Below are positions 1-64,000 of a DNA stretch of 64,000 nucleotides, in pieces. The number at the start of each line of letters is the position of its first letter. Position 1 is the first letter of the stretch. The notes under the pieces were generated by a model. The model saw only the letters and a program-made list of their open reading frames with translations, ran no database searches and had not been told where the DNA came from. A program made the translations under genes and the position numbers. This DNA is from Actinomyces faecalis. Its GTDB lineage: Bacteria; Actinomycetota; Actinomycetes; Actinomycetales; Actinomycetaceae. Location of the stretch: positions 1,426,001-1,490,000 of the forward strand of contig NZ_CP063418.1 in NCBI RefSeq assembly GCF_013184985.2, given 5' to 3'.

Positions 1-1437
1 GAGATGAGGCTCGTCCTGCCTGTTCTCGACGCCGCCCTCGTGGACGCGACGCTGGACGCCATCGCGGGCTCGGCCCGTGCCACGGGAGACGGCCGCTCTG
101 TGTCCCAGCTGCGTGCGGACGCTGTGGTCTCCATGACGCTGAGCCTCCTACGGCGCGAGCAGCACGAGGCTTGTCGCCCTGCTGCGTCCCCACCCGGGTG
201 CTTGCCTGGAGGACGCCCTGAGGCCGCCTCCGGCTCTGGTTCCGGCTCTGCCTCCGACCCCGGCGCCTACGCCCGTACCGTGACCTGGGCAGGGTCTGCC
301 TCCCACTCTCAGGCCACCGGCAGCCATCCCGCTCTTGCCGACGGCGTTCCGCTGCTCCCCCTGCTTGCCGGGCTCAGCACGCTGGTCAGCTCCACGAGCC
401 CGTGGTGGACACCCTCCGGCTCTGCCCCTGTGCTCTTCCCCTCAGGCCTCCAGGTCCAGGTCGATGTCACCGTGCCTGTCGACTACCTGGCGGAGGAGTC
501 CTTCGAGGCCACCAGCGCCAGCTCGCCCGACGAGCCCGCTGGCGCCACCGGCTCGGTCCGTCACCCGTCCGTCCTCCGCCCACCCGTGCTGAGCGTCCAG
601 ATTGGTCGTCATACTCTCCCCGTACCATCCTACGTCGCGACAGCGCTCGCATCCGGCGGTACCTGGCGGCGTCTGCTCACCGATCCTGTCTCAGGCGCCG
701 TGCTGGATGTCGGCCGCCGGCGCTACAGACCGCCAGCGTCCCTGGCGGAGGCGGTCCGGGCCCGAGACCACACCTGTACGCATCCAGGCTGCACCGTGCC
801 CGCGCGCGGCTGCGACCTTGACCACGTGGTGCCCTGGAGCGCGGGCGGAGCTACCTCGTTCGATAACCTCACGCTCCTGTGCCAGGCCCATCACCGGCTC
901 AAGCACACACCAGGGTGGTCCCTGACGCGCCTGGACGACGGTGCGCTCCTGTGGCGCACACCGTCAGGGGCCCGCTACCGTCGAGACCCCGACGGCGGCA
1001 TCACCATGCTTGCGCGCCGGACCGGTCCGCGCTCTGTCCACCGGGACGTCGAGGCGGTGCCTGCGCGCCTGGCTGAAGCCGTCAACGAGTCGGTCATCGC
1101 TCAGATTGACCACGGCCTGGCGCAGACGATGTCGCAGGCTCCCGGCGGGAGCAGGTCGCCAGGTCAGTGGCAGACGCGAGGGCCTCGTCCCGGCGAGCCC
1201 GTAGGTGCCTGGCGCAGTGAGCCCTATGCTCCTGAGCTGCACGAGCTCGGGCTTGACGTCCTCCTCGACGAGCTGGTGCCGTTCTCGCCGACTGGTGTCG
1301 TACCCGATGCTTCTGCCCTGTCCGCGACCGCGTCGCTGACCGTCTCCTGCCCCGGTCCTCAGTGGCAGCAGCCGCCGGCAGCCCCTGCCAGCGTGCGAAG
1401 CGTGGCGATCGAGGCGGCCGCGTCCTCGCTCTTGTAG
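1..1437 (+). CDS. DUF222 / HNH endonuclease domain protein (5' end outside window)
   Basis: The reading frame is open to the left edge (a Glu codon precedes the first ATG at position 4), so this is probably the C-terminal 478 residues of a longer DUF222-HNH protein. The HNH motif lies around residues 250-300 of the visible part: CxxPGC, then DLDHVVPWSAGG, N of SFDNLTLLC and HHRLKH. These supply the zinc-type Cys pair and the His-Asn-His metal site of the nuclease fold. The middle of the protein is Ser/Gly/Pro-rich low-complexity sequence. DUF222-HNH proteins are abundant multicopy genes in actinobacteria, and their function is largely unproven (suspected mobile or DNA-damage-linked nucleases). 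The 3' end overlaps the convergent rpe gene by 79 bp. Family assignment is firm; biological role is unknown. Confidence 0.82.
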   Translation, partial: EMRLVLPVLDAALVDATLDAIAGSARATGDGRSVSQLRADAVVSMTLSLLRREQHEACRPAASPPGCLPGGRPEAASGSGSGSASDPGAYARTVTWAGSASHSQATGSHPALADGVPLLPLLAGLSTLVSSTSPWWTPSGSAPVLFPSGLQVQVDVTVPVDYLAEESFEATSASSPDEPAGATGSVRHPSVLRPPVLSVQIGRHTLPVPSYVATALASGGTWRRLLTDPVSGAVLDVGRRRYRPPASLAEAVRARDHTCTHPGCTVPARGCDLDHVVPWSAGGATSFDNLTLLCQAHHRLKHTPGWSLTRLDDGALLWRTPSGARYRRDPDGGITMLARRTGPRSVHRDVEAVPARLAEAVNESVIAQIDHGLAQTMSQAPGGSRSPGQWQTRGPRPGEPVGAWRSEPYAPELHELGLDVLLDELVPFSPTGVVPDASALSATASLTVSCPGPQWQQPPAAPASVRSVAIEAAASSLL

Positions 1438-2036
1438 ACCGCCGACCCTGCGACAAAGACGTCCGCTCCAGCCTCCGCGGCACGCTCGATGGTCGTCAGT
1501 GAGACGCCGCCGTCAATCTGGATCCGCAGCTGGAGGCCGGCCGCACTGACCATGGACCGTGCCGCAGCGATCTTGTGCAGCATCGGTTCCAGAAAGCCCT
1601 GGCCACCGAAGCCAGGCTCGACGGTCATCAGCAGCAGCATGTCGATCTCGCCCAGAATCGGCTCGACAGCCGCCAGCGGGGTCGTCGGCCTGAGCGCAAT
1701 CCCGGCCTGAGCGCCCAGCCGGTGGAGCTCCTTGACCAGGACGAAAGGCGCACGGGTCGCCTCAGCGTGTGCCGTCACCACCGCGCAGCCCATCTCGGCG
1801 TACTGAGGGGCCCAGCGGTCGGCGTCCTCGATCATGAGGTGGGCGTCCACCGGCAGGCTAGTGTGCTCCAGGACGGTCTGGGTGAAGGACGGGCCGGCGA
1901 ACATGTTGGGGACGAAGTGGTTGTCCATCACGTCCAGGTGCAGGCCGTCGGCGTTCTCGATCCGGGCCAGCTCCTCGGCGAGGTGCGCCTGGTCCGCGTT
2001 GAGGATGGACGGGTGGATCGCCGGGATGGTGCTCAT
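1359..2036 (-). CDS. rpe: Ribulose-phosphate 3-epimerase
   Basis: This 225-residue TIM-barrel enzyme interconverts D-ribulose 5-phosphate and D-xylulose 5-phosphate in the pentose phosphate pathway (cytosolic, metal-dependent). Diagnostic stretches are IHPSILNAD at the N-terminus, LHLDVMDNHFVPN (metal-binding His and Asp), DAHLMIEDA, MTVEPGFGGQ and IQIDGGV near the C-terminus. Length is normal for the family. The ATG at 2036 is chosen because AGGAG lies just upstream and the protein then begins MSTIPAIHPS; a frame extension to 2111 would add 25 non-homologous residues. It is the last gene of the fmt-rsmB-rpe unit, 14 bp after rsmB, and overlaps the convergent HNH gene. Confidence 0.96.
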   Translation of the reverse strand: MSTIPAIHPSILNADQAHLAEELARIENADGLHLDVMDNHFVPNMFAGPSFTQTVLEHTSLPVDAHLMIEDADRWAPQYAEMGCAVVTAHAEATRAPFVLVKELHRLGAQAGIALRPTTPLAAVEPILGEIDMLLLMTVEPGFGGQGFLEPMLHKIAAARSMVSAAGLQLRIQIDGGVSLTTIERAAEAGADVFVAGSAVYKSEDAAASIATLRTLAGAAGGCCH

Positions 2037-2050
2037 GGGTCTCCTCGTTC

Positions 2051-3664
2051 TCAGGCTGTACGACGCAGCAGGGCGCAGAACATGGCGTCCGTCCCGTCCA
2101 GGTGCGGCCACAGCTGTAGCATCGGCCTGTCCGCACCGGCAGGAGGGACGGGAGCCACGCGCGTGGCGACGTCACCAGCGTGCAGGACCTCGGTTCCCCC
2201 GCCCTTGCGCTCCAGACGTCGTACGACGTCGCGCACGACGAGCTCGGTCTCCAGCACGTGGGGCGAGCAGGTGACGTAGGCCACCAACCCTCCCACGCGT
2301 ACCGCGGCCAGGGCGCTGGCAAGCAGCTCACGCTGAAGCCCGGCCAGCTCGGTGACGTCGGAGGGCTGACGCCTCCACCGTGCCTCGGGCCGGCGTCGTA
2401 GCGAGCCCAGGCCCGAGCACGGTGCGTCCACGAGCACACGGTCATAGCGGCCAGCCTCATCCTGGCCGTAGAGACGACCGTCCCCGCAGCGCACCTCCAC
2501 CACGCCCTCCGGCACCGCCCTGACGCTGGCGCGGACGAGCTGGGCACGGTGGGCGGTGACCTCGTTGGCCACGAGCCTGGCCCCGCGCTGCGCCGCCCTG
2601 GCGCCCAGGAGCGCCGCCTTGCCTCCTGGTCCTGCGCACAGGTCCAGCCACCGCTCGTCGCGGCCCTCAAGCGGTGCCTCGCTGAGCACCAGGGCCATGA
2701 GCTGGCTGCCCTCGTCCTCGACGCCGGCCGCGCTGGAGCGCACGGCCGGGATACGGCCGGGGTCTCCGCCGGGCAGGACAAGGGCGTACGGGCTGCGGTC
2801 CCCAGCACGGACAGGCTGGTGCGAGGCGGTCTGCGCCTCCTTGGCCAGGTGCTCGGGACTGATGAGACCGGGCCGCGCGCACAGCACGACGGCAGGCTCG
2901 GTGTTGTCCGCCTCCAGCAGCGCCGGCAGCTCCTCCTGCGGCCGACCGTTGCCCACCAGCGCCTGACGCAGGGCCTTGACGACCCACACCGGGTGGGACT
3001 GCGTGGACGACAGCGCCGTGACCTCGTCCTCGGCCTGCTCGGTCAGCTCAGCGAGCCACTGGTGGAGGTCCTTCTCGCTGATCCGTCGCAGAACGGCGTT
3101 GACCAGGCCGGCTGCTCCACGGCCGGCAGCGTGAGTGGCCAGGTCGACCGTTGCCGAGACCGCGCCGTGGGTCGCTACCCGCATGCCCAGCAGCTGATGG
3201 GCTCCCAGCCGCAGCACGTCGAGCACGACCGCGTCAAGACGGTCCAGCGGTCGGTCCACGCACCGGGAGATGATCGCGTCGTAGCGGCCCTGCAGGCGCA
3301 GGGTGCCGTAGGTCAGCGCGGTCGCGAACCCGGCGTCGCGGCGGTCCAGGCGTGCTGCGTCCAGCATCGGGGGCAGGACGAGGTTGGCGAACCCGCCGTC
3401 CTGGCGCACCGTCGTCAACGCCTCCAGGCTGACCAGACGCGCTGTGTCGACCGCTGCGCCCTGGCGGCGCCTGGACCGCGTCCTCGCTGCCTCCTGGCCC
3501 TCGCCACGCGTACGGTTCCTTGTGCCCTTGCTCGCCGACGGCACGGGGTTGTGTCGTCCTGAGTCGTTGCCCTTGCCCCGCTCGCGTCCCTGCCCGCGGC
3601 GCTGGGCCCCGGCCTGGGACCGCCGACCGGCCTGGCCACGACGAGCACCTCCGTATCCCGCCAT
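2051..3664 (-). CDS. rsmB: 16S rRNA (cytosine-967-C5)-methyltransferase, RsmB/Sun family
   Basis: The 537-residue protein has three parts. Residues 1-75 form a very basic, Arg/Gly/Gln-rich tail. Residues ~75-225 are a NusB-like RNA-binding domain. Residues ~250-537 are an SAM-dependent RsmB methyltransferase. The SAM loop is LDLCAGPGGKAALL. The two cysteines of m5C methyltransferases are visible in VDAPCSGLGSLRRRPEARW and VTCSPHVLETE. The family methylates C967 of 16S rRNA. The start codon overlaps the fmt stop by one base (TGATG), implying translational coupling. The basic N-terminal tail is longer than in E. coli RsmB, as is common in actinobacterial homologues. Confidence 0.94.
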   Translation of the reverse strand: MAGYGGARRGQAGRRSQAGAQRRGQGRERGKGNDSGRHNPVPSASKGTRNRTRGEGQEAARTRSRRRQGAAVDTARLVSLEALTTVRQDGGFANLVLPPMLDAARLDRRDAGFATALTYGTLRLQGRYDAIISRCVDRPLDRLDAVVLDVLRLGAHQLLGMRVATHGAVSATVDLATHAAGRGAAGLVNAVLRRISEKDLHQWLAELTEQAEDEVTALSSTQSHPVWVVKALRQALVGNGRPQEELPALLEADNTEPAVVLCARPGLISPEHLAKEAQTASHQPVRAGDRSPYALVLPGGDPGRIPAVRSSAAGVEDEGSQLMALVLSEAPLEGRDERWLDLCAGPGGKAALLGARAAQRGARLVANEVTAHRAQLVRASVRAVPEGVVEVRCGDGRLYGQDEAGRYDRVLVDAPCSGLGSLRRRPEARWRRQPSDVTELAGLQRELLASALAAVRVGGLVAYVTCSPHVLETELVVRDVVRRLERKGGGTEVLHAGDVATRVAPVPPAGADRPMLQLWPHLDGTDAMFCALLRRTA

Positions 3665-4629
3665 CAGACCGCTCCGCCGTCGGCGTCACGGCCCGCCGGC
3701 TGGCCCAGGACCGTGCCGGCAGCCGGATGGGCCCCGCGGGCCCAGGCGTCAGCCGCCATCCACTTCTTCCCTGCCGGCGCCACCTGTCCCAGGCGCACGG
3801 CGCAGCCACCGGTACCGACCAGGACCTCGTGCTTGGAGACCTGGAGCATGCCGGCTGGCAGGTCTGTCACCTCGGGGACCTCGGTGACCGGACCGAGTCG
3901 CAGCCTGGTGCCCTCGTAGGTCGTGTGCGCACCGGGGGCAGGAGTGACACCGCGCACCCGTCGGTCGATCGCTGCCGCGGTCTCGGTCCAGCGGATCTCG
4001 CCGTCGGCCGGCGTGAGCACCGGGGCCAGGGTGACCCCGTCCTCGCGCTGGGGCACCGGCCTCGCCGTGCCCGCCTCCAGCTGCTCCAGGACCTCCGCGA
4101 CGAGCGGGACACCTGCCTCGGCCAGGCGGGACAGCAGCTCGCCGGCCGTGTCGCGGTCCTCGATGCTGGCGGTGACTCGGCCGTAGACCGGACCGGTGTC
4201 CAGTCCCTCCTCCAGACGGAAGACGCTGGCACCTGTCAAGGTGTCACCGGCGATGACAGCTCGCTGGACAGGAGCAGCGCCCCGCCACGACGGCAGCAGC
4301 GAGAAGTGGAGGTTGAGCCAGCCGTGGACGGGGACGTCCAGGAGCACGGCCGGCACGAGACGGCCGTAGGCGACGACGACGGCGACGTCAGCGTCCAGGC
4401 TGCGCACCCACTCCTGGGTCTCCTCGTCCTTCAAGGTGGTCGGAGTGCGAACCTCCAGGCCCGCCTCACGAGCCAGCGCAGCCACCGGCGAGGGGTGCAG
4501 GGTGCGGCCACGGCCCTGGCGGGCGTCAGCACGGGTCAGGACACCGACCACCTCGTGGTCAGAGGAGTCCATGAGCCAGCGCAGCACGGGCAGGGCGACC
4601 TCGGGGGTGCCGGCAAAGAGAACACGCAT
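3664..4629 (-). CDS. fmt: Methionyl-tRNA formyltransferase
   Basis: This 321-residue protein formylates initiator Met-tRNA using 10-formyltetrahydrofolate. It begins MRVLFAGTPEVALPVL, the standard Fmt start. The formyltransferase signature follows: NLHFSLLPSWRGAAPVQRA with catalytic Asn/His, then the downstream Asp in LEEGLDTGPVY. The C-terminal tRNA-binding OB-like domain spans ~205-310. ATG 4629 is preferred over an in-frame ATG three codons upstream because of homology to the family N-terminus. It heads the fmt-rsmB-rpe unit; priA, usually its neighbour, is separated from it here by the fucosidase and HAD genes. Confidence 0.96.
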   Translation of the reverse strand: MRVLFAGTPEVALPVLRWLMDSSDHEVVGVLTRADARQGRGRTLHPSPVAALAREAGLEVRTPTTLKDEETQEWVRSLDADVAVVVAYGRLVPAVLLDVPVHGWLNLHFSLLPSWRGAAPVQRAVIAGDTLTGASVFRLEEGLDTGPVYGRVTASIEDRDTAGELLSRLAEAGVPLVAEVLEQLEAGTARPVPQREDGVTLAPVLTPADGEIRWTETAAAIDRRVRGVTPAPGAHTTYEGTRLRLGPVTEVPEVTDLPAGMLQVSKHEVLVGTGGCAVRLGQVAPAGKKWMAADAWARGAHPAAGTVLGQPAGRDADGGAV

Positions 4630-4735
4630 GGCCACCATTCTAGGAGCACGACGCCTCGTCGGTCCCTCAGCCCCTGGACCTCCTGGGCTCGCGGCACAGA
4701 CGGGGCCTCGGGCTACCGCTGGAGCGAGTACGGCG

Positions 4736-5401
4736 TCACTGGCGGCCTGCCGCAGCAGCGGGCAGGAGGCCGGCCTCGGTCAGGGCAGCCCGTAGCCGGC
4801 CCGCGCCACGGAAGTGGTGGGTTCGCAGGCCAAGATCCTGCGCAGCAGTGATGTTGGGCAGCGAGTCGTCGACGAACAGGGTGCGCTCAGGCGCGAGCCC
4901 GTGGCGGTCTAGCAGGATCTCGAAGATCCGGCGCCCCGGTTTGGTCTCGTGCTCGGCACCGGACACGATGAGGGCGTCGAACAGGTCCAGCTGCGGGCAC
5001 AAGTGACGGTTGGCCTCAAAGAGCCGGTCGTTGAAGTTGGACAGCAGGTACAGAGGGACCCCGGCACCCGCCAGCTCCTCGATGATCCTGGCCGTACCAG
5101 CCACCGGTCCGGTCAGGGTGTCGGAGAAGCGCTCCCAGTACAGGCGCAGGAGCGCCAGCCAGTCAGGACGGTCCGGGTAGGCGCTCACGAGGGCCTCCTC
5201 GATCTGGTCGAAGGAGACCCCGGCGTCGCACATCTCGTTCCAGCGGCCGAAGCCGCCCTCACGGACGAACTCCTCCCACTGCCGGATCGTGGCCCGGCCT
5301 GCCAGTGCCCCGTAAGGGTCCCAGGCGTAGAGCACGTTGCCGTAGTCGAAGACGACCGTGTCAGCTCCACGGTCTGTACTGCCGGCGTCGTCTCGGTTCA
5401 T
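4736..5401 (-). CDS. HAD-superfamily hydrolase (subfamily IA-like)
   Basis: The 221-residue cytosolic protein carries the four HAD motifs: VVFDYGNVL (motif I, nucleophile Asp), LYLLSNFN (motif II), the motif III Lys in ETKPGRRIF, and TLFVDDSLPNI (motif IV acidic pair). A helical cap lies between motifs I and II. The family comprises phosphatases or haloacid dehalogenases; the substrate cannot be read from sequence. ATG 5401 is chosen because a strong GAGGGAG ribosome-binding site precedes it; an ATG six codons upstream lacks one. It lies between a strong hairpin that ends the GH95 gene and fmt, on the same strand. Confidence 0.9.
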   Translation of the reverse strand: MNRDDAGSTDRGADTVVFDYGNVLYAWDPYGALAGRATIRQWEEFVREGGFGRWNEMCDAGVSFDQIEEALVSAYPDRPDWLALLRLYWERFSDTLTGPVAGTARIIEELAGAGVPLYLLSNFNDRLFEANRHLCPQLDLFDALIVSGAEHETKPGRRIFEILLDRHGLAPERTLFVDDSLPNITAAQDLGLRTHHFRGAGRLRAALTEAGLLPAAAAGRQ

Positions 5402-5423
5402 CCTGTCTCCCTCTGGCATTGAC

Positions 5424-5467
5424 GAGGGCTGGGCGGCCTCCGCACCCGCGGAGGCCGCCCAGCCCTC
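5424..5467 (-). terminator. Hairpin terminator after the GH95 gene
   Basis: A perfect 20-bp inverted repeat (arms 5424-5443 and 5448-5467) with a 4-nt loop starts about 10 bp beyond the GH95 stop codon. It separates that gene from the HAD gene. It is very GC-rich and has no clear U-tract, as is common for actinobacterial terminators. Confidence 0.75.
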
Positions 5468-5476
5468 CTGGAGGCG

Positions 5477-8400
5477 TCAGCCTCGGTTGGTGGCGCCACG
5501 GCGTAGCGCCGTCGCGCCCAGTGCCGTGGTCAACAGTACCGAGATCACCAGCAGGTCGGTACCTGTTCCGGTCCGAGCCAGCTTCCCGGAGGCACGACCA
5601 GGCCGGGAGCCGCCGTCACGCTGCTCGGTGGCTGAGCCCTTGCCAGACCCATCTCCTGCGGAACCAGCACCATCCGTGCCGGTACCGTCACCAGAACCAG
5701 CCCCGTCACCAGAACCAGCCCCGTCACCAGAACCAGCCCCGTCACCAGAACCAGCCCCGTCACCAGAACCAGCCCCGTCACCAGAACCAGCCCCGTCACC
5801 AGAACCAGCTCCCTCACCAGAACCAGCTCCCTCACCAGAACCAGCCCCGTCACCGGAACCAGCCCCGTCACCAGAACCAGCCCCGTCACCAGAACCAGCC
5901 CCGTCACCAGAACCAGCCCCGTCACCGGGCTCAGGCTCCTCTCCTGTGGTGGCAGTGACAGTGATCTTGATGCTCGCGGTGACCGAGCCGTCCAGGACCG
6001 AGGTCGCGGTGACCGTGGCCTGTCCCGCTGCCAGCGCGTGGACCGCCCCGTCCTCGTCCACCGTCAGGATCTTCTCGTCGGAGGAGGCCCAGGTGACACT
6101 CAGGTCAGGTCCTTGCGCCGGGTCGAAGGTGACCGTCAGCGCCGTGCTGGCCCCGACCTCGAGCTCGGTCTGCCCGTCGATCTCCAGGGTCTGCTGCTGC
6201 CGACGCTCGATGGTGTAGGTGTAGCCCACCTCGGTCGGGAAGGTCAGCAGCCAGCTCTCACCGTCGCTGACCCAGGTGGGCGTGACCGTTCTCGCGCTAC
6301 GGTCCGCCGTCGCCTCCGGGCCGCTGACCGCAGTCACCGTGTAGTTCTCCGCACCGCCGCGGGTGATGCGCACTGCGGCCTCGTGCCCGGTCCGGGAGGT
6401 CAGCGTCACCTTGTCCACCTCGCCGCCGGACCACTCGATCCCGGTGACGAAGCCCCCACGGGCAACCAGACCGCTGACAGAGCCCTTACCCGCCCAGGCC
6501 TCGGGCAGCGCCGGCAGGATGTTGGTGTAGTTCGCCCACATCCTCGAGGACGTGTCCTCGAAGGTCGAGTTGGACTGCAGGAGCATCTCCTGCACGCCCG
6601 AGGTGTAGCCGAAGTTCCCGTCAATCTGGAACGGCGGGTGGGCGTCGAAGAGGTTCGGGTACATCGCTCCACGCAGCTGGTTGCTCAGCAGCGTGTAGGC
6701 ATGGTCACCGTCGCCGGTCCGGGCCCAGGAGTTGATGCGCTGCGCCAGCCCCCAGCCCGTCGCCTGGTCACCGCGGCGCAGGAGGGAGGTCTTGGCCGCG
6801 TCCATGTATGTCGGGTTGTCTACGGTGATAAGGTCACCGGGGAACAGTCCAAGCAGGTGGGACATATGACGGTGCTGGTGGTTCTGCTGGTATCCCGAGA
6901 TCCAGCTCCCGTCCGAGTTCTTACCCAGACCGTCCTCGAAGTACCACTCCTTGATCTGGCCGTCTGAGCCGACCTCGATCGGCTGGAGCAGGCTCAGCGC
7001 GCAGCTCCACGAGCGGTTGGCGGTCGGGCTCGCGAAGGCCCCGGAGGAGTCCTTCTTCCAGTTCGCTGGCTCACAGGTTCCGTCCTGCGGGTCGCCGACC
7101 AGGTCAGCGTCGGCCTCCAGCGTCTGGGCCGCCTCGACCGTGTCGTGGAGAAGCTGCCAGACCAGCGAGCTCTCGTAGGTGTTGCCATCGGTTCCTTGCG
7201 GACCGTGCTCGGGCGAGTAGGCCACTCCCGTGGTCAGTCGCGGGCTTCCGTCGGCCGCCGGGCGGGCGGCCGGGTGCAGCATGTAGTCGACGTAGAACCG
7301 GGCCTCCTCCTTGAGCAGCGGGTAGATCTCCTCCTCCAGCTCCTTGGTGTCGCCGCTGAACTCGTAGGCCTCGTACACGTTCTGCAGCAGCCACGGCACC
7401 GCAGCCGGGCTCCATCCCCAGGAGAAGTCTGCTCCAGGTGTCGTCCAGCCGTACGGGGTGTTCTCCGTGTGCGCCATGAAGCCCTGGCCCTGACCGATGG
7501 GGGTGCCGACCTCGGTGCTGGCGCCCGCGTAGACCTGAGCCGTGACTCGGCCAGGCTCGACCAGTCCCTGGGCGTAGGTCCTCACCGGTACCGCCAGCTC
7601 AGCGAGGTTCGCGGAGTAGGTCGGCCAGTAGTTCATCTGGAGGTTGACGTTCATATGGAAGTCAGATCCCCAGGGAGTACGCCCGTGCGCGTTATCGTCC
7701 GCTGTCGAGGACCAGATGCCCTGAAGGTTGGCCGGCAGCTGGCTGTCCTCGCGGGACGAGGCGATCGTGAGGTAACGGCCGTACTGGTACGCGAGGTTCT
7801 CCACCGTCCGCTTGTCAGCCCCCGCCGCCTGGCTGTAGCCGGCCAGGAGGCTGTCCGTGGCCTTCGAGCCCTCTGCGTAGGAGCGGTTCTGCCCCAGGTC
7901 GAGGGAGACCCGGTCGTACAGGGCCCGGTGGTCCTCGACGTGGTCACGCAGTACAGCGCTGTAGCCCTTGGCTGCCGCGTCCTGCACGGTCTGGGTCACG
8001 CGGGAGGCCAGCGCCTCGGCATCCTCACCGGTGCGGTAGGTCGGGTAGACCTGCTTGTAGTCGGTGGCGGCAGCCAGGTAGAGCGTCACTGTGCCGGCAC
8101 CACTGATGACCAGGCCGGTCCCCTCCGCGTTGGCAGTGATCTCACCCGCGTCCGTGATCGCCTTCAGGCGCATGGCGTAGCGCAGGCCGTTGTTGGCCAG
8201 GCTCCCGGTCACCGTCAGGGTGTCACCCTCGACGACGGTCTTCTCCCCTGTCTTGGAGAACCCGGCGTGGGTCGGGGTGGTGACCGTCAGGTTCAGCGCA
8301 CCTGCCTCGCTCGCCGTCAGGCGGGAGACCAGGACCTGGTCCGGGTTGGACACGAGGTAGTCGCGGTTGTAAGTCACGCCGTCGCTGGTGAACTTGACCC

Positions 8401-10588
8401 CGGCGACGCCGCGGCTGAGGTCCAGGTTGCGCTGGTACCCCGAGACCTCGGCGTCCAGCCCGTAGTCGATGAACAGGTCACCCCAACTCTGGTAGGAACC
8501 CTGCTGGCTGGCGGTGAGTCCTCCGGTGAGACGACCGGGGTTGACCGTCTGCGCGCCGTTCTCGAGCTGCTGGTTCAGCTCACGCAGCGTAGCCCCCTGA
8601 CGCCCCTGTCCGTCCTCGTTGCCGCCGTTGTACGAGGCGCTGGTACCAGGGCCACCGGTCCACAGGGTCTCCTCGTTGAGAGTGAGCCGCTCCTTGCTGG
8701 TCTCTCCCCACACGGTCGCACCGACCCGTCCGTTGCCAATCGGCAGCGTGGTCTGCTGCCAGACGTTGTCTTGCCCCTCTCCCACGGACCCAGCGCCGCC
8801 GCGCCAGGTGGTCTCGGACGCCGGCTGCGAGTACCACAGGACGTCGTCACCGCTCATGTCCGCGTCCTCGACCTCGCCCTCAGGAGCGACGACGTAGACC
8901 AGAACCGTGGTGGACAGCTCAGGTCGTGCCTTGGCGGTGACGGTCAGCACGTGTGCCCCGACCGTCTGAACGTCGTAGTCGGTCCCTGTGAGCTCGTAGG
9001 CGTCTGCGGGCAGCTCGACCTGCGTGCCGTCATCCGTGCGCTCGATCGCCACGCGCGTACCGTCAGCGGAGAAGGGCTCTCCCACCACGTAGCGGGTCTT
9101 GAGCCCTGAGGCCACCAGGCGGTGCGTGGGAGCAGGTGCCGGGGTCTGCGGCACCCTGAGCGCCGGGGCCATCTCGCTGCTGGCACCGGACAGAGTTGCC
9201 GCACCCTCAGAGGAGGCGAAGCGCACGTCGACGCCGGTGCTCTCGCTCAGAGCGAGAGTGACACTGGAGCGGCCCTGCCTCATCGCCTCACGCACGATCG
9301 CGGTGACGTCAAGCTCAACAACCGGTCGGCCGGCCGGCACCTTCATCGAGTCGCTGTACCTGGTGCTCCCGATCTCGAAGGCAGTCGACTGCGCCACCGC
9401 GCGTCCGTCCTTGAGGTCGATAGCGGGACGATGGATCCACGTCGCCCCCGGTGTGGCACACGAGGCTGCTCCGTTGGTGCACACGGCGTCGTCGACACCG
9501 GTGGCCAGGAGCGTCGTCGTCTGCTGGGCGTCACGGGCGCCGCCGGCGTAGCCGAGGTATGTCAGACGCAGCGTCGCCGCCGCCGGCACTGAGGCCAGTG
9601 ACGACAGGTCGAAGGTCAGGAGACCGAGCTTGGCGTCCGTCCCGTCGGCCACGTCGGTGGTGACCAGCTGCTCGTTGAAGCGGCCCCTGCCTGAGGCAGC
9701 CAACGCGGCCACGTAGGGCTTGGAGCTGTTCGTGAGCTGCTTCTCAGATCTCCACGCCTGGGCGGTATTGTCAGCCTGCACCGGCAGGTCCTGGGTCCCC
9801 AGCGCCGTCGGGCTCCCGCCGGTGAGCACCATGTGCGGTGCTGCCTGCCCGGCCTCAGCGCTGGCTGCCGAGGTGTTCTCGAGGCTGGCGAAGCGCAGGT
9901 CGATCCCCGCGCTCTCCGCCAGGGCGAAGGTCAGGACCTGTGATCCTGCCTCGAAGGCGGCAGCCACCTGGCTGGTGACGTCCACCTCGACGACCGGCAG
10001 GGTCCTGCCGTCAGTCGGGGTCGAGGGGTAGCGGGCCTGCCCTATCTCGAAGGGCTCTGAGCTCGCCGTGGCCTGGCTCGTGTCTACTGCGGGACGCGCT
10101 ACCCAGGTCGCTGAGTCTGTGTCGCACAGCAGGGCGTCGTTGGTGCAGCTGAGGTCGTTGACCAGCGCGAGGCTCACCGTGTCCTTGACGGAGGCGTCAC
10201 GCTGTCCGCCGGCGTATCCCAGGTAGCTCAGGCGCACGACCGCGGAGGTCGGTGCGTGCTCGTAGGGACGCAGGTCGAAGGTCATCAGACCCAGCTTCGC
10301 GTCGGTGCCCTCCGAGATGTCGGTCGACAGGAGCCTCTCGTTGAAGGCACCTGCCTGCTGGCCACCGTTGAGAGCGGCGACGTAGGGCTGGTCGTGCTTG
10401 TTCTGGGTCTTCTCCGACCTCCACGACTGGGCCGTGTTGTCAGCGACCGCCGTGACCGTGCTGGTCGGCTCCATGGCATGGGCGGCACCCGGCCGTGCAG
10501 CCTGTGCCACGCCAGCCAGCAGCAGAGCAGCACTGGCAGCGACCGTCACCACCGCACGTATCCGCGGTGCTCGTTGAGGGACTCTCAT
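5477..10588 (-). CDS. Cell-wall-anchored GH95 family alpha-fucosidase (multidomain)
   Basis: About 1703 residues. A signal peptide covers ~1-38. Two DNRLRE/CBM-like repeats (each with ADNTAQxWRSEK and LGYAGGxRDA) occupy ~45-480, and an Ig-like Big_3-type domain ~485-565. The GH95 catalytic region runs ~580-1390, from LPIGNGRVGATVWGE to PALPEAW. A Big_2 domain covers ~1467-1545, followed by 13 Gly/Asp hexapeptides. The sorting signal is LARTG at ~1670, then a membrane helix and a basic tail. Residues matching the GH95 catalytic set of bifidobacterial AfcA are Asn980/Asn982 (MNVNLQMNYWP), Glu1127 (YSPEHGP) and Asp1323 (FQIDGNFG), with similar spacing. GH95 enzymes cleave alpha-1,2-L-fucose or L-galactose; fucose on mucin or blood-group glycans is the likely substrate. 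In-frame ATGs exist at 10615 and 10663; 10588 fits the promoter and the signal peptide best. Confidence 0.9.
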   Translation of the reverse strand: MRVPQRAPRIRAVVTVAASAALLLAGVAQAARPGAAHAMEPTSTVTAVADNTAQSWRSEKTQNKHDQPYVAALNGGQQAGAFNERLLSTDISEGTDAKLGLMTFDLRPYEHAPTSAVVRLSYLGYAGGQRDASVKDTVSLALVNDLSCTNDALLCDTDSATWVARPAVDTSQATASSEPFEIGQARYPSTPTDGRTLPVVEVDVTSQVAAAFEAGSQVLTFALAESAGIDLRFASLENTSAASAEAGQAAPHMVLTGGSPTALGTQDLPVQADNTAQAWRSEKQLTNSSKPYVAALAASGRGRFNEQLVTTDVADGTDAKLGLLTFDLSSLASVPAAATLRLTYLGYAGGARDAQQTTTLLATGVDDAVCTNGAASCATPGATWIHRPAIDLKDGRAVAQSTAFEIGSTRYSDSMKVPAGRPVVELDVTAIVREAMRQGRSSVTLALSESTGVDVRFASSEGAATLSGASSEMAPALRVPQTPAPAPTHRLVASGLKTRYVVGEPFSADGTRVAIERTDDGTQVELPADAYELTGTDYDVQTVGAHVLTVTAKARPELSTTVLVYVVAPEGEVEDADMSGDDVLWYSQPASETTWRGGAGSVGEGQDNVWQQTTLPIGNGRVGATVWGETSKERLTLNEETLWTGGPGTSASYNGGNEDGQGRQGATLRELNQQLENGAQTVNPGRLTGGLTASQQGSYQSWGDLFIDYGLDAEVSGYQRNLDLSRGVAGVKFTSDGVTYNRDYLVSNPDQVLVSRLTASEAGALNLTVTTPTHAGFSKTGEKTVVEGDTLTVTGSLANNGLRYAMRLKAITDAGEITANAEGTGLVISGAGTVTLYLAAATDYKQVYPTYRTGEDAEALASRVTQTVQDAAAKGYSAVLRDHVEDHRALYDRVSLDLGQNRSYAEGSKATDSLLAGYSQAAGADKRTVENLAYQYGRYLTIASSREDSQLPANLQGIWSSTADDNAHGRTPWGSDFHMNVNLQMNYWPTYSANLAELAVPVRTYAQGLVEPGRVTAQVYAGASTEVGTPIGQGQGFMAHTENTPYGWTTPGADFSWGWSPAAVPWLLQNVYEAYEFSGDTKELEEEIYPLLKEEARFYVDYMLHPAARPAADGSPRLTTGVAYSPEHGPQGTDGNTYESSLVWQLLHDTVEAAQTLEADADLVGDPQDGTCEPANWKKDSSGAFASPTANRSWSCALSLLQPIEVGSDGQIKEWYFEDGLGKNSDGSWISGYQQNHQHRHMSHLLGLFPGDLITVDNPTYMDAAKTSLLRRGDQATGWGLAQRINSWARTGDGDHAYTLLSNQLRGAMYPNLFDAHPPFQIDGNFGYTSGVQEMLLQSNSTFEDTSSRMWANYTNILPALPEAWAGKGSVSGLVARGGFVTGIEWSGGEVDKVTLTSRTGHEAAVRITRGGAENYTVTAVSGPEATADRSARTVTPTWVSDGESWLLTFPTEVGYTYTIERRQQQTLEIDGQTELEVGASTALTVTFDPAQGPDLSVTWASSDEKILTVDEDGAVHALAAGQATVTATSVLDGSVTASIKITVTATTGEEPEPGDGAGSGDGAGSGDGAGSGDGAGSGDGAGSGEGAGSGEGAGSGDGAGSGDGAGSGDGAGSGDGAGSGDGAGSGDGAGSGDGTGTDGAGSAGDGSGKGSATEQRDGGSRPGRASGKLARTGTGTDLLVISVLLTTALGATALRRGATNRG
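5683..5916 (-). repeat. 13 tandem 18-bp units encoding GAGSGD/E linker
   Basis: Thirteen head-to-tail 18-bp units lie inside the GH95 gene. Most are identical; units at 5809-5844 carry a GAG (Glu) variant and one at 5845 has a silent change. They encode a flexible Gly/Ser/Asp hexapeptide linker just before the LARTG wall anchor. The unit is a multiple of three, so copy-number change would alter stalk length without a frameshift. Confidence 0.93.
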
Positions 10589-10679
10589 CGATGGGCTCTT
10601 CTCTGCCTGGACCATCTCGTCGTCGAGACCTGGCCTCTGTCTCAGATACCGCGAGAGCGACATTGCTCGCGCTCAGTGG

Positions 10680-10688
10680 ATATTAGCA
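10680..10688 (-). promoter_or_regulatory. Extended -10 promoter element for the GH95 gene (candidate)
   Basis: The minus strand reads TGCTAATAT, an extended -10 hexamer (TGn + TAATAT) in an AT-richer pocket just upstream of the fucosidase gene. No good -35 is seen. Expected transcription starts near 10673, which would leave almost no leader for an ATG at 10663 and supports a start further downstream. Confidence 0.45.
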
Positions 10689-10738
10689 CGGACTCCGAAC
10701 AAATCTACCTTGGTGAGGTCCTCCCCGGTCCTCAGGTG

Positions 10739-12796
10739 TCACCAGAGGACAGTCGGGTCCAGCTCGATGCGTACTGACTCCTCTCGTCGTGCCGAACGCT
10801 CCCGCTGCCGCAGGCGCAGCTCCTCGGCAAGCTGCCGGCCCTGTGTGAGGGGGACACGTATCAACGCCCGGTATGTCGACGTCGTCCGCTCGTCTCGCCT
10901 CGGGAGAATCTCAACAGGCCCCAGCACGTCCCACCCCCGGCCGCGGGCCTGGTCCAGGACAGACTCCACCGCCTTGGCCGGGCCGTCCAGCCTGGCGCAG
11001 CGCAGTGCCGGTGGCAGCCCCAGCTCGACCCGCTCGGCCAGCTCACGCCGGGCAAAACCTGCATGGTCCCAACGCACCAAGGCCTGGGCCACGACCTGGG
11101 CGGGGCCACCGAGCAGGACGACCCTCGCGTCCGGCCGAGCCAGGACGACGGCACTGGTCCACCGACGCAGCGCCTCGCTGGAGGCGCCGAGGTCGGGGCG
11201 AGCAGACAGGGTGGCGCCGTCAAGGAGAAGGACCGCCCGGTAGCCCCCCTCAGCCACAGGCTCCGCACCCGGTGTGGCGACGACGAGCCTGGGCTCGTCG
11301 TCCACAGTGCCGATGACCCCGTGGTCCTCCCTCGCGCCGGAGACCACGACCGGGACCATGGGAAAGGCACGTCCCAGCTCGTCGGCGGTACGGACAGTGC
11401 CGACGGCCACCATCCTCAGCCCGGTGTGACCGCACGAGCGGCACGACCACGAGGAGAGCTCGCGCCCGCACCAGCGGCACGAGACCTGACCACCCCGGCT
11501 CATCCTCACCGGCCCGGAGCAGGTCGGGCAGCTGGCAGGCTGGCGGCAGGAGGCACAGGCCACGACCGGGGCGTACCCACCTCGCGGCACCTGGACGAGG
11601 ACCGGTCCCTGCGTCAGCGCCTGGCGCAGCGCCCGGTGCGCCAAGGAAGGGATCCTGGCGTACCCGGAGGGGCCCTCGGCCTCCAGCTCCGGGGCTCCCG
11701 GCACCTGGACCCGGGCGATGACGCGTCGCACCAGGTCACGGGGCGCGACGACCTCTCCGGCCCACCCCCGGGCGACGTAGCTGTGGGCCTCGACGCTGCG
11801 GGAGTAGCCGGCGACGAGCAGGCCGGCCTTCTCCAGGCCGCTGCGCAGCGCCAGCACGGTCCGGGCGTGGACGTAGGGAGCCCGTGGCTCGTCGAGACGG
11901 TCGTCGCCGTCGTCCCAGACGACCGCGAGCCCCAGGTCCTGCACGGGAGCGAAGGCCGCGGACCTGGTGCCCACCACCACACGTGCCTGTCCCAGCAACG
12001 CAGCAAGAAACGCCTGATAACGACGCGCCGGGCCGTGCTCGGCCGAGAGCACGGCCACCGGCTCAGGACGTCCCAGCTCTGTCTCCAGGCCCACGGCGAC
12101 CTTCTCAGCCAGCGCCTCCGCCTGACCGGTGGTCGCGGTCAGTATCAGGGCGCCTCGTCCCGAGGCCAGGGTGGCCCCCACGGCTCGGGCCAGCAGCACC
12201 GGCCAGTCCTCCAGCAGGTTCTGGCGCCCGGGCAGGGCGTTCCAGACCACCCGGGGCGCCTGTCCCTGCGCCAGGGCCTGGAGCAGCCGGGTACCTCCCT
12301 CGTAAGCCGCCCAGCCCGTCGGTCCGTCCGCAGGCACCTCGGGTGCCGTGGGCAGGGGCACCGCGCGGTCCCGCACCGCCCGCTCCGTACGGGCGTGCCG
12401 TGCCGGCACCGCCAGGCGCAGGACGTCCGCCAGCGTTCCAGCGGTGCGCTCGGCCACGGCCTCCACCAGGCGCCGGCTCGCGGACGGAAGCACGGGGAGG
12501 TCCGAGACCACTCGTCGCAGCGGCGTCAGCCGGCCCGGGTGCGTGGTCGTGCTCGCCCGCTCCCACAGCCAGCCATGGACCTCCTTGCCGCCGAAGGAGA
12601 CGGTGACACGCGTGCCCGCCGCTGCTGCGAGGTCCAGCTCGGGCGGAACCAGGTAGTCGAAGGGGCGGTCCAGGTGAGGCAGCGGGCTGTCCAGGACGAC
12701 CCGTGCCACCGGGTCGCTGACCCCGGGCAGGGTCACGGTGCGCTGCGCCAGGGCCGGGGTGAGGAGCAGCGCGTCCTGGTGCCCTGTCTCGCCCAT
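10739..12796 (-). CDS. priA: Primosomal protein N' (PriA), actinobacterial helicase-degenerate form
   Basis: The 685-residue protein has the PriA layout: N-terminal DNA-binding domain (~25-125, with SPLPHLDRPFDYLVP), two RecA-like folds, and between them a Cys-rich zinc module (CASC, CPTC, CRWCG, CRSCGHTGL at ~415-465). The Walker A Lys and the DEEH box expected of an active helicase are missing. The equivalent segments read TLASGRGALILTATTG and VVWDDGDD. Actinobacterial PriA proteins are known to lack these motifs, so it probably acts in replication restart as a binding/loading protein rather than a helicase. A clear GGAAGGAG precedes ATG 12796. It follows metK in the coaBC-metK-priA series. 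Confidence 0.92.
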   Translation of the reverse strand: MGETGHQDALLLTPALAQRTVTLPGVSDPVARVVLDSPLPHLDRPFDYLVPPELDLAAAAGTRVTVSFGGKEVHGWLWERASTTTHPGRLTPLRRVVSDLPVLPSASRRLVEAVAERTAGTLADVLRLAVPARHARTERAVRDRAVPLPTAPEVPADGPTGWAAYEGGTRLLQALAQGQAPRVVWNALPGRQNLLEDWPVLLARAVGATLASGRGALILTATTGQAEALAEKVAVGLETELGRPEPVAVLSAEHGPARRYQAFLAALLGQARVVVGTRSAAFAPVQDLGLAVVWDDGDDRLDEPRAPYVHARTVLALRSGLEKAGLLVAGYSRSVEAHSYVARGWAGEVVAPRDLVRRVIARVQVPGAPELEAEGPSGYARIPSLAHRALRQALTQGPVLVQVPRGGYAPVVACASCRQPASCPTCSGPVRMSRGGQVSCRWCGRELSSWSCRSCGHTGLRMVAVGTVRTADELGRAFPMVPVVVSGAREDHGVIGTVDDEPRLVVATPGAEPVAEGGYRAVLLLDGATLSARPDLGASSEALRRWTSAVVLARPDARVVLLGGPAQVVAQALVRWDHAGFARRELAERVELGLPPALRCARLDGPAKAVESVLDQARGRGWDVLGPVEILPRRDERTTSTYRALIRVPLTQGRQLAEELRLRQRERSARREESVRIELDPTVLW

Positions 12797-12875
12797 GATC
12801 CGCTCCTTCCCTTGCGCAGTGCTGACGGTCCTGCTGTGACACGGCCACTCTACGGCTGCCCGCCGACACGAAAGG

Positions 12876-12907
12876 CTGCGCCAGGGGCACAGGTGCCCCT
12901 GGCGCAG
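12876..12907 (-). terminator. Hairpin terminator after metK
   Basis: A perfect 14-bp inverted repeat with a 4-nt loop (arms 12876-12889 and 12894-12907) lies 21 bp past the metK stop, followed on the minus strand by CCTTTCG. It should end or attenuate metK transcription before priA. Confidence 0.72.
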
Positions 12908-12928
12908 TGCTCGTCCGGGTACCCGGGC

Positions 12929-14137
12929 TCAGGCGACGGCAGCGCGCAGCGCCTCGACCCGGTTCGTCTCCTCCCAGGTGAAGCCTGGGCGGCCGAAGTG
13001 GCCGTAGGCGCTGGTGGTACGGAAGATCGGGCGCAGCAGGTCCAGGTCACGGATCACGGCGGCCGGGCGAAGGTCGAAGACCTCGCGGATCGCCTGGGAG
13101 ATACGAGCCTGGGGTACCGTCTCGGTGCCGAAGGTCTCCACAAAGACACCCACCGGGTGCGCCGAGCCGATGGCGTAGGCCACCTGGACCTCGCAGCGCC
13201 GCGCCAGCCCGGCCGCCACGACGTTCTTGGCCACCCAGCGCATGGCGTAGGCACCTGAGCGGTCCACCTTGGAGGCGTCCTTGCCCGAGAACGCGCCACC
13301 GCCGTGACGAGCCATGCCGCCGTAGGTGTCGACGATGATCTTGCGACCGGTCAGACCGGCGTCACCAGCAGGCCCGCCGATGATGAACTGGCCGGAGGGA
13401 TTGACCAGCACCTCCAGGTCGCTGGTCACCAGCTCCAGCCCCTTGGCCTCCTCCGCCTCCAGCACCGGGCGCAGCACCTGGGTGATCAGGGCGTCGCGCA
13501 GCCAGGACTGGCTGCGGTCAGGGTCGTGCTGGGTGGAGATGACGACGTTCTCCAGGCTCACGGCCTTCTCACCGTCGTAGCCGATCGTCACCTGGGTCTT
13601 GCCGTCCGGGCGCAGCCCCTCCACGATCCCCTGCTTGCGCACCGCGGCCAGGCGCTCAGCCAGGCGGTGGGCCAGGTGGATGGGCAGCGGCATGAGCTCG
13701 GAGGTGTCGGTGCAGGCGTAGCCGAACATGAGGCCCTGGTCCCCGGCTCCCTGGAAGTCGAGGGGGTCGAGGTCGCCGGAGTCTCCTCGCACCTGCAGCG
13801 CCTTGTCCACACCTGCGGCGATGTCCGGGGACTGCTGCCCGATGGACACGGACACCCCGCACGAGGCTCCGTCAAAGCACACCTCGGAGGAGGTGTAGCC
13901 GATCGCGACGATCTCGTCGCGCACGATCTGCGGGATCTCGACGTAGGCCTCCTCCGTGGTCACCTCACCGGCCACGTGGACCAGGCCGGTGGTGACCATG
14001 GTCTCCACCGCCACGTGCGCAGCGGGGTCCTGCTCGAGGATCGCGTCGAGGATCGAGTCGGAGATGCGGTCACAGACCTTGTCCGGGTGGCCCTCGGTGA
14101 CGGACTCGGACGTAAACGGACGCAGGGAAGAGATCAC
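12929..14137 (-). CDS. metK: S-adenosylmethionine synthetase
   Basis: This 402-residue enzyme makes SAM from methionine and ATP. All family signatures are present: [14 protein letters not shown] at the N-terminus (ATP/Mg), [12 protein letters not shown] in the middle and [19 protein letters not shown] (P-loop-like) near residue 280. The length is standard. The start is a GTG at 14137, giving [20 protein letters not shown]. It lies between coaBC (89 bp upstream) and priA, the conserved actinobacterial order. No SAM riboswitch is apparent in the short upstream gap. Confidence 0.97.
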
Positions 14138-14226
14138 GGGCTCACCCTACCGGCGGCCCGCGACCCGAACGAGGTCCCCTGGGCCGGCGCCGGTGTGGAT
14201 CGCGGCACGTCGTCTCCCGCTAGGAC

Positions 14227-15537
14227 TCAGGCAAGACGCTGGGCCACCAGATCCAGCAGAGCCCGTGCCACCTGCGCCTTCGAGCCGCTGGCCCGGGCGA
14301 CCTCGTTGCCCTCACGGTCCAGGACGACGACGCGGTTGGGCACGTCCCCGAAGCCCGTGCCCTCACCGACGGCGTTGACCGCCAGGAGGTCGGCTCCCTT
14401 ACGACGGGCCTTGGCCGCCCCGTGGGCGAGCACGTCACCGTCCTCGTCCCCGGTCTCAGCCGCGAAGCCGACGACGAGCGTCCTGCCCTGACGTCGCGGC
14501 GGGTCGCTGACCAGCTCCGCGAGCACGTCAGGGTTCTCGACCAGACGGATGCTCAGGGCGTCAGTGGCACGGTGGGAGGCGTCTGCCTGCCCGTCCAGGG
14601 CGTGCTTCTTGATCTTGGTACCCGCCACCTGCGCCGGTCGGTAGTCGGCCACAGCCGCCGCCATGACGACGACGTCGGCGTCCCGGCCTGCCCGACGCAC
14701 CGCCTCACGCAGCTCCAGCGCGGTGGGGGCCTGGACGACCTCGGCCTGCGCCGGCAGGTCACGCAGGACCTCGGCCTCGATATTGGCCGCCACGAGCGTC
14801 ACCCTCGCGCCGAGCCGGGCGGCCTGGGCAGCGATCGCGACGCCCTGGCGCCCGGAGGAGCGGTTGCCCAGGTAGCGCACCGGGTCGATCGGCTCGCGCG
14901 TCCCGCCGGCTGAGACGACGACGTGCCGACCGGCCAGGGGCTGGGACGCCGACGGATCACCCGTGCGGCCAAGGACCGCGAGGGCCTCGGCCACGACGCG
15001 CTCAGGCTCCGGCAGCCGGCCGGGACCCGAGTCCGCACCCGTCAGGCGCCCGGAGTCCGGGTCGATGACCGTCAGCCCGCGACGACGCAGCGTCGCCACG
15101 TTCTCGACCGTGGCCGGGTTGAGCCACATCTGGGTGTGCATGGCCGGCGCCAGGACCACCGGGGCGCTCGTGGTCAGGATCGTGGCGGTCAGCAGGTCGT
15201 CAGCGCGCCCGGCCGCCACTCGGGCGAGCAGGTCCGCCGAGGCGGGAGCCACCAGCACCAGCTCCGCCCACTCCCCCGTGGCCACGTGCTCCACGGCGGC
15301 TGGGTCGTCAAAGACCCCCGTGCCCACCGGGCCTCCCGAGACGGCAGCCAGGGCCGGGGCCCCGATGAAGCGCAGGGCGGCCTGGGTCGCCACCACCTTG
15401 ACCTCGTGACCGGCCTGGCGCAGCAGCCTGATGACACCAGGCGCCTTGTAGGCCGCGATCGACCCCGACACACCGACGACAACGCGCCGCGGCCCGCTAC
15501 GGGCCGCGGCGCGCTCGTCCCTGACCGACGACGCCAC
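14227..15537 (-). CDS. coaBC: Bifunctional phosphopantothenoylcysteine decarboxylase / phosphopantothenate-cysteine ligase
   Basis: The 436-residue CoaBC (Dfp) protein catalyses two steps of coenzyme A synthesis. The N-terminal flavin-dependent CoaC decarboxylase (~18-195) has GVSGSIAAYKAP and the substrate-binding APAMHTQMW, a variant of the usual PxMNxxMW with His in place of Asn. The C-terminal CoaB ligase (~205-436) has SAGGTREPIDPVRYLGNRSSG and the AAVADYRP/KIKK motif. The GTG at 15537 begins 6 bp after the rpoZ stop. The first ~17 residues are non-conserved and contain a strong hairpin, so the true start might be slightly downstream. Confidence 0.94.
   Translation of the reverse strand: MASSVRDERAAARSGPRRVVVGVSGSIAAYKAPGVIRLLRQAGHEVKVVATQAALRFIGAPALAAVSGGPVGTGVFDDPAAVEHVATGEWAELVLVAPASADLLARVAAGRADDLLTATILTTSAPVVLAPAMHTQMWLNPATVENVATLRRRGLTVIDPDSGRLTGADSGPGRLPEPERVVAEALAVLGRTGDPSASQPLAGRHVVVSAGGTREPIDPVRYLGNRSSGRQGVAIAAQAARLGARVTLVAANIEAEVLRDLPAQAEVVQAPTALELREAVRRAGRDADVVVMAAAVADYRPAQVAGTKIKKHALDGQADASHRATDALSIRLVENPDVLAELVSDPPRRQGRTLVVGFAAETGDEDGDVLAHGAAKARRKGADLLAVNAVGEGTGFGDVPNRVVVLDREGNEVARASGSKAQVARALLDLVAQRLA
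15483..15513 (-). promoter_or_regulatory. Perfect 13-bp GC hairpin at the rpoZ-coaBC junction
   Basis: The arms 15483-15495 and 15501-15513 are perfectly complementary with a 5-nt loop, and almost every pair is G-C. The hairpin sits inside the first codons of coaBC, about 31 bp beyond the rpoZ stop. It is a candidate attenuator or a structure limiting coaBC translation; no U-tract follows. Confidence 0.55.
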
Positions 15538-15543
15538 GTCGGC

Positions 15544-15960
15544 TCAGAACTGGATGTCGTCCAGGCTGGTGGCGGCGTTGCTGCCGTCCTGCCCCTCGGT
15601 CTCGCCCAGCGAGACCGGAGAGTCCAGCGAGATGTCGGAGAACATGTCCGCCTCAGCGGCGCGGCGGGCTTCCTCAGCCTCGGCGCGACGGGCGCGAGCG
15701 ACGTCACCGGGGATGACCTCGAGCTTGTCCTCGACGACCTCGCGCAAGGCGATGCCCAGAGGCTTCTCCTCAGGGTCGACCTCGACGAGCGGGCCGAAGT
15801 ACTCCAGCTGGTTGTCCTCCAGCTGCTGGGTGTAGCTGTTGATCTGACGAGCGCGCTTAGCGGCCTCCACCACGAGCCCGTACTTCGAGTCGACCTTCTC
15901 CAGGAGGTCGTCGATCGGCGGGTTCGTGATGCCCTCCGGCTTCGGGGAGGTTCCGAGCAT
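15544..15960 (-). CDS. rpoZ: DNA-directed RNA polymerase omega subunit
   Basis: The 138-residue omega subunit assists assembly of core RNA polymerase. The conserved part is the first ~85 residues: [29 protein letters not shown] and [11 protein letters not shown]. An acidic C-terminal extension ([16 protein letters not shown] and beyond) makes it longer than the ~90-residue E. coli form, which is normal in Actinobacteria. It sits between gmk and coaBC as in most actinobacterial genomes. The start ATG at 15960 gives the conserved [11 protein letters not shown] opening. Confidence 0.95.
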
Positions 15961-16024
15961 GTGCGTGACCTGCTTTCGTCATCGTGTGCCAGGCCTTGTC
16001 AGGCCAAGCGGTAACCGGGACAGT

Positions 16025-16630
16025 CTAGCCTGCCAGGCCAAGAAGAGTCTCGAGCTCGTCGGTGGTACGCGCCACGGTGTCGTTGACGATCGTGACGTCG
16101 AACTCGCCCTCGGCCGCCATCTCCGTGCGGGCCGTGGCCAGGCGCCGTTCCTGCTCGGCCGCGTCCTCGGTACCGCGGCCCTTGAGACGGGCCACGAGCT
16201 CCTCCCAGCTGGGAGGAGCGATGAAGACGAGCCGGCAGCCTGGCATCGAGCGACGCACCTGGCGGGCGCCGTCGAGGTCGATCTCCAGCACCGCCGGCCG
16301 TCCGGCCGCGAGCTCGGCGTCCACCGGACCACGAGGGGTGCCGTAGCGGTAGCGACCGTGGACCAGGGCCCACTCCAGCATCTGTCCGTGCTCCACGAGC
16401 TGGTCGAACTCGGCGTCGGTGACGAAGCGGTAGTGGACGCCGTCGACCTCGCCGGGGCGGGGAGCACGCGTCGTGGCGGACACCGAGACGAAGAGGTCAG
16501 GGTGACGACGCCGCAGCTCAGCGACGATCGTTCCCTTGCCGACTGCCGTCGGCCCGGCGATCACAGTGAGAGCAGGACGTGCGCCGCCGGGGGCGGGCTG
16601 GGGGCAGGGAGGGGGGGCCGGGGAGCTCAT
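16025..16630 (-). CDS. gmk: Guanylate kinase
   Basis: The 201-residue enzyme phosphorylates GMP to GDP. The P-loop GPTAVGKGTIVAEL lies at ~26-39. The GMP-binding region is SVSATTRAPRPGEVDGVHYRFVT, and EIDLDGARQVRRSMP follows. A short Pro/Ala-rich tail precedes the P-loop; its coding DNA contains a G7 run. Upstream is pyrF (56 bp away) and downstream rpoZ. In many actinobacteria the mihF gene (integration host factor) lies between pyrF and gmk, but there is no room for it here. Confidence 0.95.
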   Translation of the reverse strand: MSSPAPPPCPQPAPGGARPALTVIAGPTAVGKGTIVAELRRRHPDLFVSVSATTRAPRPGEVDGVHYRFVTDAEFDQLVEHGQMLEWALVHGRYRYGTPRGPVDAELAAGRPAVLEIDLDGARQVRRSMPGCRLVFIAPPSWEELVARLKGRGTEDAAEQERRLATARTEMAAEGEFDVTIVNDTVARTTDELETLLGLAG

Positions 16631-16686
16631 GGCACCATCATGCCAGGCACCGTGAGCCCTCCAGCCGCCCCTGTCCGACTCACCCG

Positions 16687-17580
16687 TCAGCCGCGCAGCG
16701 CGCTGACGGCGCTCGCCGTCGCCTCCTGCGCGGCCCGCTGCAGGTCCGCGGCCTGAGGGCCGGCACGCAGCACGCCGCGGGAGGTGGAGGCCAGGACCTG
16801 GGTCCGTGCCCGCCCGAAGACCTGCTCCAGCTCAGCCGCGCCCGCTCCCTGGGCCCCCACGCCGGGTGCCAGGAGCGGAGCGTTGGACGCTGCGAGATCG
16901 AGCCCGAGCCGGCTGACGGCGTCACCGGTCGTCGCTCCGACGACGAGGCCGACGCTGCCCAGCGTCCCGGCCGAGCGCGCGGCGGCGTTGAGCCCGGCCA
17001 CGGCGGCGACGACGACGCCGGCCACCGACCGTCCCTCGTCGTCGCGAGCGTGCTGGACGCTGGGTCCCTCCGGGTTGGAGGTCAGTCCCAGCACGAACAG
17101 ACCGCGCCCGGTCGCCTGAGCCAGCGCTACGGCCGGAGCCAGCGAGCCCACGCCCAGGTAGGGAGACAGGGTGATCGCGTCAGCCGCCAACGGCGCCCCG
17201 TCAGCGAGGTAGGCCTGGGCGTAGCCCGTCATGGTGGAGCCGATGTCCCCACGCTTGACGTCCAGGACGCAGAGGGTGTCGGCAGCACGCAGCGCCGCAA
17301 GAGTCTCCTCCAGCACCGCCACGCCGGCCGAGCCGTGACGCTCGAAGAAGGCCGACTGCGGCTTGACCGCGGCCACGCGTCCTCCCAGCGCCTCAACCAC
17401 TCGCAGGGAGAACTCCCTCAGCCCCGCCGCGTCGTCAGCCAGGCCCCAGGTCTGGAGCAGACCTGGATGCGGGTCGATGCCCACGCACAGGGGTCCGTGC
17501 TCGTCCATGGCGGCGGCCAGACGAGCCCCGAAGGGCAGGGTCCCGGGAAAGTCCTCGTGGACCTGGTCAGAAAGGCTCAT
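16687..17580 (-). CDS. pyrF: Orotidine 5'-phosphate decarboxylase (type 2)
   Basis: The 297-residue protein catalyses the last step of UMP synthesis, OMP to UMP. The active-site motif [12 protein letters not shown] with the Asp-Lys-Asp network is at ~110-121. [12 protein letters not shown] and [13 protein letters not shown] are typical of the long type 2 (actinobacterial) enzymes. The start ATG overlaps the carB stop by 4 bp (ATGA), placing it as the last gene of the pyrR-B-C-carA-carB-pyrF operon. Confidence 0.96.
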
Positions 17581-20500
17581 CGCTGGTCACTCCCCTGCTG
17601 CCGGGCCGCGCGGTCAGCGTTGTGCTCCTGGAGGCTGCGGACCTTGAAGGGGCCGCGCAGCCGCGCCTCCAGCGCCTGGACCGCGGCCTGGAGCTCCTGG
17701 ACAGTGGTGATCATCGGCTTGCTCGCGCTGGTGGTCGCTGCGCGGATGGAGTAGCCGTCCGCGCGCGCTCCCTGGCCCTTGGGGGTGTTGACCACCATGT
17801 CCACCGCACCGGACTCGATAAGCCCGACGATGGTCTGCTCGCCGCTGTCGCTCACGCCCTCGCTCAGCTTGCGCACAGGCGTGGCGGGGATGCCGTTACG
17901 TCGCAGGACCTGAGCCGTCCCCGTAGTCGCCAGGATCGTGAAGCCGAGCTCAGCCAGGCGGGCCACGGGCAGGATGATCGCGCGCTTGTCGCGGTCGGCC
18001 ACCGAGACGAAGAGCGTGCCCTCGCTCGGCAGCCCGCCGTAGGCCCCGGCCTGGGACTTGGCGAAGGCCCGAGGGAAGTCGACGTCGTAGCCCATGACCT
18101 CACCGGTCGAGCGCATCTCCGGCCCCAGCACGGTGTCCACCACCCGGCCCTGCGGAGTACGGAAGCGCTTGAAGGGCAGCACCGCCTCCTTGACCGCGAT
18201 CGGGTCACAGGGGTCGGTGACCGAGGCGTCCTGCTCAGGCAGGTAGCCCTGGGCCTTGAGGGAGGCGATCGACTCCCCCGCCATGAGCAGGGCCGCGGCC
18301 TTGGCCAGCTGGACGCCAGTGGCCTTGGAGACGAAGGGAACCGTGCGCGAGGCGCGCGGGTTGGCCTCGATGACGTAGAGGGTGTCACTCATGAGAGCGA
18401 ACTGGATGTTGATCAGCCCCCGCACGCCCACGCCGGCCGCAATGGCCTTAGTGGAGCGACGGATCCGGGCGATCTCGGCGTCAGACAGGGTCATCGGCGG
18501 CAGCACGCAGGCCGAGTCCCCGGAGTGGATACCGGCCTCCTCGATGTGCTCCATGACCCCGCCCAGGAACAGCTCGTGGCCGTCGTACAGGGCGTCGACG
18601 TCGATCTCGATGGCGTCGTCGAGGAAGCGGTCGATGAGCAGGGGGCCGTTGGCGTAGGCGCCGCCGCTCTCCGCCCCGGCCCGGGCCAGGTAGTCCTCCA
18701 GGCCCGGGCGGTCGTAGACGATCTCCATGCCTCGTCCGCCGAGCACGTAGCTGGGACGCACGAGGACGGGGTAGCCGATGGCCTCGGCCACGGCCAGGGT
18801 CTGCTCGTCCGACCGTGCCGTGCCGTGGGCCGGGGCCGGCAGGCCGGCCTCCTCCAGGACGACGCCGAAGACCTGCCTGTCCTCGGCGGCGTCGATCGCC
18901 TCGGGGCTGGTCCCCAGGAGCGGCACGCCGGCAGCCTTCAGGCGCGCGGCCAGGCTCAGCGGGGTCTGCCCACCCAGCTGGACCACCATGCCGGCCACGG
19001 GACCGGCGGCCCTCTCCGCCTCGTAGACCTCCATGACGTCCTCGAAGGTCAGCGGCTCGAAGTACAGCCGGTCCGAGACGTCGTAGTCGGTCGAGACGGT
19101 CTCCGGGTTGCAGTTGACCATGACGGTCTCGTAGCGCTCGGCCAGCGCCATGGTGGCGTGGACGCAGGAGTAGTCGAACTCGATCCCCTGACCGATCCGG
19201 TTAGGCCCTGACCCCAGGATGATGACCGCCTCGCGCTCGCGCGGGGCCACCTCCGTCTCCAGGTCGTAGGTGGAGTAGTGGTAGGGCGTGCGTGCGGCGA
19301 ACTCGGCGGCGCAGGTGTCCACCGTCTTGTACACCGGGCGCAGCCCGAAGGCATGGCGCACCTCGCGCACCGTGTCCTCGCTGATGCCCCGCAGAGCCGC
19401 CACCTGAGTGTCAGAGAAGCCGTGGCGCTTAGCCTCGGCCAGCACCTCGCACGTGAGGGCAGGGGCCTCCTGGACGGACTCGGCGACCTCCTGCAGGAGC
19501 ATCATCTGGTCCAGGAACCACGGGTCGATCCTCGTGGCCTCGAAAAGCTGGTCCAGGGTAGCGCCACCACGGACGGCCTGCTGGAGGTCCAGCAGACGGT
19601 GCTCGGTGGGCACCTGGACGGACTCCAGCAGCGCGGCGGTGGCCTCGGCGTCAGGCGCCGGGCCGTCCCAGTGGAAGACCGTGCCCTTCTTGTCGATCGA
19701 GCGCATGGCCTTCTGCAGCGCCTCGGTGAAGGAGCGGCCGATCGCCATCGCCTCGCCCACCGACTTCATGGTGGTGGTCAGCGTCGGGTCCGCGCCGCGG
19801 AACTTCTCGAAGGCGAAGCGCGGGACCTTGACCACCACGTAGTCGAGCGTGGGCTCGAAGGAGGCCGGGGTCGAGCCGGTGATGTCGTTGGGGATCTCCT
19901 CCAGGGTGTAACCCACTGCCAGGCGCGCGGCGATCTTGGCGATAGGGAAGCCCGTGGCCTTGGAGGCCAGCGCCGAGGAGCGCGAGACGCGTGGGTTCAT
20001 CTCGATGACGATGACGCGCCCGGTAGCCGGGTCCACCGCGAACTGGATGTTGCAGCCGCCGGTGTCCACACCCACCTCACGGATGACGGCGATGCCGATG
20101 TCGCGCAGGCGCTGGAGCTCACGGTCGGTCAGGGTCAGGGCCGGGGCGACGGTCACCGAGTCACCGGTGTGCACGCCTACCGGGTCGACGTTCTCGATGG
20201 AGCACACGACGACGACGTTGTCCGCCTTGTCGCGCATGAGCTCCAGCTCGTACTCCTTCCAGCCCAGGATCGACTCCTCCAGGAGCACCTCGGTGGTGCG
20301 CGAGGCCGCTAGGCCCTGGCCCGCGATGCGCTCCAGGTCCTCCGCGTCGTAGGCCACGCCCGAGCCCAGGCCTCCCATGGTGAAGGAGGGGCGCACGACT
20401 ACCGGGTAGCCTCCCAGCGCCTCCACGCCCTCGTGGCACTCGGCCATGGTGTGGGCGATGTAGGAGCGAGCGACCTCCGCCCCGCAGCGCTCGACGACCT

Positions 20501-20900
20501 TCTTGAACTCGTCCCGGTCCTCACCGGCGTTGATGGCCGCGGCGTTGGCACCGATGAGCTCGACGTCGTACCTGTCCAGCACACCGGACTCCACCAGGCT
20601 CATGGCGGCGTTGAGGGCGGTCTGTCCTCCGAGCGTGGGCAGGAGGGCGTCAGGACGCTCGCGCTCGATGATGGTGGTGAGCACCTCGGTGGTGATCGGC
20701 TCGACGTAGGTGGCGTCGGCGATGTCAGGGTCGGTCATGATCGTGGCCGGGTTGGAGTTGACCAGGATGACCCGGACCCCCTCCCCGCGCAGCACGCGGC
20801 AGGCCTGGGTCCCTGAGTAGTCGAACTCGCAGGCCTGCCCGATGACGATCGGGCCCGAGCCGATCACCAGGACGGATCGGATGTCGTCACGGCGTGGCAT
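17577..20900 (-). CDS. carB: Carbamoyl-phosphate synthase large subunit
   Basis: The 1107-residue subunit makes carbamoyl phosphate from bicarbonate, ATP and glutamine-derived ammonia. It has the duplicated ATP-grasp halves: N-half beginning [27 protein letters not shown]-half beginning [22 protein letters not shown] at ~560. An MGS-like allosteric domain follows at ~950-1080 ([22 protein letters not shown]). Length is family-typical. It is separated from carA by 1 bp and overlaps pyrF by 4 bp. The same DNA has long antisense open frames caused only by GC codon bias. Confidence 0.98.
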
Positions 20901-20901
20901 C

Positions 20902-22101
20902 TCAGCGAGCCTCCTTCATCAGGCGCACAAACCGGTCAAACAGGTGCTCGCCGTCGTGAGGCCCGGCAGCAGCCTCAGGGTGGTACTGGACGGAGAAGGC
21001 CGGCAGGTCCAGGGCGCGCAGGCCCTCGACGACGCCGTCGTTGAGGCCCACGTGGCTGACCTCGACACGCCCGTAGCGTCCTCCGTCATAGGGAGCCAGG
21101 CTCGCCTCCTCCACCGGGGCGTCGACGGCGAAGCCGTGGTTGTGCGCCGTGATCTCCACCTTGCCCGTCGCCCGGTCCAGGACCGGCTGGTTGACGCCGC
21201 GGTGCCCGTAGCCCAGCTTGTAGGTCCCGTAGCCCAGGGCCCGTCCGAAGATCTGGTTACCCAGGCAGATACCGAAGAAGGGGATACGAGCGTCAAGCAC
21301 ACCGCGCAGCAGCTCGACCTCGCTGGTGGCCGTGCCGGGGTCCCCAGGTCCGTTGGAGAAGAAGACGCCGTCGGGGCGCAGGGCGAGCACCTGGTCCAGG
21401 GTCGTGGACTGGGGCAGGACGTGCACCCGCACGCCGCGCTCGGCCAGCTGCCAGGGCGTGCGGCTCTTGATCCCCAGGTCGATGGCGGCCACGACGGCCA
21501 CCGGCTCGCGACCGGCGAGCTCGCCACTGGGCTCGACGACGTAGCCCTCCGGGGTGGTCACCTCCGAGGCCAGGGCGGCACCCGCCATCTGCGGGGCGCT
21601 GCGCACGGCCTCCAGACAGATCTGGACGGCCGCCGCCGACGGCCCGGCGGCGTCGTCGGCCCCCGCGGGCAGGGCGTGTCCGGAGAAGACTCCGGCGCGC
21701 ATGGCGCCGTGCTCACGAAGCCGGCGGGTCAGCGCCCGGGTGTCGACCTCACAGATACCGACCACGTCCTGGCTGACCAGCTCGTCCTCCAGCTCGCGCC
21801 TGGCACGCCAGCTGGAGGCACGGCGTGCGGGCTCGCGCACGACGTACCCGGCCACCCAGATCCGCGAGGACTCCGGGTCCTCGTCGTTGACACCGGTGTT
21901 GCCGATGTGCGGGGCGGTCTGGACGACGATCTGCCGGTGGTAGGAGGGGTCGGTCAGGGTCTCCTGGTACCCGGTCATCCCGGTGTTGAAGACGATCTCC
22001 CCCACGCTGCGCCCGATCGCGCCGTAGGCGCGTCCGCGCAGGACGTAGCCGTCCTCCAGGACCAGCAGGGCCGTACCGCGCTCGCGGCTGCGTCCGCTCA
22101 C
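20902..22101 (-). CDS. carA: Carbamoyl-phosphate synthase small subunit (glutaminase)
   Basis: The 399-residue class I glutamine amidotransferase subunit supplies ammonia to CarB. The N-terminal CPSase_sm domain has [17 protein letters not shown]. The C-terminal GATase has FSNGPGDP, the nucleophile Cys in [16 protein letters not shown], and the catalytic His-Glu in [13 protein letters not shown]. The start is GTG at 22101, 3 bp after the pyrC stop. Confidence 0.97.
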
Positions 22102-22104
22102 GTC

Positions 22105-23418
22105 TCAGTCCTCCTGTGCGGCGGTCGGGGTCCCGTCCAGCACCGTGGGACGGCCGTGCAGGAAGGTCGCGACGACCTGCCCCGGCAGCTCCATGCCGGC
22201 GTAGGGAGTGTTGGTCGAGGCGGTCCACTGGGCTCGCGGGTCGATGGTGCGGCGCACGCTGGGGTCCAGGACGGTGAGGTTGGCGCTCGCGCCCACCTCG
22301 ATGCCCTGACCCTGGTCACGCAGGCGACCGATGAGAGCCGGCGCCGTGGACATGGCCCGGGCCAGGTCCCTCCAGCTCATCCGGCCGGTGGAGACCATGG
22401 TCTCGATGAGTACCGGCAGCGCCGTCTCCAGCCCTGTCATGCCGAAGGCACCGGCCTGCCACTCGCAGTCCTTGGACTCCAGCGGGTGGGGGGCGTGGTC
22501 GGTGCCCACGACGTCGATCGTCCCGTCTGCCAGGGCCTGGCGGACGGCCTCGACGTCCTCGGCCGTGCGCAGGGGCGGGTTGACCTTGTACAGGGGCGAG
22601 TAGCTGCGTGCCAGCTCGTCGGTCAGCAGCAGGTGGTGCGGGGTGACCTCGGCCGTGACCTGGATGCCGCGGGCCTTGGCCCAGCGCACCAGGTCCACGC
22701 TGCCGGCGGTGGACAGGTGGCACACGTGCAGCCGAGAGCCCACGTGCTCGGCCAGCAGCACGTCACGGGCGATGATCGACTCCTCGGCCACGGCCGGCCA
22801 GCCGCGCAGGCCGAGCTCGGCACTGAGGGCCCCCTCGTGCATCTGGGAGCCCTCGGTCAGGCGGGGGTCCTGGGAGTGCTGGGCGATGACGCCGTCGAAG
22901 GCCTTGACGTACTCCAGGGCACGTCGCATGAGGACGGGGTCGGACACGCACCTGCCGTCGTCGGAGAAGACCCTCACGCGGGCGGCCGAGTACGCCATGG
23001 CACCCATCTCGCTCAGGTGCCTGCCCTCCAGGCCCTGGGAGACGGCACCCACCGGGTGGACATCGACCCAGCCGGCCTCACGCCCCAGCCGCAGGACCTG
23101 CTCGACCACTCCGGCGTTGTCCTGGACAGGGTTCGTGTTGGCCATGGCGAAGACGGCGGTGTAACCACCGACGGCTGCGGCCCGGGTGCCGGTGAAGACG
23201 GTCTCGGCGCTCTCACCGCCGGGCTCGCGCAGGTGGGTGTGGAGGTCGACGAGCCCCGGCAGGGCCACCAGGCCCTCCAGGTCGTGGCGGCGGGCGTCCG
23301 AAGGAGCCTGGGAGGCGGCGTCAGCGCCGATGGCAGCGATCTGGCCGTCACAGACGAGGACGTCCGTCGGGTCCTCGCCGTAGGGACGGACGCCGGTCAG
23401 AAGGTGGGAGGTGGTCAC
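22105..23418 (-). CDS. pyrC: Dihydroorotase
   Basis: The 437-residue class I (multifunctional-type) amidohydrolase cyclises carbamoyl-aspartate to dihydroorotate. Metal-site motifs are [10 protein letters not shown] at ~60, and [10 protein letters not shown] with downstream TPHHLLLTD. The catalytic Asp lies in [10 protein letters not shown]. The start is GTG at 23418, overlapping the pyrB stop (GTGA). It is third in the pyr operon. Confidence 0.97.
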
Positions 23419-24404
23419 AGCTGGTTCCCTTCGTCGGCAAGGAGCAGGTAAAGAGCGGCCATGCGCACGGACACGCCGTTGCCGACCTGCTCGATGACGC
23501 GTGAACGGGGGTCGTCGGCCGCCTCGGCCGTGATCTCCAGGCCTCGGTTCATCGGACCGGGGTGCATGACGATGGCGTGCTCGGGCATCGCCGAGCGTCG
23601 TGCCAGGTCCAGGCCGTAGGAGCGCGAGTACTCCGCGGGGCTGGGGAAGTAGCCACCGCCGGCCGCGCTCATGCGCTCGCGCTGGACACGCAGCATCATG
23701 ACCGCGTCAGGCTGGACCTGCTCGATCGTGGCGTCCAGGTCGTAGGAGATCTCACAGGGCCAGCCCTCCATCCCCACCGGAAGGAGGGTCGGAGGAGCGA
23801 CGAGGGTGACCTCGGCCCCGAGGGTCGTCAGCAGGTCGACGTTAGAGCGGGCCACACGTGAGTGCAGCACGTCACCCACGATGACGACCCTGGCGTCCGC
23901 CAGGTCACGTCCCTGGGGTGCCGGGGAGCCGTCAGCCCGCTCCCCGGAAGGGTCGTACCAGCGGCGCAGCGTCATGGCGTCCAGCAGCGCCTGGGTGGGG
24001 TGCTGGTGCTTGCCGTCACCGGCGTTGAGGACGGGGACGTCGATCCAGCCCGCGTGCGCGAGCAGGTGGGCCGCGCCGTCGGCGCTGTGACGGATGACGA
24101 CGGCGTCAGCGCCCATCGCCATGATCGTCTGCGCCGTGTCCTTGAGGGACTCCCCCTTGGACACCGACGAGCCCTTGGCCGAGAAGTTGATGACGTCGGC
24201 GCTCAGGCGCTTGGCGGCCGCCTCGAAGGACAGGCGGGTGCGGGTGGAGTCCTCGAAGAAGAGGTTGACCACCGTCTTGCCACGCAGGGTGGGCAGCTTC
24301 TTGACGGCGTGACGCTGGGTGGCAGCCATGGCCTCGGCGGTGTCCAGGACCATGACGGCCTCGTCATGGCTGAGGTCCTTGGCGCTGAGCAGGTGCTTCA
24401 TCAC
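23415..24404 (-). CDS. pyrB: Aspartate carbamoyltransferase catalytic subunit
   Basis: The 329-residue enzyme condenses carbamoyl phosphate with aspartate. The carbamoyl-phosphate loop [27 protein letters not shown], and [11 protein letters not shown] with [10 protein letters not shown] are all present. No pyrI regulatory subunit is nearby, so control is probably through PyrR. Starts GTG 24404 and ATG 24401 are adjacent; either overlaps the pyrR stop. Confidence 0.97.
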
Positions 24405-24973
24405 TTGTCCTCCGCTCCGTCGATGATGGTGACGGCATCGGCCTGGGCACCGAGCTCGGTCAGGGAGACGATGACTTTCTCGGTGCGGGAGGTCGGCAGG
24501 TTCTTGCCCACGTAGTCCGCCCGGATCGGCAGCTCGCGGTGGCCCCGGTCCACGAGGACCGCCAGCTGGACGGCCGCCGCGCGCCCGATCGAGCCCAGGG
24601 CGTCCAGGGCCGCGCGGATGGTGCGTCCGGAGTACAAAACGTCATCGACGAGGATGACGGTGCGTCCCTCCAGCGTGCCGCCGGGAATGAGGGTGGGTTG
24701 GGGAACGCGGATGGGGTGGCGACCCAGGTCATCGCGGTACATGGTGATGTCCAGGGTGCCAACCGGCACCTCCCGACCCTGTTCCCCCACTGCGGTGGCT
24801 AGCGCCGCGGCCAGCCGCCTGGCCAGCGGGACACCGCCTGAGGGGATACCGAGGAGGAGGACGTCCTCGCCTCCCCGGTTGCGCTCAACGATCTCGTGAG
24901 CGATGCGAACGAGGGAGCGCGCGATCTCGACGTCGCCGAGGATCTGCTTCCCGGTGGACTGCGTGCTGGCCAC
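24401..24973 (-). CDS. pyrR: PyrR bifunctional regulator / uracil phosphoribosyltransferase
   Basis: The 190-residue protein belongs to the PRPP-dependent phosphoribosyltransferase fold. It binds pyr mRNA when UMP is high and also converts uracil to UMP. The PRPP motif [19 protein letters not shown] is at ~104-122. [14 protein letters not shown] and [10 protein letters not shown] are typical of PyrR. The start is GTG at 24973 behind a strong GGAAGGAGG. It leads the pyr operon, and its own ribosome-binding site lies on a PyrR-type hairpin, implying autoregulation. Neighbouring nusB, its usual partner, is displaced by a Tat-exported protein gene. Confidence 0.96.
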
Positions 24974-24980
24974 GGTGCGT

Positions 24981-25009
24981 GGACCTCCTTCCCCGCCTCA
25001 CTGGACGGG
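24981..25009 (-). promoter_or_regulatory. PyrR RNA-binding hairpin overlapping the pyrR ribosome-binding site
   Basis: On the minus strand a CCCG/CGGG stem (24992-25009) encloses TCCAGTGAGG. This matches the PyrR anti-antiterminator consensus core UCCNGNGAGG. The 3' arm runs directly into the Shine-Dalgarno GGAAGGAGGTCC (24981-24992) of pyrR. The layout resembles the mycobacterial pyrR leader, where PyrR binding represses translation. No terminator/antiterminator pair is seen, so translational control is the more likely mechanism here. Confidence 0.75.
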
Positions 25010-25032
25010 CTTCAAGGATGATGGTCAGGCAC

Positions 25033-25038
25033 ATCCTA
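25033..25038 (-). promoter_or_regulatory. Possible -10 box of the pyr operon
   Basis: The minus strand reads TAGGAT about 24 bp upstream of the PyrR hairpin, which would give a leader of about 50 nt. No convincing -35 hexamer is present, so this is only a candidate. Confidence 0.3.
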
Positions 25039-25270
25039 ACGCTCCGGCAGACGTGTGCGCCCAGCCTGGCAGGAGGCGTGCGCTTAGCTCGGTGGGGCTT
25101 GCGCCAGGCGCCCGCACCATGCACGCGCGGCCAGGCCCCTAGTCCCACCCCCACCCTCCTCCACCGGCGACACTCGCGGGACCGAGGTCCTGGACTCTTG
25201 TGAGTTTAAACATAAAAGACTTCTCTTCTACCGCGCTTTTTCAGCGAGATTTCAAGGAGTCACTCACACG

Positions 25271-25282
25271 CCCCCCCCCCCC
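25271..25282 (+). repeat. 12-C homopolymer upstream of a Tat-exported protein gene
   Basis: Twelve consecutive C lie 111 bp before the ATG at 25394. Two other Tat-protein genes in the window also have C-tracts (10 C each) upstream. Unlike those, this tract has no TTGACA immediately before it. Long C runs are prone to slipped-strand length change. Confidence 0.85.
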
Positions 25283-25393
25283 GGCCGACGAAGACGCGAC
25301 GATGAGTGTCTTAGGTCCTGGATTGATGTACTACCTTGGTCCCATTCGCTCTGACACGGAGCTACCTGACACTGCGACAAGAGAGCCACATTG

Positions 25394-26413
25394 ATGCCAC
25401 TCGCCTCACCTTCTTCCTCACGGCCCACCGCGTCCCTGCCGCGGCGCGGACTGATCCGCGGGGCGGCTTGGTCCGTCCCGGCGATCGCCATTGCCGCCGC
25501 CGCTCCTGCGGCCGCTGTCAGCAGTGACCGTAACGTCCCCGATGGTAAGAAGGGCCCTTACGGCTTGTACGTCAGCGCCGCCGCCACAATGGGTGGCACC
25601 GGTTACGCCGGAGGAAACAACAACGGCGGAGCCTACACGCAGCCTGAGCCCACGTCTGACGCGTTATGGAGTGACGCCAGGGGCTACCCTGTCGGCAGCT
25701 ACTACACCAACGGTGAAGGCGATTTCACCCCCTACTCCAACTCCCGCTCCGGAACGCAGAACACCTATGCCTCCACCAGCGGTTTCTGGTGGCAGGCTCC
25801 TCGCGATGCGAATGGTGAATTCATCAAGAGGTCCACCGCCACCCTGGTCAAGGGCGCTACCTTCGTCACCAAGGTCACTGCGGTCTTCCCCGACACCTGG
25901 GAGCCCAATGACCCCGCTACCACCCATTTTACCAACTGGAACGGTCTGTGGATCACGGACCAGCGCACCATCTGGGCGGACGACAAGGGCCGCGAGGGCA
26001 CGAGCAACACCCAAGCCCTCGGGGCGCCGACACACCCCGTGGCCTTTGACAACACTCCTCACACCTGGACGGCCACCCCGCTGACGTACACCAAGCAGCC
26101 GGACGGATCGTGGCTAGTGGAGGGCACCATCACGGCCACCACGACCCGAGACTCCAAGATCGAGGTCACTGCTCAAGGAGGCAGGACCTATGGGCAGGCC
26201 CGGTTCATGCCGTCGAATATCCTCATTCAGACGAATAACGGGTGGTTGGGCTTCAAGCTCACCTCCTGGGTCCAGAACGCGACCCTGACCTACACCGTCC
26301 CGGCCGGGGCGGGCCCCGCCCCGGCTCCCAGGACCATCACGAATGACCTGACACAGACCACCTTCATCCGCCCCGCGCGTTCACAGGATTACTGGGGAGA
26401 CCGCAGGCCCTGA
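25394..26413 (+). CDS. Tat-exported protein of unknown function
   Basis: The protein has 339 residues. A twin-arginine signal lies at ~12-42: PRRGLIRGAAWSVPAIAIA followed by an Ala-rich stretch and an AxA-type cleavage site. It closely matches the signals of the two proteins at 58.8 and 60.2 kb. The mature part is rich in Gly, Asn, Thr and Trp (GFWWQAPRDANG, FTNWNGLWITDQ), has no cysteine or membrane helix, and resembles no family I can name. ATG 25394 is preferred to the adjacent TTG. The gene is inserted between nusB and pyrR, an otherwise conserved junction, and is closed by a 26-bp hairpin. Codon use is less GC3-biased than in the housekeeping genes. Confidence 0.8.
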   Translation: MPLASPSSSRPTASLPRRGLIRGAAWSVPAIAIAAAAPAAAVSSDRNVPDGKKGPYGLYVSAAATMGGTGYAGGNNNGGAYTQPEPTSDALWSDARGYPVGSYYTNGEGDFTPYSNSRSGTQNTYASTSGFWWQAPRDANGEFIKRSTATLVKGATFVTKVTAVFPDTWEPNDPATTHFTNWNGLWITDQRTIWADDKGREGTSNTQALGAPTHPVAFDNTPHTWTATPLTYTKQPDGSWLVEGTITATTTRDSKIEVTAQGGRTYGQARFMPSNILIQTNNGWLGFKLTSWVQNATLTYTVPAGAGPAPAPRTITNDLTQTTFIRPARSQDYWGDRRP

Positions 26414-26423
26414 CCTTGAGTCT

Positions 26424-26481
26424 CGTACCTAGATGAGGGGGGATCCGAGCATCAGCTCGGATCCCCCCTCATCTAGGTACG
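26424..26481. terminator. 26-bp perfect bidirectional hairpin
   Basis: The arms 26424-26449 and 26456-26481 are perfectly complementary over 26 bp around a 6-nt loop, including a G6/C6 pairing. It lies between the convergent Tat-protein gene and nusB and probably terminates both. No U-tract is present on either side. Confidence 0.85.
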
Positions 26482-26494
26482 GGCCGCGTGAGAG

Positions 26495-26962
26495 CTAACG
26501 CAGCATCGGTGACAGGTCACCGATGCGTCCCAGGACCCCGCCCAGATAGCGCGGGGAGTCGTCCGTGGAGAGCATCTTGGCCAAGGTCTGGGCTTCGTCA
26601 AGGGCGACGGGCACGTCGACGTCATCGTTGTAGATGATCTCCCAGGTCGTGACCCGCGCGATGGCGCGGTCCACGGCAGGCATCCGCGCCAGGCTCCAGC
26701 CCTGGGAGTAGGTCTCGATATGCTCGTCGATCTGCTCCAGGTGGTCCGCCACCCCACCGAGGATCTGCCGCGTGTAGGCCGGGGCCTCGGTGTGGTTGGC
26801 GGAGTGGACCGCCCGCTCAGCCGCCAGGGCCCGCAGGTTGTCGGCTGCCTGGCCAGGGCTCAGCAGGCCACGCTGGTCAGCTTCGAAGAGGATCTCGACG
26901 GCGCGCCGCCGTGCCTTGGTCCGGGCGGTGACGGTGTGCTTGATCCGTGCGGAGTCAGTCAT
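26495..26962 (-). CDS. nusB: Transcription antitermination factor NusB
   Basis: The 155-residue all-helical RNA-binding protein acts with NusE (S10) at boxA of rRNA operons. Typical segments are ARTKARRRAVEILFEADQRG at the N-terminus, RMPAVDRAIARVTTWEI, and VALDEAQTLAKMLSTDDSPRYLGGVLGRI near the C-terminus. The start lies 5 bp after the efp stop, as in most actinobacteria, so efp-nusB are cotranscribed. The 3' end is marked by the long hairpin at 26424. Confidence 0.96.
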   Translation of the reverse strand: MTDSARIKHTVTARTKARRRAVEILFEADQRGLLSPGQAADNLRALAAERAVHSANHTEAPAYTRQILGGVADHLEQIDEHIETYSQGWSLARMPAVDRAIARVTTWEIIYNDDVDVPVALDEAQTLAKMLSTDDSPRYLGGVLGRIGDLSPMLR

Positions 26963-26967
26963 ACCGA

Positions 26968-27531
26968 TCAGTCGGTGACGCGAGAGATGTAGTCACCGCT
27001 GCGGGTGTCCACCTTGACCTTGTCACCCTCGTTGAGGAAGAGGGGCACCTGGATCTCGGCGCCGGTCTCCAGGGTGGCGGGCTTGGTCCCGGCCGAGGAG
27101 CGGTCGCCCTGCAGGCCAGGCTCGGTGTGGGAGATGGTGAGCACGACAGCGGCCGGCAGCTCGACGAAGAGCACGGAGTCCTCGTGGAAGGCCACGATGA
27201 CGTCCTGGCCCTCGAGCATGTAGGTGGCGGCCTCGCCGACGGTCTCGGCAGGCACGTAGGTCTGCTCGTAGGTCTTGACGTCCATGAAGACGAAGTCGTC
27301 GCCGTCCTTGTAGGAGTACTGCATGTCGCGACGGTCGACCGTCGCGGTCTCGACCTTGATACCGGCGTTGAAGGTGCGGTCGACGGTCTTGCCGCTCAGG
27401 ACGTTCTTCAGCTTGGTACGCACGAAGGCCGGACCCTTGCCGGGCTTGACGTGCTGGAACTCGACCACCTGCCACAGCTGGCCCTCGATGTTGAGCACAA
27501 GGCCGTTCTTCAGGTCGTTCGTCGTTGCCAC
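26968..27531 (-). CDS. efp: Translation elongation factor P
   Basis: This 187-residue factor relieves ribosome stalling at polyproline stretches. The start is the GTG at 27531 ([22 protein letters not shown]), preceded by GAGGAA; a GTG five codons upstream would give an unusual 192-residue form. Domain I carries [18 protein letters not shown] with the tip Lys region (KPGKG). The C-terminal OB domains end with [13 protein letters not shown]. It is followed by nusB. Confidence 0.96.
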
Positions 27532-27597
27532 GAGTGGGTTCCTCACTGTTGGGGGCGAAAGTCAGACGCCTGCCATCCTATCGCGCCCACCCTGGGG

Positions 27598-28110
27598 TCA
27601 GGACAGTGCCTGCGCCACCTCAGCCGCTGTGGTGTCCGTGGTATCGACGACACGTGTGGCCAGCTGCCGGCACTGAGCGTCACGCTCGTGAAGCATCTGG
27701 GTGAACAGGTGGTTGACGTTGCCCAGCGCCACCGAGCGCGGCGCGTCCAGGCCGTTGCGGTGGGCCAGGCGGCGTACCGAGGCCGTCAGCGCCACCACCT
27801 GGGCACCACGCTGGCGTACGAGCCCCACGGCCTCACGCACCGCTTCCTGCGCCAGGCACCCCGATCCGAGAGCCACCACGCCGTCAGGCTCCGTGAGGAC
27901 CTCAGCCAGCACGTCGAGGGCGGCCTGGGCCTCGGCACCGCGGTAGCGGTCCTCCCCCACGGCCACGAGGGCCGACTCCGGCGGGACCCCGAGCCGGCAG
28001 GCCACGACCTGCGCCAGGTCGACGAGCTCGGTACCGCGCAGCGCGGTCAGCTCCCGCCCCACGCTGGAGCAGCCCGCACCGGGCGGGCCGATGAGGACGA
28101 CCGGGCTCAT
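27598..28110 (-). CDS. Degenerate shikimate kinase-like protein
   Basis: The 170 residues have the shikimate kinase fold pattern but altered active-site residues. The P-loop reads GPPGAGCSSVG, with Cys where the catalytic Lys of GxGKST should be. The shikimate-binding DxD is reduced to ELVDLAQ, and the GGG loop becomes ALGSGCL. The gene overlaps the preceding aroKB by 4 bp (ATGA), so it is cotranscribed and coupled. Because aroKB carries an intact AroK domain, this copy is probably a non-catalytic paralogue, perhaps a regulatory or structural partner. It could be mistaken for aroK by similarity alone. Confidence 0.78.
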   Translation of the reverse strand: MSPVVLIGPPGAGCSSVGRELTALRGTELVDLAQVVACRLGVPPESALVAVGEDRYRGAEAQAALDVLAEVLTEPDGVVALGSGCLAQEAVREAVGLVRQRGAQVVALTASVRRLAHRNGLDAPRSVALGNVNHLFTQMLHERDAQCRQLATRVVDTTDTTAAEVAQALS

Positions 28111-29873
28111 GCCTGCTCCTTCGTCACGGCCTGGTGGGCCGCCTCAAGCACGGAGCGCTCCGGCTCGACCCCGCGCACGGGACGGGCGAGCCCGTCAAGG
28201 AGCACCATCCGGATCCGGCCTGAGCGGACCTTCTTGTCGCGCAGCATCACGGTCTCCATCTCCTCCCAGCGGCCACGGCCCTCCGGGAAGGAGACAGCCA
28301 GGCCGGCCGCGGTGAAGGCCTCACGATGCAGCGCCACCGTCCGCGCGTCCAGCAGGCCCAGACGCTCAGCGACCTGCGCGGCGTAGACACAGCCCACGGC
28401 CACCGCCTCACCGTGGCGCCAGCGGTACCCGGTCACCGTCTCGATCGCGTGGGCGTAGGTGTGGCCGTAGTTGAGCACCTCGCGCAGCCCCACCTCGGTC
28501 AGGTCCTGCCCGACCACCGCGGCCTTAACCGCCACCGAGCGGGCAACGAGCTCGGCGAGCACGGGCGAGTCTGCGTCAACCAGGTCCGCAGGGTCGGCCG
28601 CCACCAGGTCCAGGATGACGGGGTCGGCGATGAGGCCGCACTTGACGACCTCGCCCAGTCCCGCCCGTAGCTCCGCCTCCGGCAGGCTCACCAGGGTCCC
28701 CAGGTCGCACAGGACCGACGCCGGGGTGTGGAAGGCTCCGACGAGGTTCTTACCTGCTGCGGTGTCGATCCCCGTCTTGCCGCCGACGGCGGCGTCCACC
28801 ATGGCCAGCAGCGTGGTAGGCACCTGGACCACCGGGACACCGCGCAGCCAGCTCGCCGCGGCGAAGCCGGCCAGGTCGGTCGTCGCCCCGCCTCCGATTC
28901 CGATGACGACGCCGTCACGTCCGATCCTGGCCTGTCCCAGCGCCTCCCACAGCGTCGAGAGCGTCTGGGCGTTCTTCGCGGTCTCGCCTCCGGGGACCTC
29001 GACCCGGCTGGTGCGCAGCCCGGCGTCTTGCAGCACCGTCTCGTAGCGCTCGGCGACCTGCCGGACGGAGTCGGCGTGGACCAGGGCCACACCGCCGGCT
29101 CCGCCTCCGGGAGCCTTGCTGGTACCTGTCACGACGTACTGAGCCAGGTCGTGGCCGATGACGACGTTGTAGGGCTGCGACCCTCCGACGCGGATCCGTA
29201 CCTGACCGTTCTCGTCAGGTACTGCCGCCGGGGCGGGCACGCCGTGCGTGTGCTCGTGCCCTCCACCTGCCTCTTTGCCGGAGCCGCCCGGCTCAACCTT
29301 GCGCAGCAGCGTCAGGACGGCTGAGGTGACCTGTTCCGGGCTCAGGCCGTCCGTGCGCACCGTGTGCGTCGCGACCTCCTCGTACAGGTGGTGACGTGCT
29401 GCGTGGAGCTGTTCCATGCGCGCCAGGACGGGGTCAGCCAGCAGGTCCTCGTCGTCCGAGCTGGCTGTGGCCGGCGTCATGAGCGGGCGACCGCTACCGT
29501 CACCCACGTGCGCGGCCGCGGTCGCCGGCTCGGCGGCCAGGTGGATAACGAGCCGTCCCGTCAGCATCTGACGGTTCTCCTCGCGCAGCACCGCTCCCCC
29601 ACCCAGCGCCACCACGCCCTGAGCCGCAGCAGGTGAGGTCAGGACGTGCCGCAGGGTACGGGTCTCACGGTCCCGAAAGCCCTCCTCGCCCTCAGCCGCG
29701 AAGATCTCCGGGATCGTGGCCCGTGCCCGACGACGGATCTCGGCGTCGGTGTCAGTGACCTGGACGCCCAGGGCCACGGCCAGCTGGCGTGCCACGGTCG
29801 TCTTACCCGCGCCAGGCAGGCCGACGAGGATGATGGGCAGGATGTCGGTGCGGATTCGAGGCTGGTACTTCAC
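28107..29873 (-). CDS. aroKB: Bifunctional shikimate kinase / 3-dehydroquinate synthase fusion
   Basis: The protein has about 588 residues and two enzymes of the shikimate pathway. Residues ~12-200 are a shikimate kinase with intact P-loop [27 protein letters not shown] and ALGGGAVL. A Gly/His-rich linker (~200-225) follows. Residues ~225-588 are an NAD-dependent 3-dehydroquinate synthase with [37 protein letters not shown], and the metal-ligand segments [21 protein letters not shown] and HGEAVAVG. Two adjacent GTG codons (29876, 29873) can start it. The second gives a typical 4-bp overlap with the aroC stop. Confidence 0.94.
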
Positions 29874-31090
29874 CACTGCGTCCTGTCTGCCACGTGCGCG
29901 AGGTAGGCCTCCAGGTTACGCCGGGCCTCGGCTACCGAGTCCCCGCCGGTCTTCTCCAGCAGGGCCTGTGCCAGGACCAGCGCCACCATCGCCTCGGCGA
30001 TGACGGCGCCGGGGACGACGGCGGTCGTGTCCGAGCGCTGGTGCAGACCCGTCGACGCCGAGCCGTCAGCCAGGTCCACCGTGCGCAGGGCGTGGGGCAC
30101 GGTCGAGATCGGCTTGTAGGCGGCTCGCACCACGACCGGCGCGCCGTTGGAGGTCCCGCCCTCGATACCACCGGCACGGTTGGAGGCGCGCTCCAGCCGT
30201 CCCCCGTCCACGGCCAGGATCTCGTCATGAGCAGCACTGCCCCGCCGGGCGGCCTCGGCGAAGCCGTCGCCGATCTCCACGCCCTTGACCGCCTGGATCC
30301 CCATGAGCGCACCGGCCAGGCGAGCGTCCAGGCGCCGGTCGGCCTCGACGTAGGTGCCCAGGCCTACCGGCACCCCGGTGGCAATGACCTCAACGACCCC
30401 TCCCAGGGTGTCCCCGGCCTTCCTGGCCGTATCGATCTCGGCCACCATGGCTGCGCTCGTGGCCGGGTCGGTGCAGCGCACCGGGTCGGCGCTCAGGCGC
30501 TCCTCGTCGTCCGGGGTCGGTCGCTTGACGTCGTCCGCAAGAGCCACGCCGCCCACGCGCACCACGTGGCTGACCAGCCGGATCCCGGCCACCTGGCTGA
30601 GGACCGCCCCCGCCACCGCTCCCAGTGCCACCCGGGCGGCAGTCTCACGCGCTGAGGCCCTCTCCAGCACGGAACGGGCGTCCGGCAGGTCGTACTTGAG
30701 GATGCCGGACAGGTCCGCGTGCCCCGGGCGCGGGCGTGTGAGGGGGCGATTGCGCGCGATCTCGCGCTCGTCCCCGGTGCCGGCGTCCACGAGCAGGGCC
30801 GAGGGGGCGACGGGGTCAGGGCTCATCACGACCGACCACTTGGGCCACTCAGAGTTCCCGATCTGCAGCGCCACCGGCGACCCGATCGTGCGGCCGTGAC
30901 GCACTCCGCCCAGGATGGTCAGCTCGTCAGCCTCAAAGGCCTGACGAGCACCACGTCCGTGCCCCAGGCGCCGACGTGCCAGGGCGCGGCTGATCTGCTC
31001 GCTCGTGATCTCCAGGCCCGCGGGCACGCCTTCCATGAGGGCGGTCAGGGCCTGGCCGTGTGACTCACCGGCGGTCGTCCATCGCAGCAT
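29870..31090 (-). CDS. aroC: Chorismate synthase
   Basis: This 406-residue FMN-dependent enzyme converts EPSP to chorismate. Signatures are [21 protein letters not shown] at the start, [34 protein letters not shown] in the middle, and [24 protein letters not shown] with [16 protein letters not shown] at the C-terminal part. A GGGAGGATGG ribosome-binding site precedes ATG 31090. A much longer open frame upstream overlaps aroE and is spurious. It lies between aroE and aroKB. Confidence 0.97.
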
Positions 31091-31146
31091 GCCGCCATCC
31101 TCCCACACGACCCCTGCGCCGACGGCGGTGGTCTCGCAGGCCGGGT

Positions 31147-32070
31147 CTACCGGCGCTCCAGCGCCTGGGTGACAGCCCGGCGCATGACCGCCACGTCCGG
31201 CAGGTGCCCGGTCATGAGCCGCACCTGCGGCACGGCCTGGTGGAGCAGCATGAGCCAGCCCGCTGCCACCGTGCCGCCGCCCTGCTGCCAGGCGGTCGCC
31301 AGGGCCGTGGGCCAGGGGTCGTAGACGACGTCGAGCAGCGTGGCGCCGCCACGCAGGCCCAGCGCCTCCAGGCGCTCCCGCAGGGCCGGCACCAGCGGGT
31401 CGGCCCCGCGAGCCGGCAGGGTCGAGACCGCCAGCCGTGCCTGGGCCAGGGCCTGGGCGACCTCCCGGCAGGAGGCAGGGTCGTCCGGCCGCCAGGTGAT
31501 GGTCTCGATCTCCAGGCCCATGCGGTGCGCTGCCGCCAGGGCCCGGCCCGGGCCCGCGTGGTGACGTGCGGCGACGACCACTCGTGCCGCGCCCAGCTCG
31601 GTGAGAGCAGCCAGCGCCGAGCACGCCGTCGCCCCCGAGCCGAGCACGAAGGCGGTCAGGCTACCGCCGTCCCGGAGCGGCTCAGAGGGCGCTGCGTCGC
31701 GGAAGGCACCCACGATCCCGGCCACGTCCGTGTTGAAGGCGGCCAGCAGGGCGGGGCCGGTGCCCGAGCGCTGGGCGACGACCGTGTTAGCAGCCCCTAC
31801 CGTCTGGGCCAGGGGGTCGACGACGTCGACCAGCGTGAGCAGCCGCTGCTTGTGCGGCATCGTCACGCTCAGGCCCTCCCAGGTCGGCCCCTCACCCGCG
31901 GGCGCGCCGAGGGCGGCCAGGACCTCCTCCAGCTCACCCGGAGCCACGTCACGGCTGGTGTACCGCCAGTCCGCCAGCCCCAGGTCGGCATAGGCAGCCT
32001 CGTGGAGGACCGGGGACAACGAGTGTGCCACGGGCTGGCCGATCACTGCCGCCCTGTGCCGTGTGCTCAC
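31147..32070 (-). CDS. aroE: Shikimate dehydrogenase
   Basis: The 307-residue protein reduces 3-dehydroshikimate to shikimate. The shikimate-binding segment [20 protein letters not shown] opens the protein and VTMPHK contains the catalytic Lys. A Rossmann nucleotide-binding region starts at [17 protein letters not shown], with a GSGATA variation of the usual GAGGAA. The start is GTG 32070, 2 bp after the mltG stop; a longer frame to 32130 would run into mltG. Cofactor preference cannot be fixed from the sequence. Confidence 0.93.
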
Positions 32071-32072
32071 GC

Positions 32073-33293
32073 TCAGCTCCCGCTGCTGGTCGTCGACTGC
32101 CCGGAGCAGGTCTCGGCGTGCTCCTCGCACCAGGCCGTCAGCTGCTCGGTGTTCCTCACCTGCTCCTCGTGGGTGGCGGAGAAGAGGGTCTCGCCCGTGT
32201 CCAGGTTGACCGTGACGAAGTACAGCCAGTCACCGGGCGGAGGGTTGATGACTCCCTGGATCGCCTCCAGACCGGGGTTGGAGATGGGACCAGGTGGCAG
32301 TCCCTCGTGCTGGTAGGTGTTGTAGGGGTTGGAGGCGTCGGCGACCTCGTCAGCGGTAGGGATGCCTCCGGTGCGTCCGAGCCCGTAGAGGACGGTGGAG
32401 TCCATCTGCAGCCGACCCTTGGTCTCGCCCTCGGTGTCCGCCAGCCGGTTCTCGATGACCCTGGCCACCTGTCCGTAGTAGCTGACGGAGGCTGCCTCAC
32501 GCTCGACGATCGAGGCCTTGATGAGCACCGTCTCGTAGTCAGCCTCAGCCACGCCCGCCGACTGCAGGCGGGAGACGGTCAGGCTCACCATGGCGCCCAC
32601 GACGTCGGTCGCCGTGGCGTCCTCCGGCACGTCGTAGGTCGAGGGGGCCAGCCAGCCCTCGACCTGGCCGCCGGCGACCTCAGGCAGGCCGATGCCGGTG
32701 GCGTCGGCGAAGGCGGAGTCAACCTCCTCCGAGGTGAATCCCGCGACCGAGACCAGGCGGTCCTTGACCTGCGCCGTCGTGTAGCCCTCCGGGATGGTCA
32801 GGGTGTGGTCCGAGCGCGAGGCAGGGTCCAGCAGCGCGGCCACCGCGTTGGCCGCGGACATCTGCAGGCGCAGCGTGTAGGTGCCGGCCTGGATCTTGGA
32901 CGCGTTGGAGTTCGCGGCGTAGGCGTCGGTGAACGCGCCTACCGTCGCCACCACTCCGGCGTCCTTGAGGATCTGGCCGATCTCGCTGCCAGAGGCTCCC
33001 TCAGGGATGGTCACGACGACCTCGCCGCTTCCGGCACCGGTGTAGTCCGAGACCGAGCTCGAGCCCGCCCTGGCGTCCTTGACCACACCCAGCGCCTGGT
33101 AGGCCACGAAACCGACGCCGGCCAGGACCAGCACCAGGACCAGGGTGCTGATGAGCGCACGTCGACGGCGTCGGCGACGCTCGTGCTCCCGCTGCCGGTT
33201 GCGCTCCCTGCGCCCGGGGCGGGCCTGACGTGGAGCAGATGACGGCTCTGCCTCGTCCTCGCCCAGCGTGGCGAAGAAGTCGTCCTGGCTCAT
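32073..33293 (-). CDS. mltG: Endolytic murein transglycosylase MltG (YceG-like)
   Basis: The 406-residue protein has a basic cytoplasmic N-terminus (~1-45, Arg-rich), a single membrane helix (~46-66) and an extracellular LysM-like/YceG domain. The catalytic Glu is in IKASIVEREA (~280). Conserved RLQMDSTVLYGLG and NPYNTYQHEGLPPGPISNPG follow. MltG cleaves nascent peptidoglycan and helps set glycan strand length. Its ATG overlaps the ruvX stop (ATGA), and aroE follows after 2 bp. This ruvX-mltG-aroE order is standard in actinobacteria. Confidence 0.95.
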   Translation of the reverse strand: MSQDDFFATLGEDEAEPSSAPRQARPGRRERNRQREHERRRRRRRALISTLVLVLVLAGVGFVAYQALGVVKDARAGSSSVSDYTGAGSGEVVVTIPEGASGSEIGQILKDAGVVATVGAFTDAYAANSNASKIQAGTYTLRLQMSAANAVAALLDPASRSDHTLTIPEGYTTAQVKDRLVSVAGFTSEEVDSAFADATGIGLPEVAGGQVEGWLAPSTYDVPEDATATDVVGAMVSLTVSRLQSAGVAEADYETVLIKASIVEREAASVSYYGQVARVIENRLADTEGETKGRLQMDSTVLYGLGRTGGIPTADEVADASNPYNTYQHEGLPPGPISNPGLEAIQGVINPPPGDWLYFVTVNLDTGETLFSATHEEQVRNTEQLTAWCEEHAETCSGQSTTSSGS

Positions 33294-33766
33294 AGTCCAC
33301 CTCTCTGGCTGGGCGCGACGAGCCTGCCTGCCGGCTGGCCCGTCCTGCGTTCGGTCTCCAGGGCTTGCTCGAGGATAACGACAGCCGCGGCCTGGTCAAC
33401 AACCGAGCGGAAGTCCTTGGCGTGGCGTCCTGAGTCGTGCAGGGCCCGGTGCGCGGTCACCGTGCTCAGGCGCTCGTCAACCATCCGTACGGGGACCGGG
33501 CTGACCAGTCCTGCCAGGTCCCGGGCCCAGCGGCGGGCGTCACGGGTCGAGGAGGAGCTCCCTCCCCCCAGCTGCACAGGCAGGCCGACGACGACCTCGA
33601 CGGCCCCGTGCTCCTCAACAAGGTCCGCTGCCTCATCCAGGTCGGCGCCGTAGCGGTCCCGTGACAGCGTGCGCTCCGGGACGGCAAGGATCGCGTCGGC
33701 GTCACAGCGGGCGACGCCGACGCGGGCCTTGCCGACGTCGAAGGCGAGTCTGCTTCCCCGGCGCAC
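33290..33766 (-). CDS. ruvX: Putative Holliday junction resolvase / pre-16S rRNA nuclease RuvX (YqgF)
   Basis: This ~158-residue RNase H-like protein has acidic motifs RLAFDVGKARVGVARCD, VVVGLPVQLGG, VRMVDERLSTVTAHR, and DQAAAVVILEQAL. The GTG at 33766 starts 14 bp after the alaS stop. Frames extending further upstream overlap alaS and are rejected. YqgF homologues are implicated in 16S 5'-end maturation as well as Holliday-junction processing. It is cotranscribed between alaS and mltG. Confidence 0.93.
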   Translation of the reverse strand: MRRGSRLAFDVGKARVGVARCDADAILAVPERTLSRDRYGADLDEAADLVEEHGAVEVVVGLPVQLGGGSSSSTRDARRWARDLAGLVSPVPVRMVDERLSTVTAHRALHDSGRHAKDFRSVVDQAAAVVILEQALETERRTGQPAGRLVAPSQRGGL

Positions 33767-33779
33767 GAGGGCTACCGTC

Positions 33780-36494
33780 TCAGGCGGACAGGGCCTGGGC
33801 GACCACGTCGAGGGCCTGGCTGAGCCGGGAGGCGTCCTGACCGCCGCCCTGCGCCACGTCAGGCTTGCCACCGCCACCGCCGCCCAGCACCTTGGCGCCG
33901 GCACGCACCAGGTCACCTGCCTTGGCGCCCTGCTCGCGTGCCGCGGCGTTGGTGGCCACGATGATGAGCGGGCGCTCACCCGAGACACCGCCCACGGCGA
34001 CGACGGCAGGCTCGCTGTCTCCCAGGCGCTGGCGCACGTCCAGCACGAGGCTGCGCAGCGCGTCAGCCGAGCCGACCGGGCCCAGGCTCGCCGAGGCCAG
34101 CACGTACCCGCCCACGCGAGCCGCGCCGTCGGCCACCTCAGCAGCCTTGGCCACCATGGCTGCCTGCTCAGCAGCAGCAAGCTTCTTCTCAGCGTCCTTC
34201 AGACGCGTCATCAGCGAGGCGATGCGCTCGGGCAGCTCGTCGGCCCGGCCCCCTACCAGCGCCGTGACCTGGGAGACCAGGGCGTGCTCCCTGGCCTGGA
34301 AGTCGTAGGCGCCCTCACCCACCAGGGCGTCGATACGTCGCACACCCGAGCCGATCGAGGACTCCCCCAGGACCGCCACGCGGCCGATATGGCCGGTGGA
34401 GGGTACGTGCGTGCCACCGCACAGCTCCTTGTCAAAGCCGTCACCGATGGTGACCACGCGGACCTCGGTGCCGTACTTCTCGCCGAACAGCGCGATGGCA
34501 CCGGCCTGACGGGCCTCGTCCAGGCTCATGACGTCAGTGCGCACGACCAGGTCCTGGGCCAGCGTGTCGTTGACCAGGGCCTCGATGTCACCCACCTGGC
34601 CGGCCGACAGCGCAGAGCCGTGGCGGAAGTCGAAGCGCAGGCGGGACGGAGAGTTCTCGCTACCCGCCTGGTCGGCGTGCTCGTTGACCACCTGGCGCAG
34701 GCCCGCGTAGACCATGTGGGTCGCGGTGTGCGCCCTGGCGATCGCCAGGCGGCGGGCGGAGTCGATCTCGGCGTAGGCACGCTCGCCCAGCGCGATCGTG
34801 CCCTCGGTCAGCCGACCACGGTGGACGGACAGGCCACGGATCGGGGCCTGGACGTCAACGACCTCGACGACACCGCCGTCGGCCAGGCGGATGACGCCCT
34901 GGTCGGCGAGCTGGCCGCCCATCTCAGCGTAGAAGGGGGTACGGTCCAGCACGACCTCGACCTCAGCCGGTGCCGTGACCGCGGGCTGTGGCACGCCGTC
35001 GACCAGGAGGCCGGTGACACTGGCCTCGGCGCTGGACTCCGTGTAGCCCAGGAAGGTGGAGCCACCACCCATCGCCTTCTCGATCTCCTGGAAGGCACGG
35101 ATGTCAGCGTGACCCGCCTTCTTGGCGCGGGCGTCAGCACGGGCCCGTTCCTTCTGCTCGGCCATGAGGTTGCGGAAGGCAAGCTCGTCGACCTCCACGC
35201 CCTGCTCAGCAGCCATCTCCAGGGTCAGGTCGATGGGGAAGCCGGAGGTGTCGTGCAGCTCGAAGGCGACCGAGCCAGGCACCACCGGCTTGGTCCCGGA
35301 GTCCTTGGCCTTCTCCTTGGCGGCGGCCACCGCCGTGTCCAGGATCGTCGTGCCTGCGGCCAGGGTGCGGCGGAAGGCGTCCTCCTCGGCGTAGGCGACC
35401 TCGCAGATCTGCTCCCAGCCGGTCTCCAGCTCGGGGTAGGACAGCTTCATGACGTCCTTGGAGGCAGTCAGCAGGGTCGGCATCGCGGCGTCGCGGACAC
35501 CGAGCAGACGCATCGAGCGCACCGCGCGGCGGATGAGGCGGCGCAGCACGTAGCCGCGGCCGTCGTTGCCCGGCCGGACGCCGTCGCCAATGAGCATGAG
35601 GGCGCTGCGGACGTGGTCAGCCACCACGCGCATGCGCACGTCGTCCTCGTAGGCCTCGCCCGCGCTGGGACCGGCCGCGCCCAGGCCGTAGCGCTTGCCG
35701 CTCATGGCCTCAGCGGCAGCGATGACGGGGTAGACCTCGTCGATCTCGTACATGTTGGGCTTGTCCTGCATGATGAAGGCCAGCCGCTCCAGACCCGCAC
35801 CGGTGTCGATGGCGGTCTGGTCGAGCTGGCCCACCAGCTCGAAGTCGTGGCCCTCGCCCTCCCCGCGCAGGAACTCGTCGAAGACGAGGTTCCAGATCTC
35901 CAGGAAGCGGTCACCCTGGGTGTCGACCACCGGTCCGCCGTCAGGACCGTACTCGGCACCGCGGTCGTAGTGGATCTCGCAGCAGGCTCCAGCCGGTCCG
36001 GGCTGGCCGGTGGACCAGGAGATCTCCTCGAAGGGAAGCTTCTGGACGTGCTGCTCCGGCACGCCGATGACCTTGGTCAGGTGGTGGAGGGAGACCTCGT
36101 CCCTCTCCCAGATCGTCATCCACAGACGGTCCCCGTCCAGTCCGTACCTCCCCTCGGACCGGGGCCCGGTCAGCAGGTCCCAGGCGTAGGAGATCGCCCC
36201 CTCCTTGAAGTAGTCCCCGAAGGAGAAGTTGCCGTTCATCTGGAAGAACGTGCCGTGACGGGTGGTGCGGCCGACGTTGTCGATGTCGTTGGTGCGGATG
36301 CACTTCTGCACCGAGGCCGCACGGGGCCAGGGCGCCTGCTCCGTACCCAGGATGTAGGGGATGAAGGGCACCATGCCGGCGACGGTGAAGAGGATGGAGG
36401 GCTCCGGGGAGACCAGCGAGACCGAGGGACGGATCTCGTGGCCCTGCGAGGCGAAGTAGTCCAGCCAGCGTGAGCGGATCTCGGAGGTACGCAT
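33780..36494 (-). CDS. alaS: Alanyl-tRNA synthetase
   Basis: The 904-residue class II synthetase has: catalytic core (~1-360) with RTSEIRSRWLDYFASQGHEI, MNGNFSFGDYFKEGAI and GAGLERLAF; an editing domain with HTATHMVYAGL and CGGTHVPSTGHIG supplying the zinc-type His/Cys ligands; and a C-terminal DHHA1 domain with the Gly-rich GGGGGGKPDVAQGGG. ATG 36494 is chosen since the family begins MRTSEIR; an in-frame extension upstream (to 36608) overlaps the rpsD terminator region. It leads alaS-ruvX-mltG-aroE. Confidence 0.97.
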   Translation of the reverse strand: MRTSEIRSRWLDYFASQGHEIRPSVSLVSPEPSILFTVAGMVPFIPYILGTEQAPWPRAASVQKCIRTNDIDNVGRTTRHGTFFQMNGNFSFGDYFKEGAISYAWDLLTGPRSEGRYGLDGDRLWMTIWERDEVSLHHLTKVIGVPEQHVQKLPFEEISWSTGQPGPAGACCEIHYDRGAEYGPDGGPVVDTQGDRFLEIWNLVFDEFLRGEGEGHDFELVGQLDQTAIDTGAGLERLAFIMQDKPNMYEIDEVYPVIAAAEAMSGKRYGLGAAGPSAGEAYEDDVRMRVVADHVRSALMLIGDGVRPGNDGRGYVLRRLIRRAVRSMRLLGVRDAAMPTLLTASKDVMKLSYPELETGWEQICEVAYAEEDAFRRTLAAGTTILDTAVAAAKEKAKDSGTKPVVPGSVAFELHDTSGFPIDLTLEMAAEQGVEVDELAFRNLMAEQKERARADARAKKAGHADIRAFQEIEKAMGGGSTFLGYTESSAEASVTGLLVDGVPQPAVTAPAEVEVVLDRTPFYAEMGGQLADQGVIRLADGGVVEVVDVQAPIRGLSVHRGRLTEGTIALGERAYAEIDSARRLAIARAHTATHMVYAGLRQVVNEHADQAGSENSPSRLRFDFRHGSALSAGQVGDIEALVNDTLAQDLVVRTDVMSLDEARQAGAIALFGEKYGTEVRVVTIGDGFDKELCGGTHVPSTGHIGRVAVLGESSIGSGVRRIDALVGEGAYDFQAREHALVSQVTALVGGRADELPERIASLMTRLKDAEKKLAAAEQAAMVAKAAEVADGAARVGGYVLASASLGPVGSADALRSLVLDVRQRLGDSEPAVVAVGGVSGERPLIIVATNAAAREQGAKAGDLVRAGAKVLGGGGGGKPDVAQGGGQDASRLSQALDVVAQALSA

Positions 36495-36560
36495 AGGAGT
36501 GTGCTCTGTTTCCTCGGTGGGGATAGGTGAAGGACCGGGGCTGAGACTACCCCGGATGCA

Positions 36561-36599
36561 CCGGGCGCCCCGAACCGGCCTGCGGTTCGGGGCGCCCGG
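36561..36599 (-). terminator. Hairpin terminator after rpsD
   Basis: A perfect 16-bp GC stem (arms 36561-36576 and 36584-36599, 7-nt loop) lies 18 bp past the rpsD stop and before alaS. It separates the two transcripts or attenuates read-through. Confidence 0.75.
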
Positions 36600-36617
36600 C
36601 TGCGTCACGCGGGGGTG

Positions 36618-37241
36618 TCAGCGCGAGTAGTACTCAACGACCATCTGGACGTCGCAGGTCACGGGGACCTCGTCACGCTTGGGGCGGCGCACCAGGGTGG
36701 CGGACAGCTTCTCCAGCTCGACGGTCAGGTACTCCGGGACCGGGGGCAGCACGTCGCGGTGCGTGCCGGCAGCGGCGATCTGGAAGGGGACCATGACCTG
36801 GGAGCGCGGGCGGACCTGGATGGTCTGGCCGGGCTTGACGCGGAAGGAGGGACGGTCCACGACCTTGCCGTCCACCATGATGTGGCGGTGGACGACGTCC
36901 TGACGGGCCTGGGCGATGGTGCGGGCGAAGCCGGAGCGCAGGACGAGGGCGTCCAGGCGCATCTCGAGCAGCTCGACCAGGGACTCACCGGTCAGGCCCT
37001 TCTCGCGACGAGCCTCCTCGAAGACGCGCTGGAGCTGAGCCTCACGGATACCGTACTGGGCGCGCAGACGCTGCTTCTCCTTCAGACGCACGGCGTAGTC
37101 GGACTCAGTGCGGCGGCGGGCGCGGCCGTGCTCGCCGGGGCCGTAGGGGCGCTTCTCGAAGTAGCGCACGGCCTTGGGGGTCAGCGGGATGCCGAGGGCG
37201 CGGGACAGACGCACCTGGCGGCGGGAGCGGGAGGAGCTCAT
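36618..37241 (-). CDS. rpsD: 30S ribosomal protein S4
   Basis: The 207-residue primary 16S-binding protein has the S4 N-terminal domain (RALGIPLTPKAVRYFEKRPYGPGEHGRARRR). The S4 RNA-binding domain follows (EMRLDALVLRSGFARTIAQARQDVVHRHIMVDGKVVDRPSFRVKPGQ). No zinc-type cysteine cluster is present. In this genus group rpsD stands apart from the rpsM-rpsK-rpoA cluster and lies near alaS, as here. The 183-bp leader upstream may carry its own promoter, but none is obvious. Confidence 0.97.
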   Translation of the reverse strand: MSSSRSRRQVRLSRALGIPLTPKAVRYFEKRPYGPGEHGRARRRTESDYAVRLKEKQRLRAQYGIREAQLQRVFEEARREKGLTGESLVELLEMRLDALVLRSGFARTIAQARQDVVHRHIMVDGKVVDRPSFRVKPGQTIQVRPRSQVMVPFQIAAAGTHRDVLPPVPEYLTVELEKLSATLVRRPKRDEVPVTCDVQMVVEYYSR

Positions 37242-37424
37242 GAGTCTCTTCTTCCTGTCGGATCGTGTCGCACGCCGGCAGCGGGTGCTTCCGGCGCGGG
37301 GTCAGCCACAGCGGGCCAGGACCCCAGGACTGCCGGTGCGGCCGAGGGCGTACCGGCAACCCGGATACCTTAGCCAGCCCAGCACCCGGCAGGCGAGCCG
37401 TGACGCCCCGGTGTGAGACGTTCC

Positions 37425-38231
37425 TCAGCGCTGTCCGGGGTCGGGCTGGCGGCGGCGTCGGCCGTGCAGGAGGGTGTGGATGACGACGGCAAGGAGGAAG
37501 AGGCTGAAGGCGAGGTTGCCTGCGGCCGGGCTCAAGGCTGCCGCCGCCCTGACCCCCAGCGGCGCCGCTGCCGCCGCAGCCGCGCCCACGAGGGCGCCCG
37601 CACGCAGGTCGACCAGGCCGTGGCGCGCGTTGGACCAGGTTCCCACGATCCCCGTCGGGACCATGACCAGCAACGAGGTGCCCCGCGCCACCAAGTCCCC
37701 CACGCCGACGACGATCTCCGTCCCGGGAACGATGACGCTGCCCCCGCCCACGCCCACCAGGCCGGAGAGCACGCCCGCCCAGGCGCCCACGAGCACCAGG
37801 CCCGCCCCACGGGCCAGACTCATCTCCAGGGCTGCCTCACGCACCGGGACCCGCAGCTGCTGGGAGACGATGACCAGGGCGACGAAGCCGATGAGGGTCC
37901 ACGGCAGCATCCGCTCGGGAAGCCTGCGCAGCAGCCAGGTCCCCACCTGGGCACCCGCGAGGGACCCGGCCACGAGCAGCGCGGCCCCGGCCAGCCAGAC
38001 CTCGCCCCTGGCGGCGTAGGAGGCGGACCCCACCACGGCAGTGACCACGATGGCGGCCAGGGAGGTCGCCGCTGCCCTGCGCTGGTCCATACCTCGCAGG
38101 GCCACCAGCGCGGGCACGATCACCAGTCCTCCACCCACACCGAACAGGCCGGACAGGAAGCCGGCCACGAGCCCGGTGGCCAGGGTCGCCAGGACCCCTC
38201 CCGCGCCTGGCGCGCGTCTGGATGCGCTCAC
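37425..38231 (-). CDS. TauE/SafE (TSUP) family membrane permease
   Basis: This 268-residue polytopic protein has about eight hydrophobic segments arranged as two repeats. Each repeat carries the family's Gly-rich motif: [16 protein letters not shown] near residue 28 and [16 protein letters not shown] near 155. TSUP permeases carry sulfite, sulfoacetate, thiosulfate or other organosulfur anions; the substrate is not predictable here. Its ATG overlaps the rarA stop by 4 bp, so it is expressed with rarA. Confidence 0.9.
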
Positions 38232-39619
38232 TGCTGCCCCAGGATCCGGCGCACGGCCTCCACACGCGCCGCCAGCCGCTTCTCGTGCCCGTGGGTGGTG
38301 GGCTCGTAGTAGCGCGTTCCGACCAGCTCGGCGGGCAGGTACTGCTGGGAGACGACGGCGTGCGGGAAGTCGTGGGGGTAGAGGTAGCCCTCCCCGTGGC
38401 CCAGCGCCCTGGCCCCCGCGTAGTGGGCGTCGCGCAGGTGAGGTGGCACCGCTCCCCCCTTGCCCGCTGACACGTCGGCCAGGGCCTGGCCGATCCCCAC
38501 CGTCACGGCGTTGGACTTGGGCGCGGTCGCCACGGCCAGCGCAGCCTCGGCCAGGACCAGCTGCGCCTCCGGCATGCCGATCAGGGCCACGGCCTGCTGG
38601 GCCGCGACCGCCGTCGTCAGCACCGAGGGGTCAGCCAGTCCCACGTCCTCCGCCGCGTGGATCGTGATCCGGCGAGCGATGTAGCGCGGGTCCTCTCCCG
38701 CCGCGATCATGCGAGCCAGGTAGTGCAGGGTCGCGTCCGGGTCCGAGCCTCGCATGGACTTGATGAAGGCGCTGATGACGTCGTAGTGCTGGTCGCCCTG
38801 CCTGTCGTAGCGCACCGCAGCGACGTCCGCGGCCTGCTCGACGTCAGCCAGGGTGATGACCGGTGGCTCGCCGTCCTCGCCGTCCGCGCCCTCCTCGCCG
38901 CGTGACGAGGCGAGCACCGCACCGGCCGCCGCCTCCAGGACGGTCAGCGACTTGCGTGCGTCCGAGCCCGCCATCCGCACGATCTGCTCACGTGCCTCGT
39001 CCTGGATGCCGACGGCGCCGCCGAGCCCACGCTCGTCAGCCAGCGCCCGGTCCACGACCTCAGCCACGTCCTGGGCGCCGAGAGGGTGGAGAGTCAGTAG
39101 CAGTGAGCGCGAGAGCAGCGGGGAGACCACCGAGAAGCTGGGGTTCTCCGTCGTGGCGGCCATGAGGGTGACCCACCGGTTCTCCACGCTCGGCAGCAGG
39201 GCGTCCTGCTGGGAGCGGGAGAAGCGGTGGACCTCGTCGACGAAGAGCACCGTCTCCTCCCCGGTGGAGGCCAGCAGCCTCCTGGCCTGCTCGACGACGG
39301 CGCGCACGTCCTTGACCCCCGCCGTCACCGCGCTGAGCTCGACGAACCTGCGTCCTGAGCCGCGTGCCACGAGGTAGGCCAACGTGGTCTTGCCAGTGCC
39401 TGGAGGACCCCACAGGACCACCGAGGAGACCCCCGCGCCTGCCGCCGGGCCGTCGTCGGGCGGACAGACCAGGCGCCGTAGCGGCGATCCGGGGGCCAGC
39501 AGGTGGTCCTGACCGACCACCTCGTCCAGGGTACGTGGACGCATCCGCACGGCCAACGGGGCGTGCGGGTCCACCGGCAGGCCGACCTCGTCCCGCCCAG
39601 CGCTGTCAAACAGGTCCAC
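38228..39619 (-). CDS. rarA: Replication-associated recombination protein A (RarA/MgsA) AAA+ ATPase
   Basis: The 463-residue AAA+ protein works at stalled replication forks. Visible are the RarA opening [18 protein letters not shown], Walker [16 protein letters not shown], Walker [11 protein letters not shown], and sensor [18 protein letters not shown]. The C-terminal clamp and MgsA domain includes [26 protein letters not shown] and [15 protein letters not shown] 39619 is chosen because upstream in-frame residues would overlap the divergent MMPL gene and are not conserved. Confidence 0.94.
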
Positions 39620-39692
39620 GAGTGCAGACCCTATCCCGTTCCCGGTGCCGTGGCGGGTGCCTCTGTCCGCCCGGTAATGGGACAATGGGGTC

Positions 39693-41990
39693 ATGCTCAC
39701 CTGGCTCGCACGACGTCTGCTCAAGGACGCCTGGATCGTCGTCGCGGTCTGGGCCGGTCTCGCGGTCCTGCTCGCGGCCCTGGCGCTGACCGGCTTCGGA
39801 GGCAAGGGGCTCTTCGACCGTCTGGAGACCAGCTCGGCGATCATCGGCGGAACCGAGTCCGCCCAGGGTGAGGAGATCATCTCCACCCTGACCGGGGACG
39901 GTCAGACAGTCAGCCTCCTGGTCACTGGGGTCGACATCTCTGAGGACAGCACCCAGGAAGCCGTGGCTGCGGCGCTGGAACCGGTGCACAAGGAGCTGGG
40001 GGCCCTGGTGGGGCCGACCAATGTCCTGGACCCCTTCGTCGTGCCAGGAATGCTGGAGCAGCCGGCTGCCAGGGTCCTGGCGTCCAAGGACCTCGACGGA
40101 TTCCTCCTCATCGTCACGGTGGACCCCAACGGTGAGGAGGTGGCCTCCGATGAGGGCACCGAGTACCAGGAGAATGTGGACAAGCTCGTCAGGCAGGTGG
40201 AGGACCGCCTGGCACAGGTGCCCGATGAGCTGCACGCCATCAGCCCCGACGCGCACGGCATCGTCTCTGACGACCGCCTCCTGGCGGCTGCCGTCAACGA
40301 TCAGGTCGAGGCTGACCTCGTGCGCGGCGAGCTCATCGCCCTGCCGCTGACCCTGCTGGTGATGGTGCTCGTCTTCGGCGGCTTCCTGGCGGCGGGGATG
40401 CCTGTGCTGGGGGCCCTGTCCTCGATCGCGGGGTCCTTCGGGGTCCTGTGGCTGACCTCCTTGCTCGTCGACCTGCAGTCCTTCGTGGTCAACATCGTCA
40501 GCGTCATCGGGCTGGGTCTGTCCATCGACTACGCGCTTCTCATCACCTCGCGCTACCGCGAGGAGCTGGCGGGACTGAGCGCCCAGACGCACGAGCCGGC
40601 GGAGGGGGGCAGGATCCGGCGTCGGCGCCGCAGCCGCCGTAGCGGTCCGCTGGCCGAGGCCATGACGACGACGGTCACCACCGCCGGGCGGACGGTCCTC
40701 TTCTCCGGCCTGACGGTCGCGATCTCCCTGTTCTCGCTGCTGCTCATGGGCACCGACGTCCTGCGCTCCATCGCCGTCGCCTCGATCGCCGTCGTCCTGA
40801 TCGCCGTCGCTGCTGCCCTCACCCTGGTACCAGCGGCCCTCGTGCTGCTGGGCGAGCGGCTGCAACGGCCCTCACCCTTGAGACACCTGAGGGTCCTCGG
40901 CACTATCCAGCGCCACCTTGGGGACGTGACCCGTCAGGAGGGCTTCTTCTCCCGGCTGGCGCGCGCCGTCCACCGCGTGCCGTGGCTGGTGCTGACCGCC
41001 TGCGTCATCCTGCTGCTCGTGCTGGCCCTACCGGCGCGCTCGATGCACATGCTGACCTCCACCACTGAGCTGCTGCCGAGCGCCTCGGACCAACGCACCT
41101 ACCTCGCCGTCCTCCAGGAGGACTACCCGGCGGCCCGGCAGCAGGACGCCACCCTCATTATCGCTGCGACCGGGCAGGAGGTCACGACCTTCATCAACGA
41201 CCAGGTGGCCACCGCTCCCGGTGTCGAGGCGGTCCTCCAGTCCGCTACCGCCGGCCAGTACACGGTGGTCTACCTGGACCTGGCCGGGGACGGGACCCAG
41301 GCCTCCTCCGAGGAGGCTGTCCAGGCCGTGCGCGACCTGGCCGCTCCGGCTGACACCTGGGTGACCGGCCAGGCAGCCAGCCAGGTCGACTTCCGCTCCG
41401 CGGTGCTGGACGGCCTGCCCTGGGTCGTGGCGGTCATCGCGCTGGCGACCTTCGTCCTGCTCTTCCTCATGACCGGCTCCGTCCTGGTCCCGCTCAAGGC
41501 ACTGGCGATGAACGCGCTGTCCCTGGCGGCCTCGGTCGGCGTGGTGGTGTGGGTCTTCCAGGAGGGCCACCTGACAGGGCTGCTCGGCTTCACCCCGATC
41601 GGGGGCGTGGAGGCCTATGTCGTGGTGACCGCCGTGGGTGTGGGTTTCGGCCTGGCGATGGACTACGAGGTCTTCATCCTGGCGCGGATCAAGGAGTACT
41701 GGGACGCTGGCTGTGACAACGACACCGCTGTCGAGCGCGGGCTGCAGCACTCGGGCCGTGTCGTGACATCGGCTGCACTCATCATGGTGCTGGTCTTCCT
41801 CGGCTTCGTGGGCGGGGACCTGCTCGTCATCAAGCAGGTCGGTCTGGCCCTGGCCGTCATCGTCGCGCTGGACGCCACGGTGGTGCGCATGCTGCTCGTG
41901 CCCGCCACCATGACCCTGCTAGGCCGGTGGAACTGGTGGGCGCCGGCTCCGATGCGTCGCCTCTACGAGCGCTACGGCATCAAGCACTGA
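39693..41990 (+). CDS. MMPL/RND family transporter
   Basis: The 765-residue protein has about 12 membrane segments in two halves, each with a large extracytoplasmic loop. The key proton-relay Asp-Tyr pairs are in [18 protein letters not shown] (~280) and [19 protein letters not shown] (~655). The cytoplasmic basic loop ([10 protein letters not shown]) lies after the first pair. MMPL proteins export lipids or hydrophobic compounds in mycolate and other actinobacteria; the substrate here is unknown. It is the only plus-strand gene in this stretch, divergent from rarA and convergent with the Sua5/YciO gene 23 bp beyond its stop. Confidence 0.92.
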
Positions 41991-42013
41991 AGGCTTGCCC
42001 GGTCCTGGAGCCG

Positions 42014-42631
42014 TCAGATCAGGCTGACGTCCCCGGCGCCCTCGCGAGCGACCTCAGGGACGTCGCTGGTCAGGTCCACCACCGTCGTCGGCTCGGTGGA
42101 GGTCACCGGTCCCTCGATGACGACGTCGATGAGGTGGCCCAGGGCGTCCTCGATCTCCCAGCCGCTGGTCTCAGGCTCGTCGTTGCCGGGCCGGATGAAG
42201 GTCGAGGACAGGATCGGGGCGCCGAAGCCGGCCACGAGCGCCTGGGTGATGGCGTGGTCAGGGATGCGCACGCCCAGCGTGTGCTTCTTGGGGTTGAGCG
42301 TCATCCGGGGGACCTCCTTGGTGCCCTTGAGGATGAAGGTCCACGGCCCCGGCGTCAGGCGCTTGATGAGGCGGAAGGCGTTGTTGCCCACGATCGCCAG
42401 CGGCCCGGCCTGGGCGAAGTCGGCGCACACGAAGGTGAAGTTGTGCTTGTCATCGAGCTGACGGATGGCACGGATGCGGTCAAGCCCCTCCTTGTTCCCC
42501 GGTGCGCAGGCCAGCGCGTAGCCGGAGTCCGTGGGGTAGGCGACCAGGCCGCCGTCGTCAAGCGTGTCCACGACCTTGGACACCAGACGGGCCTGCGGGT
42601 TGACCGGGTGGAGCTCGATGTAGCGCGACAT
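42014..42631 (-). CDS. Sua5/YciO family L-threonylcarbamoyladenylate synthase-like protein
   Basis: This 205-residue YrdC-fold protein is of the YciO type (MSRYIELHPVNPQARLVSKV). The nucleotide-binding regions are GGLVAYPTDSGYALACAP, KRLTPGPWTFILKGTKEVPRM and TLGVRIPDHAI. Sua5/YrdC members make the threonylcarbamoyl-AMP used for tRNA t6A37. YciO proteins may have a weaker or different activity, so the exact role is uncertain. It is convergent with the MMPL gene. Confidence 0.88.
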   Translation of the reverse strand: MSRYIELHPVNPQARLVSKVVDTLDDGGLVAYPTDSGYALACAPGNKEGLDRIRAIRQLDDKHNFTFVCADFAQAGPLAIVGNNAFRLIKRLTPGPWTFILKGTKEVPRMTLNPKKHTLGVRIPDHAITQALVAGFGAPILSSTFIRPGNDEPETSGWEIEDALGHLIDVVIEGPVTSTEPTTVVDLTSDVPEVAREGAGDVSLI

Positions 42632-42720
42632 GACCCTATTGTGCTCCAGATCTCCCTACCTGGGACAGTTCCCTCCCCCTGGCCGAGACCGTACGTTTAA
42701 GAGAGCGAGACCGTCGGCTC

Positions 42721-43443
42721 TCAGGCGGGTATCTCGATGACCCTGTCCGCGATCTGGGTGACCAGCGGGTCGTGGGAGGCCAGGAGGATGGCGCAGCCGT
42801 GGTGGGCCTGGTCGTGTACGAGCTCTAGGACCAGCTGCGTGGAGGCTGAGTCCAGGGCGGAGGTTGGCTCGTCCAGGCACAGCAGGCGCGGGTCGGCCAG
42901 CACTGCCCGTGCCAGGCTCACACGCTGACGTTCCCCTCCGGACATGCGTCCCAGTCGTGCCCCCGGGTCACTGATACCGAGGCGGTCAAGCAGGACCAGT
43001 GCCTTGTGACGAGCCAGGGTGCGCTGCCTGCGGCCCCGGCCTCGCAGGTGCGGGGCTAGTCCTAGCGTGACGTTGTCGACTGCGCTGAGCTCCTCCAGAC
43101 CGGGGTTGTCCTGGGAGACCAGGCCGAGGAACCCGCTGCGTGTGGCAGCCAGGCGCCCCGGCGCCTGCCAGGGCAGGAGCCTTCCCTCCCACCGGACCTG
43201 ACCAGCTAAGGGGCGTAGCAGGCCGCAGGCGGTGCGTAGCACGCTCGTCTTGCCGCAGCCCGAGCGTCCAGCCAGGCAGACGATCTCGCCTGCTGACACC
43301 TCCAGACAGAAGCCGGAGACCACGCTCAGGCGGCTGCCATCGCGCCTGGTGAAGGCGATCTCGACGTCCTGGAGGGCGAGGGTGGGAGGACTTGCTTCCC
43401 CGAGTGGCTCAGGGGCTGGCTGGTGAAAGGACGGGCTAGTCAC
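42721..43443 (-). CDS. ABC transporter ATP-binding protein
   Basis: The 240-residue ATPase has Walker A LAGRSGCGKTSVLR, Q-loop LVSQDNPGLEEL, signature RMSGGERQRVSLARAV, Walker B LLCLDEPTSALD and H-loop LLASHD. It resembles MacB/LolD-type lipoprotein or peptide exporter ATPases. GTG 43443 is chosen because GAGGAGG lies six bases upstream. It overlaps the stop of the large permease gene by 8 bp (GTGACTAG), a coupled two-gene transporter. Confidence 0.93.
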   Translation of the reverse strand: MTSPSFHQPAPEPLGEASPPTLALQDVEIAFTRRDGSRLSVVSGFCLEVSAGEIVCLAGRSGCGKTSVLRTACGLLRPLAGQVRWEGRLLPWQAPGRLAATRSGFLGLVSQDNPGLEELSAVDNVTLGLAPHLRGRGRRQRTLARHKALVLLDRLGISDPGARLGRMSGGERQRVSLARAVLADPRLLCLDEPTSALDSASTQLVLELVHDQAHHGCAILLASHDPLVTQIADRVIEIPA

Positions 43444-46249
43444 GCAGCGCCTCCTCGGGGCGGTCACAGGCAAGGATGACGAGGACCCTCGTGGTCAGGA
43501 CGAGGATGAGCGCGCTCCCGGCGCAGGCGAGTGCGAGCGCACCCGCCTGTCCGCTCAGTACTCCGACCTCCACCGCGGTGAGCACGGTCACTGGTAGGAG
43601 CAGAGTGACTGGCAGGTGCTCCCATGCCCAGCGTGCGGTCTCGCACAGCACCCGTTCCTGGCGCAGCCAGCCCGAGGCCGCTAGCAGGCGGTGGGCACGC
43701 TGGGAGGAGCCGGACTCGTGGCGCAGGGTGGAGACGAGGATGCTGAGGGTGGCGGCGAGGCTGAGCAGGACCAGGGCCCCTGTGGCGAGCCGTGACACGC
43801 GCAGCACCGATGAGGCCAGCTCGGAGAAGCCGGCGCGTTGTGAGAAGGTCTCCAGGACGGTGATGAAGCCAGCGCCTGCCAGGGCGGCCAGCACGACGGC
43901 GGCGCTGGTCGTCAGGGCGGCGGACGGCCGGGTCCTGGCCACGCCCAGCCGCACCGCATGCCATACGGCTGCGGCCCGCGTGCTGTGGGGTGCTGGTGTG
44001 GTTGTGGCGGGAGCTGTGTCCGGAGCCGGGACGTAGGCTCGGGCCGTCGTAGGCAGCTGCCTCATGTCCCCGGCCTGGAGGCGCATGCGGGTGGTGGCGG
44101 GCCGGCAGGCCACGGACACCTGTGCCAGCACGAGCAGGCCCAGGACCAGCACGTACAGGAAGGCGGTCGCCGCGGCCCCGGAGCCCAGGCCGGCTGGCAC
44201 GGCCAGACGGGTGGAGACGGCGACGGCGCCTGCCGCCAGCCCCAGCAGGAGCGCGGCGCCGGGAAGCTCGCGGCGCAGCAGGTAGCCGGTCACCTGGCGC
44301 CTGCGCCACCCGGAGTGGAGCAGGAGCCGGGCCGTGCGCTGCCGGTGGATCCCTGCCCGCAGCTCGCTGAGCAGGGCGACGAGGCCGGTACTGGCCAGCG
44401 CGGTGGCGGTGATAAGCGTGGTGCCCCAGGCTGAGGTGGTGGTGACCCTGGTGTCGGCGCCGAGCTCGCTCCAGGTCTCGGTTGCCTCGCCGTGCCAGGC
44501 GTGCGGCGCCGAGCCTGACAAGGTGACGGAGACGGTCGCGGGAGAGGCACCGCGAAGGACCGTCGGGGTCAGGCCCATGCTGGCCACGCGGGAGGCGACC
44601 TCCTCAATCCTGCTCTGGGGGAGGCAGCCGTCAGCGTCCCGGGTGAGTCGAAGCCTGACGGTGCCCGCAGTGGGGCGGGGGCGGCCGGCCACGGTCAGCG
44701 TGTCCAACGCGGCGTCGGGCAGCACGGTGGCGGCGGGAGCGGTGACGGCGCCTGTGCCGTTGAGAGTGGGCGCGATCTGTCCCTGGGCGGTCGCCAGCGT
44801 CGTGGCAGCGAGCGGGTCCGCCCCGGTGATTGAGGACCGCTCCGGGTGGTAGGTGGCAACCGGGATGAGACCGGGAGCCAGGTACTGGCCCGCGTCAGGG
44901 CGGGTGGGGCGGTAGACCTCCTCCTGCCAGACCTGACCATGTGTAGTCGGGGCTCTAGCGGGCAGGAGCTCAACGGCAGGCTGGGAGGAGGAGGTCCGGC
45001 GGGACAGTGGCAGCAGCAGGGTGCGTTGTGTGGGACGTCTGAAGGAGAGGTCAGCGCCAGGAAAGGAAGCCAGGCCGCTGGCAGGAGGCTCCTGGCCCTC
45101 GACGAGCCGGAAAGGGTGAGCGGGATGACGCCACAGGAAGGCCGGGCCGGCCACTGCTGAGGTAACGCCTGGTCCGATGGAAGACAGAGAGGAAAGGACG
45201 GCTCGATCATGATCGGTCAGGACCGTGCAACCCAGCGCATCAGGGCCCTGCCCGGTGACCATAGGGCAGGAACCGTTCTCCCCTTCGCCGAGCGTTGCGT
45301 CAGCGGTCTCCAGTCTTGCCGCTGTCACGGAGACCGAGATAGTTGGCAGGGCACCACTGGCAGCCGTGACCACCGGGACCGGGATGCCCGAGGTGGTCGC
45401 TGCCTGGGAGACACTGGCGGGCTCGTAGGTGAGATCCGGGTCGTAGGGATGGACGACGCTGTGGATCCCCTCGGTGCCGAGGGTTGTCATACGCTGCCAC
45501 GCGTCCGCCAACGTGTCCATCGCCTCAGCCGTCTCCTGCGCTCCCGCGGCTCGGGCGAGGGCCGCCTCGGCCTGGGGGTCCAGGGCGACCAGGGAACTGG
45601 GCGAGGGGACGAGCGGGGCATGGAAGGACAGGGCTGAGGAGGACAGGGCTGAGGAGGACAGGGCAGCCGAGGAGTAGCCGTTGTCGGCGGAGCGTACTGT
45701 GATCTCCTCAGCCTCCCGGTGGAGGTAGGCGCGTGCCCCCGTATCCAGGAGGGGACGCCCCCGCTGTGTGCCGAGGAAGAGCGTGGTGGGGTCCGAGGTG
45801 TGGGTCCCGGTCCCATCGGTCACGGAATAGGACGCCTCCGCCCGCCAGGCGTCTAGGCCGTTGTCATCCGTGCCCGTCACCGGGAGCAAGGTGCTCAGCG
45901 TCTGGGACCGCTCGTCGCTAGCCAGGTCCAGGTAGGTCACGGGAGCGGCAACCTCGACGCCAGGCAGGGCACGCAGCTGCTCCACCTGAGCAGGTGTGAT
46001 AGTGCCTGGCGTCATCCAGGCATCGGGTGCCAGCATGGGGACACCGCCGACCATCGTGACTGGAGAGGCGGAGCCGTCGGTCACGAGCAGATCAACCGCC
46101 TGATCACGGGCTCCGTTGACTAGTCCCTGCACGCTGACCTCCGTGCCTGAACCGACCAGGCACGCCCCGAGGACCGCAACGCCCAGGAGCGCACTCGCAC
46201 TCAGCCGACTGCGATGCGGGCTGACAACATCACCATCCCGCTTACGCAA
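43436..46249 (-). CDS. FtsX-like ABC transporter permease
   Basis: This ~937-residue membrane protein has one N-terminal helix (~18-36), a very large extracytoplasmic region (~40-600), then a block of about seven helices separated by cytoplasmic loops, as in FtsX/MacB-type permeases. The substrate or signal is unknown; the large ectodomain suggests sensing or handling of peptides or lipoproteins. The best start is TTG 46249, overlapping the end of the small secreted-peptide gene by 8 bp. The ectodomain includes a Ser/Ala repeat from a 15-bp DNA duplication. It is followed by the ATPase gene. Confidence 0.85.
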   Translation of the reverse strand: MRKRDGDVVSPHRSRLSASALLGVAVLGACLVGSGTEVSVQGLVNGARDQAVDLLVTDGSASPVTMVGGVPMLAPDAWMTPGTITPAQVEQLRALPGVEVAAPVTYLDLASDERSQTLSTLLPVTGTDDNGLDAWRAEASYSVTDGTGTHTSDPTTLFLGTQRGRPLLDTGARAYLHREAEEITVRSADNGYSSAALSSSALSSSALSFHAPLVPSPSSLVALDPQAEAALARAAGAQETAEAMDTLADAWQRMTTLGTEGIHSVVHPYDPDLTYEPASVSQAATTSGIPVPVVTAASGALPTISVSVTAARLETADATLGEGENGSCPMVTGQGPDALGCTVLTDHDRAVLSSLSSIGPGVTSAVAGPAFLWRHPAHPFRLVEGQEPPASGLASFPGADLSFRRPTQRTLLLPLSRRTSSSQPAVELLPARAPTTHGQVWQEEVYRPTRPDAGQYLAPGLIPVATYHPERSSITGADPLAATTLATAQGQIAPTLNGTGAVTAPAATVLPDAALDTLTVAGRPRPTAGTVRLRLTRDADGCLPQSRIEEVASRVASMGLTPTVLRGASPATVSVTLSGSAPHAWHGEATETWSELGADTRVTTTSAWGTTLITATALASTGLVALLSELRAGIHRQRTARLLLHSGWRRRQVTGYLLRRELPGAALLLGLAAGAVAVSTRLAVPAGLGSGAAATAFLYVLVLGLLVLAQVSVACRPATTRMRLQAGDMRQLPTTARAYVPAPDTAPATTTPAPHSTRAAAVWHAVRLGVARTRPSAALTTSAAVVLAALAGAGFITVLETFSQRAGFSELASSVLRVSRLATGALVLLSLAATLSILVSTLRHESGSSQRAHRLLAASGWLRQERVLCETARWAWEHLPVTLLLPVTVLTAVEVGVLSGQAGALALACAGSALILVLTTRVLVILACDRPEEALRD
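45626..45665 (-). repeat. 15-bp tandem duplication in the permease gene
   Basis: Two perfect 15-bp units (45626-45640, 45641-45655) and a partial third encode repeated SSALS in the extracytoplasmic loop of the permease. The unit length keeps the frame. Confidence 0.85.
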
Positions 46250-46436
46250 GGTCTGCGGGCGTGGACAAGCACCTGATCAGGGTACGAGTGACATACACGC
46301 ACCCAGGCGGCGGATTGTTGTAGTCGAAGCCTGGAGGACCAGGGTACGGGCGCGGAGGGGCTGCCGCCGCCATCGGCGTCGTTACGACTGCAAGAAGGGA
46401 GACGGCAGTAAGGAGTCCAAGAAGCTTTCGGAGCAT
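46242..46436 (-). CDS. Small secreted proline-rich peptide (64 aa)
   Basis: A Sec-type signal peptide covers ~1-26: positively charged MLRKLL, a hydrophobic core, and cleavage near an Ala run. The mature ~38 residues are Pro/Gly-rich (PPRPYPGPPGFDYNNPPPG) and end with a two-Cys segment, CVYVTRTLIRC, that could form a disulfide loop. The stop codon overlaps the start of the ABC permease gene by 8 bp, so the three genes look like one unit. It could be a substrate, signal or ligand of the transporter. No family is recognised. The ribosome-binding site is weak (GGATCG), which lowers confidence. Confidence 0.6.
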   Translation of the reverse strand: MLRKLLGLLTAVSLLAVVTTPMAAAAPPRPYPGPPGFDYNNPPPGCVYVTRTLIRCLSTPADLA

Positions 46437-46617
46437 GGCGAACGATCCATTCGCGGGGACGAGGCTGGGGCTGTTGACCCTAACACGTTGATATGACACA
46501 CGTCTTTCGTCTGTGTGGTATGTGCGGCCAGCATGCGACCGTGCGCTCGTCAACCGCCACCTCCACCACAACCTGATCCCCCACAGTTGACGGCTCACTA
46601 CATCAGGAGCTCCTGCC
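46437..46617. other. Intergenic region upstream of the peptide-ABC operon
   Basis: This non-coding sequence should hold the promoter for the minus-strand peptide-permease-ATPase unit (a weak TAGGGT -10-like box lies at about 46478-46483). No conserved gene is visible. Confidence 0.45.
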
Positions 46618-46650
46618 TTGACAACAAGAGTACGTGATCTACATCATATT
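46618..46650 (+). promoter_or_regulatory. TTGACA-type promoter candidate
   Basis: A perfect TTGACA (46618-46623) is followed by an AT-rich segment with weak -10 candidates (TACATC at 16-bp spacing). It would transcribe rightward toward the 41-codon membrane ORF at 46769, leaving a leader of about 120 nt. Confidence 0.4.
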
Positions 46651-46768
46651 GCAGTCAGTCTTATCCGGCTCGCCGGAATCATCAAAGAACGCCTGCTGGA
46701 AAACGGCGCACCCACGTCGAATGAGCATGCAGCCAGCACGTCGAATTCCTTGAAAGTGACACCTGATC

Positions 46769-46894
46769 ATGGAAAATGCATCCTTAGCCTTGACCACATC
46801 AGTATTCCTCGAGCTGGTGCGCAGCGCACCGCTGTGGATCATCGCAATTTCACTGGCGGTCGCGGTCTTTCATTACGTCAAGAAAGACCGATAG
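46769..46894 (+). CDS. Small membrane protein, 41 aa (candidate)
   Basis: The ORF begins MENASLALTTSVFLELVRSA, continues with a single hydrophobic helix (LWIIAISLAVAVFHYV) and ends in a basic KKDR tail, then TAG. That layout is typical of small single-pass membrane peptides such as type I toxins or transporter/regulatory micropeptides. The DNA is AT-richer than surrounding genes, and a TTGACA promoter candidate lies 146 bp upstream. A ribosome-binding site is weak (GAAAG, rather far). A longer frame over the same DNA (46618-46941) has no protein-like character. Confidence 0.5.
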   Translation: MENASLALTTSVFLELVRSAPLWIIAISLAVAVFHYVKKDR

Positions 46895-47195
46895 CCCTTG
46901 GAGGCACGTCCCCACCTGGATACAGCCCCCACGAGAGGTGACGCGAACCGTCTAGGGCCCTGGCGTGGTGCAAGGTAGGTGCCCACAGCGCAAGGAGTAG
47001 TCGAACAGGGACAGACCAGCCCTCACGGTCCATAGACCTCGGCGGCGACCACAAGGCTGCCCGACGGTAGCGCAACGGCAGGAAAGGACCTCTTCCCAGC
47101 TGAGGAAACAGGCGAGGGGGGGTGGTCTCGATGACATAGCAAGAGGTGGAATCTGACTACCCGTCAACTACCTAGGATCACCTCGCCCAAGAGCG
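46895..47195. other. Intergenic stretch with no recognised feature
   Basis: About 300 bp between the small membrane ORF and the methyltransferase remnant. No credible ORF, RNA gene or hairpin terminator was seen; all short frames appear accidental. Confidence 0.5.
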
Positions 47196-47632
47196 TGACA
47201 GCCGCTGCATGTCGATGACGCCATCTTTTCCCAGAGCGACCGCTCCACCATGACCGACACCGGACACCGGGTGCTCGCACGGGCCGGTAAGCGTGTCCTA
47301 CGGCCTGGTGGTCTGAGACTCACCACCCGTAGGCTGGAGCAGGCTCAGGTCACCGCACCGTCGTCGGCCCACGCGGTGGCACTGTCATCAACGCCAGAGC
47401 CCACGAGACGGGGCTGCCTGCCGCAGCTGGGATAACCCCGGATGACATTGACCCGACCCTCACCGAGGTGCTCCGCAAGCGGCTCGCGCCGACCATCCGG
47501 GTCAATGTGCGCCCACTGACGGAGGCGGAATGGCGGCGAGTCCTCGCGATGCGCGCGGCCTTCAAGGACTACCGCGATCAGTTCACGGGCACTGCCATCG
47601 TCGCACGCAAGCCTGACACTGAGCCCGCCTGA
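47196..47632 (+). pseudogene. Remnant of a class I SAM-dependent methyltransferase
   Basis: Two out-of-phase segments look like pieces of one methyltransferase. The first frame (from ~47196) contains VDDAIFSQSD and RVLRPGGL, resembling the post-SAM-fold RVLRPGG motif. A different frame (from ~47330 to the TGA at 47632) contains ITPDDIDPTLTEVLRKRLAP, IRVNVRPLTEAEWRRVL and ends TGTAIVARKPDTEPA, resembling the C-terminal part of UbiE-like methyltransferases. The N-terminal SAM-binding half and the usual start are missing. Interpretation as a decayed gene is inference from motif similarity. Confidence 0.5.
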
Positions 47633-47693
47633 GCCGGGATCGAGAGCACTCCATGCCCGGCACCGGTGCTTTCTTGCCCCGTACCAACGCCGC

Positions 47694-47754
47694 CTGACGC
47701 ATGAGACCGGATGGTCCTGAGTCGTACCCAGGACCATCCGGTCCCCTGCGTCAG
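47694..47754 (-). terminator. Hairpin terminator after aspS
   Basis: An inner perfect 15-bp stem (47705-47719 with 47729-47743, 9-nt loop) is extended by an outer 8-bp stem (47694-47701 with 47747-47754) across 3-nt internal loops. It begins 9 bp beyond the aspS stop and also faces the methyltransferase remnant. Confidence 0.8.
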
Positions 47755-47762
47755 AGGAAGGC

Positions 47763-49562
47763 TCAGTCCGTCTTGGCCGGTGCCTTGGCGTCCCTGTCCT
47801 CAGGCACGGCGTCGACGCCGGCCTCCTTGCGCTGCTCGGGGGTGATCGGAGCAGGCGCCTCAGTCAACGGGTCATAACCACCACCGGACTTGGGGAAGGC
47901 GATGACGTCGCGGATCGAGTCGGCGTGGGTGAGCAGGGAGACGATGCGGTCCCAGCCGAAGGCGATGCCACCGTGCGGCGGGGCGCCGAACTTAAAGGCG
48001 TCGAGCAGGAAGCCGAACTTCGCCTGGGCCTCCTCCTCACCGATGCCCATGACGTTGAAGACACGCTTCTGGACGTCGTTGCGGTGGATACGGATCGAGC
48101 CGCCGCCGATCTCGTTGCCGTTGCACACGATGTCGTAGGCGTAGGCCAGGGCGTTGCCGGGGTCCTTGTCGAAGGAGTCCAGCCACTCAGGCTTGGGCGA
48201 GGTGAAGGCGTGGTGGACAGCGGTCCAGGCGGACTTGCCCAGCGCCACGTCTCCCTCAGCCTTGGCCTCGGCCGAGGGCTTGAACAGGGGCGCGTCCACG
48301 ACCCACACGAAGGACCAGGCGTCCTCGTCAATGAGTCCGCAGCGCCTACCGATCTCTAGACGAGCGGCGCCCAGGAGGGCACGCGAGGCGTCCACCGAGC
48401 CGGCGGCGAAGAAGATCGCGTCGCCCGACCCCGCGCCGGCGGCCTCAGCCAGGCCCGCGCGCTCGGCCTCGGTGATGTTCTTGGCCACCGGGCCGCCCAG
48501 CTCCCCGTCCTCGGAGACGGTGACGTAGGCCAGGCCCTTAGCACCACGCTGCTTGGCCCACTCCTGCCAGGCGTCAAAGGTACGACGCGACTGGGAGGCG
48601 CCGCCGGGCATCACGACGGATCCGACGTACTCGTTCTGGAAGACGCGGAAGGTGGTGTCCTTGAAGTACTCGGTCAGGTCCGTCAGCTCCAGGCCGAAGC
48701 GCAGGTCGGGCTTGTCCGAGCCGTACCTCTCCATGGCGTCCTTGTAGGTCATGTGCGGGATCGGGGTGGGCAGGTCGTATCCGATCAGCGCCCAGACCTC
48801 CTTGAGCACGTCCTCGGCGACCGTGATGACGTCCTCCTGCTCGACGAAGGACATCTCGATGTCAAGCTGGGTGAACTCGGGCTGGCGGTCGGCGCGGAAG
48901 TCCTCGTCGCGGTAGCAGCGGGCGATCTGGTAGTAGCGCTCCATCCCGGCCACCATGAGCAGCTGCTTGAACAGCTGAGGGCTCTGGGGCAGGGCGTACC
49001 AGGAGCCCGGCGCCAGGCGCGCGGGCACGAGGAAGTCGCGCGCGCCCTCAGGGGTGGAGCGCGTGAGCGTCGGGGTCTCGATCTCGACGAAGTCGTGGCT
49101 GGCCAGGACCGTGCGCGCAGCCTGGGAGACCTGGGAGCGCAGACGGATGGCGTGCTGCATGGAGGAGCGACGCAGGTCGAGGTAGCGGTACCTCAGCCGT
49201 GCCTCCTCGCCCACGCTCCCGGCGTCCTCGGCGTGGTCGGAGACCTGGAAGGGCAACGGAGCAGCGGGGTTGAGGATCTCGACGTCGGAGACGACGACCT
49301 CGATCTCGCCGGTGGGCAGGTTGGGGTTGGCGTTGCCCTCGGGGCGGGCGCTGACCTCGCCGGTGACCTTGAGGACGTACTCGGCGCGCAGGTCGTGGGC
49401 GACCTCCTCGCGGATGACGACCTGGGCGATGCCCGAGGCGTCACGCAGGTCGATGAAGGCGACGCCTCCGTGGTCACGGCGGCGGTCCACCCAGCCGGTG
49501 AGGGTGACGGCCTGGCCGATGTCAGTGCTACGCAGGCTTCCTGCGGTGCGGGTTCGCAGCAC
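47763..49562 (-). CDS. aspS: Aspartyl-tRNA synthetase
   Basis: The ~599-residue class IIb synthetase has an N-terminal OB anticodon-binding domain (~15-105, [19 protein letters not shown]). The catalytic core holds motif 2 ([27 protein letters not shown]), a bacterial GAD insertion, and motif 3 ([15 protein letters not shown]). GTG 49562 follows GGAAGGGA by nine bases and gives the usual MLRT opening; an ATG ten codons upstream has no ribosome-binding site. His31 in the OB domain is the residue associated with non-discriminating AspRS in studied bacteria, so it may also charge tRNA-Asn for GatCAB. Confidence 0.95.
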
Positions 49563-49788
49563 GGGTTGTGGTCCCTTCCGTTGGGGGCGCATGGTTCCGG
49601 CGCCCGGCGGAGCGCACCGCGAGACGGGCGGGCACTGAGGGTGATCCTAGCGCTCGCCCCTCCGGCGCCCGACGACGCAGGTCCGGGCCGCCGCTAGGTC
49701 GCCAGACCGAGCTGACCGGCAGCCACGGAGAGCATGACGCTGAGGGCGTGGACGGCGTGGCCGACCTGGTAGGTCCTCTGCCCAGCCC

Positions 49789-50310
49789 TCACCACTGCCT
49801 CTCGTTCGGGCCGTCGGCACGCAGTGCGAGCCGGCTCCGCACGTCCGCGAAGGCGTCAGCGATCGTTCTCATCGCACAGGCCACCTGCTGCTCCAGCTGG
49901 CAGTCGGCCACCCCGTGCTCCCAGTCGACCATGTGGGAGGCGCCGACGGAGAAGGTCAGGGCGTCGTCGTTCTGACGCCAGAAGCAGGTGGGCCAGATGT
50001 GCCCACGGTGCCACTCCTCCAGCGCGAAGCGCACCTCGTCCAGGTGCTCCAGCGGCAGGTCCTCAAGCATGTAGCCCATGACGTTGAGGACCTCCCCGCT
50101 CTCGCCGCGCACCATGAAGGTCAGCAGGTCGTTGTCCCAGCGTCCCACCAGGTCGCCGTCGGAGTCCGTCTCGTAGACCCAGCCGTGGCGGTCGAGCAGC
50201 TCCTGCACACGCTCACGCGTGAGGGGACGCACCTGCTGGCTGGCCGACGCGCTGGCGGCACCAGAGTCCTGGCGTCGCGCCCCGGAGAAGAGACCTCGCA
50301 CGCCCCTCAC
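49789..50310 (-). CDS. YbjN domain protein (second of pair)
   Basis: The 173-residue protein is of the YbjN/type III secretion chaperone-like fold: LLDRHGWVYETDSDGDLVGRWDNDLLTFMVRG, then SHMVDWEHGVADCQLEQQVACAM. No signal peptide or membrane helix is seen. It shares its layout with the upstream gene and overlaps it by 4 bp (ATGA). Function is unknown; YbjN proteins are often assigned sensory or chaperone-like roles. Confidence 0.82.
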   Translation of the reverse strand: MRGVRGLFSGARRQDSGAASASASQQVRPLTRERVQELLDRHGWVYETDSDGDLVGRWDNDLLTFMVRGESGEVLNVMGYMLEDLPLEHLDEVRFALEEWHRGHIWPTCFWRQNDDALTFSVGASHMVDWEHGVADCQLEQQVACAMRTIADAFADVRSRLALRADGPNERQW

Positions 50311-50789
50311 CGTCCTAGCACCTCGTTGAGGTCTGCGAACAGACCGTTGACCGTGGCGATCGCGCAGTCCACGTGCTGGGCCAGCTGGAGATCACTCAGA
50401 CCGTACTCGTAGTCCACCGCGTGGCTGGCGAAGACCCGCACCTCGCCGTCGTCGTCAATCCGGTAGCTCGCGGTGGGCCAGGCGCTGCGCCGGTGCGAGG
50501 CGTCCAGGACCGTGCGCACCTGCTCCAGGTGGGTAGCGTCGACGGTGCCTGGCAGCTGCGCCCAGATGCGCAGCACCTCCTGCTTCTCCCCGGCCAGGGT
50601 GAAGTAGAAGGTGGCGTCGTCCCACATCCCGCCCAGGTCGCCGTCGGAGTCGATGAAGTAGCGCCAGTCCCGCTCCTTGAACAGAGCGACCAGACGGTCC
50701 TGGCTCAACGGCGCCAGCACCTGCGCTGAGCCCGCGGCAGGCCCCGGGGCCTGCGGGACGTGGCCCGGGGAACGGGAGAAGAGGCTCAC
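50307..50789 (-). CDS. YbjN domain protein (first of pair)
   Basis: The 160-residue paralogue of the following gene has ALFKERDWRYFIDSDGDLGGMWDDATFYFTLAG and SHAVDYEYGLSDLQLAQHVDCAI, aligned to the same positions of the neighbour. GTG 50789 is chosen because GGGAGGTC lies at ideal spacing and the resulting N-terminus (MSLFSRSPG) matches the partner's MRGVRGLFSG; an ATG at 50843 is less likely. The tandem pair is typical of actinobacteria. Confidence 0.82.
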   Translation of the reverse strand: MSLFSRSPGHVPQAPGPAAGSAQVLAPLSQDRLVALFKERDWRYFIDSDGDLGGMWDDATFYFTLAGEKQEVLRIWAQLPGTVDATHLEQVRTVLDASHRRSAWPTASYRIDDDGEVRVFASHAVDYEYGLSDLQLAQHVDCAIATVNGLFADLNEVLGR

Positions 50790-51192
50790 GAGTAAGACCT
50801 CCCGTATCAGGTCGGCATGAGCACCGAGAACGACATGAGACACTGCTCACGCATCTTACAGGAGCTCACGCGCCGCCTAGGAGCGCCTCACCTGGTGTCC
50901 GGCCTCACGTGTGACCTGAGACGGTTCGGCGCGCCAGCCCTCGCCATTGACCTCCCGGACCCGTAACCTTCGACGCAGGAGCGATCCGTGCTGTCAGCCC
51001 CGTTCGGGTCCTGCACCGTCCTTGGAGGCGGGGCAGGGACACCCGTGAGTCTGTGCGTCAAGCCCGTCAGCCACCGCCGTCCACGGCCTGGTGCGGGGCG
51101 AGTGTGGTGGGCGAGGCGCGGCAGGAGGCTGGTCGAGGGGACCTGCCCCACACTCCGTGACCGGCCCCTACAGGCCACAGACGGGAACATCA
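50790..51192. other. Intergenic region upstream of the DEAD-box helicase gene
   Basis: About 400 bp of non-coding DNA between divergent YbjN and helicase genes. It should contain both promoters. A TTGACC near 50957 is a possible -35 for the helicase, but no well-spaced -10 was found. A long 5' leader is common for DEAD-box helicase genes. No RNA gene was recognised. Confidence 0.45.
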
Positions 51193-53790
51193 ATGAGTAG
51201 CACCACTGGGTCCACTGCATCTTCTGCCTCCTCCGGCCAGGGCGACGGCCCTCTGAGCCTCGACGACCTGTTCAACGCCGAGGTGGCTGGGGCCTCCTCG
51301 GCCCCGAGCGCCTCTGACACCGAGCCACCGGCCGGTCCTGCCACCGCGGAGGACGAGGAGCTCGACTCCTTCGTGGAGTCTGAGGACGAGCCTGACGACG
51401 TCGACACCGCTGGCGAACTGAACCTGCCCGAGAACGACCCCGAGGACGAGGGCGACCTCGACGAGGACGACGCTGAGGGAGAGGAGATGGACGAGGACGA
51501 GGTCGACGGCCACCTTCCCTTCGCCCCTACCACCGCCTCGGCCACCTCCGCGGACGAGGCCGCGGAGGACGACGACGCAGCCCGGAGCCCCGAGGAGGTC
51601 ACCTTCGCCGACCTCGGCCTGCCTGCGGACCTGCTCAAGGCCGTGACCGACATGGGGTACGTCACCCCCACCGCGATCCAGCGCGAGGCGATCCCGGTCC
51701 TGCTGTCTGGCCGTGACGTCGTCGGCGTGGCCCAGACCGGCACGGGCAAGACCGCAGCCTTCGGCCTGCCGCTGCTCGACGCCGTCGACGCCCGTGACGG
51801 CGAGGTCCAGGCCCTGGTCCTGGCGCCCACGCGTGAGCTGGCCCTGCAGAGCGCCGAGGCCATCACGGACATGGCCTCGCGCTCGCGTGGTCTGGACGTG
51901 GTTGCCGTCTACGGCGGCGCCCCCTACGGTCCGCAGATCGGCGCCCTGAAGTCGGGCGCACAGGTCGTCGTGGGCACCCCTGGGCGCGTCATCGACCTCA
52001 TCGACAAGGGCGCCCTGCACCTGGAGCAGGTGCGCTACTTCGTGCTCGACGAGGCTGACGAGATGCTGCGCATGGGCTTCGCCGAGGACGTGGAGACCAT
52101 CGCCGCCTCCCTGCCCGCGGACCGCCGCACGGCGCTGTTCTCCGCCACGATGCCCCCGGCGATCCAGGCGGTGGCGCGTCAGCACCTGAGCGACCCGGCA
52201 CGTGTGGAGGTCTCGCGCCAGTCCTCCACCGTGGACACGGTCCACCAGACCTACGCCGTCGTCCCCTTCCGCCACAAGGTCGGCGCGGTCTCCCGAGTCC
52301 TGGCCACCACCGAGGCCGAGGCCGCCATCGTCTTCGTGCGCACCAAGTCCACGGCCGAGGACGTGGCCATCGAGCTGGCAGGGCGGGGGATCCAGGCCGC
52401 TGCCATCTCTGGTGACGTCCCCCAGCGCGAGCGCGAGCGCCTCGTCGAGCGCCTGCGTACCGGCACCCTGGACGTGCTGGTGGCCACGGACGTCGCAGCC
52501 CGCGGCCTGGACGTCGACCGCATCGGACTGGTCGTCAACTTCGACGTACCGCGTGAGGCCGAGGCCTACGTCCACCGCATCGGCCGTACCGGACGCGCCG
52601 GGCGCCACGGCGAGGCCGTCACCTTCCTGACCCCCAAGGAGAAGGGCAAGCTTCGTCAGATCGAGCGCCTGACGGGTACCAGGCTGGAGGAGATCACTCT
52701 GCCCTCCCCCGCGGACGTCTCACGCCACCGTGCAGCCACGCTGCTGGACAAGGCGGCCGAGCGCCACGAGCGCGGCCGGCTGGAGATGTACACCGAGATG
52801 GTCCAGGACAAGGCAGCCGGTCTGGAGATCGAGGTGAGCGACCTGGCGGCCACGCTGCTGGCGCTCGCTGTGGGTGACGCCGGCCCCAGGACCTGGCAGG
52901 AGCGCAAGGAGGAACCGCGCCAGCGCGTGCGTCGCGAGGAGAACGTCGACTCCGAGGGCACCTTCGTCTCCGCCACCTTTGAGGGCGGACGTGACCGTGG
53001 TGAGCGTGGTCGCGGCCGCGACCGGATCGAGGGCAAGCCCGGTGCCAGCCGTGGCGGACGCCGTCACGAGGACGGCACCGGCACGGTCTACCGCGTCGAG
53101 GTCGGTCACCGCGACCGCGTCCTGCCCGGAGCGATCGTGGGGGCGCTGGCGAACGAGGGTGGGATCTCCGGCTCTGACATCGGCAAGATCGACATCCTCC
53201 AGTCCTTCTCCCTGGTCGAGATCCACGCCCCGCTGAGCGATGAGCAGCTCCAGGTCATGGGACGTGCCACCTTCGGGGGCCGTGAGCTGCGGATCCACCC
53301 CGACCAGGGTCCGGGCCAGGGCTGGGACGGCAGCGACAACGCTCCCTCCGAGCACAGCCAGCGCCGCTCTGAGCGTCCTCACCGTGAGGACGGCGAGCGC
53401 GGTGGCTGGCGTGGCGGGCGTCAGGACCGTGGCGAGCGTGGAGGCCGCGGCGGCTACCGCTCGGACCGCTCTGAGCGCGGCGGGTACCGCGAGGGCCGCC
53501 AGGACGGCGAGCGCGGTGGCTGGCGTGGCGGGCGTCAGGACCGTGGCGAGCGTGGAGGCCGCGGCGGCTACCGCTCGGACCGCTCTGAGCGCGGCGGGTA
53601 CCGCGAGGGCCGCCAGGACGGCGAGCGCGGTGGCTGGCGTGGCGGGCGTCAGGACCGTGGCGAGCGTGGAGGCCGCGGCGGCTACCGCTCGGACCGCTCT
53701 GAGCGCGGCGGGTACCGCGAGGGCCGCCAGGACGGCGAGCGCGGTGGCTGGCGTGGCGGGCGTCAGGACCGTGGTCGTGACCGCTGGTAG
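51193..53790 (+). CDS. DEAD-box ATP-dependent RNA helicase (DeaD/CsdA type)
   Basis: The 865-residue protein starts with a very acidic, low-complexity region (~1-135). The helicase core follows, with Q-motif PTAIQREAIPVLL, motif I AQTGTGKT, motif Ia APTRELA, DEAD in VLDEADEML, SAT in FSATMP, and VATDVAARGLD and HRIGRTGRAGR of domain 2. A DbpA-like RNA-binding domain (~630-715) comes next, then a Gly/Arg-rich tail. The tail is built of three perfect 38-residue repeats plus a partial one. CsdA-type helicases assist ribosome assembly and mRNA decay, particularly in the cold. ATG 51193 begins MSSTTGSTA; upstream in-frame codons lack support. Confidence 0.95.
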   Translation: MSSTTGSTASSASSGQGDGPLSLDDLFNAEVAGASSAPSASDTEPPAGPATAEDEELDSFVESEDEPDDVDTAGELNLPENDPEDEGDLDEDDAEGEEMDEDEVDGHLPFAPTTASATSADEAAEDDDAARSPEEVTFADLGLPADLLKAVTDMGYVTPTAIQREAIPVLLSGRDVVGVAQTGTGKTAAFGLPLLDAVDARDGEVQALVLAPTRELALQSAEAITDMASRSRGLDVVAVYGGAPYGPQIGALKSGAQVVVGTPGRVIDLIDKGALHLEQVRYFVLDEADEMLRMGFAEDVETIAASLPADRRTALFSATMPPAIQAVARQHLSDPARVEVSRQSSTVDTVHQTYAVVPFRHKVGAVSRVLATTEAEAAIVFVRTKSTAEDVAIELAGRGIQAAAISGDVPQRERERLVERLRTGTLDVLVATDVAARGLDVDRIGLVVNFDVPREAEAYVHRIGRTGRAGRHGEAVTFLTPKEKGKLRQIERLTGTRLEEITLPSPADVSRHRAATLLDKAAERHERGRLEMYTEMVQDKAAGLEIEVSDLAATLLALAVGDAGPRTWQERKEEPRQRVRREENVDSEGTFVSATFEGGRDRGERGRGRDRIEGKPGASRGGRRHEDGTGTVYRVEVGHRDRVLPGAIVGALANEGGISGSDIGKIDILQSFSLVEIHAPLSDEQLQVMGRATFGGRELRIHPDQGPGQGWDGSDNAPSEHSQRRSERPHREDGERGGWRGGRQDRGERGGRGGYRSDRSERGGYREGRQDGERGGWRGGRQDRGERGGRGGYRSDRSERGGYREGRQDGERGGWRGGRQDRGERGGRGGYRSDRSERGGYREGRQDGERGGWRGGRQDRGRDRW
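53389..53774 (+). repeat. 114-bp perfect tandem repeat (3 + partial) in helicase gene
   Basis: Units start at 53389, 53503 and 53617, with a 44-bp partial copy from 53731. The three full units appear identical at every base, including silent positions, so the array arose or was homogenised recently. Each unit encodes 38 Gly/Arg/Asp-rich residues. The length is a multiple of three, so copy-number changes keep the frame. Confidence 0.96.
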
Positions 53791-53803
53791 GCCCGTGAGC
53801 TAG

Positions 53804-53839
53804 GACGGCGGCCGGCCCCGTACGGGGCCGGCCGCCGTC
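53804..53839. terminator. 36-bp perfect palindrome, bidirectional terminator
   Basis: The sequence is its own reverse complement across all 36 bp (stem 16 bp plus a GTAC loop). It sits 13 bp after the helicase stop and 34 bp after the stop of the minus-strand GTPase gene, so it can terminate both. It is GC-only in the stem with no U-tract. Confidence 0.85.
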
Positions 53840-53873
53840 GTCCGTCTGTGCGCTGCGCCGACGGCTCCGTCTC

Positions 53874-55529
53874 CTAGCGCCTCGATGAGGACAGCTGAGC
53901 CAGGAGCCGCGACAGCTCCTCCCACTGCCTCACCTCAGCCTGAAGAGGCTGGAGCAGGTCCCTGCGCACGACGGCGTCGCTGGCCTCACGCAGCCTGCGC
54001 GCGGCCCGCCGCTGTACCCGTCGCGCGCCCAGCCGCGCCAGGGACCTGCCGGCCGCCGCGGCCGCCAGCCCTAGGACGACCCCGCCGACGAGTACCACCG
54101 CCGGCCAGGGCACGATCCCCCAGCGTGGGGGCTGAAGGTCGACGAGCAGCAGCCATCGTGCCAGGTGCGTGGCTGCCAACCACGCACCTCCTCCTAGGGC
54201 CGTCAGGGCCGCCAGCCACTGGACCCCGCTGGCGAGACGCCACCACCGAGGTGCGGGACCGACTCCGAGCGGCGTGCTACTCACCGCCAGGTCCAGCGCG
54301 GCCCCGAGCCGCTGGGCGCGGTCGTCGCTATGAGCGATGACCGCCGAGCGCGCCTGCTCAGGCAGGCTGCGACAGGCCAGGTCCGTCACGGTGCGCGCCT
54401 GAGTACGCAGCTCCGCGGCCGTCGCGGGGTCGATCGGCGGCAGGGAGCTGCGTCCAGTGACCTCGTCTGGGCCGGACCCCGTCTCCCCCTGAGTCAGGCT
54501 CCTGCCGGCTCCCAGGTGCAGGGCGCGGAGCGGGTCCTTGCGCAACCGGCCTAGCCACCGCAGCGGCAGCCAGCCGACGTGCGAGGCCGCCTCAGCGGCT
54601 CGCGCACGGCCCACGGCCCACGTGACGGTCTCCACCCCGCTGGCCCGGGCAGCGGTCTCCTCCAGCCGGGACCGGCCGAGGTGCACCCCGTCGTCCCTGT
54701 CCGCGTCGCGATCGTCCTGGATCGTGTCGGTACCAAGCTCATGGGCCAGGCTCCGCGCAGTCGTCCGCACGTCCGCATCCAGTCGCGCCGTCACCGCCTC
54801 CTGCTGAGCAGCCACCTGGCAGATCGTCTCGCGCAACCGCGCTACGCCCTGACCGGTTCTCGCGCTGAGCGCGACCGGCGAGACCGCTTCCAGTCCCTCG
54901 TCGTCCAGCAGGCACCTGAGGTGGGACAGGACGTCCTCCTGCTCCTGGCTACTGAGCAGGTCGACCTGGTTGAGCACGAGGCAGGTGACCTCCGCGTGGG
55001 CTGCCATCGGCACCAGGAAGTCGTGGTGGACGACGGCGTCGGCGTACTTCTGCGGGTCCAGCACCCAGACCAGGACGTCGACGAGGCCCGCCAGACGCGC
55101 AGCCGTACGGCGGTGCCCGGGCTCGTCGGAGTCGATGTCAGGCAGGTCGAGCAGGACCGTGCGCGGTCCCAGGCCAGCACCGGTGACCTCGACCCGTCGG
55201 TCCACCTTGAGCCAGTCCAGCAGCTCGGTGAGCCCCAGGTCCCCCGGAGGCACCGCGGCCAGGGGCGCCGTCGTCGTCGGGCGGCGGGCCGAGGAACGAG
55301 CGGCATCGGTCCCGACCAGGGCGTTGAACAAGGAGGACTTTCCGGATCCGGTCGTTCCGAGCAGAGCGACCACACAGGCTCCTGGCGCCAGCCGCTGTCG
55401 CTGCCCGGCCCGCTCAAGCAGCTCGCGCGCTGGGGCCAGGGCCTCGTCCAGCTGGGTGTGGTCCAGGCTGTGCCCTAGCGCCACAACCCGTTCCAGGCCC
55501 TCCAGCTGCTCCTGGAGCCGGAGCCTCAT
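53874..55529 (-). CDS. Membrane-associated GTPase (second of pair)
   Basis: The 551-residue protein has an N-terminal Ras-like GTPase domain: G1 GTTGSGKSSLFNAL (~57-70), G3 LLDLPDIDS, and G4 NQVD. Two hydrophobic segments follow near ~430-450 and ~465-490 with a basic C-terminal tail. It belongs to the YfjP/dynamin-like ribosome-binding-type GTPase set; function is unknown. It overlaps the first GTPase gene by 4 bp (ATGA) and is closed by the palindrome at 53804. Confidence 0.86.
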   Translation of the reverse strand: MRLRLQEQLEGLERVVALGHSLDHTQLDEALAPARELLERAGQRQRLAPGACVVALLGTTGSGKSSLFNALVGTDAARSSARRPTTTAPLAAVPPGDLGLTELLDWLKVDRRVEVTGAGLGPRTVLLDLPDIDSDEPGHRRTAARLAGLVDVLVWVLDPQKYADAVVHHDFLVPMAAHAEVTCLVLNQVDLLSSQEQEDVLSHLRCLLDDEGLEAVSPVALSARTGQGVARLRETICQVAAQQEAVTARLDADVRTTARSLAHELGTDTIQDDRDADRDDGVHLGRSRLEETAARASGVETVTWAVGRARAAEAASHVGWLPLRWLGRLRKDPLRALHLGAGRSLTQGETGSGPDEVTGRSSLPPIDPATAAELRTQARTVTDLACRSLPEQARSAVIAHSDDRAQRLGAALDLAVSSTPLGVGPAPRWWRLASGVQWLAALTALGGGAWLAATHLARWLLLVDLQPPRWGIVPWPAVVLVGGVVLGLAAAAAGRSLARLGARRVQRRAARRLREASDAVVRRDLLQPLQAEVRQWEELSRLLAQLSSSRR

Positions 55530-57235
55530 CGCTGCTCCTCCAGCCTGGAGCGCAACCGCTCCATGTCCTGGCGCAGCTGGGCGGAGGCAGGCACAGGCCG
55601 AGGCAGCGTGCCCAGCACCGCCTGAGAGTGCTCCTGGGCCAGCTCCTCCGTGCGGGCCAGGAGGTCCTCGTAGGCACGTGCGGCCATGGTCCGCATCGCC
55701 TGGTCCCCGAAGACGGCCTCCAGCAGTCGTTGGGCGACCAGGGCGGTGCCGCCGGCGATCCCGACCTCTCCCCCGCTCAGGCCCCCGGTGTGGGCGAAGA
55801 CGACCACCATGAGCGCGACCCCGACGGCTCCCACGCCGAAGGAGAGCACCCGAGCCGTCAGACGACGGCTGGAGCCCTCCGCCCGCACCATCTCCAGGAC
55901 GCCGGCCTGCCAGTCACGCACCAGTGCTCCCGCACGCTCGCTCAGCTCCTCGGACGTCGGCAGGAGCGTGCTCAGCTCCTCCACGGCCGCCGGCGCGCTG
56001 CCGGCTCGTCTCCAGGCTCGGTCAGTCTCCAGCGCAGCCTGTCCCAGCTGGGAGACCAGCAGGCGCACCACGCTGGACTCGATCGCCTCCTCAGCCTGTG
56101 CTGCCGGGGCCGGACGCCCCCGCAGCGCCGCACCCAGGCGGTCGCGCAGCCTGCTGACCTGTCTCTCCAGACCCCGCAGCAGCTCGCCGGTCCCCACCAG
56201 GTCCTGCCAACGGGCCAGGACCTCGCCGCGCAGCAGCGTGCCGTCAGCGATGGTGATCGCCACCTGCTCACTCGCCCGTTCATAGGCCTGTCTGGCGGCG
56301 TCCTGGAGCAGGTCGTGCTCGGCCTCCTGATCCTCCAGGGCGCGAGCGACCTCCTCGGTCTCCTCCGCTGCCGCCTGGAGGGCGCCGCGTACCGTCCGTC
56401 CGGACAGCTGCCGGCGAGCCTGGGCGTCAGCAGCCAGGCGACCCAGCCACTGCCCCACGGGCCTGACCACCTCGGAGGCAAGGAGCCCTTGCTCGTCTCG
56501 CTCGGCCTGGCCGATGACGAAGACCGGGGCCTGCCCCAGACCTGCCTCACCCAGGCGACGACGCAGGTCCGCCTCGACCTCGTCGGCCTCCGGCGGCACC
56601 CGGTTGAGCACGATCGCCACCGTGACGTCCCTGGCAGCGGCCTGACGCAGGTGGTGCCAGGGCACGGCGTCGGCGTAGCGGGCCGCGGTGGTGACGAAGA
56701 CCCACAGGTCGGCGCTGGCCAGCAGGGCGGTGGCCAGCGCCCGGTTGTCGTCAGCCACGGAGTCGACGTCCGGGGCGTCCAGCAGCGCGAGGCCTGGGAC
56801 CAGCCAGTCCGACTCCCGCAGCTCCAGCTCGCGGGCCGTCACCGAGGCCGGCGGGGTGGCCGGGGCCTGTGCCTCCACGCGTACACGGGCCAGGGAGCCG
56901 AGCACCCGGTCAGTCTCGAACCAGTGCCCCTCACCCGGGGCGTGAAGGAGCACGGGCCGGCGTGTGGTGGGACGGATCGCGGAGGAGGCGACGACCGGCC
57001 GCCCGACGAGGGAGGAGACGAGGGTGGACTTGCCCGCACCCGTCGAGCCTCCGACGACGGCGAGCACCGGGGCGTCCAGGGACTCCAACCGGGGCAGGAC
57101 GTAGTCCGAGAGCTGATCGGCCACCTGCCGGGCACGCTCGGTCGCGTGCTGCCTCGTCGGCAGCTGGTAGGGCAGCTCGACCGTCGCCAGCCGGGACCGC
57201 AGCTGCTCGACAGCCCCGATCAGCGTCTCAGTCAC
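55526..57235 (-). CDS. Dynamin-like/YfjP-type GTPase (first of pair)
   Basis: The ~569-residue protein has G1 VVGGSTGAGKSTLVSSL (~60-76), switch/G3 LLDAPDVDSV, and G4 NRVP (a divergent NKxD). A long coiled-coil/helical region (~290-430) and a C-terminal hydrophobic segment (~475-500, GVALMVVVFAHTGG) follow. GTG 57235 overlaps the hisS stop by 8 bp (GTGACTGA). Tandem with the next GTPase, the pair may act together at the membrane. Role unknown. Confidence 0.85.
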   Translation of the reverse strand: MTETLIGAVEQLRSRLATVELPYQLPTRQHATERARQVADQLSDYVLPRLESLDAPVLAVVGGSTGAGKSTLVSSLVGRPVVASSAIRPTTRRPVLLHAPGEGHWFETDRVLGSLARVRVEAQAPATPPASVTARELELRESDWLVPGLALLDAPDVDSVADDNRALATALLASADLWVFVTTAARYADAVPWHHLRQAAARDVTVAIVLNRVPPEADEVEADLRRRLGEAGLGQAPVFVIGQAERDEQGLLASEVVRPVGQWLGRLAADAQARRQLSGRTVRGALQAAAEETEEVARALEDQEAEHDLLQDAARQAYERASEQVAITIADGTLLRGEVLARWQDLVGTGELLRGLERQVSRLRDRLGAALRGRPAPAAQAEEAIESSVVRLLVSQLGQAALETDRAWRRAGSAPAAVEELSTLLPTSEELSERAGALVRDWQAGVLEMVRAEGSSRRLTARVLSFGVGAVGVALMVVVFAHTGGLSGGEVGIAGGTALVAQRLLEAVFGDQAMRTMAARAYEDLLARTEELAQEHSQAVLGTLPRPVPASAQLRQDMERLRSRLEEQR

Positions 57236-58622
57236 CGCGTACCCGCAGCCGGGGACGCAGGTCCGCCTGGTCGGCCGGGACCCAGGTACGGGCGTCGGCC
57301 GGGACCTGCTCGCCGGAGCGGATGTCCTTGACCGAGTCCTCCTCGCCGTCGGTTCCCGGGAACCAGACGAAGGGGATGCCGCGCTTGTCGGCGAACTTGA
57401 TCTGCTTACCGAACTTGGCCGCCGTCGGCGCCACGTCGGTGGGGACGCCGCGTGCACGCAGCGCGTCCGCCACAGCGTCCGAGGCGGCTCTGTGCTCCTC
57501 GTCGGTCACGGCGACGAGGACGGCCGTCGGGACGGCCCGACTGACCTCGACCAGCTCGTCAGCGATGACGCGCGAGAGCAGGCGAGACAGACCGATCGAG
57601 ATACCGACCCCGGGAAAGGTGCGCTTGCCGTTGGAGGCCAGGGAGTCGTAGCGCCCTCCCGAGCACACCGATCCCAGGTCCTCAGCCCCTTCCATGAAGG
57701 ACTCGTAGACCGTGCCGGTGTAGTAGTCCAGGCCGCGGGCGATCTTGAGGTCGGCCACGATCGCGCCGGGACGACGCCGGGCCGCGGTCTCCAGCAGGGT
57801 GGACAGCTCGTCCAGACCGGTCACCAGCAGCTCGGTGGGCTCAGCGCCGTCCAGGGCCTGGGTCACTGCCTCGCGCACCGCCTGCGGGTCCGAGGAGCAG
57901 ATCGTGGCCAGGCGCAGAGCCGACTCAGCCTGGGCCTGCGTGGTCCCGACAACCTCGACCAGCTCGGCCGCCACGGCCTCGGGGCCGATCTTGTCGAGCT
58001 TGTCGACCACGCGCAGGACCTCGATCAGCTGGTCGTCGCTGATACCGATCGACTGGTAGAAGCCCTGGGCCACCTTGCGGTTGGACACGTGGACGGTCAC
58101 CGCCGGGACCGGCAGGGCGGACAGGGCCTCGTGCATGATGAGCGGGGCCTCGACGTCATAGTGCAGCGGCAGGGTGCCGTCACCGACGACGTCGATGTCG
58201 ACCTGGTAGAACTCACGGAAGCGTCCCTCCTGGGGACGCTCGCCGCGCCAGACCTTCTGGATCTGGTAGCGCTTGAAGGGGAAGTGCAGGAGGCCGGCGT
58301 TGTCGACGACGTAGCGGGCGAAGGGCACGGTGAGGTCGAAGTGCAGGCCCAGCTGCCTGGCCGGGTCGACCTCCTGCTCCCGCTCGGTGGGATCAGCCTG
58401 CAGCCGGGACAGGAGGTAGACCTCCTTGGAGGTCTCCCCCTTCTTCGTCAGCTGGGCCAGGGGCTCCACCGCGCGGGTCTCGATGCCGCTGTAGCCGTGG
58501 AGCTCGAAGGTGTGCCTCAGGGTGTCGATGAAGTGCTGCTCGATGACGCGTCCGGCGGGAAGCCACTCGGGGAAGCCGGACAGGGTGGACTGGGCTGGGC
58601 GCGCAGATACGGATGAGGCCAT
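57228..58622 (-). CDS. hisS: Histidyl-tRNA synthetase
   Basis: The ~464-residue class II synthetase has LSGFPEWLPAGRVIEQHFIDTL at its N-terminus, motif 2 KVWRGERPQEGRFREFYQVDIDVVG, and the His-specific ARGLDYYTGTVYE and GSVCSGGRYDSL. The motif 3 region is FPGVGISIGLSRLLSRV, and an anticodon-binding domain follows from ~350. The most conserved start is ATG 58622; an ATG three codons upstream (58631) is also possible. It leads the hisS-GTPase-GTPase unit. The gene is divergent from the Tat-protein gene at 58838. Confidence 0.95.
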   Translation of the reverse strand: MASSVSARPAQSTLSGFPEWLPAGRVIEQHFIDTLRHTFELHGYSGIETRAVEPLAQLTKKGETSKEVYLLSRLQADPTEREQEVDPARQLGLHFDLTVPFARYVVDNAGLLHFPFKRYQIQKVWRGERPQEGRFREFYQVDIDVVGDGTLPLHYDVEAPLIMHEALSALPVPAVTVHVSNRKVAQGFYQSIGISDDQLIEVLRVVDKLDKIGPEAVAAELVEVVGTTQAQAESALRLATICSSDPQAVREAVTQALDGAEPTELLVTGLDELSTLLETAARRRPGAIVADLKIARGLDYYTGTVYESFMEGAEDLGSVCSGGRYDSLASNGKRTFPGVGISIGLSRLLSRVIADELVEVSRAVPTAVLVAVTDEEHRAASDAVADALRARGVPTDVAPTAAKFGKQIKFADKRGIPFVWFPGTDGEEDSVKDIRSGEQVPADARTWVPADQADLRPRLRVRGD

Positions 58623-58724
58623 GGACGGCATTGTTCCACGGTTCCACGTGGGGCCCACGCGCACTGTCACGGACACCACCTGGGACCACCGCAGCCCACC
58701 TCCTTCATGTCCTTCAATGACGAC

Positions 58725-58751
58725 TTGACATCCCCCCCCCCGCCATATCGT
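58725..58751 (+). promoter_or_regulatory. TTGACA-C10-TATCGT promoter-like module (possible phase-variable promoter)
   Basis: A consensus -35 TTGACA (58725-58730) is followed by T, ten C (58732-58741), GCCA and TATCGT (58746-58751). The spacer is 15 bp, two short of the 17-bp optimum. Each C gained would lengthen it. A near-identical module lies at 60017-60043. Homopolymer spacers are a known way of varying promoter strength in other bacteria; here that role is inferred. Confidence 0.6.
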
Positions 58752-58837
58752 GACGGCGACGAGGCCGTGTTGCGCAGTCGCGAAGTCGGCCATCGTACGC
58801 ACACGTCATCTCCCAGACCCCGTGAGGATCGACTCGT

Positions 58838-59989
58838 ATGTCCCCTGTCTCCCGTCGCGCTCTTGCCCGAGGTGCCGCCTGGAGCGTGCCCGCCGTCGCC
58901 TTCGCTGCGGCAGCGCCGGCTACCGCGCTCTCATGCCCGCCATCCGTGAGAGATGATGTGGAAGCCGTCTTCAAGGCCCACAAGAGCCGGCTGCCCAGCA
59001 TGGAGGGGGTCGACCTCGTCTTCAGCTTCCACAGCGCTGGCCACCTCAACGGCGCTGGCGGCGAGAACTCACTCCACCTCGTCAACCGTGGCACCGTGGG
59101 GGTTGACGCCTCCACCTTCCCCTTGCGCATCGACTTCGGCTTCAAGCACGTGGACACCTCCCCGGCGGTCAACACGACGTTCAAGGATGCACAGATCTCT
59201 GGGCCGATCGCCGCTAACCGTGAGGCCATCAACGTCCCGTGGAATCCCGCAGGCAACAACACCACGGAACCGGCAGACGCCGCCTTCGTTGGCCAGTGCA
59301 GCTCTGACCTCAAGGCCGTGGAACGCCGCGACCTGTCCTTCGGCTCCAGCTACCTGGACGTGCGCAACCCCGTCACCGGTGAGCTCCTTCGCGAGAAGGG
59401 GTTCGCGGAGCTGGGCGAGGAGTATGCGACCTGCATGCCTGACAGCGGCGGCGCGTACGGGTACGCACTGGTGTTCCGTCGCACCGTGATGCCCGACGAG
59501 CGGGTCAACGTGCTGGCCTACCGCCTGCGCGACGGCAGCGCCTCAGGGACAGGGACGGGGCGGATCTACGTTGCCTCGGGCATGCGCGTGCGTGGCTACT
59601 ACCCTCCGAGCTGGGAGGAGCTCGTCTCCGCCGTCACGTGGAAGTATCCCAACCTCAGCGAGGAGGACGTGGCCGGCTGCTACCGCCAGGCCTATGACGC
59701 CCGGGCTGAGCAGTGGTACGCCAGTGGCGAGAGCCTGGCCGGCGCAAAAGTTAGTATTGCGGGCTGGTCTCGTTTCTTTGACCCCGACGCGGACGTCGCG
59801 GGCTGGACACACCCCACTGACGGAAACATGTGGACTTGGTCTCACGAGGTGGGAAGCTTCATGTCCGGCGGTGACGAGGCCCGTCAGGACCGGATCACGT
59901 CCGTTGCGCAGTGGAGCCCCACACTCGTCAAGACCAGCTCCAAGACCCAGTCCGTCACCGAGCTGCGCCACCGCGACGGGATCATCTAA
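58838..59989 (+). CDS. Tat-exported protein of unknown function, paralogue 1
   Basis: The 383-residue protein opens with a Tat signal (~1-31: SPVSRRALARGAAWSVP, Ala-rich core, AxA site). The mature part carries four cysteines at positions also Cys in the next gene (SCPPS, GQCSSD, ATCMPDS, AGCYRQAYDAR), suggesting two disulfides, and ends HRDGII. Shared blocks include GRIYVASGMRVRGYYPPSW and WSHEVG. No known domain is recognised. ATG 58838 follows GAGG at a 10-bp spacing like its paralogue. The C-tract promoter module lies about 90 bp upstream. Confidence 0.82.
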   Translation: MSPVSRRALARGAAWSVPAVAFAAAAPATALSCPPSVRDDVEAVFKAHKSRLPSMEGVDLVFSFHSAGHLNGAGGENSLHLVNRGTVGVDASTFPLRIDFGFKHVDTSPAVNTTFKDAQISGPIAANREAINVPWNPAGNNTTEPADAAFVGQCSSDLKAVERRDLSFGSSYLDVRNPVTGELLREKGFAELGEEYATCMPDSGGAYGYALVFRRTVMPDERVNVLAYRLRDGSASGTGTGRIYVASGMRVRGYYPPSWEELVSAVTWKYPNLSEEDVAGCYRQAYDARAEQWYASGESLAGAKVSIAGWSRFFDPDADVAGWTHPTDGNMWTWSHEVGSFMSGGDEARQDRITSVAQWSPTLVKTSSKTQSVTELRHRDGII

Positions 59990-60016
59990 GGCCTGAGCAG
60001 GGAGGCAAAGCCGAAC

Positions 60017-60043
60017 TTGACATCCCCCCCCCCGCCATATCAT
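60017..60043 (+). promoter_or_regulatory. TTGACA-C10-TATCAT promoter-like module (possible phase-variable promoter)
   Basis: TTGACA (60017-60022), T, ten C (60024-60033), GCCA and TATCAT (60038-60043) match the module at 58725 base for base up to TATC. The 15-bp spacer is short, and changing the C count would shift it toward or away from 17 bp. The module's right half is also a hairpin: CCCGCCAT/ATGGCGGG around ATC (60031-60049). Confidence 0.6.
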
Positions 60044-60071
60044 GGCGGGGACGCGAGACAGATTGTCCCTT

Positions 60072-60106
60072 CCTCACGAGCACCTGACGGTTGTCAGGAT
60101 GTGAGG
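60072..60106 (+). promoter_or_regulatory. Nested leader hairpin 1
   Basis: An outer CCTCAC/GTGAGG stem (60072-60077, 60101-60106) encloses an inner CCTGAC/GTCAGG stem (60083-60088, 60093-60098) with a GGTT loop. It lies in the presumed 5' leader of the gene at 60247. Confidence 0.55.
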
Positions 60107-60120
60107 GATCTAGGGTATGA

Positions 60121-60186
60121 GACAGCCACCAGCACTCTATGCGACTTAGCAGGTCTTCCCATAGAGTGCTGGTGGTGCCGGCTGTC
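60121..60186 (+). promoter_or_regulatory. Long leader hairpin 2 (16-22 bp stem)
   Basis: A perfect 16-bp stem (60126-60141 with 60160-60175) has an 18-nt loop. It is extended by GACAGC (60121-60126) pairing with GCTGTC (60181-60186) across a 5-nt bulge. It sits 61 bp before the start codon and has no U-tract, so it may be an attenuator, an RNA-protective structure or a regulator-binding site. Confidence 0.6.
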
Positions 60187-60246
60187 AATGATAGCCTGCC
60201 CTTGCCGTACTGATAACCCATCTCCCGAGACTGAGGAAGACCTGCT

Positions 60247-61437
60247 ATGTCCCCCGTTTCTCGTCGAACTCTTGCCAAAGGCGCCGCCTGGAGCGTGCCG
60301 GCGGTCTCGCTGGCAGCTGCAGCGCCCGCGCTCGCTGCCTCCTCTGAGGCCTGCCCGCCCGGCATTGTTGCCACAGCCACGTCAGAGGTCGAGGCGTGGT
60401 TCGCTGTCTACAAGGCCGCCCTGCCTGACATGACGGGCATCAAGTGGGCCGTCGCCCACATGGCGACCATCAACAAGAACGGAGCCCTTCACAATCCCGG
60501 CACCCTGTTCAGCAACATCGGGGAGCGTGAGGTTGACCTGGAGGCCCATCCCTTCATCTGGGAGGTCGGCGTCATGAACGTCGGCCTGGGCGATGGTGTC
60601 GCGATTGACACCTACTACCCGCCGTACCCGAAGAACACCGATCCCAGCACGGATAGCACAAATGTTCGGCAGACCTGGCACCCTCAGGGTGTTGCCGTGG
60701 GTTCCCCGATTGCCGAGGCAGGCAGGGAGCCCAAGCAGGTCTACACCTGCACGGGCAACCAGCGTGACTTCAACATGTCCTCATCTTACGGCCACCTGGT
60801 GAACCCCGAGACCTTCAAGAATCTCGGGCGTTCTGCCGTGACCGAGGAAGAGGGCGCGTGTGTCACGGACTCAAGCGGCCGAGGCTACCTCAGCTATCAG
60901 TTCGCGCACACGAGTACGTCGAGCAACAGGCCCGGGCGTGTGGTCACCCTGTTCGCCTACCAGCTCAGGGACGGCTCGTACGACGGAGGGACGATCTACG
61001 TCTCCCAGGGTATCCGTCCCCGTGGGTTCCAGCCGATGACGTGGGAGGCCGTGATGACCGCCGCCAAGGCATCCCACCCGGAGCTGTCCGACGAGCAGGT
61101 CAACAGCTGCTACCGGGCCGCCTATGACGCCCGCGTCAGCAGGTGGTTCTCCACACCGGATGACTTCCTGCGCAACGCGGAGATCTATGCGACGGGCTTG
61201 CGCAACTACCACGACCTGACTGTCACGACTGGTATCGGGAGCGGGCGCCGGGAGATCTTCACCTACTCGGGCCACGATGAGCGCGACTACACGCCCATCA
61301 CCACCTCCGAGATGATCTGGTCGCACGAGTGGGGCAACCACATGGCTAGGAATACCTCCTCGACGATCACGCCCCAGCCAGGCGCACCGGACCTTGATGA
61401 CTACCTGTGGCGGCGCTACCGCGACGGCATCATGTAG
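60247..61437 (+). CDS. Tat-exported protein of unknown function, paralogue 2
   Basis: The 396-residue protein has a Tat signal (~1-31: SPVSRRTLAKGAAWSVP), nearly the same as its upstream neighbour. Cys positions EACPPG, YTCTGN, GACVTDS and NSCYRAAYDAR correspond to those of paralogue 1, and the end reads YRDGIM versus HRDGII. GTIYVSQGIRPRGFQPMTW and WSHEWGNHM are other shared blocks. The mature part has no known domain. ATG 60247 follows GAGGA at a 10-bp spacing. The ~195-nt leader contains two hairpins, unlike paralogue 1. The tandem pair looks like a local duplication that has since diverged. Confidence 0.82.
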   Translation: MSPVSRRTLAKGAAWSVPAVSLAAAAPALAASSEACPPGIVATATSEVEAWFAVYKAALPDMTGIKWAVAHMATINKNGALHNPGTLFSNIGEREVDLEAHPFIWEVGVMNVGLGDGVAIDTYYPPYPKNTDPSTDSTNVRQTWHPQGVAVGSPIAEAGREPKQVYTCTGNQRDFNMSSSYGHLVNPETFKNLGRSAVTEEEGACVTDSSGRGYLSYQFAHTSTSSNRPGRVVTLFAYQLRDGSYDGGTIYVSQGIRPRGFQPMTWEAVMTAAKASHPELSDEQVNSCYRAAYDARVSRWFSTPDDFLRNAEIYATGLRNYHDLTVTTGIGSGRREIFTYSGHDERDYTPITTSEMIWSHEWGNHMARNTSSTITPQPGAPDLDDYLWRRYRDGIM

Positions 61438-61456
61438 GACCTGCTCGTCCTCATGG

Positions 61457-61496
61457 TCAGGGGCGGTGCCTGTAAGCGCGCAGGCACCGCCTCTGA
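61457..61496. terminator. 16-bp hairpin between convergent genes
   Basis: The arms 61457-61472 and 61481-61496 pair over 16 bp (one G-U) with an 8-nt loop. It lies 20 bp past the Tat-protein stop and 50 bp past the stop of the convergent hydrolase gene, so it probably serves both. Confidence 0.75.
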
Positions 61497-61545
61497 CGTA
61501 TATGACCTCCAGCAACGCGTACTACTCTGCTCCTCCCGTCTCTGG

Positions 61546-62355
61546 TCAGGCGTGCCGGTCCCCGCCGCGGACCTTGGCCTCGGCCAGGTAGGGGTTGCCG
61601 CGGTGCTCGTGCTCCATCGTCGTCACCGCCCCGTGCCCTGGCAGGAGCACCGTGGCAGGATCCACCGCCGCGGCGAGGAAGCGCAGCGTGGCCCACATCT
61701 GGACCTGGTCCCCGCCGGGCAGGTCAGTCCGCCCCACGCTGCCCTTGAAGATGACGTCCCCGCTCAGGGCCAGGAGGTAGCTCTTCTCCTCCACCGTCGA
61801 GGGGTCGTCCAGGACCTCAGCCTCGTAGAGCAGGTCGTTGTCGCCCAGGGTGGCGTTGAGGAAGAACAGGCTGGAGCCCTCCGAGTGCCCCGGGGCGGCC
61901 ACCGCCTGGAGCCCGACTCCTGGCACGATCTCAAAGGCCTGGGTGAAGGCGGAGGCGGGAAGGATGCGCACGTCGCTCGGAGCCAGCCACGGGCTGGAGG
62001 CGATCTGGGCGAAGGTCATCCCGTTGGCCCGGATCGCCGTCGTCGTGTCGGGGTCCTCCAGACGGTAGCGGTCGGGCTCAGGGACGTAGACCGGGACGGT
62101 CACCGCGTCCTGGCTGGCGAGCATCCCCTCTGCGTGGGCGGCGTCGATGAGCCGCTGTGCGTCCCAGACGTGGTCGGCGTGGCCGTGGGTGAGCAGGACC
62201 GCCCCCAGGCTCAGGCCGTGGGAGCGCAGCAGGGCCAGGGCGCCGCGCGTGGCACCGGCGCCGGGGTCGACGACGAGGGCCGGGTGTCCGGGCCCGTCAG
62301 CCAGCACGTAGCAGTTGGCGCCGAAGACAGCAGCGAGGGTGCGCTCAAGGATCAT
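61546..62355 (-). CDS. Metallo-beta-lactamase-fold hydrolase (glyoxalase II-like)
   Basis: The 269-residue protein has the MBL metal motifs: THGHADHVWD (HxHxDH), AAPGHSEGSS, SGDVIFKGSVGRTDLPGGD and LPGHGAVTTMEHE. It begins MILERTLAAVFGANCYVL, typical of glyoxalase II-like hydroxyacylglutathione hydrolases. Since actinobacteria use mycothiol or other thiols instead of glutathione, the thioester or other substrate is uncertain. It sits beside fdhD on the same strand, 9 bp after it. Confidence 0.9.
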   Translation of the reverse strand: MILERTLAAVFGANCYVLADGPGHPALVVDPGAGATRGALALLRSHGLSLGAVLLTHGHADHVWDAQRLIDAAHAEGMLASQDAVTVPVYVPEPDRYRLEDPDTTTAIRANGMTFAQIASSPWLAPSDVRILPASAFTQAFEIVPGVGLQAVAAPGHSEGSSLFFLNATLGDNDLLYEAEVLDDPSTVEEKSYLLALSGDVIFKGSVGRTDLPGGDQVQMWATLRFLAAAVDPATVLLPGHGAVTTMEHEHRGNPYLAEAKVRGGDRHA

Positions 62356-62364
62356 GACCCCAGC

Positions 62365-63213
62365 CTAGCCGGGCAGCATGATCCGCTCGGGATGGGTGTA
62401 GACGTTCATCCGCTCGCCGCGCACGAAGCCGATCAAGGTCATGCCGACCTCCTGGGCGACCTCGACAGCCAGCGATGACGGGGCGCTGATCCCGGCCAGG
62501 ACGGGGACGCCGGCCATGGCTGCCTTCTGGGCCAGCTCAAAGCTGGTGCGGCCGGAGACGAAGAGCACCGTGCCGCGCGCCGGACGCAGTCCCTGCTGCA
62601 TCGCCCAGCCCACGACCTTGTCCGTGGCGTTGTGCCTTCCCACGTCCTCGCGTGCCACCAGGAGCCGTCCCGAGGCGTCAAAGAGCGCGACGCCGTGCAG
62701 GCCCCCGGTGGAGGAGAACACCTTCTGGGCCTCGCGCAGCGCCCTGGGCATCGCCAGCACGGTGGCCGCCCCGACCTGGACGTGGTCAGCGTGCAGGTCC
62801 CAGGGCACCTGGGTACGCAGCAGGTCGACCGACTGGGTCCCGCACACTCCGCAGGCGGAGGAGGTGACTACCTGTCGCAGGCGCTCAGGCGGGACCTCCA
62901 CCCCCGGTGCCAGACGCAGGTCCAGGACGTTGTAGGTGTTGACGGGCCGGCCGGTGGCGTCGTCCGTGACCGAGCCCGCACAGTAGCGCGCCGTTCGCAC
63001 GTCCTCCAGCGTGGTGATGACGCCCTCGGCGGCGAGCAGGCCCTGCGCGAGCTCGACGTCGTGGCCGGGAGTGCGCATGGTGACCGTGTAGGGCTCACCA
63101 CCCACGCGGATCTCCAGCGGCTCCTCGACGCTGAGCGTGTCCACCCGGCCCCACCCGGAGGGGTGGTCGGCGTCGACAGCCAGGATGCGGTGACGCGAGG
63201 TCAGCCTCGACAT
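62365..63213 (-). CDS. fdhD: Formate dehydrogenase accessory sulfurtransferase FdhD
   Basis: The 282-residue protein transfers sulfur to the bis-MGD cofactor of formate dehydrogenase. The catalytic CxxC is in TSSACGVCGTQS. GREDVGRHNATDKVVG-like text (AREDVGRHNATDKVVGWA) and FVSGRTSFELAQKAAMAG are also conserved. ATG 63213 overlaps the nrfD-like stop by one base (TGATG). The 5' frame could extend to 63237 but begins without family support. Its presence implies a molybdenum formate dehydrogenase nearby, likely upstream with NrfD. Confidence 0.94.
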   Translation of the reverse strand: MSRLTSRHRILAVDADHPSGWGRVDTLSVEEPLEIRVGGEPYTVTMRTPGHDVELAQGLLAAEGVITTLEDVRTARYCAGSVTDDATGRPVNTYNVLDLRLAPGVEVPPERLRQVVTSSACGVCGTQSVDLLRTQVPWDLHADHVQVGAATVLAMPRALREAQKVFSSTGGLHGVALFDASGRLLVAREDVGRHNATDKVVGWAMQQGLRPARGTVLFVSGRTSFELAQKAAMAGVPVLAGISAPSSLAVEVAQEVGMTLIGFVRGERMNVYTHPERIMLPG

Positions 63214-64000
63214 CAGAAGATCGAGTCCTCGGGCCACTCGCCCCCTGGCTCGGTGACCGAGCGTCCCTGCACCAGCTTGTCCATGAAGCGGCGGCGCTGG
63301 GGCCGCACGGTGTAGACAGGGTCCTTGGCGCTCTCCAGCCCCGCGTAGTAGATCGCGAAGCGGGTGCAGGCGCTTCCGGCGATGAGGGCCGCACCGGACA
63401 GGGCGGCCACACCACGGTTGCGTCCGGCAAACAGCGCACCCACCCCGCCCAGGGTGGTCAGCGCCTTCGCGGCCTTGTGCAGGGCGCCAGCCCTTCCCTC
63501 ATGCAAGGGCTGGCCCTCCTCACCCAGACGCCGCTCCATCATGTGGTCAGCCACCAGGTCGCAGGCGGCGGCCACGGCGGCCAGGCGCCGTACCGGCGCG
63601 GTCTCGGAGGGCTTGTTGAGCAGGAGGTTGAGGCCGCATCCCGCCCCTTGGCCAGAGGCCACGAAGAGGAAGGGCATCTCACGGTAAGACTGGTGCCACA
63701 GCGGCGTGGCGGTGTCGGAGAAGAGCACCGCGGTGTAGGCAGCCAGGGGCGGGGCGAAGAACGCTGCCCCGGCCGAGGCGAAGATGGAGGACACGTCGAC
63801 CAGCTCACGCCACCACGACTCACGCCGCAGCCAGGGCTGGACGATCTCCAGGGCTGCTGCTCCCCCGGTGAAGACCGAGAATCCCGTGAGGATCCACGAG
63901 CCCACGCTCATGGGGCTGGTGAGCTTGGCGGTGCGCATCATGTTGAGGAAGCGCTCGGGCCGGCCCAGGTCGATGACCAGGGCAGTAGCACCGACGCCCA
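63213..64000 (-). CDS. NrfD/PsrC-like membrane subunit (5' end outside window)
   Basis: The visible 262 residues are polytopic, with several Gly/Ala-rich helices. Frame continues past the right edge: upstream codons read VIDLGRPERFLNMMRT, matching the LIxDLGRPxRFxNM signature of the NrfD family. AKLTSPMSVGSWILTGFSVF follows. NrfD anchors molybdo-oxidoreductases such as formate dehydrogenase or polysulfide reductase and passes electrons to quinone. Coupling to fdhD by a one-base overlap suggests it belongs to a formate dehydrogenase operon. Confidence 0.87.
   Translation of the reverse strand, partial: GVGATALVIDLGRPERFLNMMRTAKLTSPMSVGSWILTGFSVFTGGAAALEIVQPWLRRESWWRELVDVSSIFASAGAAFFAPPLAAYTAVLFSDTATPLWHQSYREMPFLFVASGQGAGCGLNLLLNKPSETAPVRRLAAVAAACDLVADHMMERRLGEEGQPLHEGRAGALHKAAKALTTLGGVGALFAGRNRGVAALSGAALIAGSACTRFAIYYAGLESAKDPVYTVRPQRRRFMDKLVQGRSVTEPGGEWPEDSIF

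Follow-up and report, generated by a model that had tools for sequence, protein, structure and literature searches.

Homopolymer tracts that alter the promoter of a surface-protein gene are a known kind of switch. The porA promoter of Neisseria meningitidis reportedly carries a homopolymer in the spacer between its -35 and -10 elements, and one is also said to lie in or beside the spacer of the Neisseria opc promoter, with tract length setting the distance between the two elements. In Bordetella pertussis, a C-stretch stands in the promoters of the fimbrial subunit genes fim2, fim3 and fimX; according to the available part of the report, its length influences transcription and the promoter element also contains a conserved fim box (PMC1891110). 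Among Actinomycetota, excerpts of a Gardnerella study place ~70% of G/C tracts of at least 8 no more than 300 bp upstream of an ORF, in many cases at genes for surface proteins (Rib-domain and LPXTG proteins included) and also for methyltransferases, and describe one tract that varies between colonies by Sanger sequencing (PMC11287997). For Mycobacterium tuberculosis, the accessible text describes upstream homopolymer indels at espR/espA that tune secretion genes (PMC11898584). Phasevarions, as set out in the available sections of PMC12707154, involve homopolymer slippage that alters the expression of restriction-modification genes.

For Actinomyces, no such switch was found described in the literature searched: the open-access matches listed held no account of homopolymer phase variation in this genus, subscription papers lying mostly outside the search. 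A review of phase variation contains no word starting 'Actinomyc' (PMC11868660), and in the available text of a second review the relevant terms occur in unrelated places (PMC8286834). The first-pass annotation had called such promoters uncommon in Actinomycetaceae, which agrees with this result for Actinomyces but has to be set against the homopolymer phase variation known in other Actinomycetota, namely Gardnerella and M. tuberculosis.

The locus considered here lies in a 64-kb stretch of Actinomyces faecalis DNA (the window; the source genome is G000 below), where two similar modules each precede a gene for a putative exported protein.

58725..58751, plus strand: module 1, predicted promoter (TTGACA 58725-58730, T, C10 58732-58741, GCCA, TATCGT 58746-58751; spacer 15 nt)
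58838..59989, plus strand: gene 1 (383 aa), with the RR-type signal MSPVSRRALARGAAWSVPAV; neither Pfam nor NCBIfam gave a match
60017..60043, plus strand: module 2, predicted promoter (TTGACA 60017-60022, T, C10 60024-60033, GCCA, TATCAT 60038-60043; spacer 15 nt)
60247..61437, plus strand: gene 2 (396 aa), paralogue of gene 1, with an RR-type signal; neither Pfam nor NCBIfam gave a match

What the first-pass annotation had read from the letters was borne out. The perfect -35, the ten C, TATCGT or TATCAT and the 15-bp spacer are exact at both sites, and the modules, described as near-identical through their first ~25 positions, share 27 contiguous identical bases (ACTTGACATC10GCCATATC), their likeness continuing beyond the -10. 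The tandem genes likewise appear to encode paralogous exported proteins, 34% identical, each beginning with a clear RR-type (Tat-like) signal. Gene 1 starts 86 bases past module 1 and gene 2 starts 203 bases past module 2. Across the 2.70-Mb genome, the pattern TTGACA-N0..16-GCCATATC has two matches forward and none reversed, and a related pattern was absent from all 38 other genomes searched (24 of the same genus, 14 of the same order). Within the window, on both strands, only the two modules fit TTGACA-14..19-TANNNT. A C9 run by itself is not unusual for the composition of the window, which holds eight overlapping C9 9-mers where shuffled versions give 3.7 +/- 2.3, with at least 8 in 5 of 100; the unusual part is the placement of the tracts and their link to one gene family. 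Neither viral contigs nor plasmids gave a match to the module, and Rfam gave none in the window at gathering thresholds. That module 2 is palindromic after TTGAC prompted the idea of insertion-sequence ends or REP-like palindromes, which was discarded because module 1 is not palindromic, there are only two occurrences and no plasmid matches.

We consider it probable, at about 0.7, that the modules are slippage-prone spacer promoters of the genes that follow them, belonging to a set of contingency loci in G000 and in a second species represented by genome G018. Each module would be the promoter of the next gene, with the C tract forming most of the spacer between -35 and -10. Replication slippage would add or remove C and so step the spacer by one base at a time through 14, 15, 16 and 17 nt, C10 corresponding to 15 nt and C12 to 17 nt, and genes 1 and 2 would shift between weak and strong transcription independently. 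Sigma-70-type promoters usually have spacers of 16-18 nt, and polymerase contacts the two hexamers best at about 17 nt; a standard promoter scan with a 16-18 spacer does not report either module. A 15-nt spacer is short for a promoter of this type, so C10, found at both modules in the one assembly (one genome per species), may represent a state of low or no transcription; the present output is probably weak.

Like porA and opc as they are said to be built, the modules have a homopolymer of at least 8 between -35-like and -10-like hexamers, whose distance its length would set; unlike them, they occur in another phylum, before genes for unrelated, putatively exported proteins, and serve two tandem paralogues with further members elsewhere. 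The likeness to the Bordetella fim genes is a C tract in the promoters of several genes, although here TTGACA stands one base from the tract and the fim element, in the available text, has its fim box (PMC1891110). The Gardnerella tracts share the phylum but sit beside different proteins, and placement in a promoter spacer is not among the features described in the accessible portion of that study (PMC11287997). The M. tuberculosis espR tract, also in an actinobacterium, is shorter (7G), lies at a predicted transcript start and, in the extracts available, acts through the 5' UTR and not through a promoter spacer (PMC11898584). The modules would offer promoters at which spacing, output and slippage are all directly measurable.

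Gene 2 has structure of its own around and below its module.

60030..60050, plus strand: hairpin in module 2, 9 bp, perfect, CCCCGCCAT-ATC-ATGGCGGGG, fold z -3.07
60126..60175, plus strand: leader hairpin of gene 2, 19-nt arms, 95% complementary
60143..60251, plus strand: complementary 17-nt arms, 60143-60159 and 60235-60251, 94%, pairing the loop side of the leader hairpin with the gene 2 RBS and start codon

The first hairpin includes the C tract's 3' end and overlaps the -10 element. Together with the similarity that runs past the -10, it could be taken to mean that GCCATATCRTGRCGGSGACG is an operator, or that module 2 acts as a gene 1 terminator or another RNA or DNA hairpin, which we regard as very improbable: module 1 folds no better than its shuffles (z 0.62), confining the hairpin to module 2, and module 2 has no T run after it and is not reported by a terminator scan, on which grounds the terminator was rejected. 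As for the leader, its RNA fold has a z of -4.68, and it exceeds the gene 1 leader, which lacks the hairpin stretch, by 117 nt. A search of four genomes for the leader hairpin and its RBS-complementary arm gave only short matches besides itself. The stretch 60126-60251 is a candidate translational switch, or else an invertible segment of ~75 nt, and the module 2 hairpin and structured leader could give gene 2, and not gene 1, an additional level of control.

The AF2 model of gene 1 is of low confidence (pLDDT 60.7), and its Foldseek matches are weak, with TM-scores to the query of at most 0.22; the structure was left out of the evidence. A protein search returned six sequences: the gene 1 product and relatives with identities of 71-45%, one of which is labelled as a protein from an Actinomyces urogenitalis MAG. 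Against named genome contigs, gene 1 as the sole query gave nothing; an alignment (A1) gave eight loci, three of them in Actinomyces.

Genes 1 and 2 belong to a family with a common RRxLxxGAAWSVPA export signal. A profile of this signal (A2) identified seven members in G000, 14 in G018, six in genome G002 and three in genome G016. Two more genomes gave one weak hit each, and 43 of the 49 genus genomes gave none. A third member lies within the window, again behind a C tract.

25271..25282, plus strand: C12 tract upstream of the third family member, no clear -35/-10 flanking
25394..26413, plus strand: third family member, 339 aa, signal SLPRRGLIRGAAWSVPAIAIAAAAPA

We counted as tracts all C/G runs of at least 9, and assigned them to a family member when they lay within ~240 bp upstream of its RR codons or in its first codons. 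In G000, six of the seven members have such a tract (C10, C10, C12, G11, G10 plus G11, and C9 in first codons), and the seventh appears, from its sequence, to stand directly behind another gene. In G018, 7 of the 14 members have one, two further members have a tract inside the gene, and two members are interrupted at their tract. One orthologous pair (MLTPP-RR/MLPPP-RR) carries C9 and C10 in the same first codons in the two species, in frame in both. None of the six G002 members and none of the three in G016 has a tract, so such genes can manage without one. Since G000 holds only 35 tracts in total (G018 holds 40 and G002 20), chance accounts poorly for the association: the Poisson P comes to 6e-13 with tracts spread uniformly, to 2e-7 with tracts restricted to 12% of the genome (an assumed share) and to 2e-6 with 8%. 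The corresponding values in G018 are 2e-12 (uniform) and 4e-5 (assumed 8%).

A MutS_V domain was found in none of the 12 genus genomes tested, against 11 of 14 control genomes, so slippage would not be corrected by MutS-type repair; NucS, which is not known to correct indels, was present in all 12 (and in 7 of the 14 controls). The tracts are also strongly polarized. In G000, the 15 C tracts before 1.29 Mb all lie on the minus strand and 19 of the 20 after 1.45 Mb lie on the plus strand, which puts C on the presumed lagging strand, where GC skew is negative on that arm, in 34 of 35 tracts; the lagging strand was assigned from the change of skew as a mark of the replication arms, the origin itself not being located. 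Skew estimated from 31 loci is positive at 13 of 14 before 1.35 Mb and at 2 of 17 after. At a skew of 0.05-0.07 the expected share of tracts with C on one strand is 71-78%, and at 0.2 it is 97%. Mutation pressure may therefore set the base of a tract, C or G, and the pattern suggests that tract base follows the replication strand.

One could go further and hold that C runs simply build up in non-coding DNA through GC skew without MutS-type repair, their proximity to the family having no function. A local skew near 0.2 could suffice for the bias, and 31 of the 35 G000 tracts fall outside scored ORFs, by a crude ORF score that leaves at least two tracts in coding starts among the 31. We nevertheless find this account quite unlikely: mutation pressure leaves the placement beside one family unexplained, the association persists in both genomes under the assumed 8% restriction, the G002 members lack tracts although that genome has 20 of them, and tracts within conserved genes are retained between species.

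We scored 11 upstream tracts of the family, in gene orientation, against 124 other tract orientations in G000 and G018, using 35 of the 35 tracts of G000 and 38 of the 40 of G018 (two near contig ends without 60-bp flanks were dropped); the pattern had already been noticed when this promoter score and the test for TTG were devised. A TTG at most 12 nt 5' of the tract occurs at 7 of the 11 family tracts versus 9 of the 124 others (Fisher 2e-5), and at 5 of 9 versus 9 of 124 once the two modules that prompted the test are removed (6e-4). By the -35/-10 score, family tracts rank above other tract orientations (P 4e-4) and have a slight advantage over the same 11 when these are scored on the wrong strand (P 0.044). 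Four of the 11, including the C12 at 25271, have no good flanking -35/-10 pair, and a strict TANNNT -10 is present at only four.

The gene 1 orthologue of G018 (54% identical) keeps the layout upstream, CTTG-tract-TANCGT-GTGAC, with TTGCGC-17-TAACGT across a C11; in this pair the putative promoter layout is kept and the spacing differs, 15 versus 17 nt. This bears on the idea that TTGACA and TATCRT form an active but fixed promoter, whose C10 never switches, being a static spacer that duplication, or gene conversion with the paralogue, has copied. Such copying would fit two tracts of C10 and an identical 27-bp block before proteins that are only 34% identical, but the C11 of the orthologue is flanked differently, tracts 9-12 long are met again at varied positions beside most family members, and in another actinobacterium a tract of 9-10 varied between colonies, according to the available text of PMC11287997. 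We think a fixed promoter unlikely and slippage-prone spacer promoters the better reading. Upstream of another gene, G018 also has TTGACA-CTT-C9-ACT-TAGGGT with a 15-nt spacer (contig C5; L102/L140).

How far tract lengths can be trusted depends on the assemblies. G000 is in two contigs at 99.97% completeness and the sequence on either side of its tracts is ordinary; G018 was assembled from a metagenome, and its tract lengths are possibly miscalled. In a draft genome, G015, C/G runs adjoin N-filled gaps at 2 of 4 inspected loci (L142, L148, L166, L168); its high tract count is possibly an assembly effect and was left out of the evidence. That miscalled homopolymers produced the tracts as a whole is highly improbable, given the quality of G000 and the recurrence of orthologous tracts in both species, G000 and G018, despite the gaps in G015 and the origin of G018. 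The presence of the tracts thus looks safe, and their exact length does not. Tract clustering is similar in genome G048 and, among the matches listed, in genome G050.

Several tracts lie inside genes, and at two of these the reading frame differs between orthologues, as expected of phase-variable genes. The first is a MmeI-like type IIG gene (identified by Pfam and PADLOC; L131, G000:C1:2660000-2671000), with C10 about ten codons after the start and in frame with it. The G018 orthologue (L136) has C9, which puts the same start codon out of frame with the rest, the difference being relative to that shared start; its long frame is open further upstream, where another start is possible. The second is a DISARM DrmD-type helicase beside DrmMI (L132, G000:C1:1979000-1991000), whose frame is open across an internal G10, whereas in G018 (L137) the frame stops at the tract and resumes in another frame. 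Two glycosyltransferase-type genes of G018 (C21 and C41; L138, L139) have C10 directly or one codon after the start and are out of frame in the assembly. L134 has a G11 at 4164-4174 (G000:C1 ~207663). It falls within the signal-peptide part of a frame of 1403 residues that contains Rib/RibLong and TSP3 repeats and has an LAKTG anchor; the longer N-terminal reading frame ends there, and a short in-frame GTG start is also present. A second tract at this locus, G9, lies ~290 bp upstream of the G11. An acyltransferase (PF01757) gene (L133, G000:C1:2357000-2364000) has an internal G9, in frame.

Taken together, the in-gene tracts look like a set of contingency loci, in which slippage would move several genes for surface and defence functions into or out of frame; they suggest that a component of DISARM defence is switchable by a slippage tract. 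The proposed switching of the MmeI-like enzyme matches phasevarions, and DrmD would extend the scheme to DISARM, of which the available sections of PMC12707154 contain no case. Read with the modules, these genes point to a multi-locus contingency system in Actinomyces. As a hypothesis, the suggestion that C-tract length tunes two promoters is in this sense well supported by sequence comparison, and it is wider than the first-pass annotation saw: the slippage idea extends to most family genes of G000 and to in-gene tracts in two species.

More tentatively, and with slightly less than an even chance in our estimation, the tracts could form a switch set that spans the lineage. The RR-signal family would then be switched member by member, through tracts in promoter spacers or in signal codons, and the glycosyltransferase- and acyltransferase-type enzymes, the Rib-repeat wall protein, the MmeI-like enzyme and the DISARM helicase through tracts within their genes. 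Replication asymmetry, not the gene, would choose C or G, and surface states would be reshuffled along with those of phage defence. Separately, two C tracts in G018 lie within an apparent CRISPR repeat array (L114, G018:C23 ~78310).
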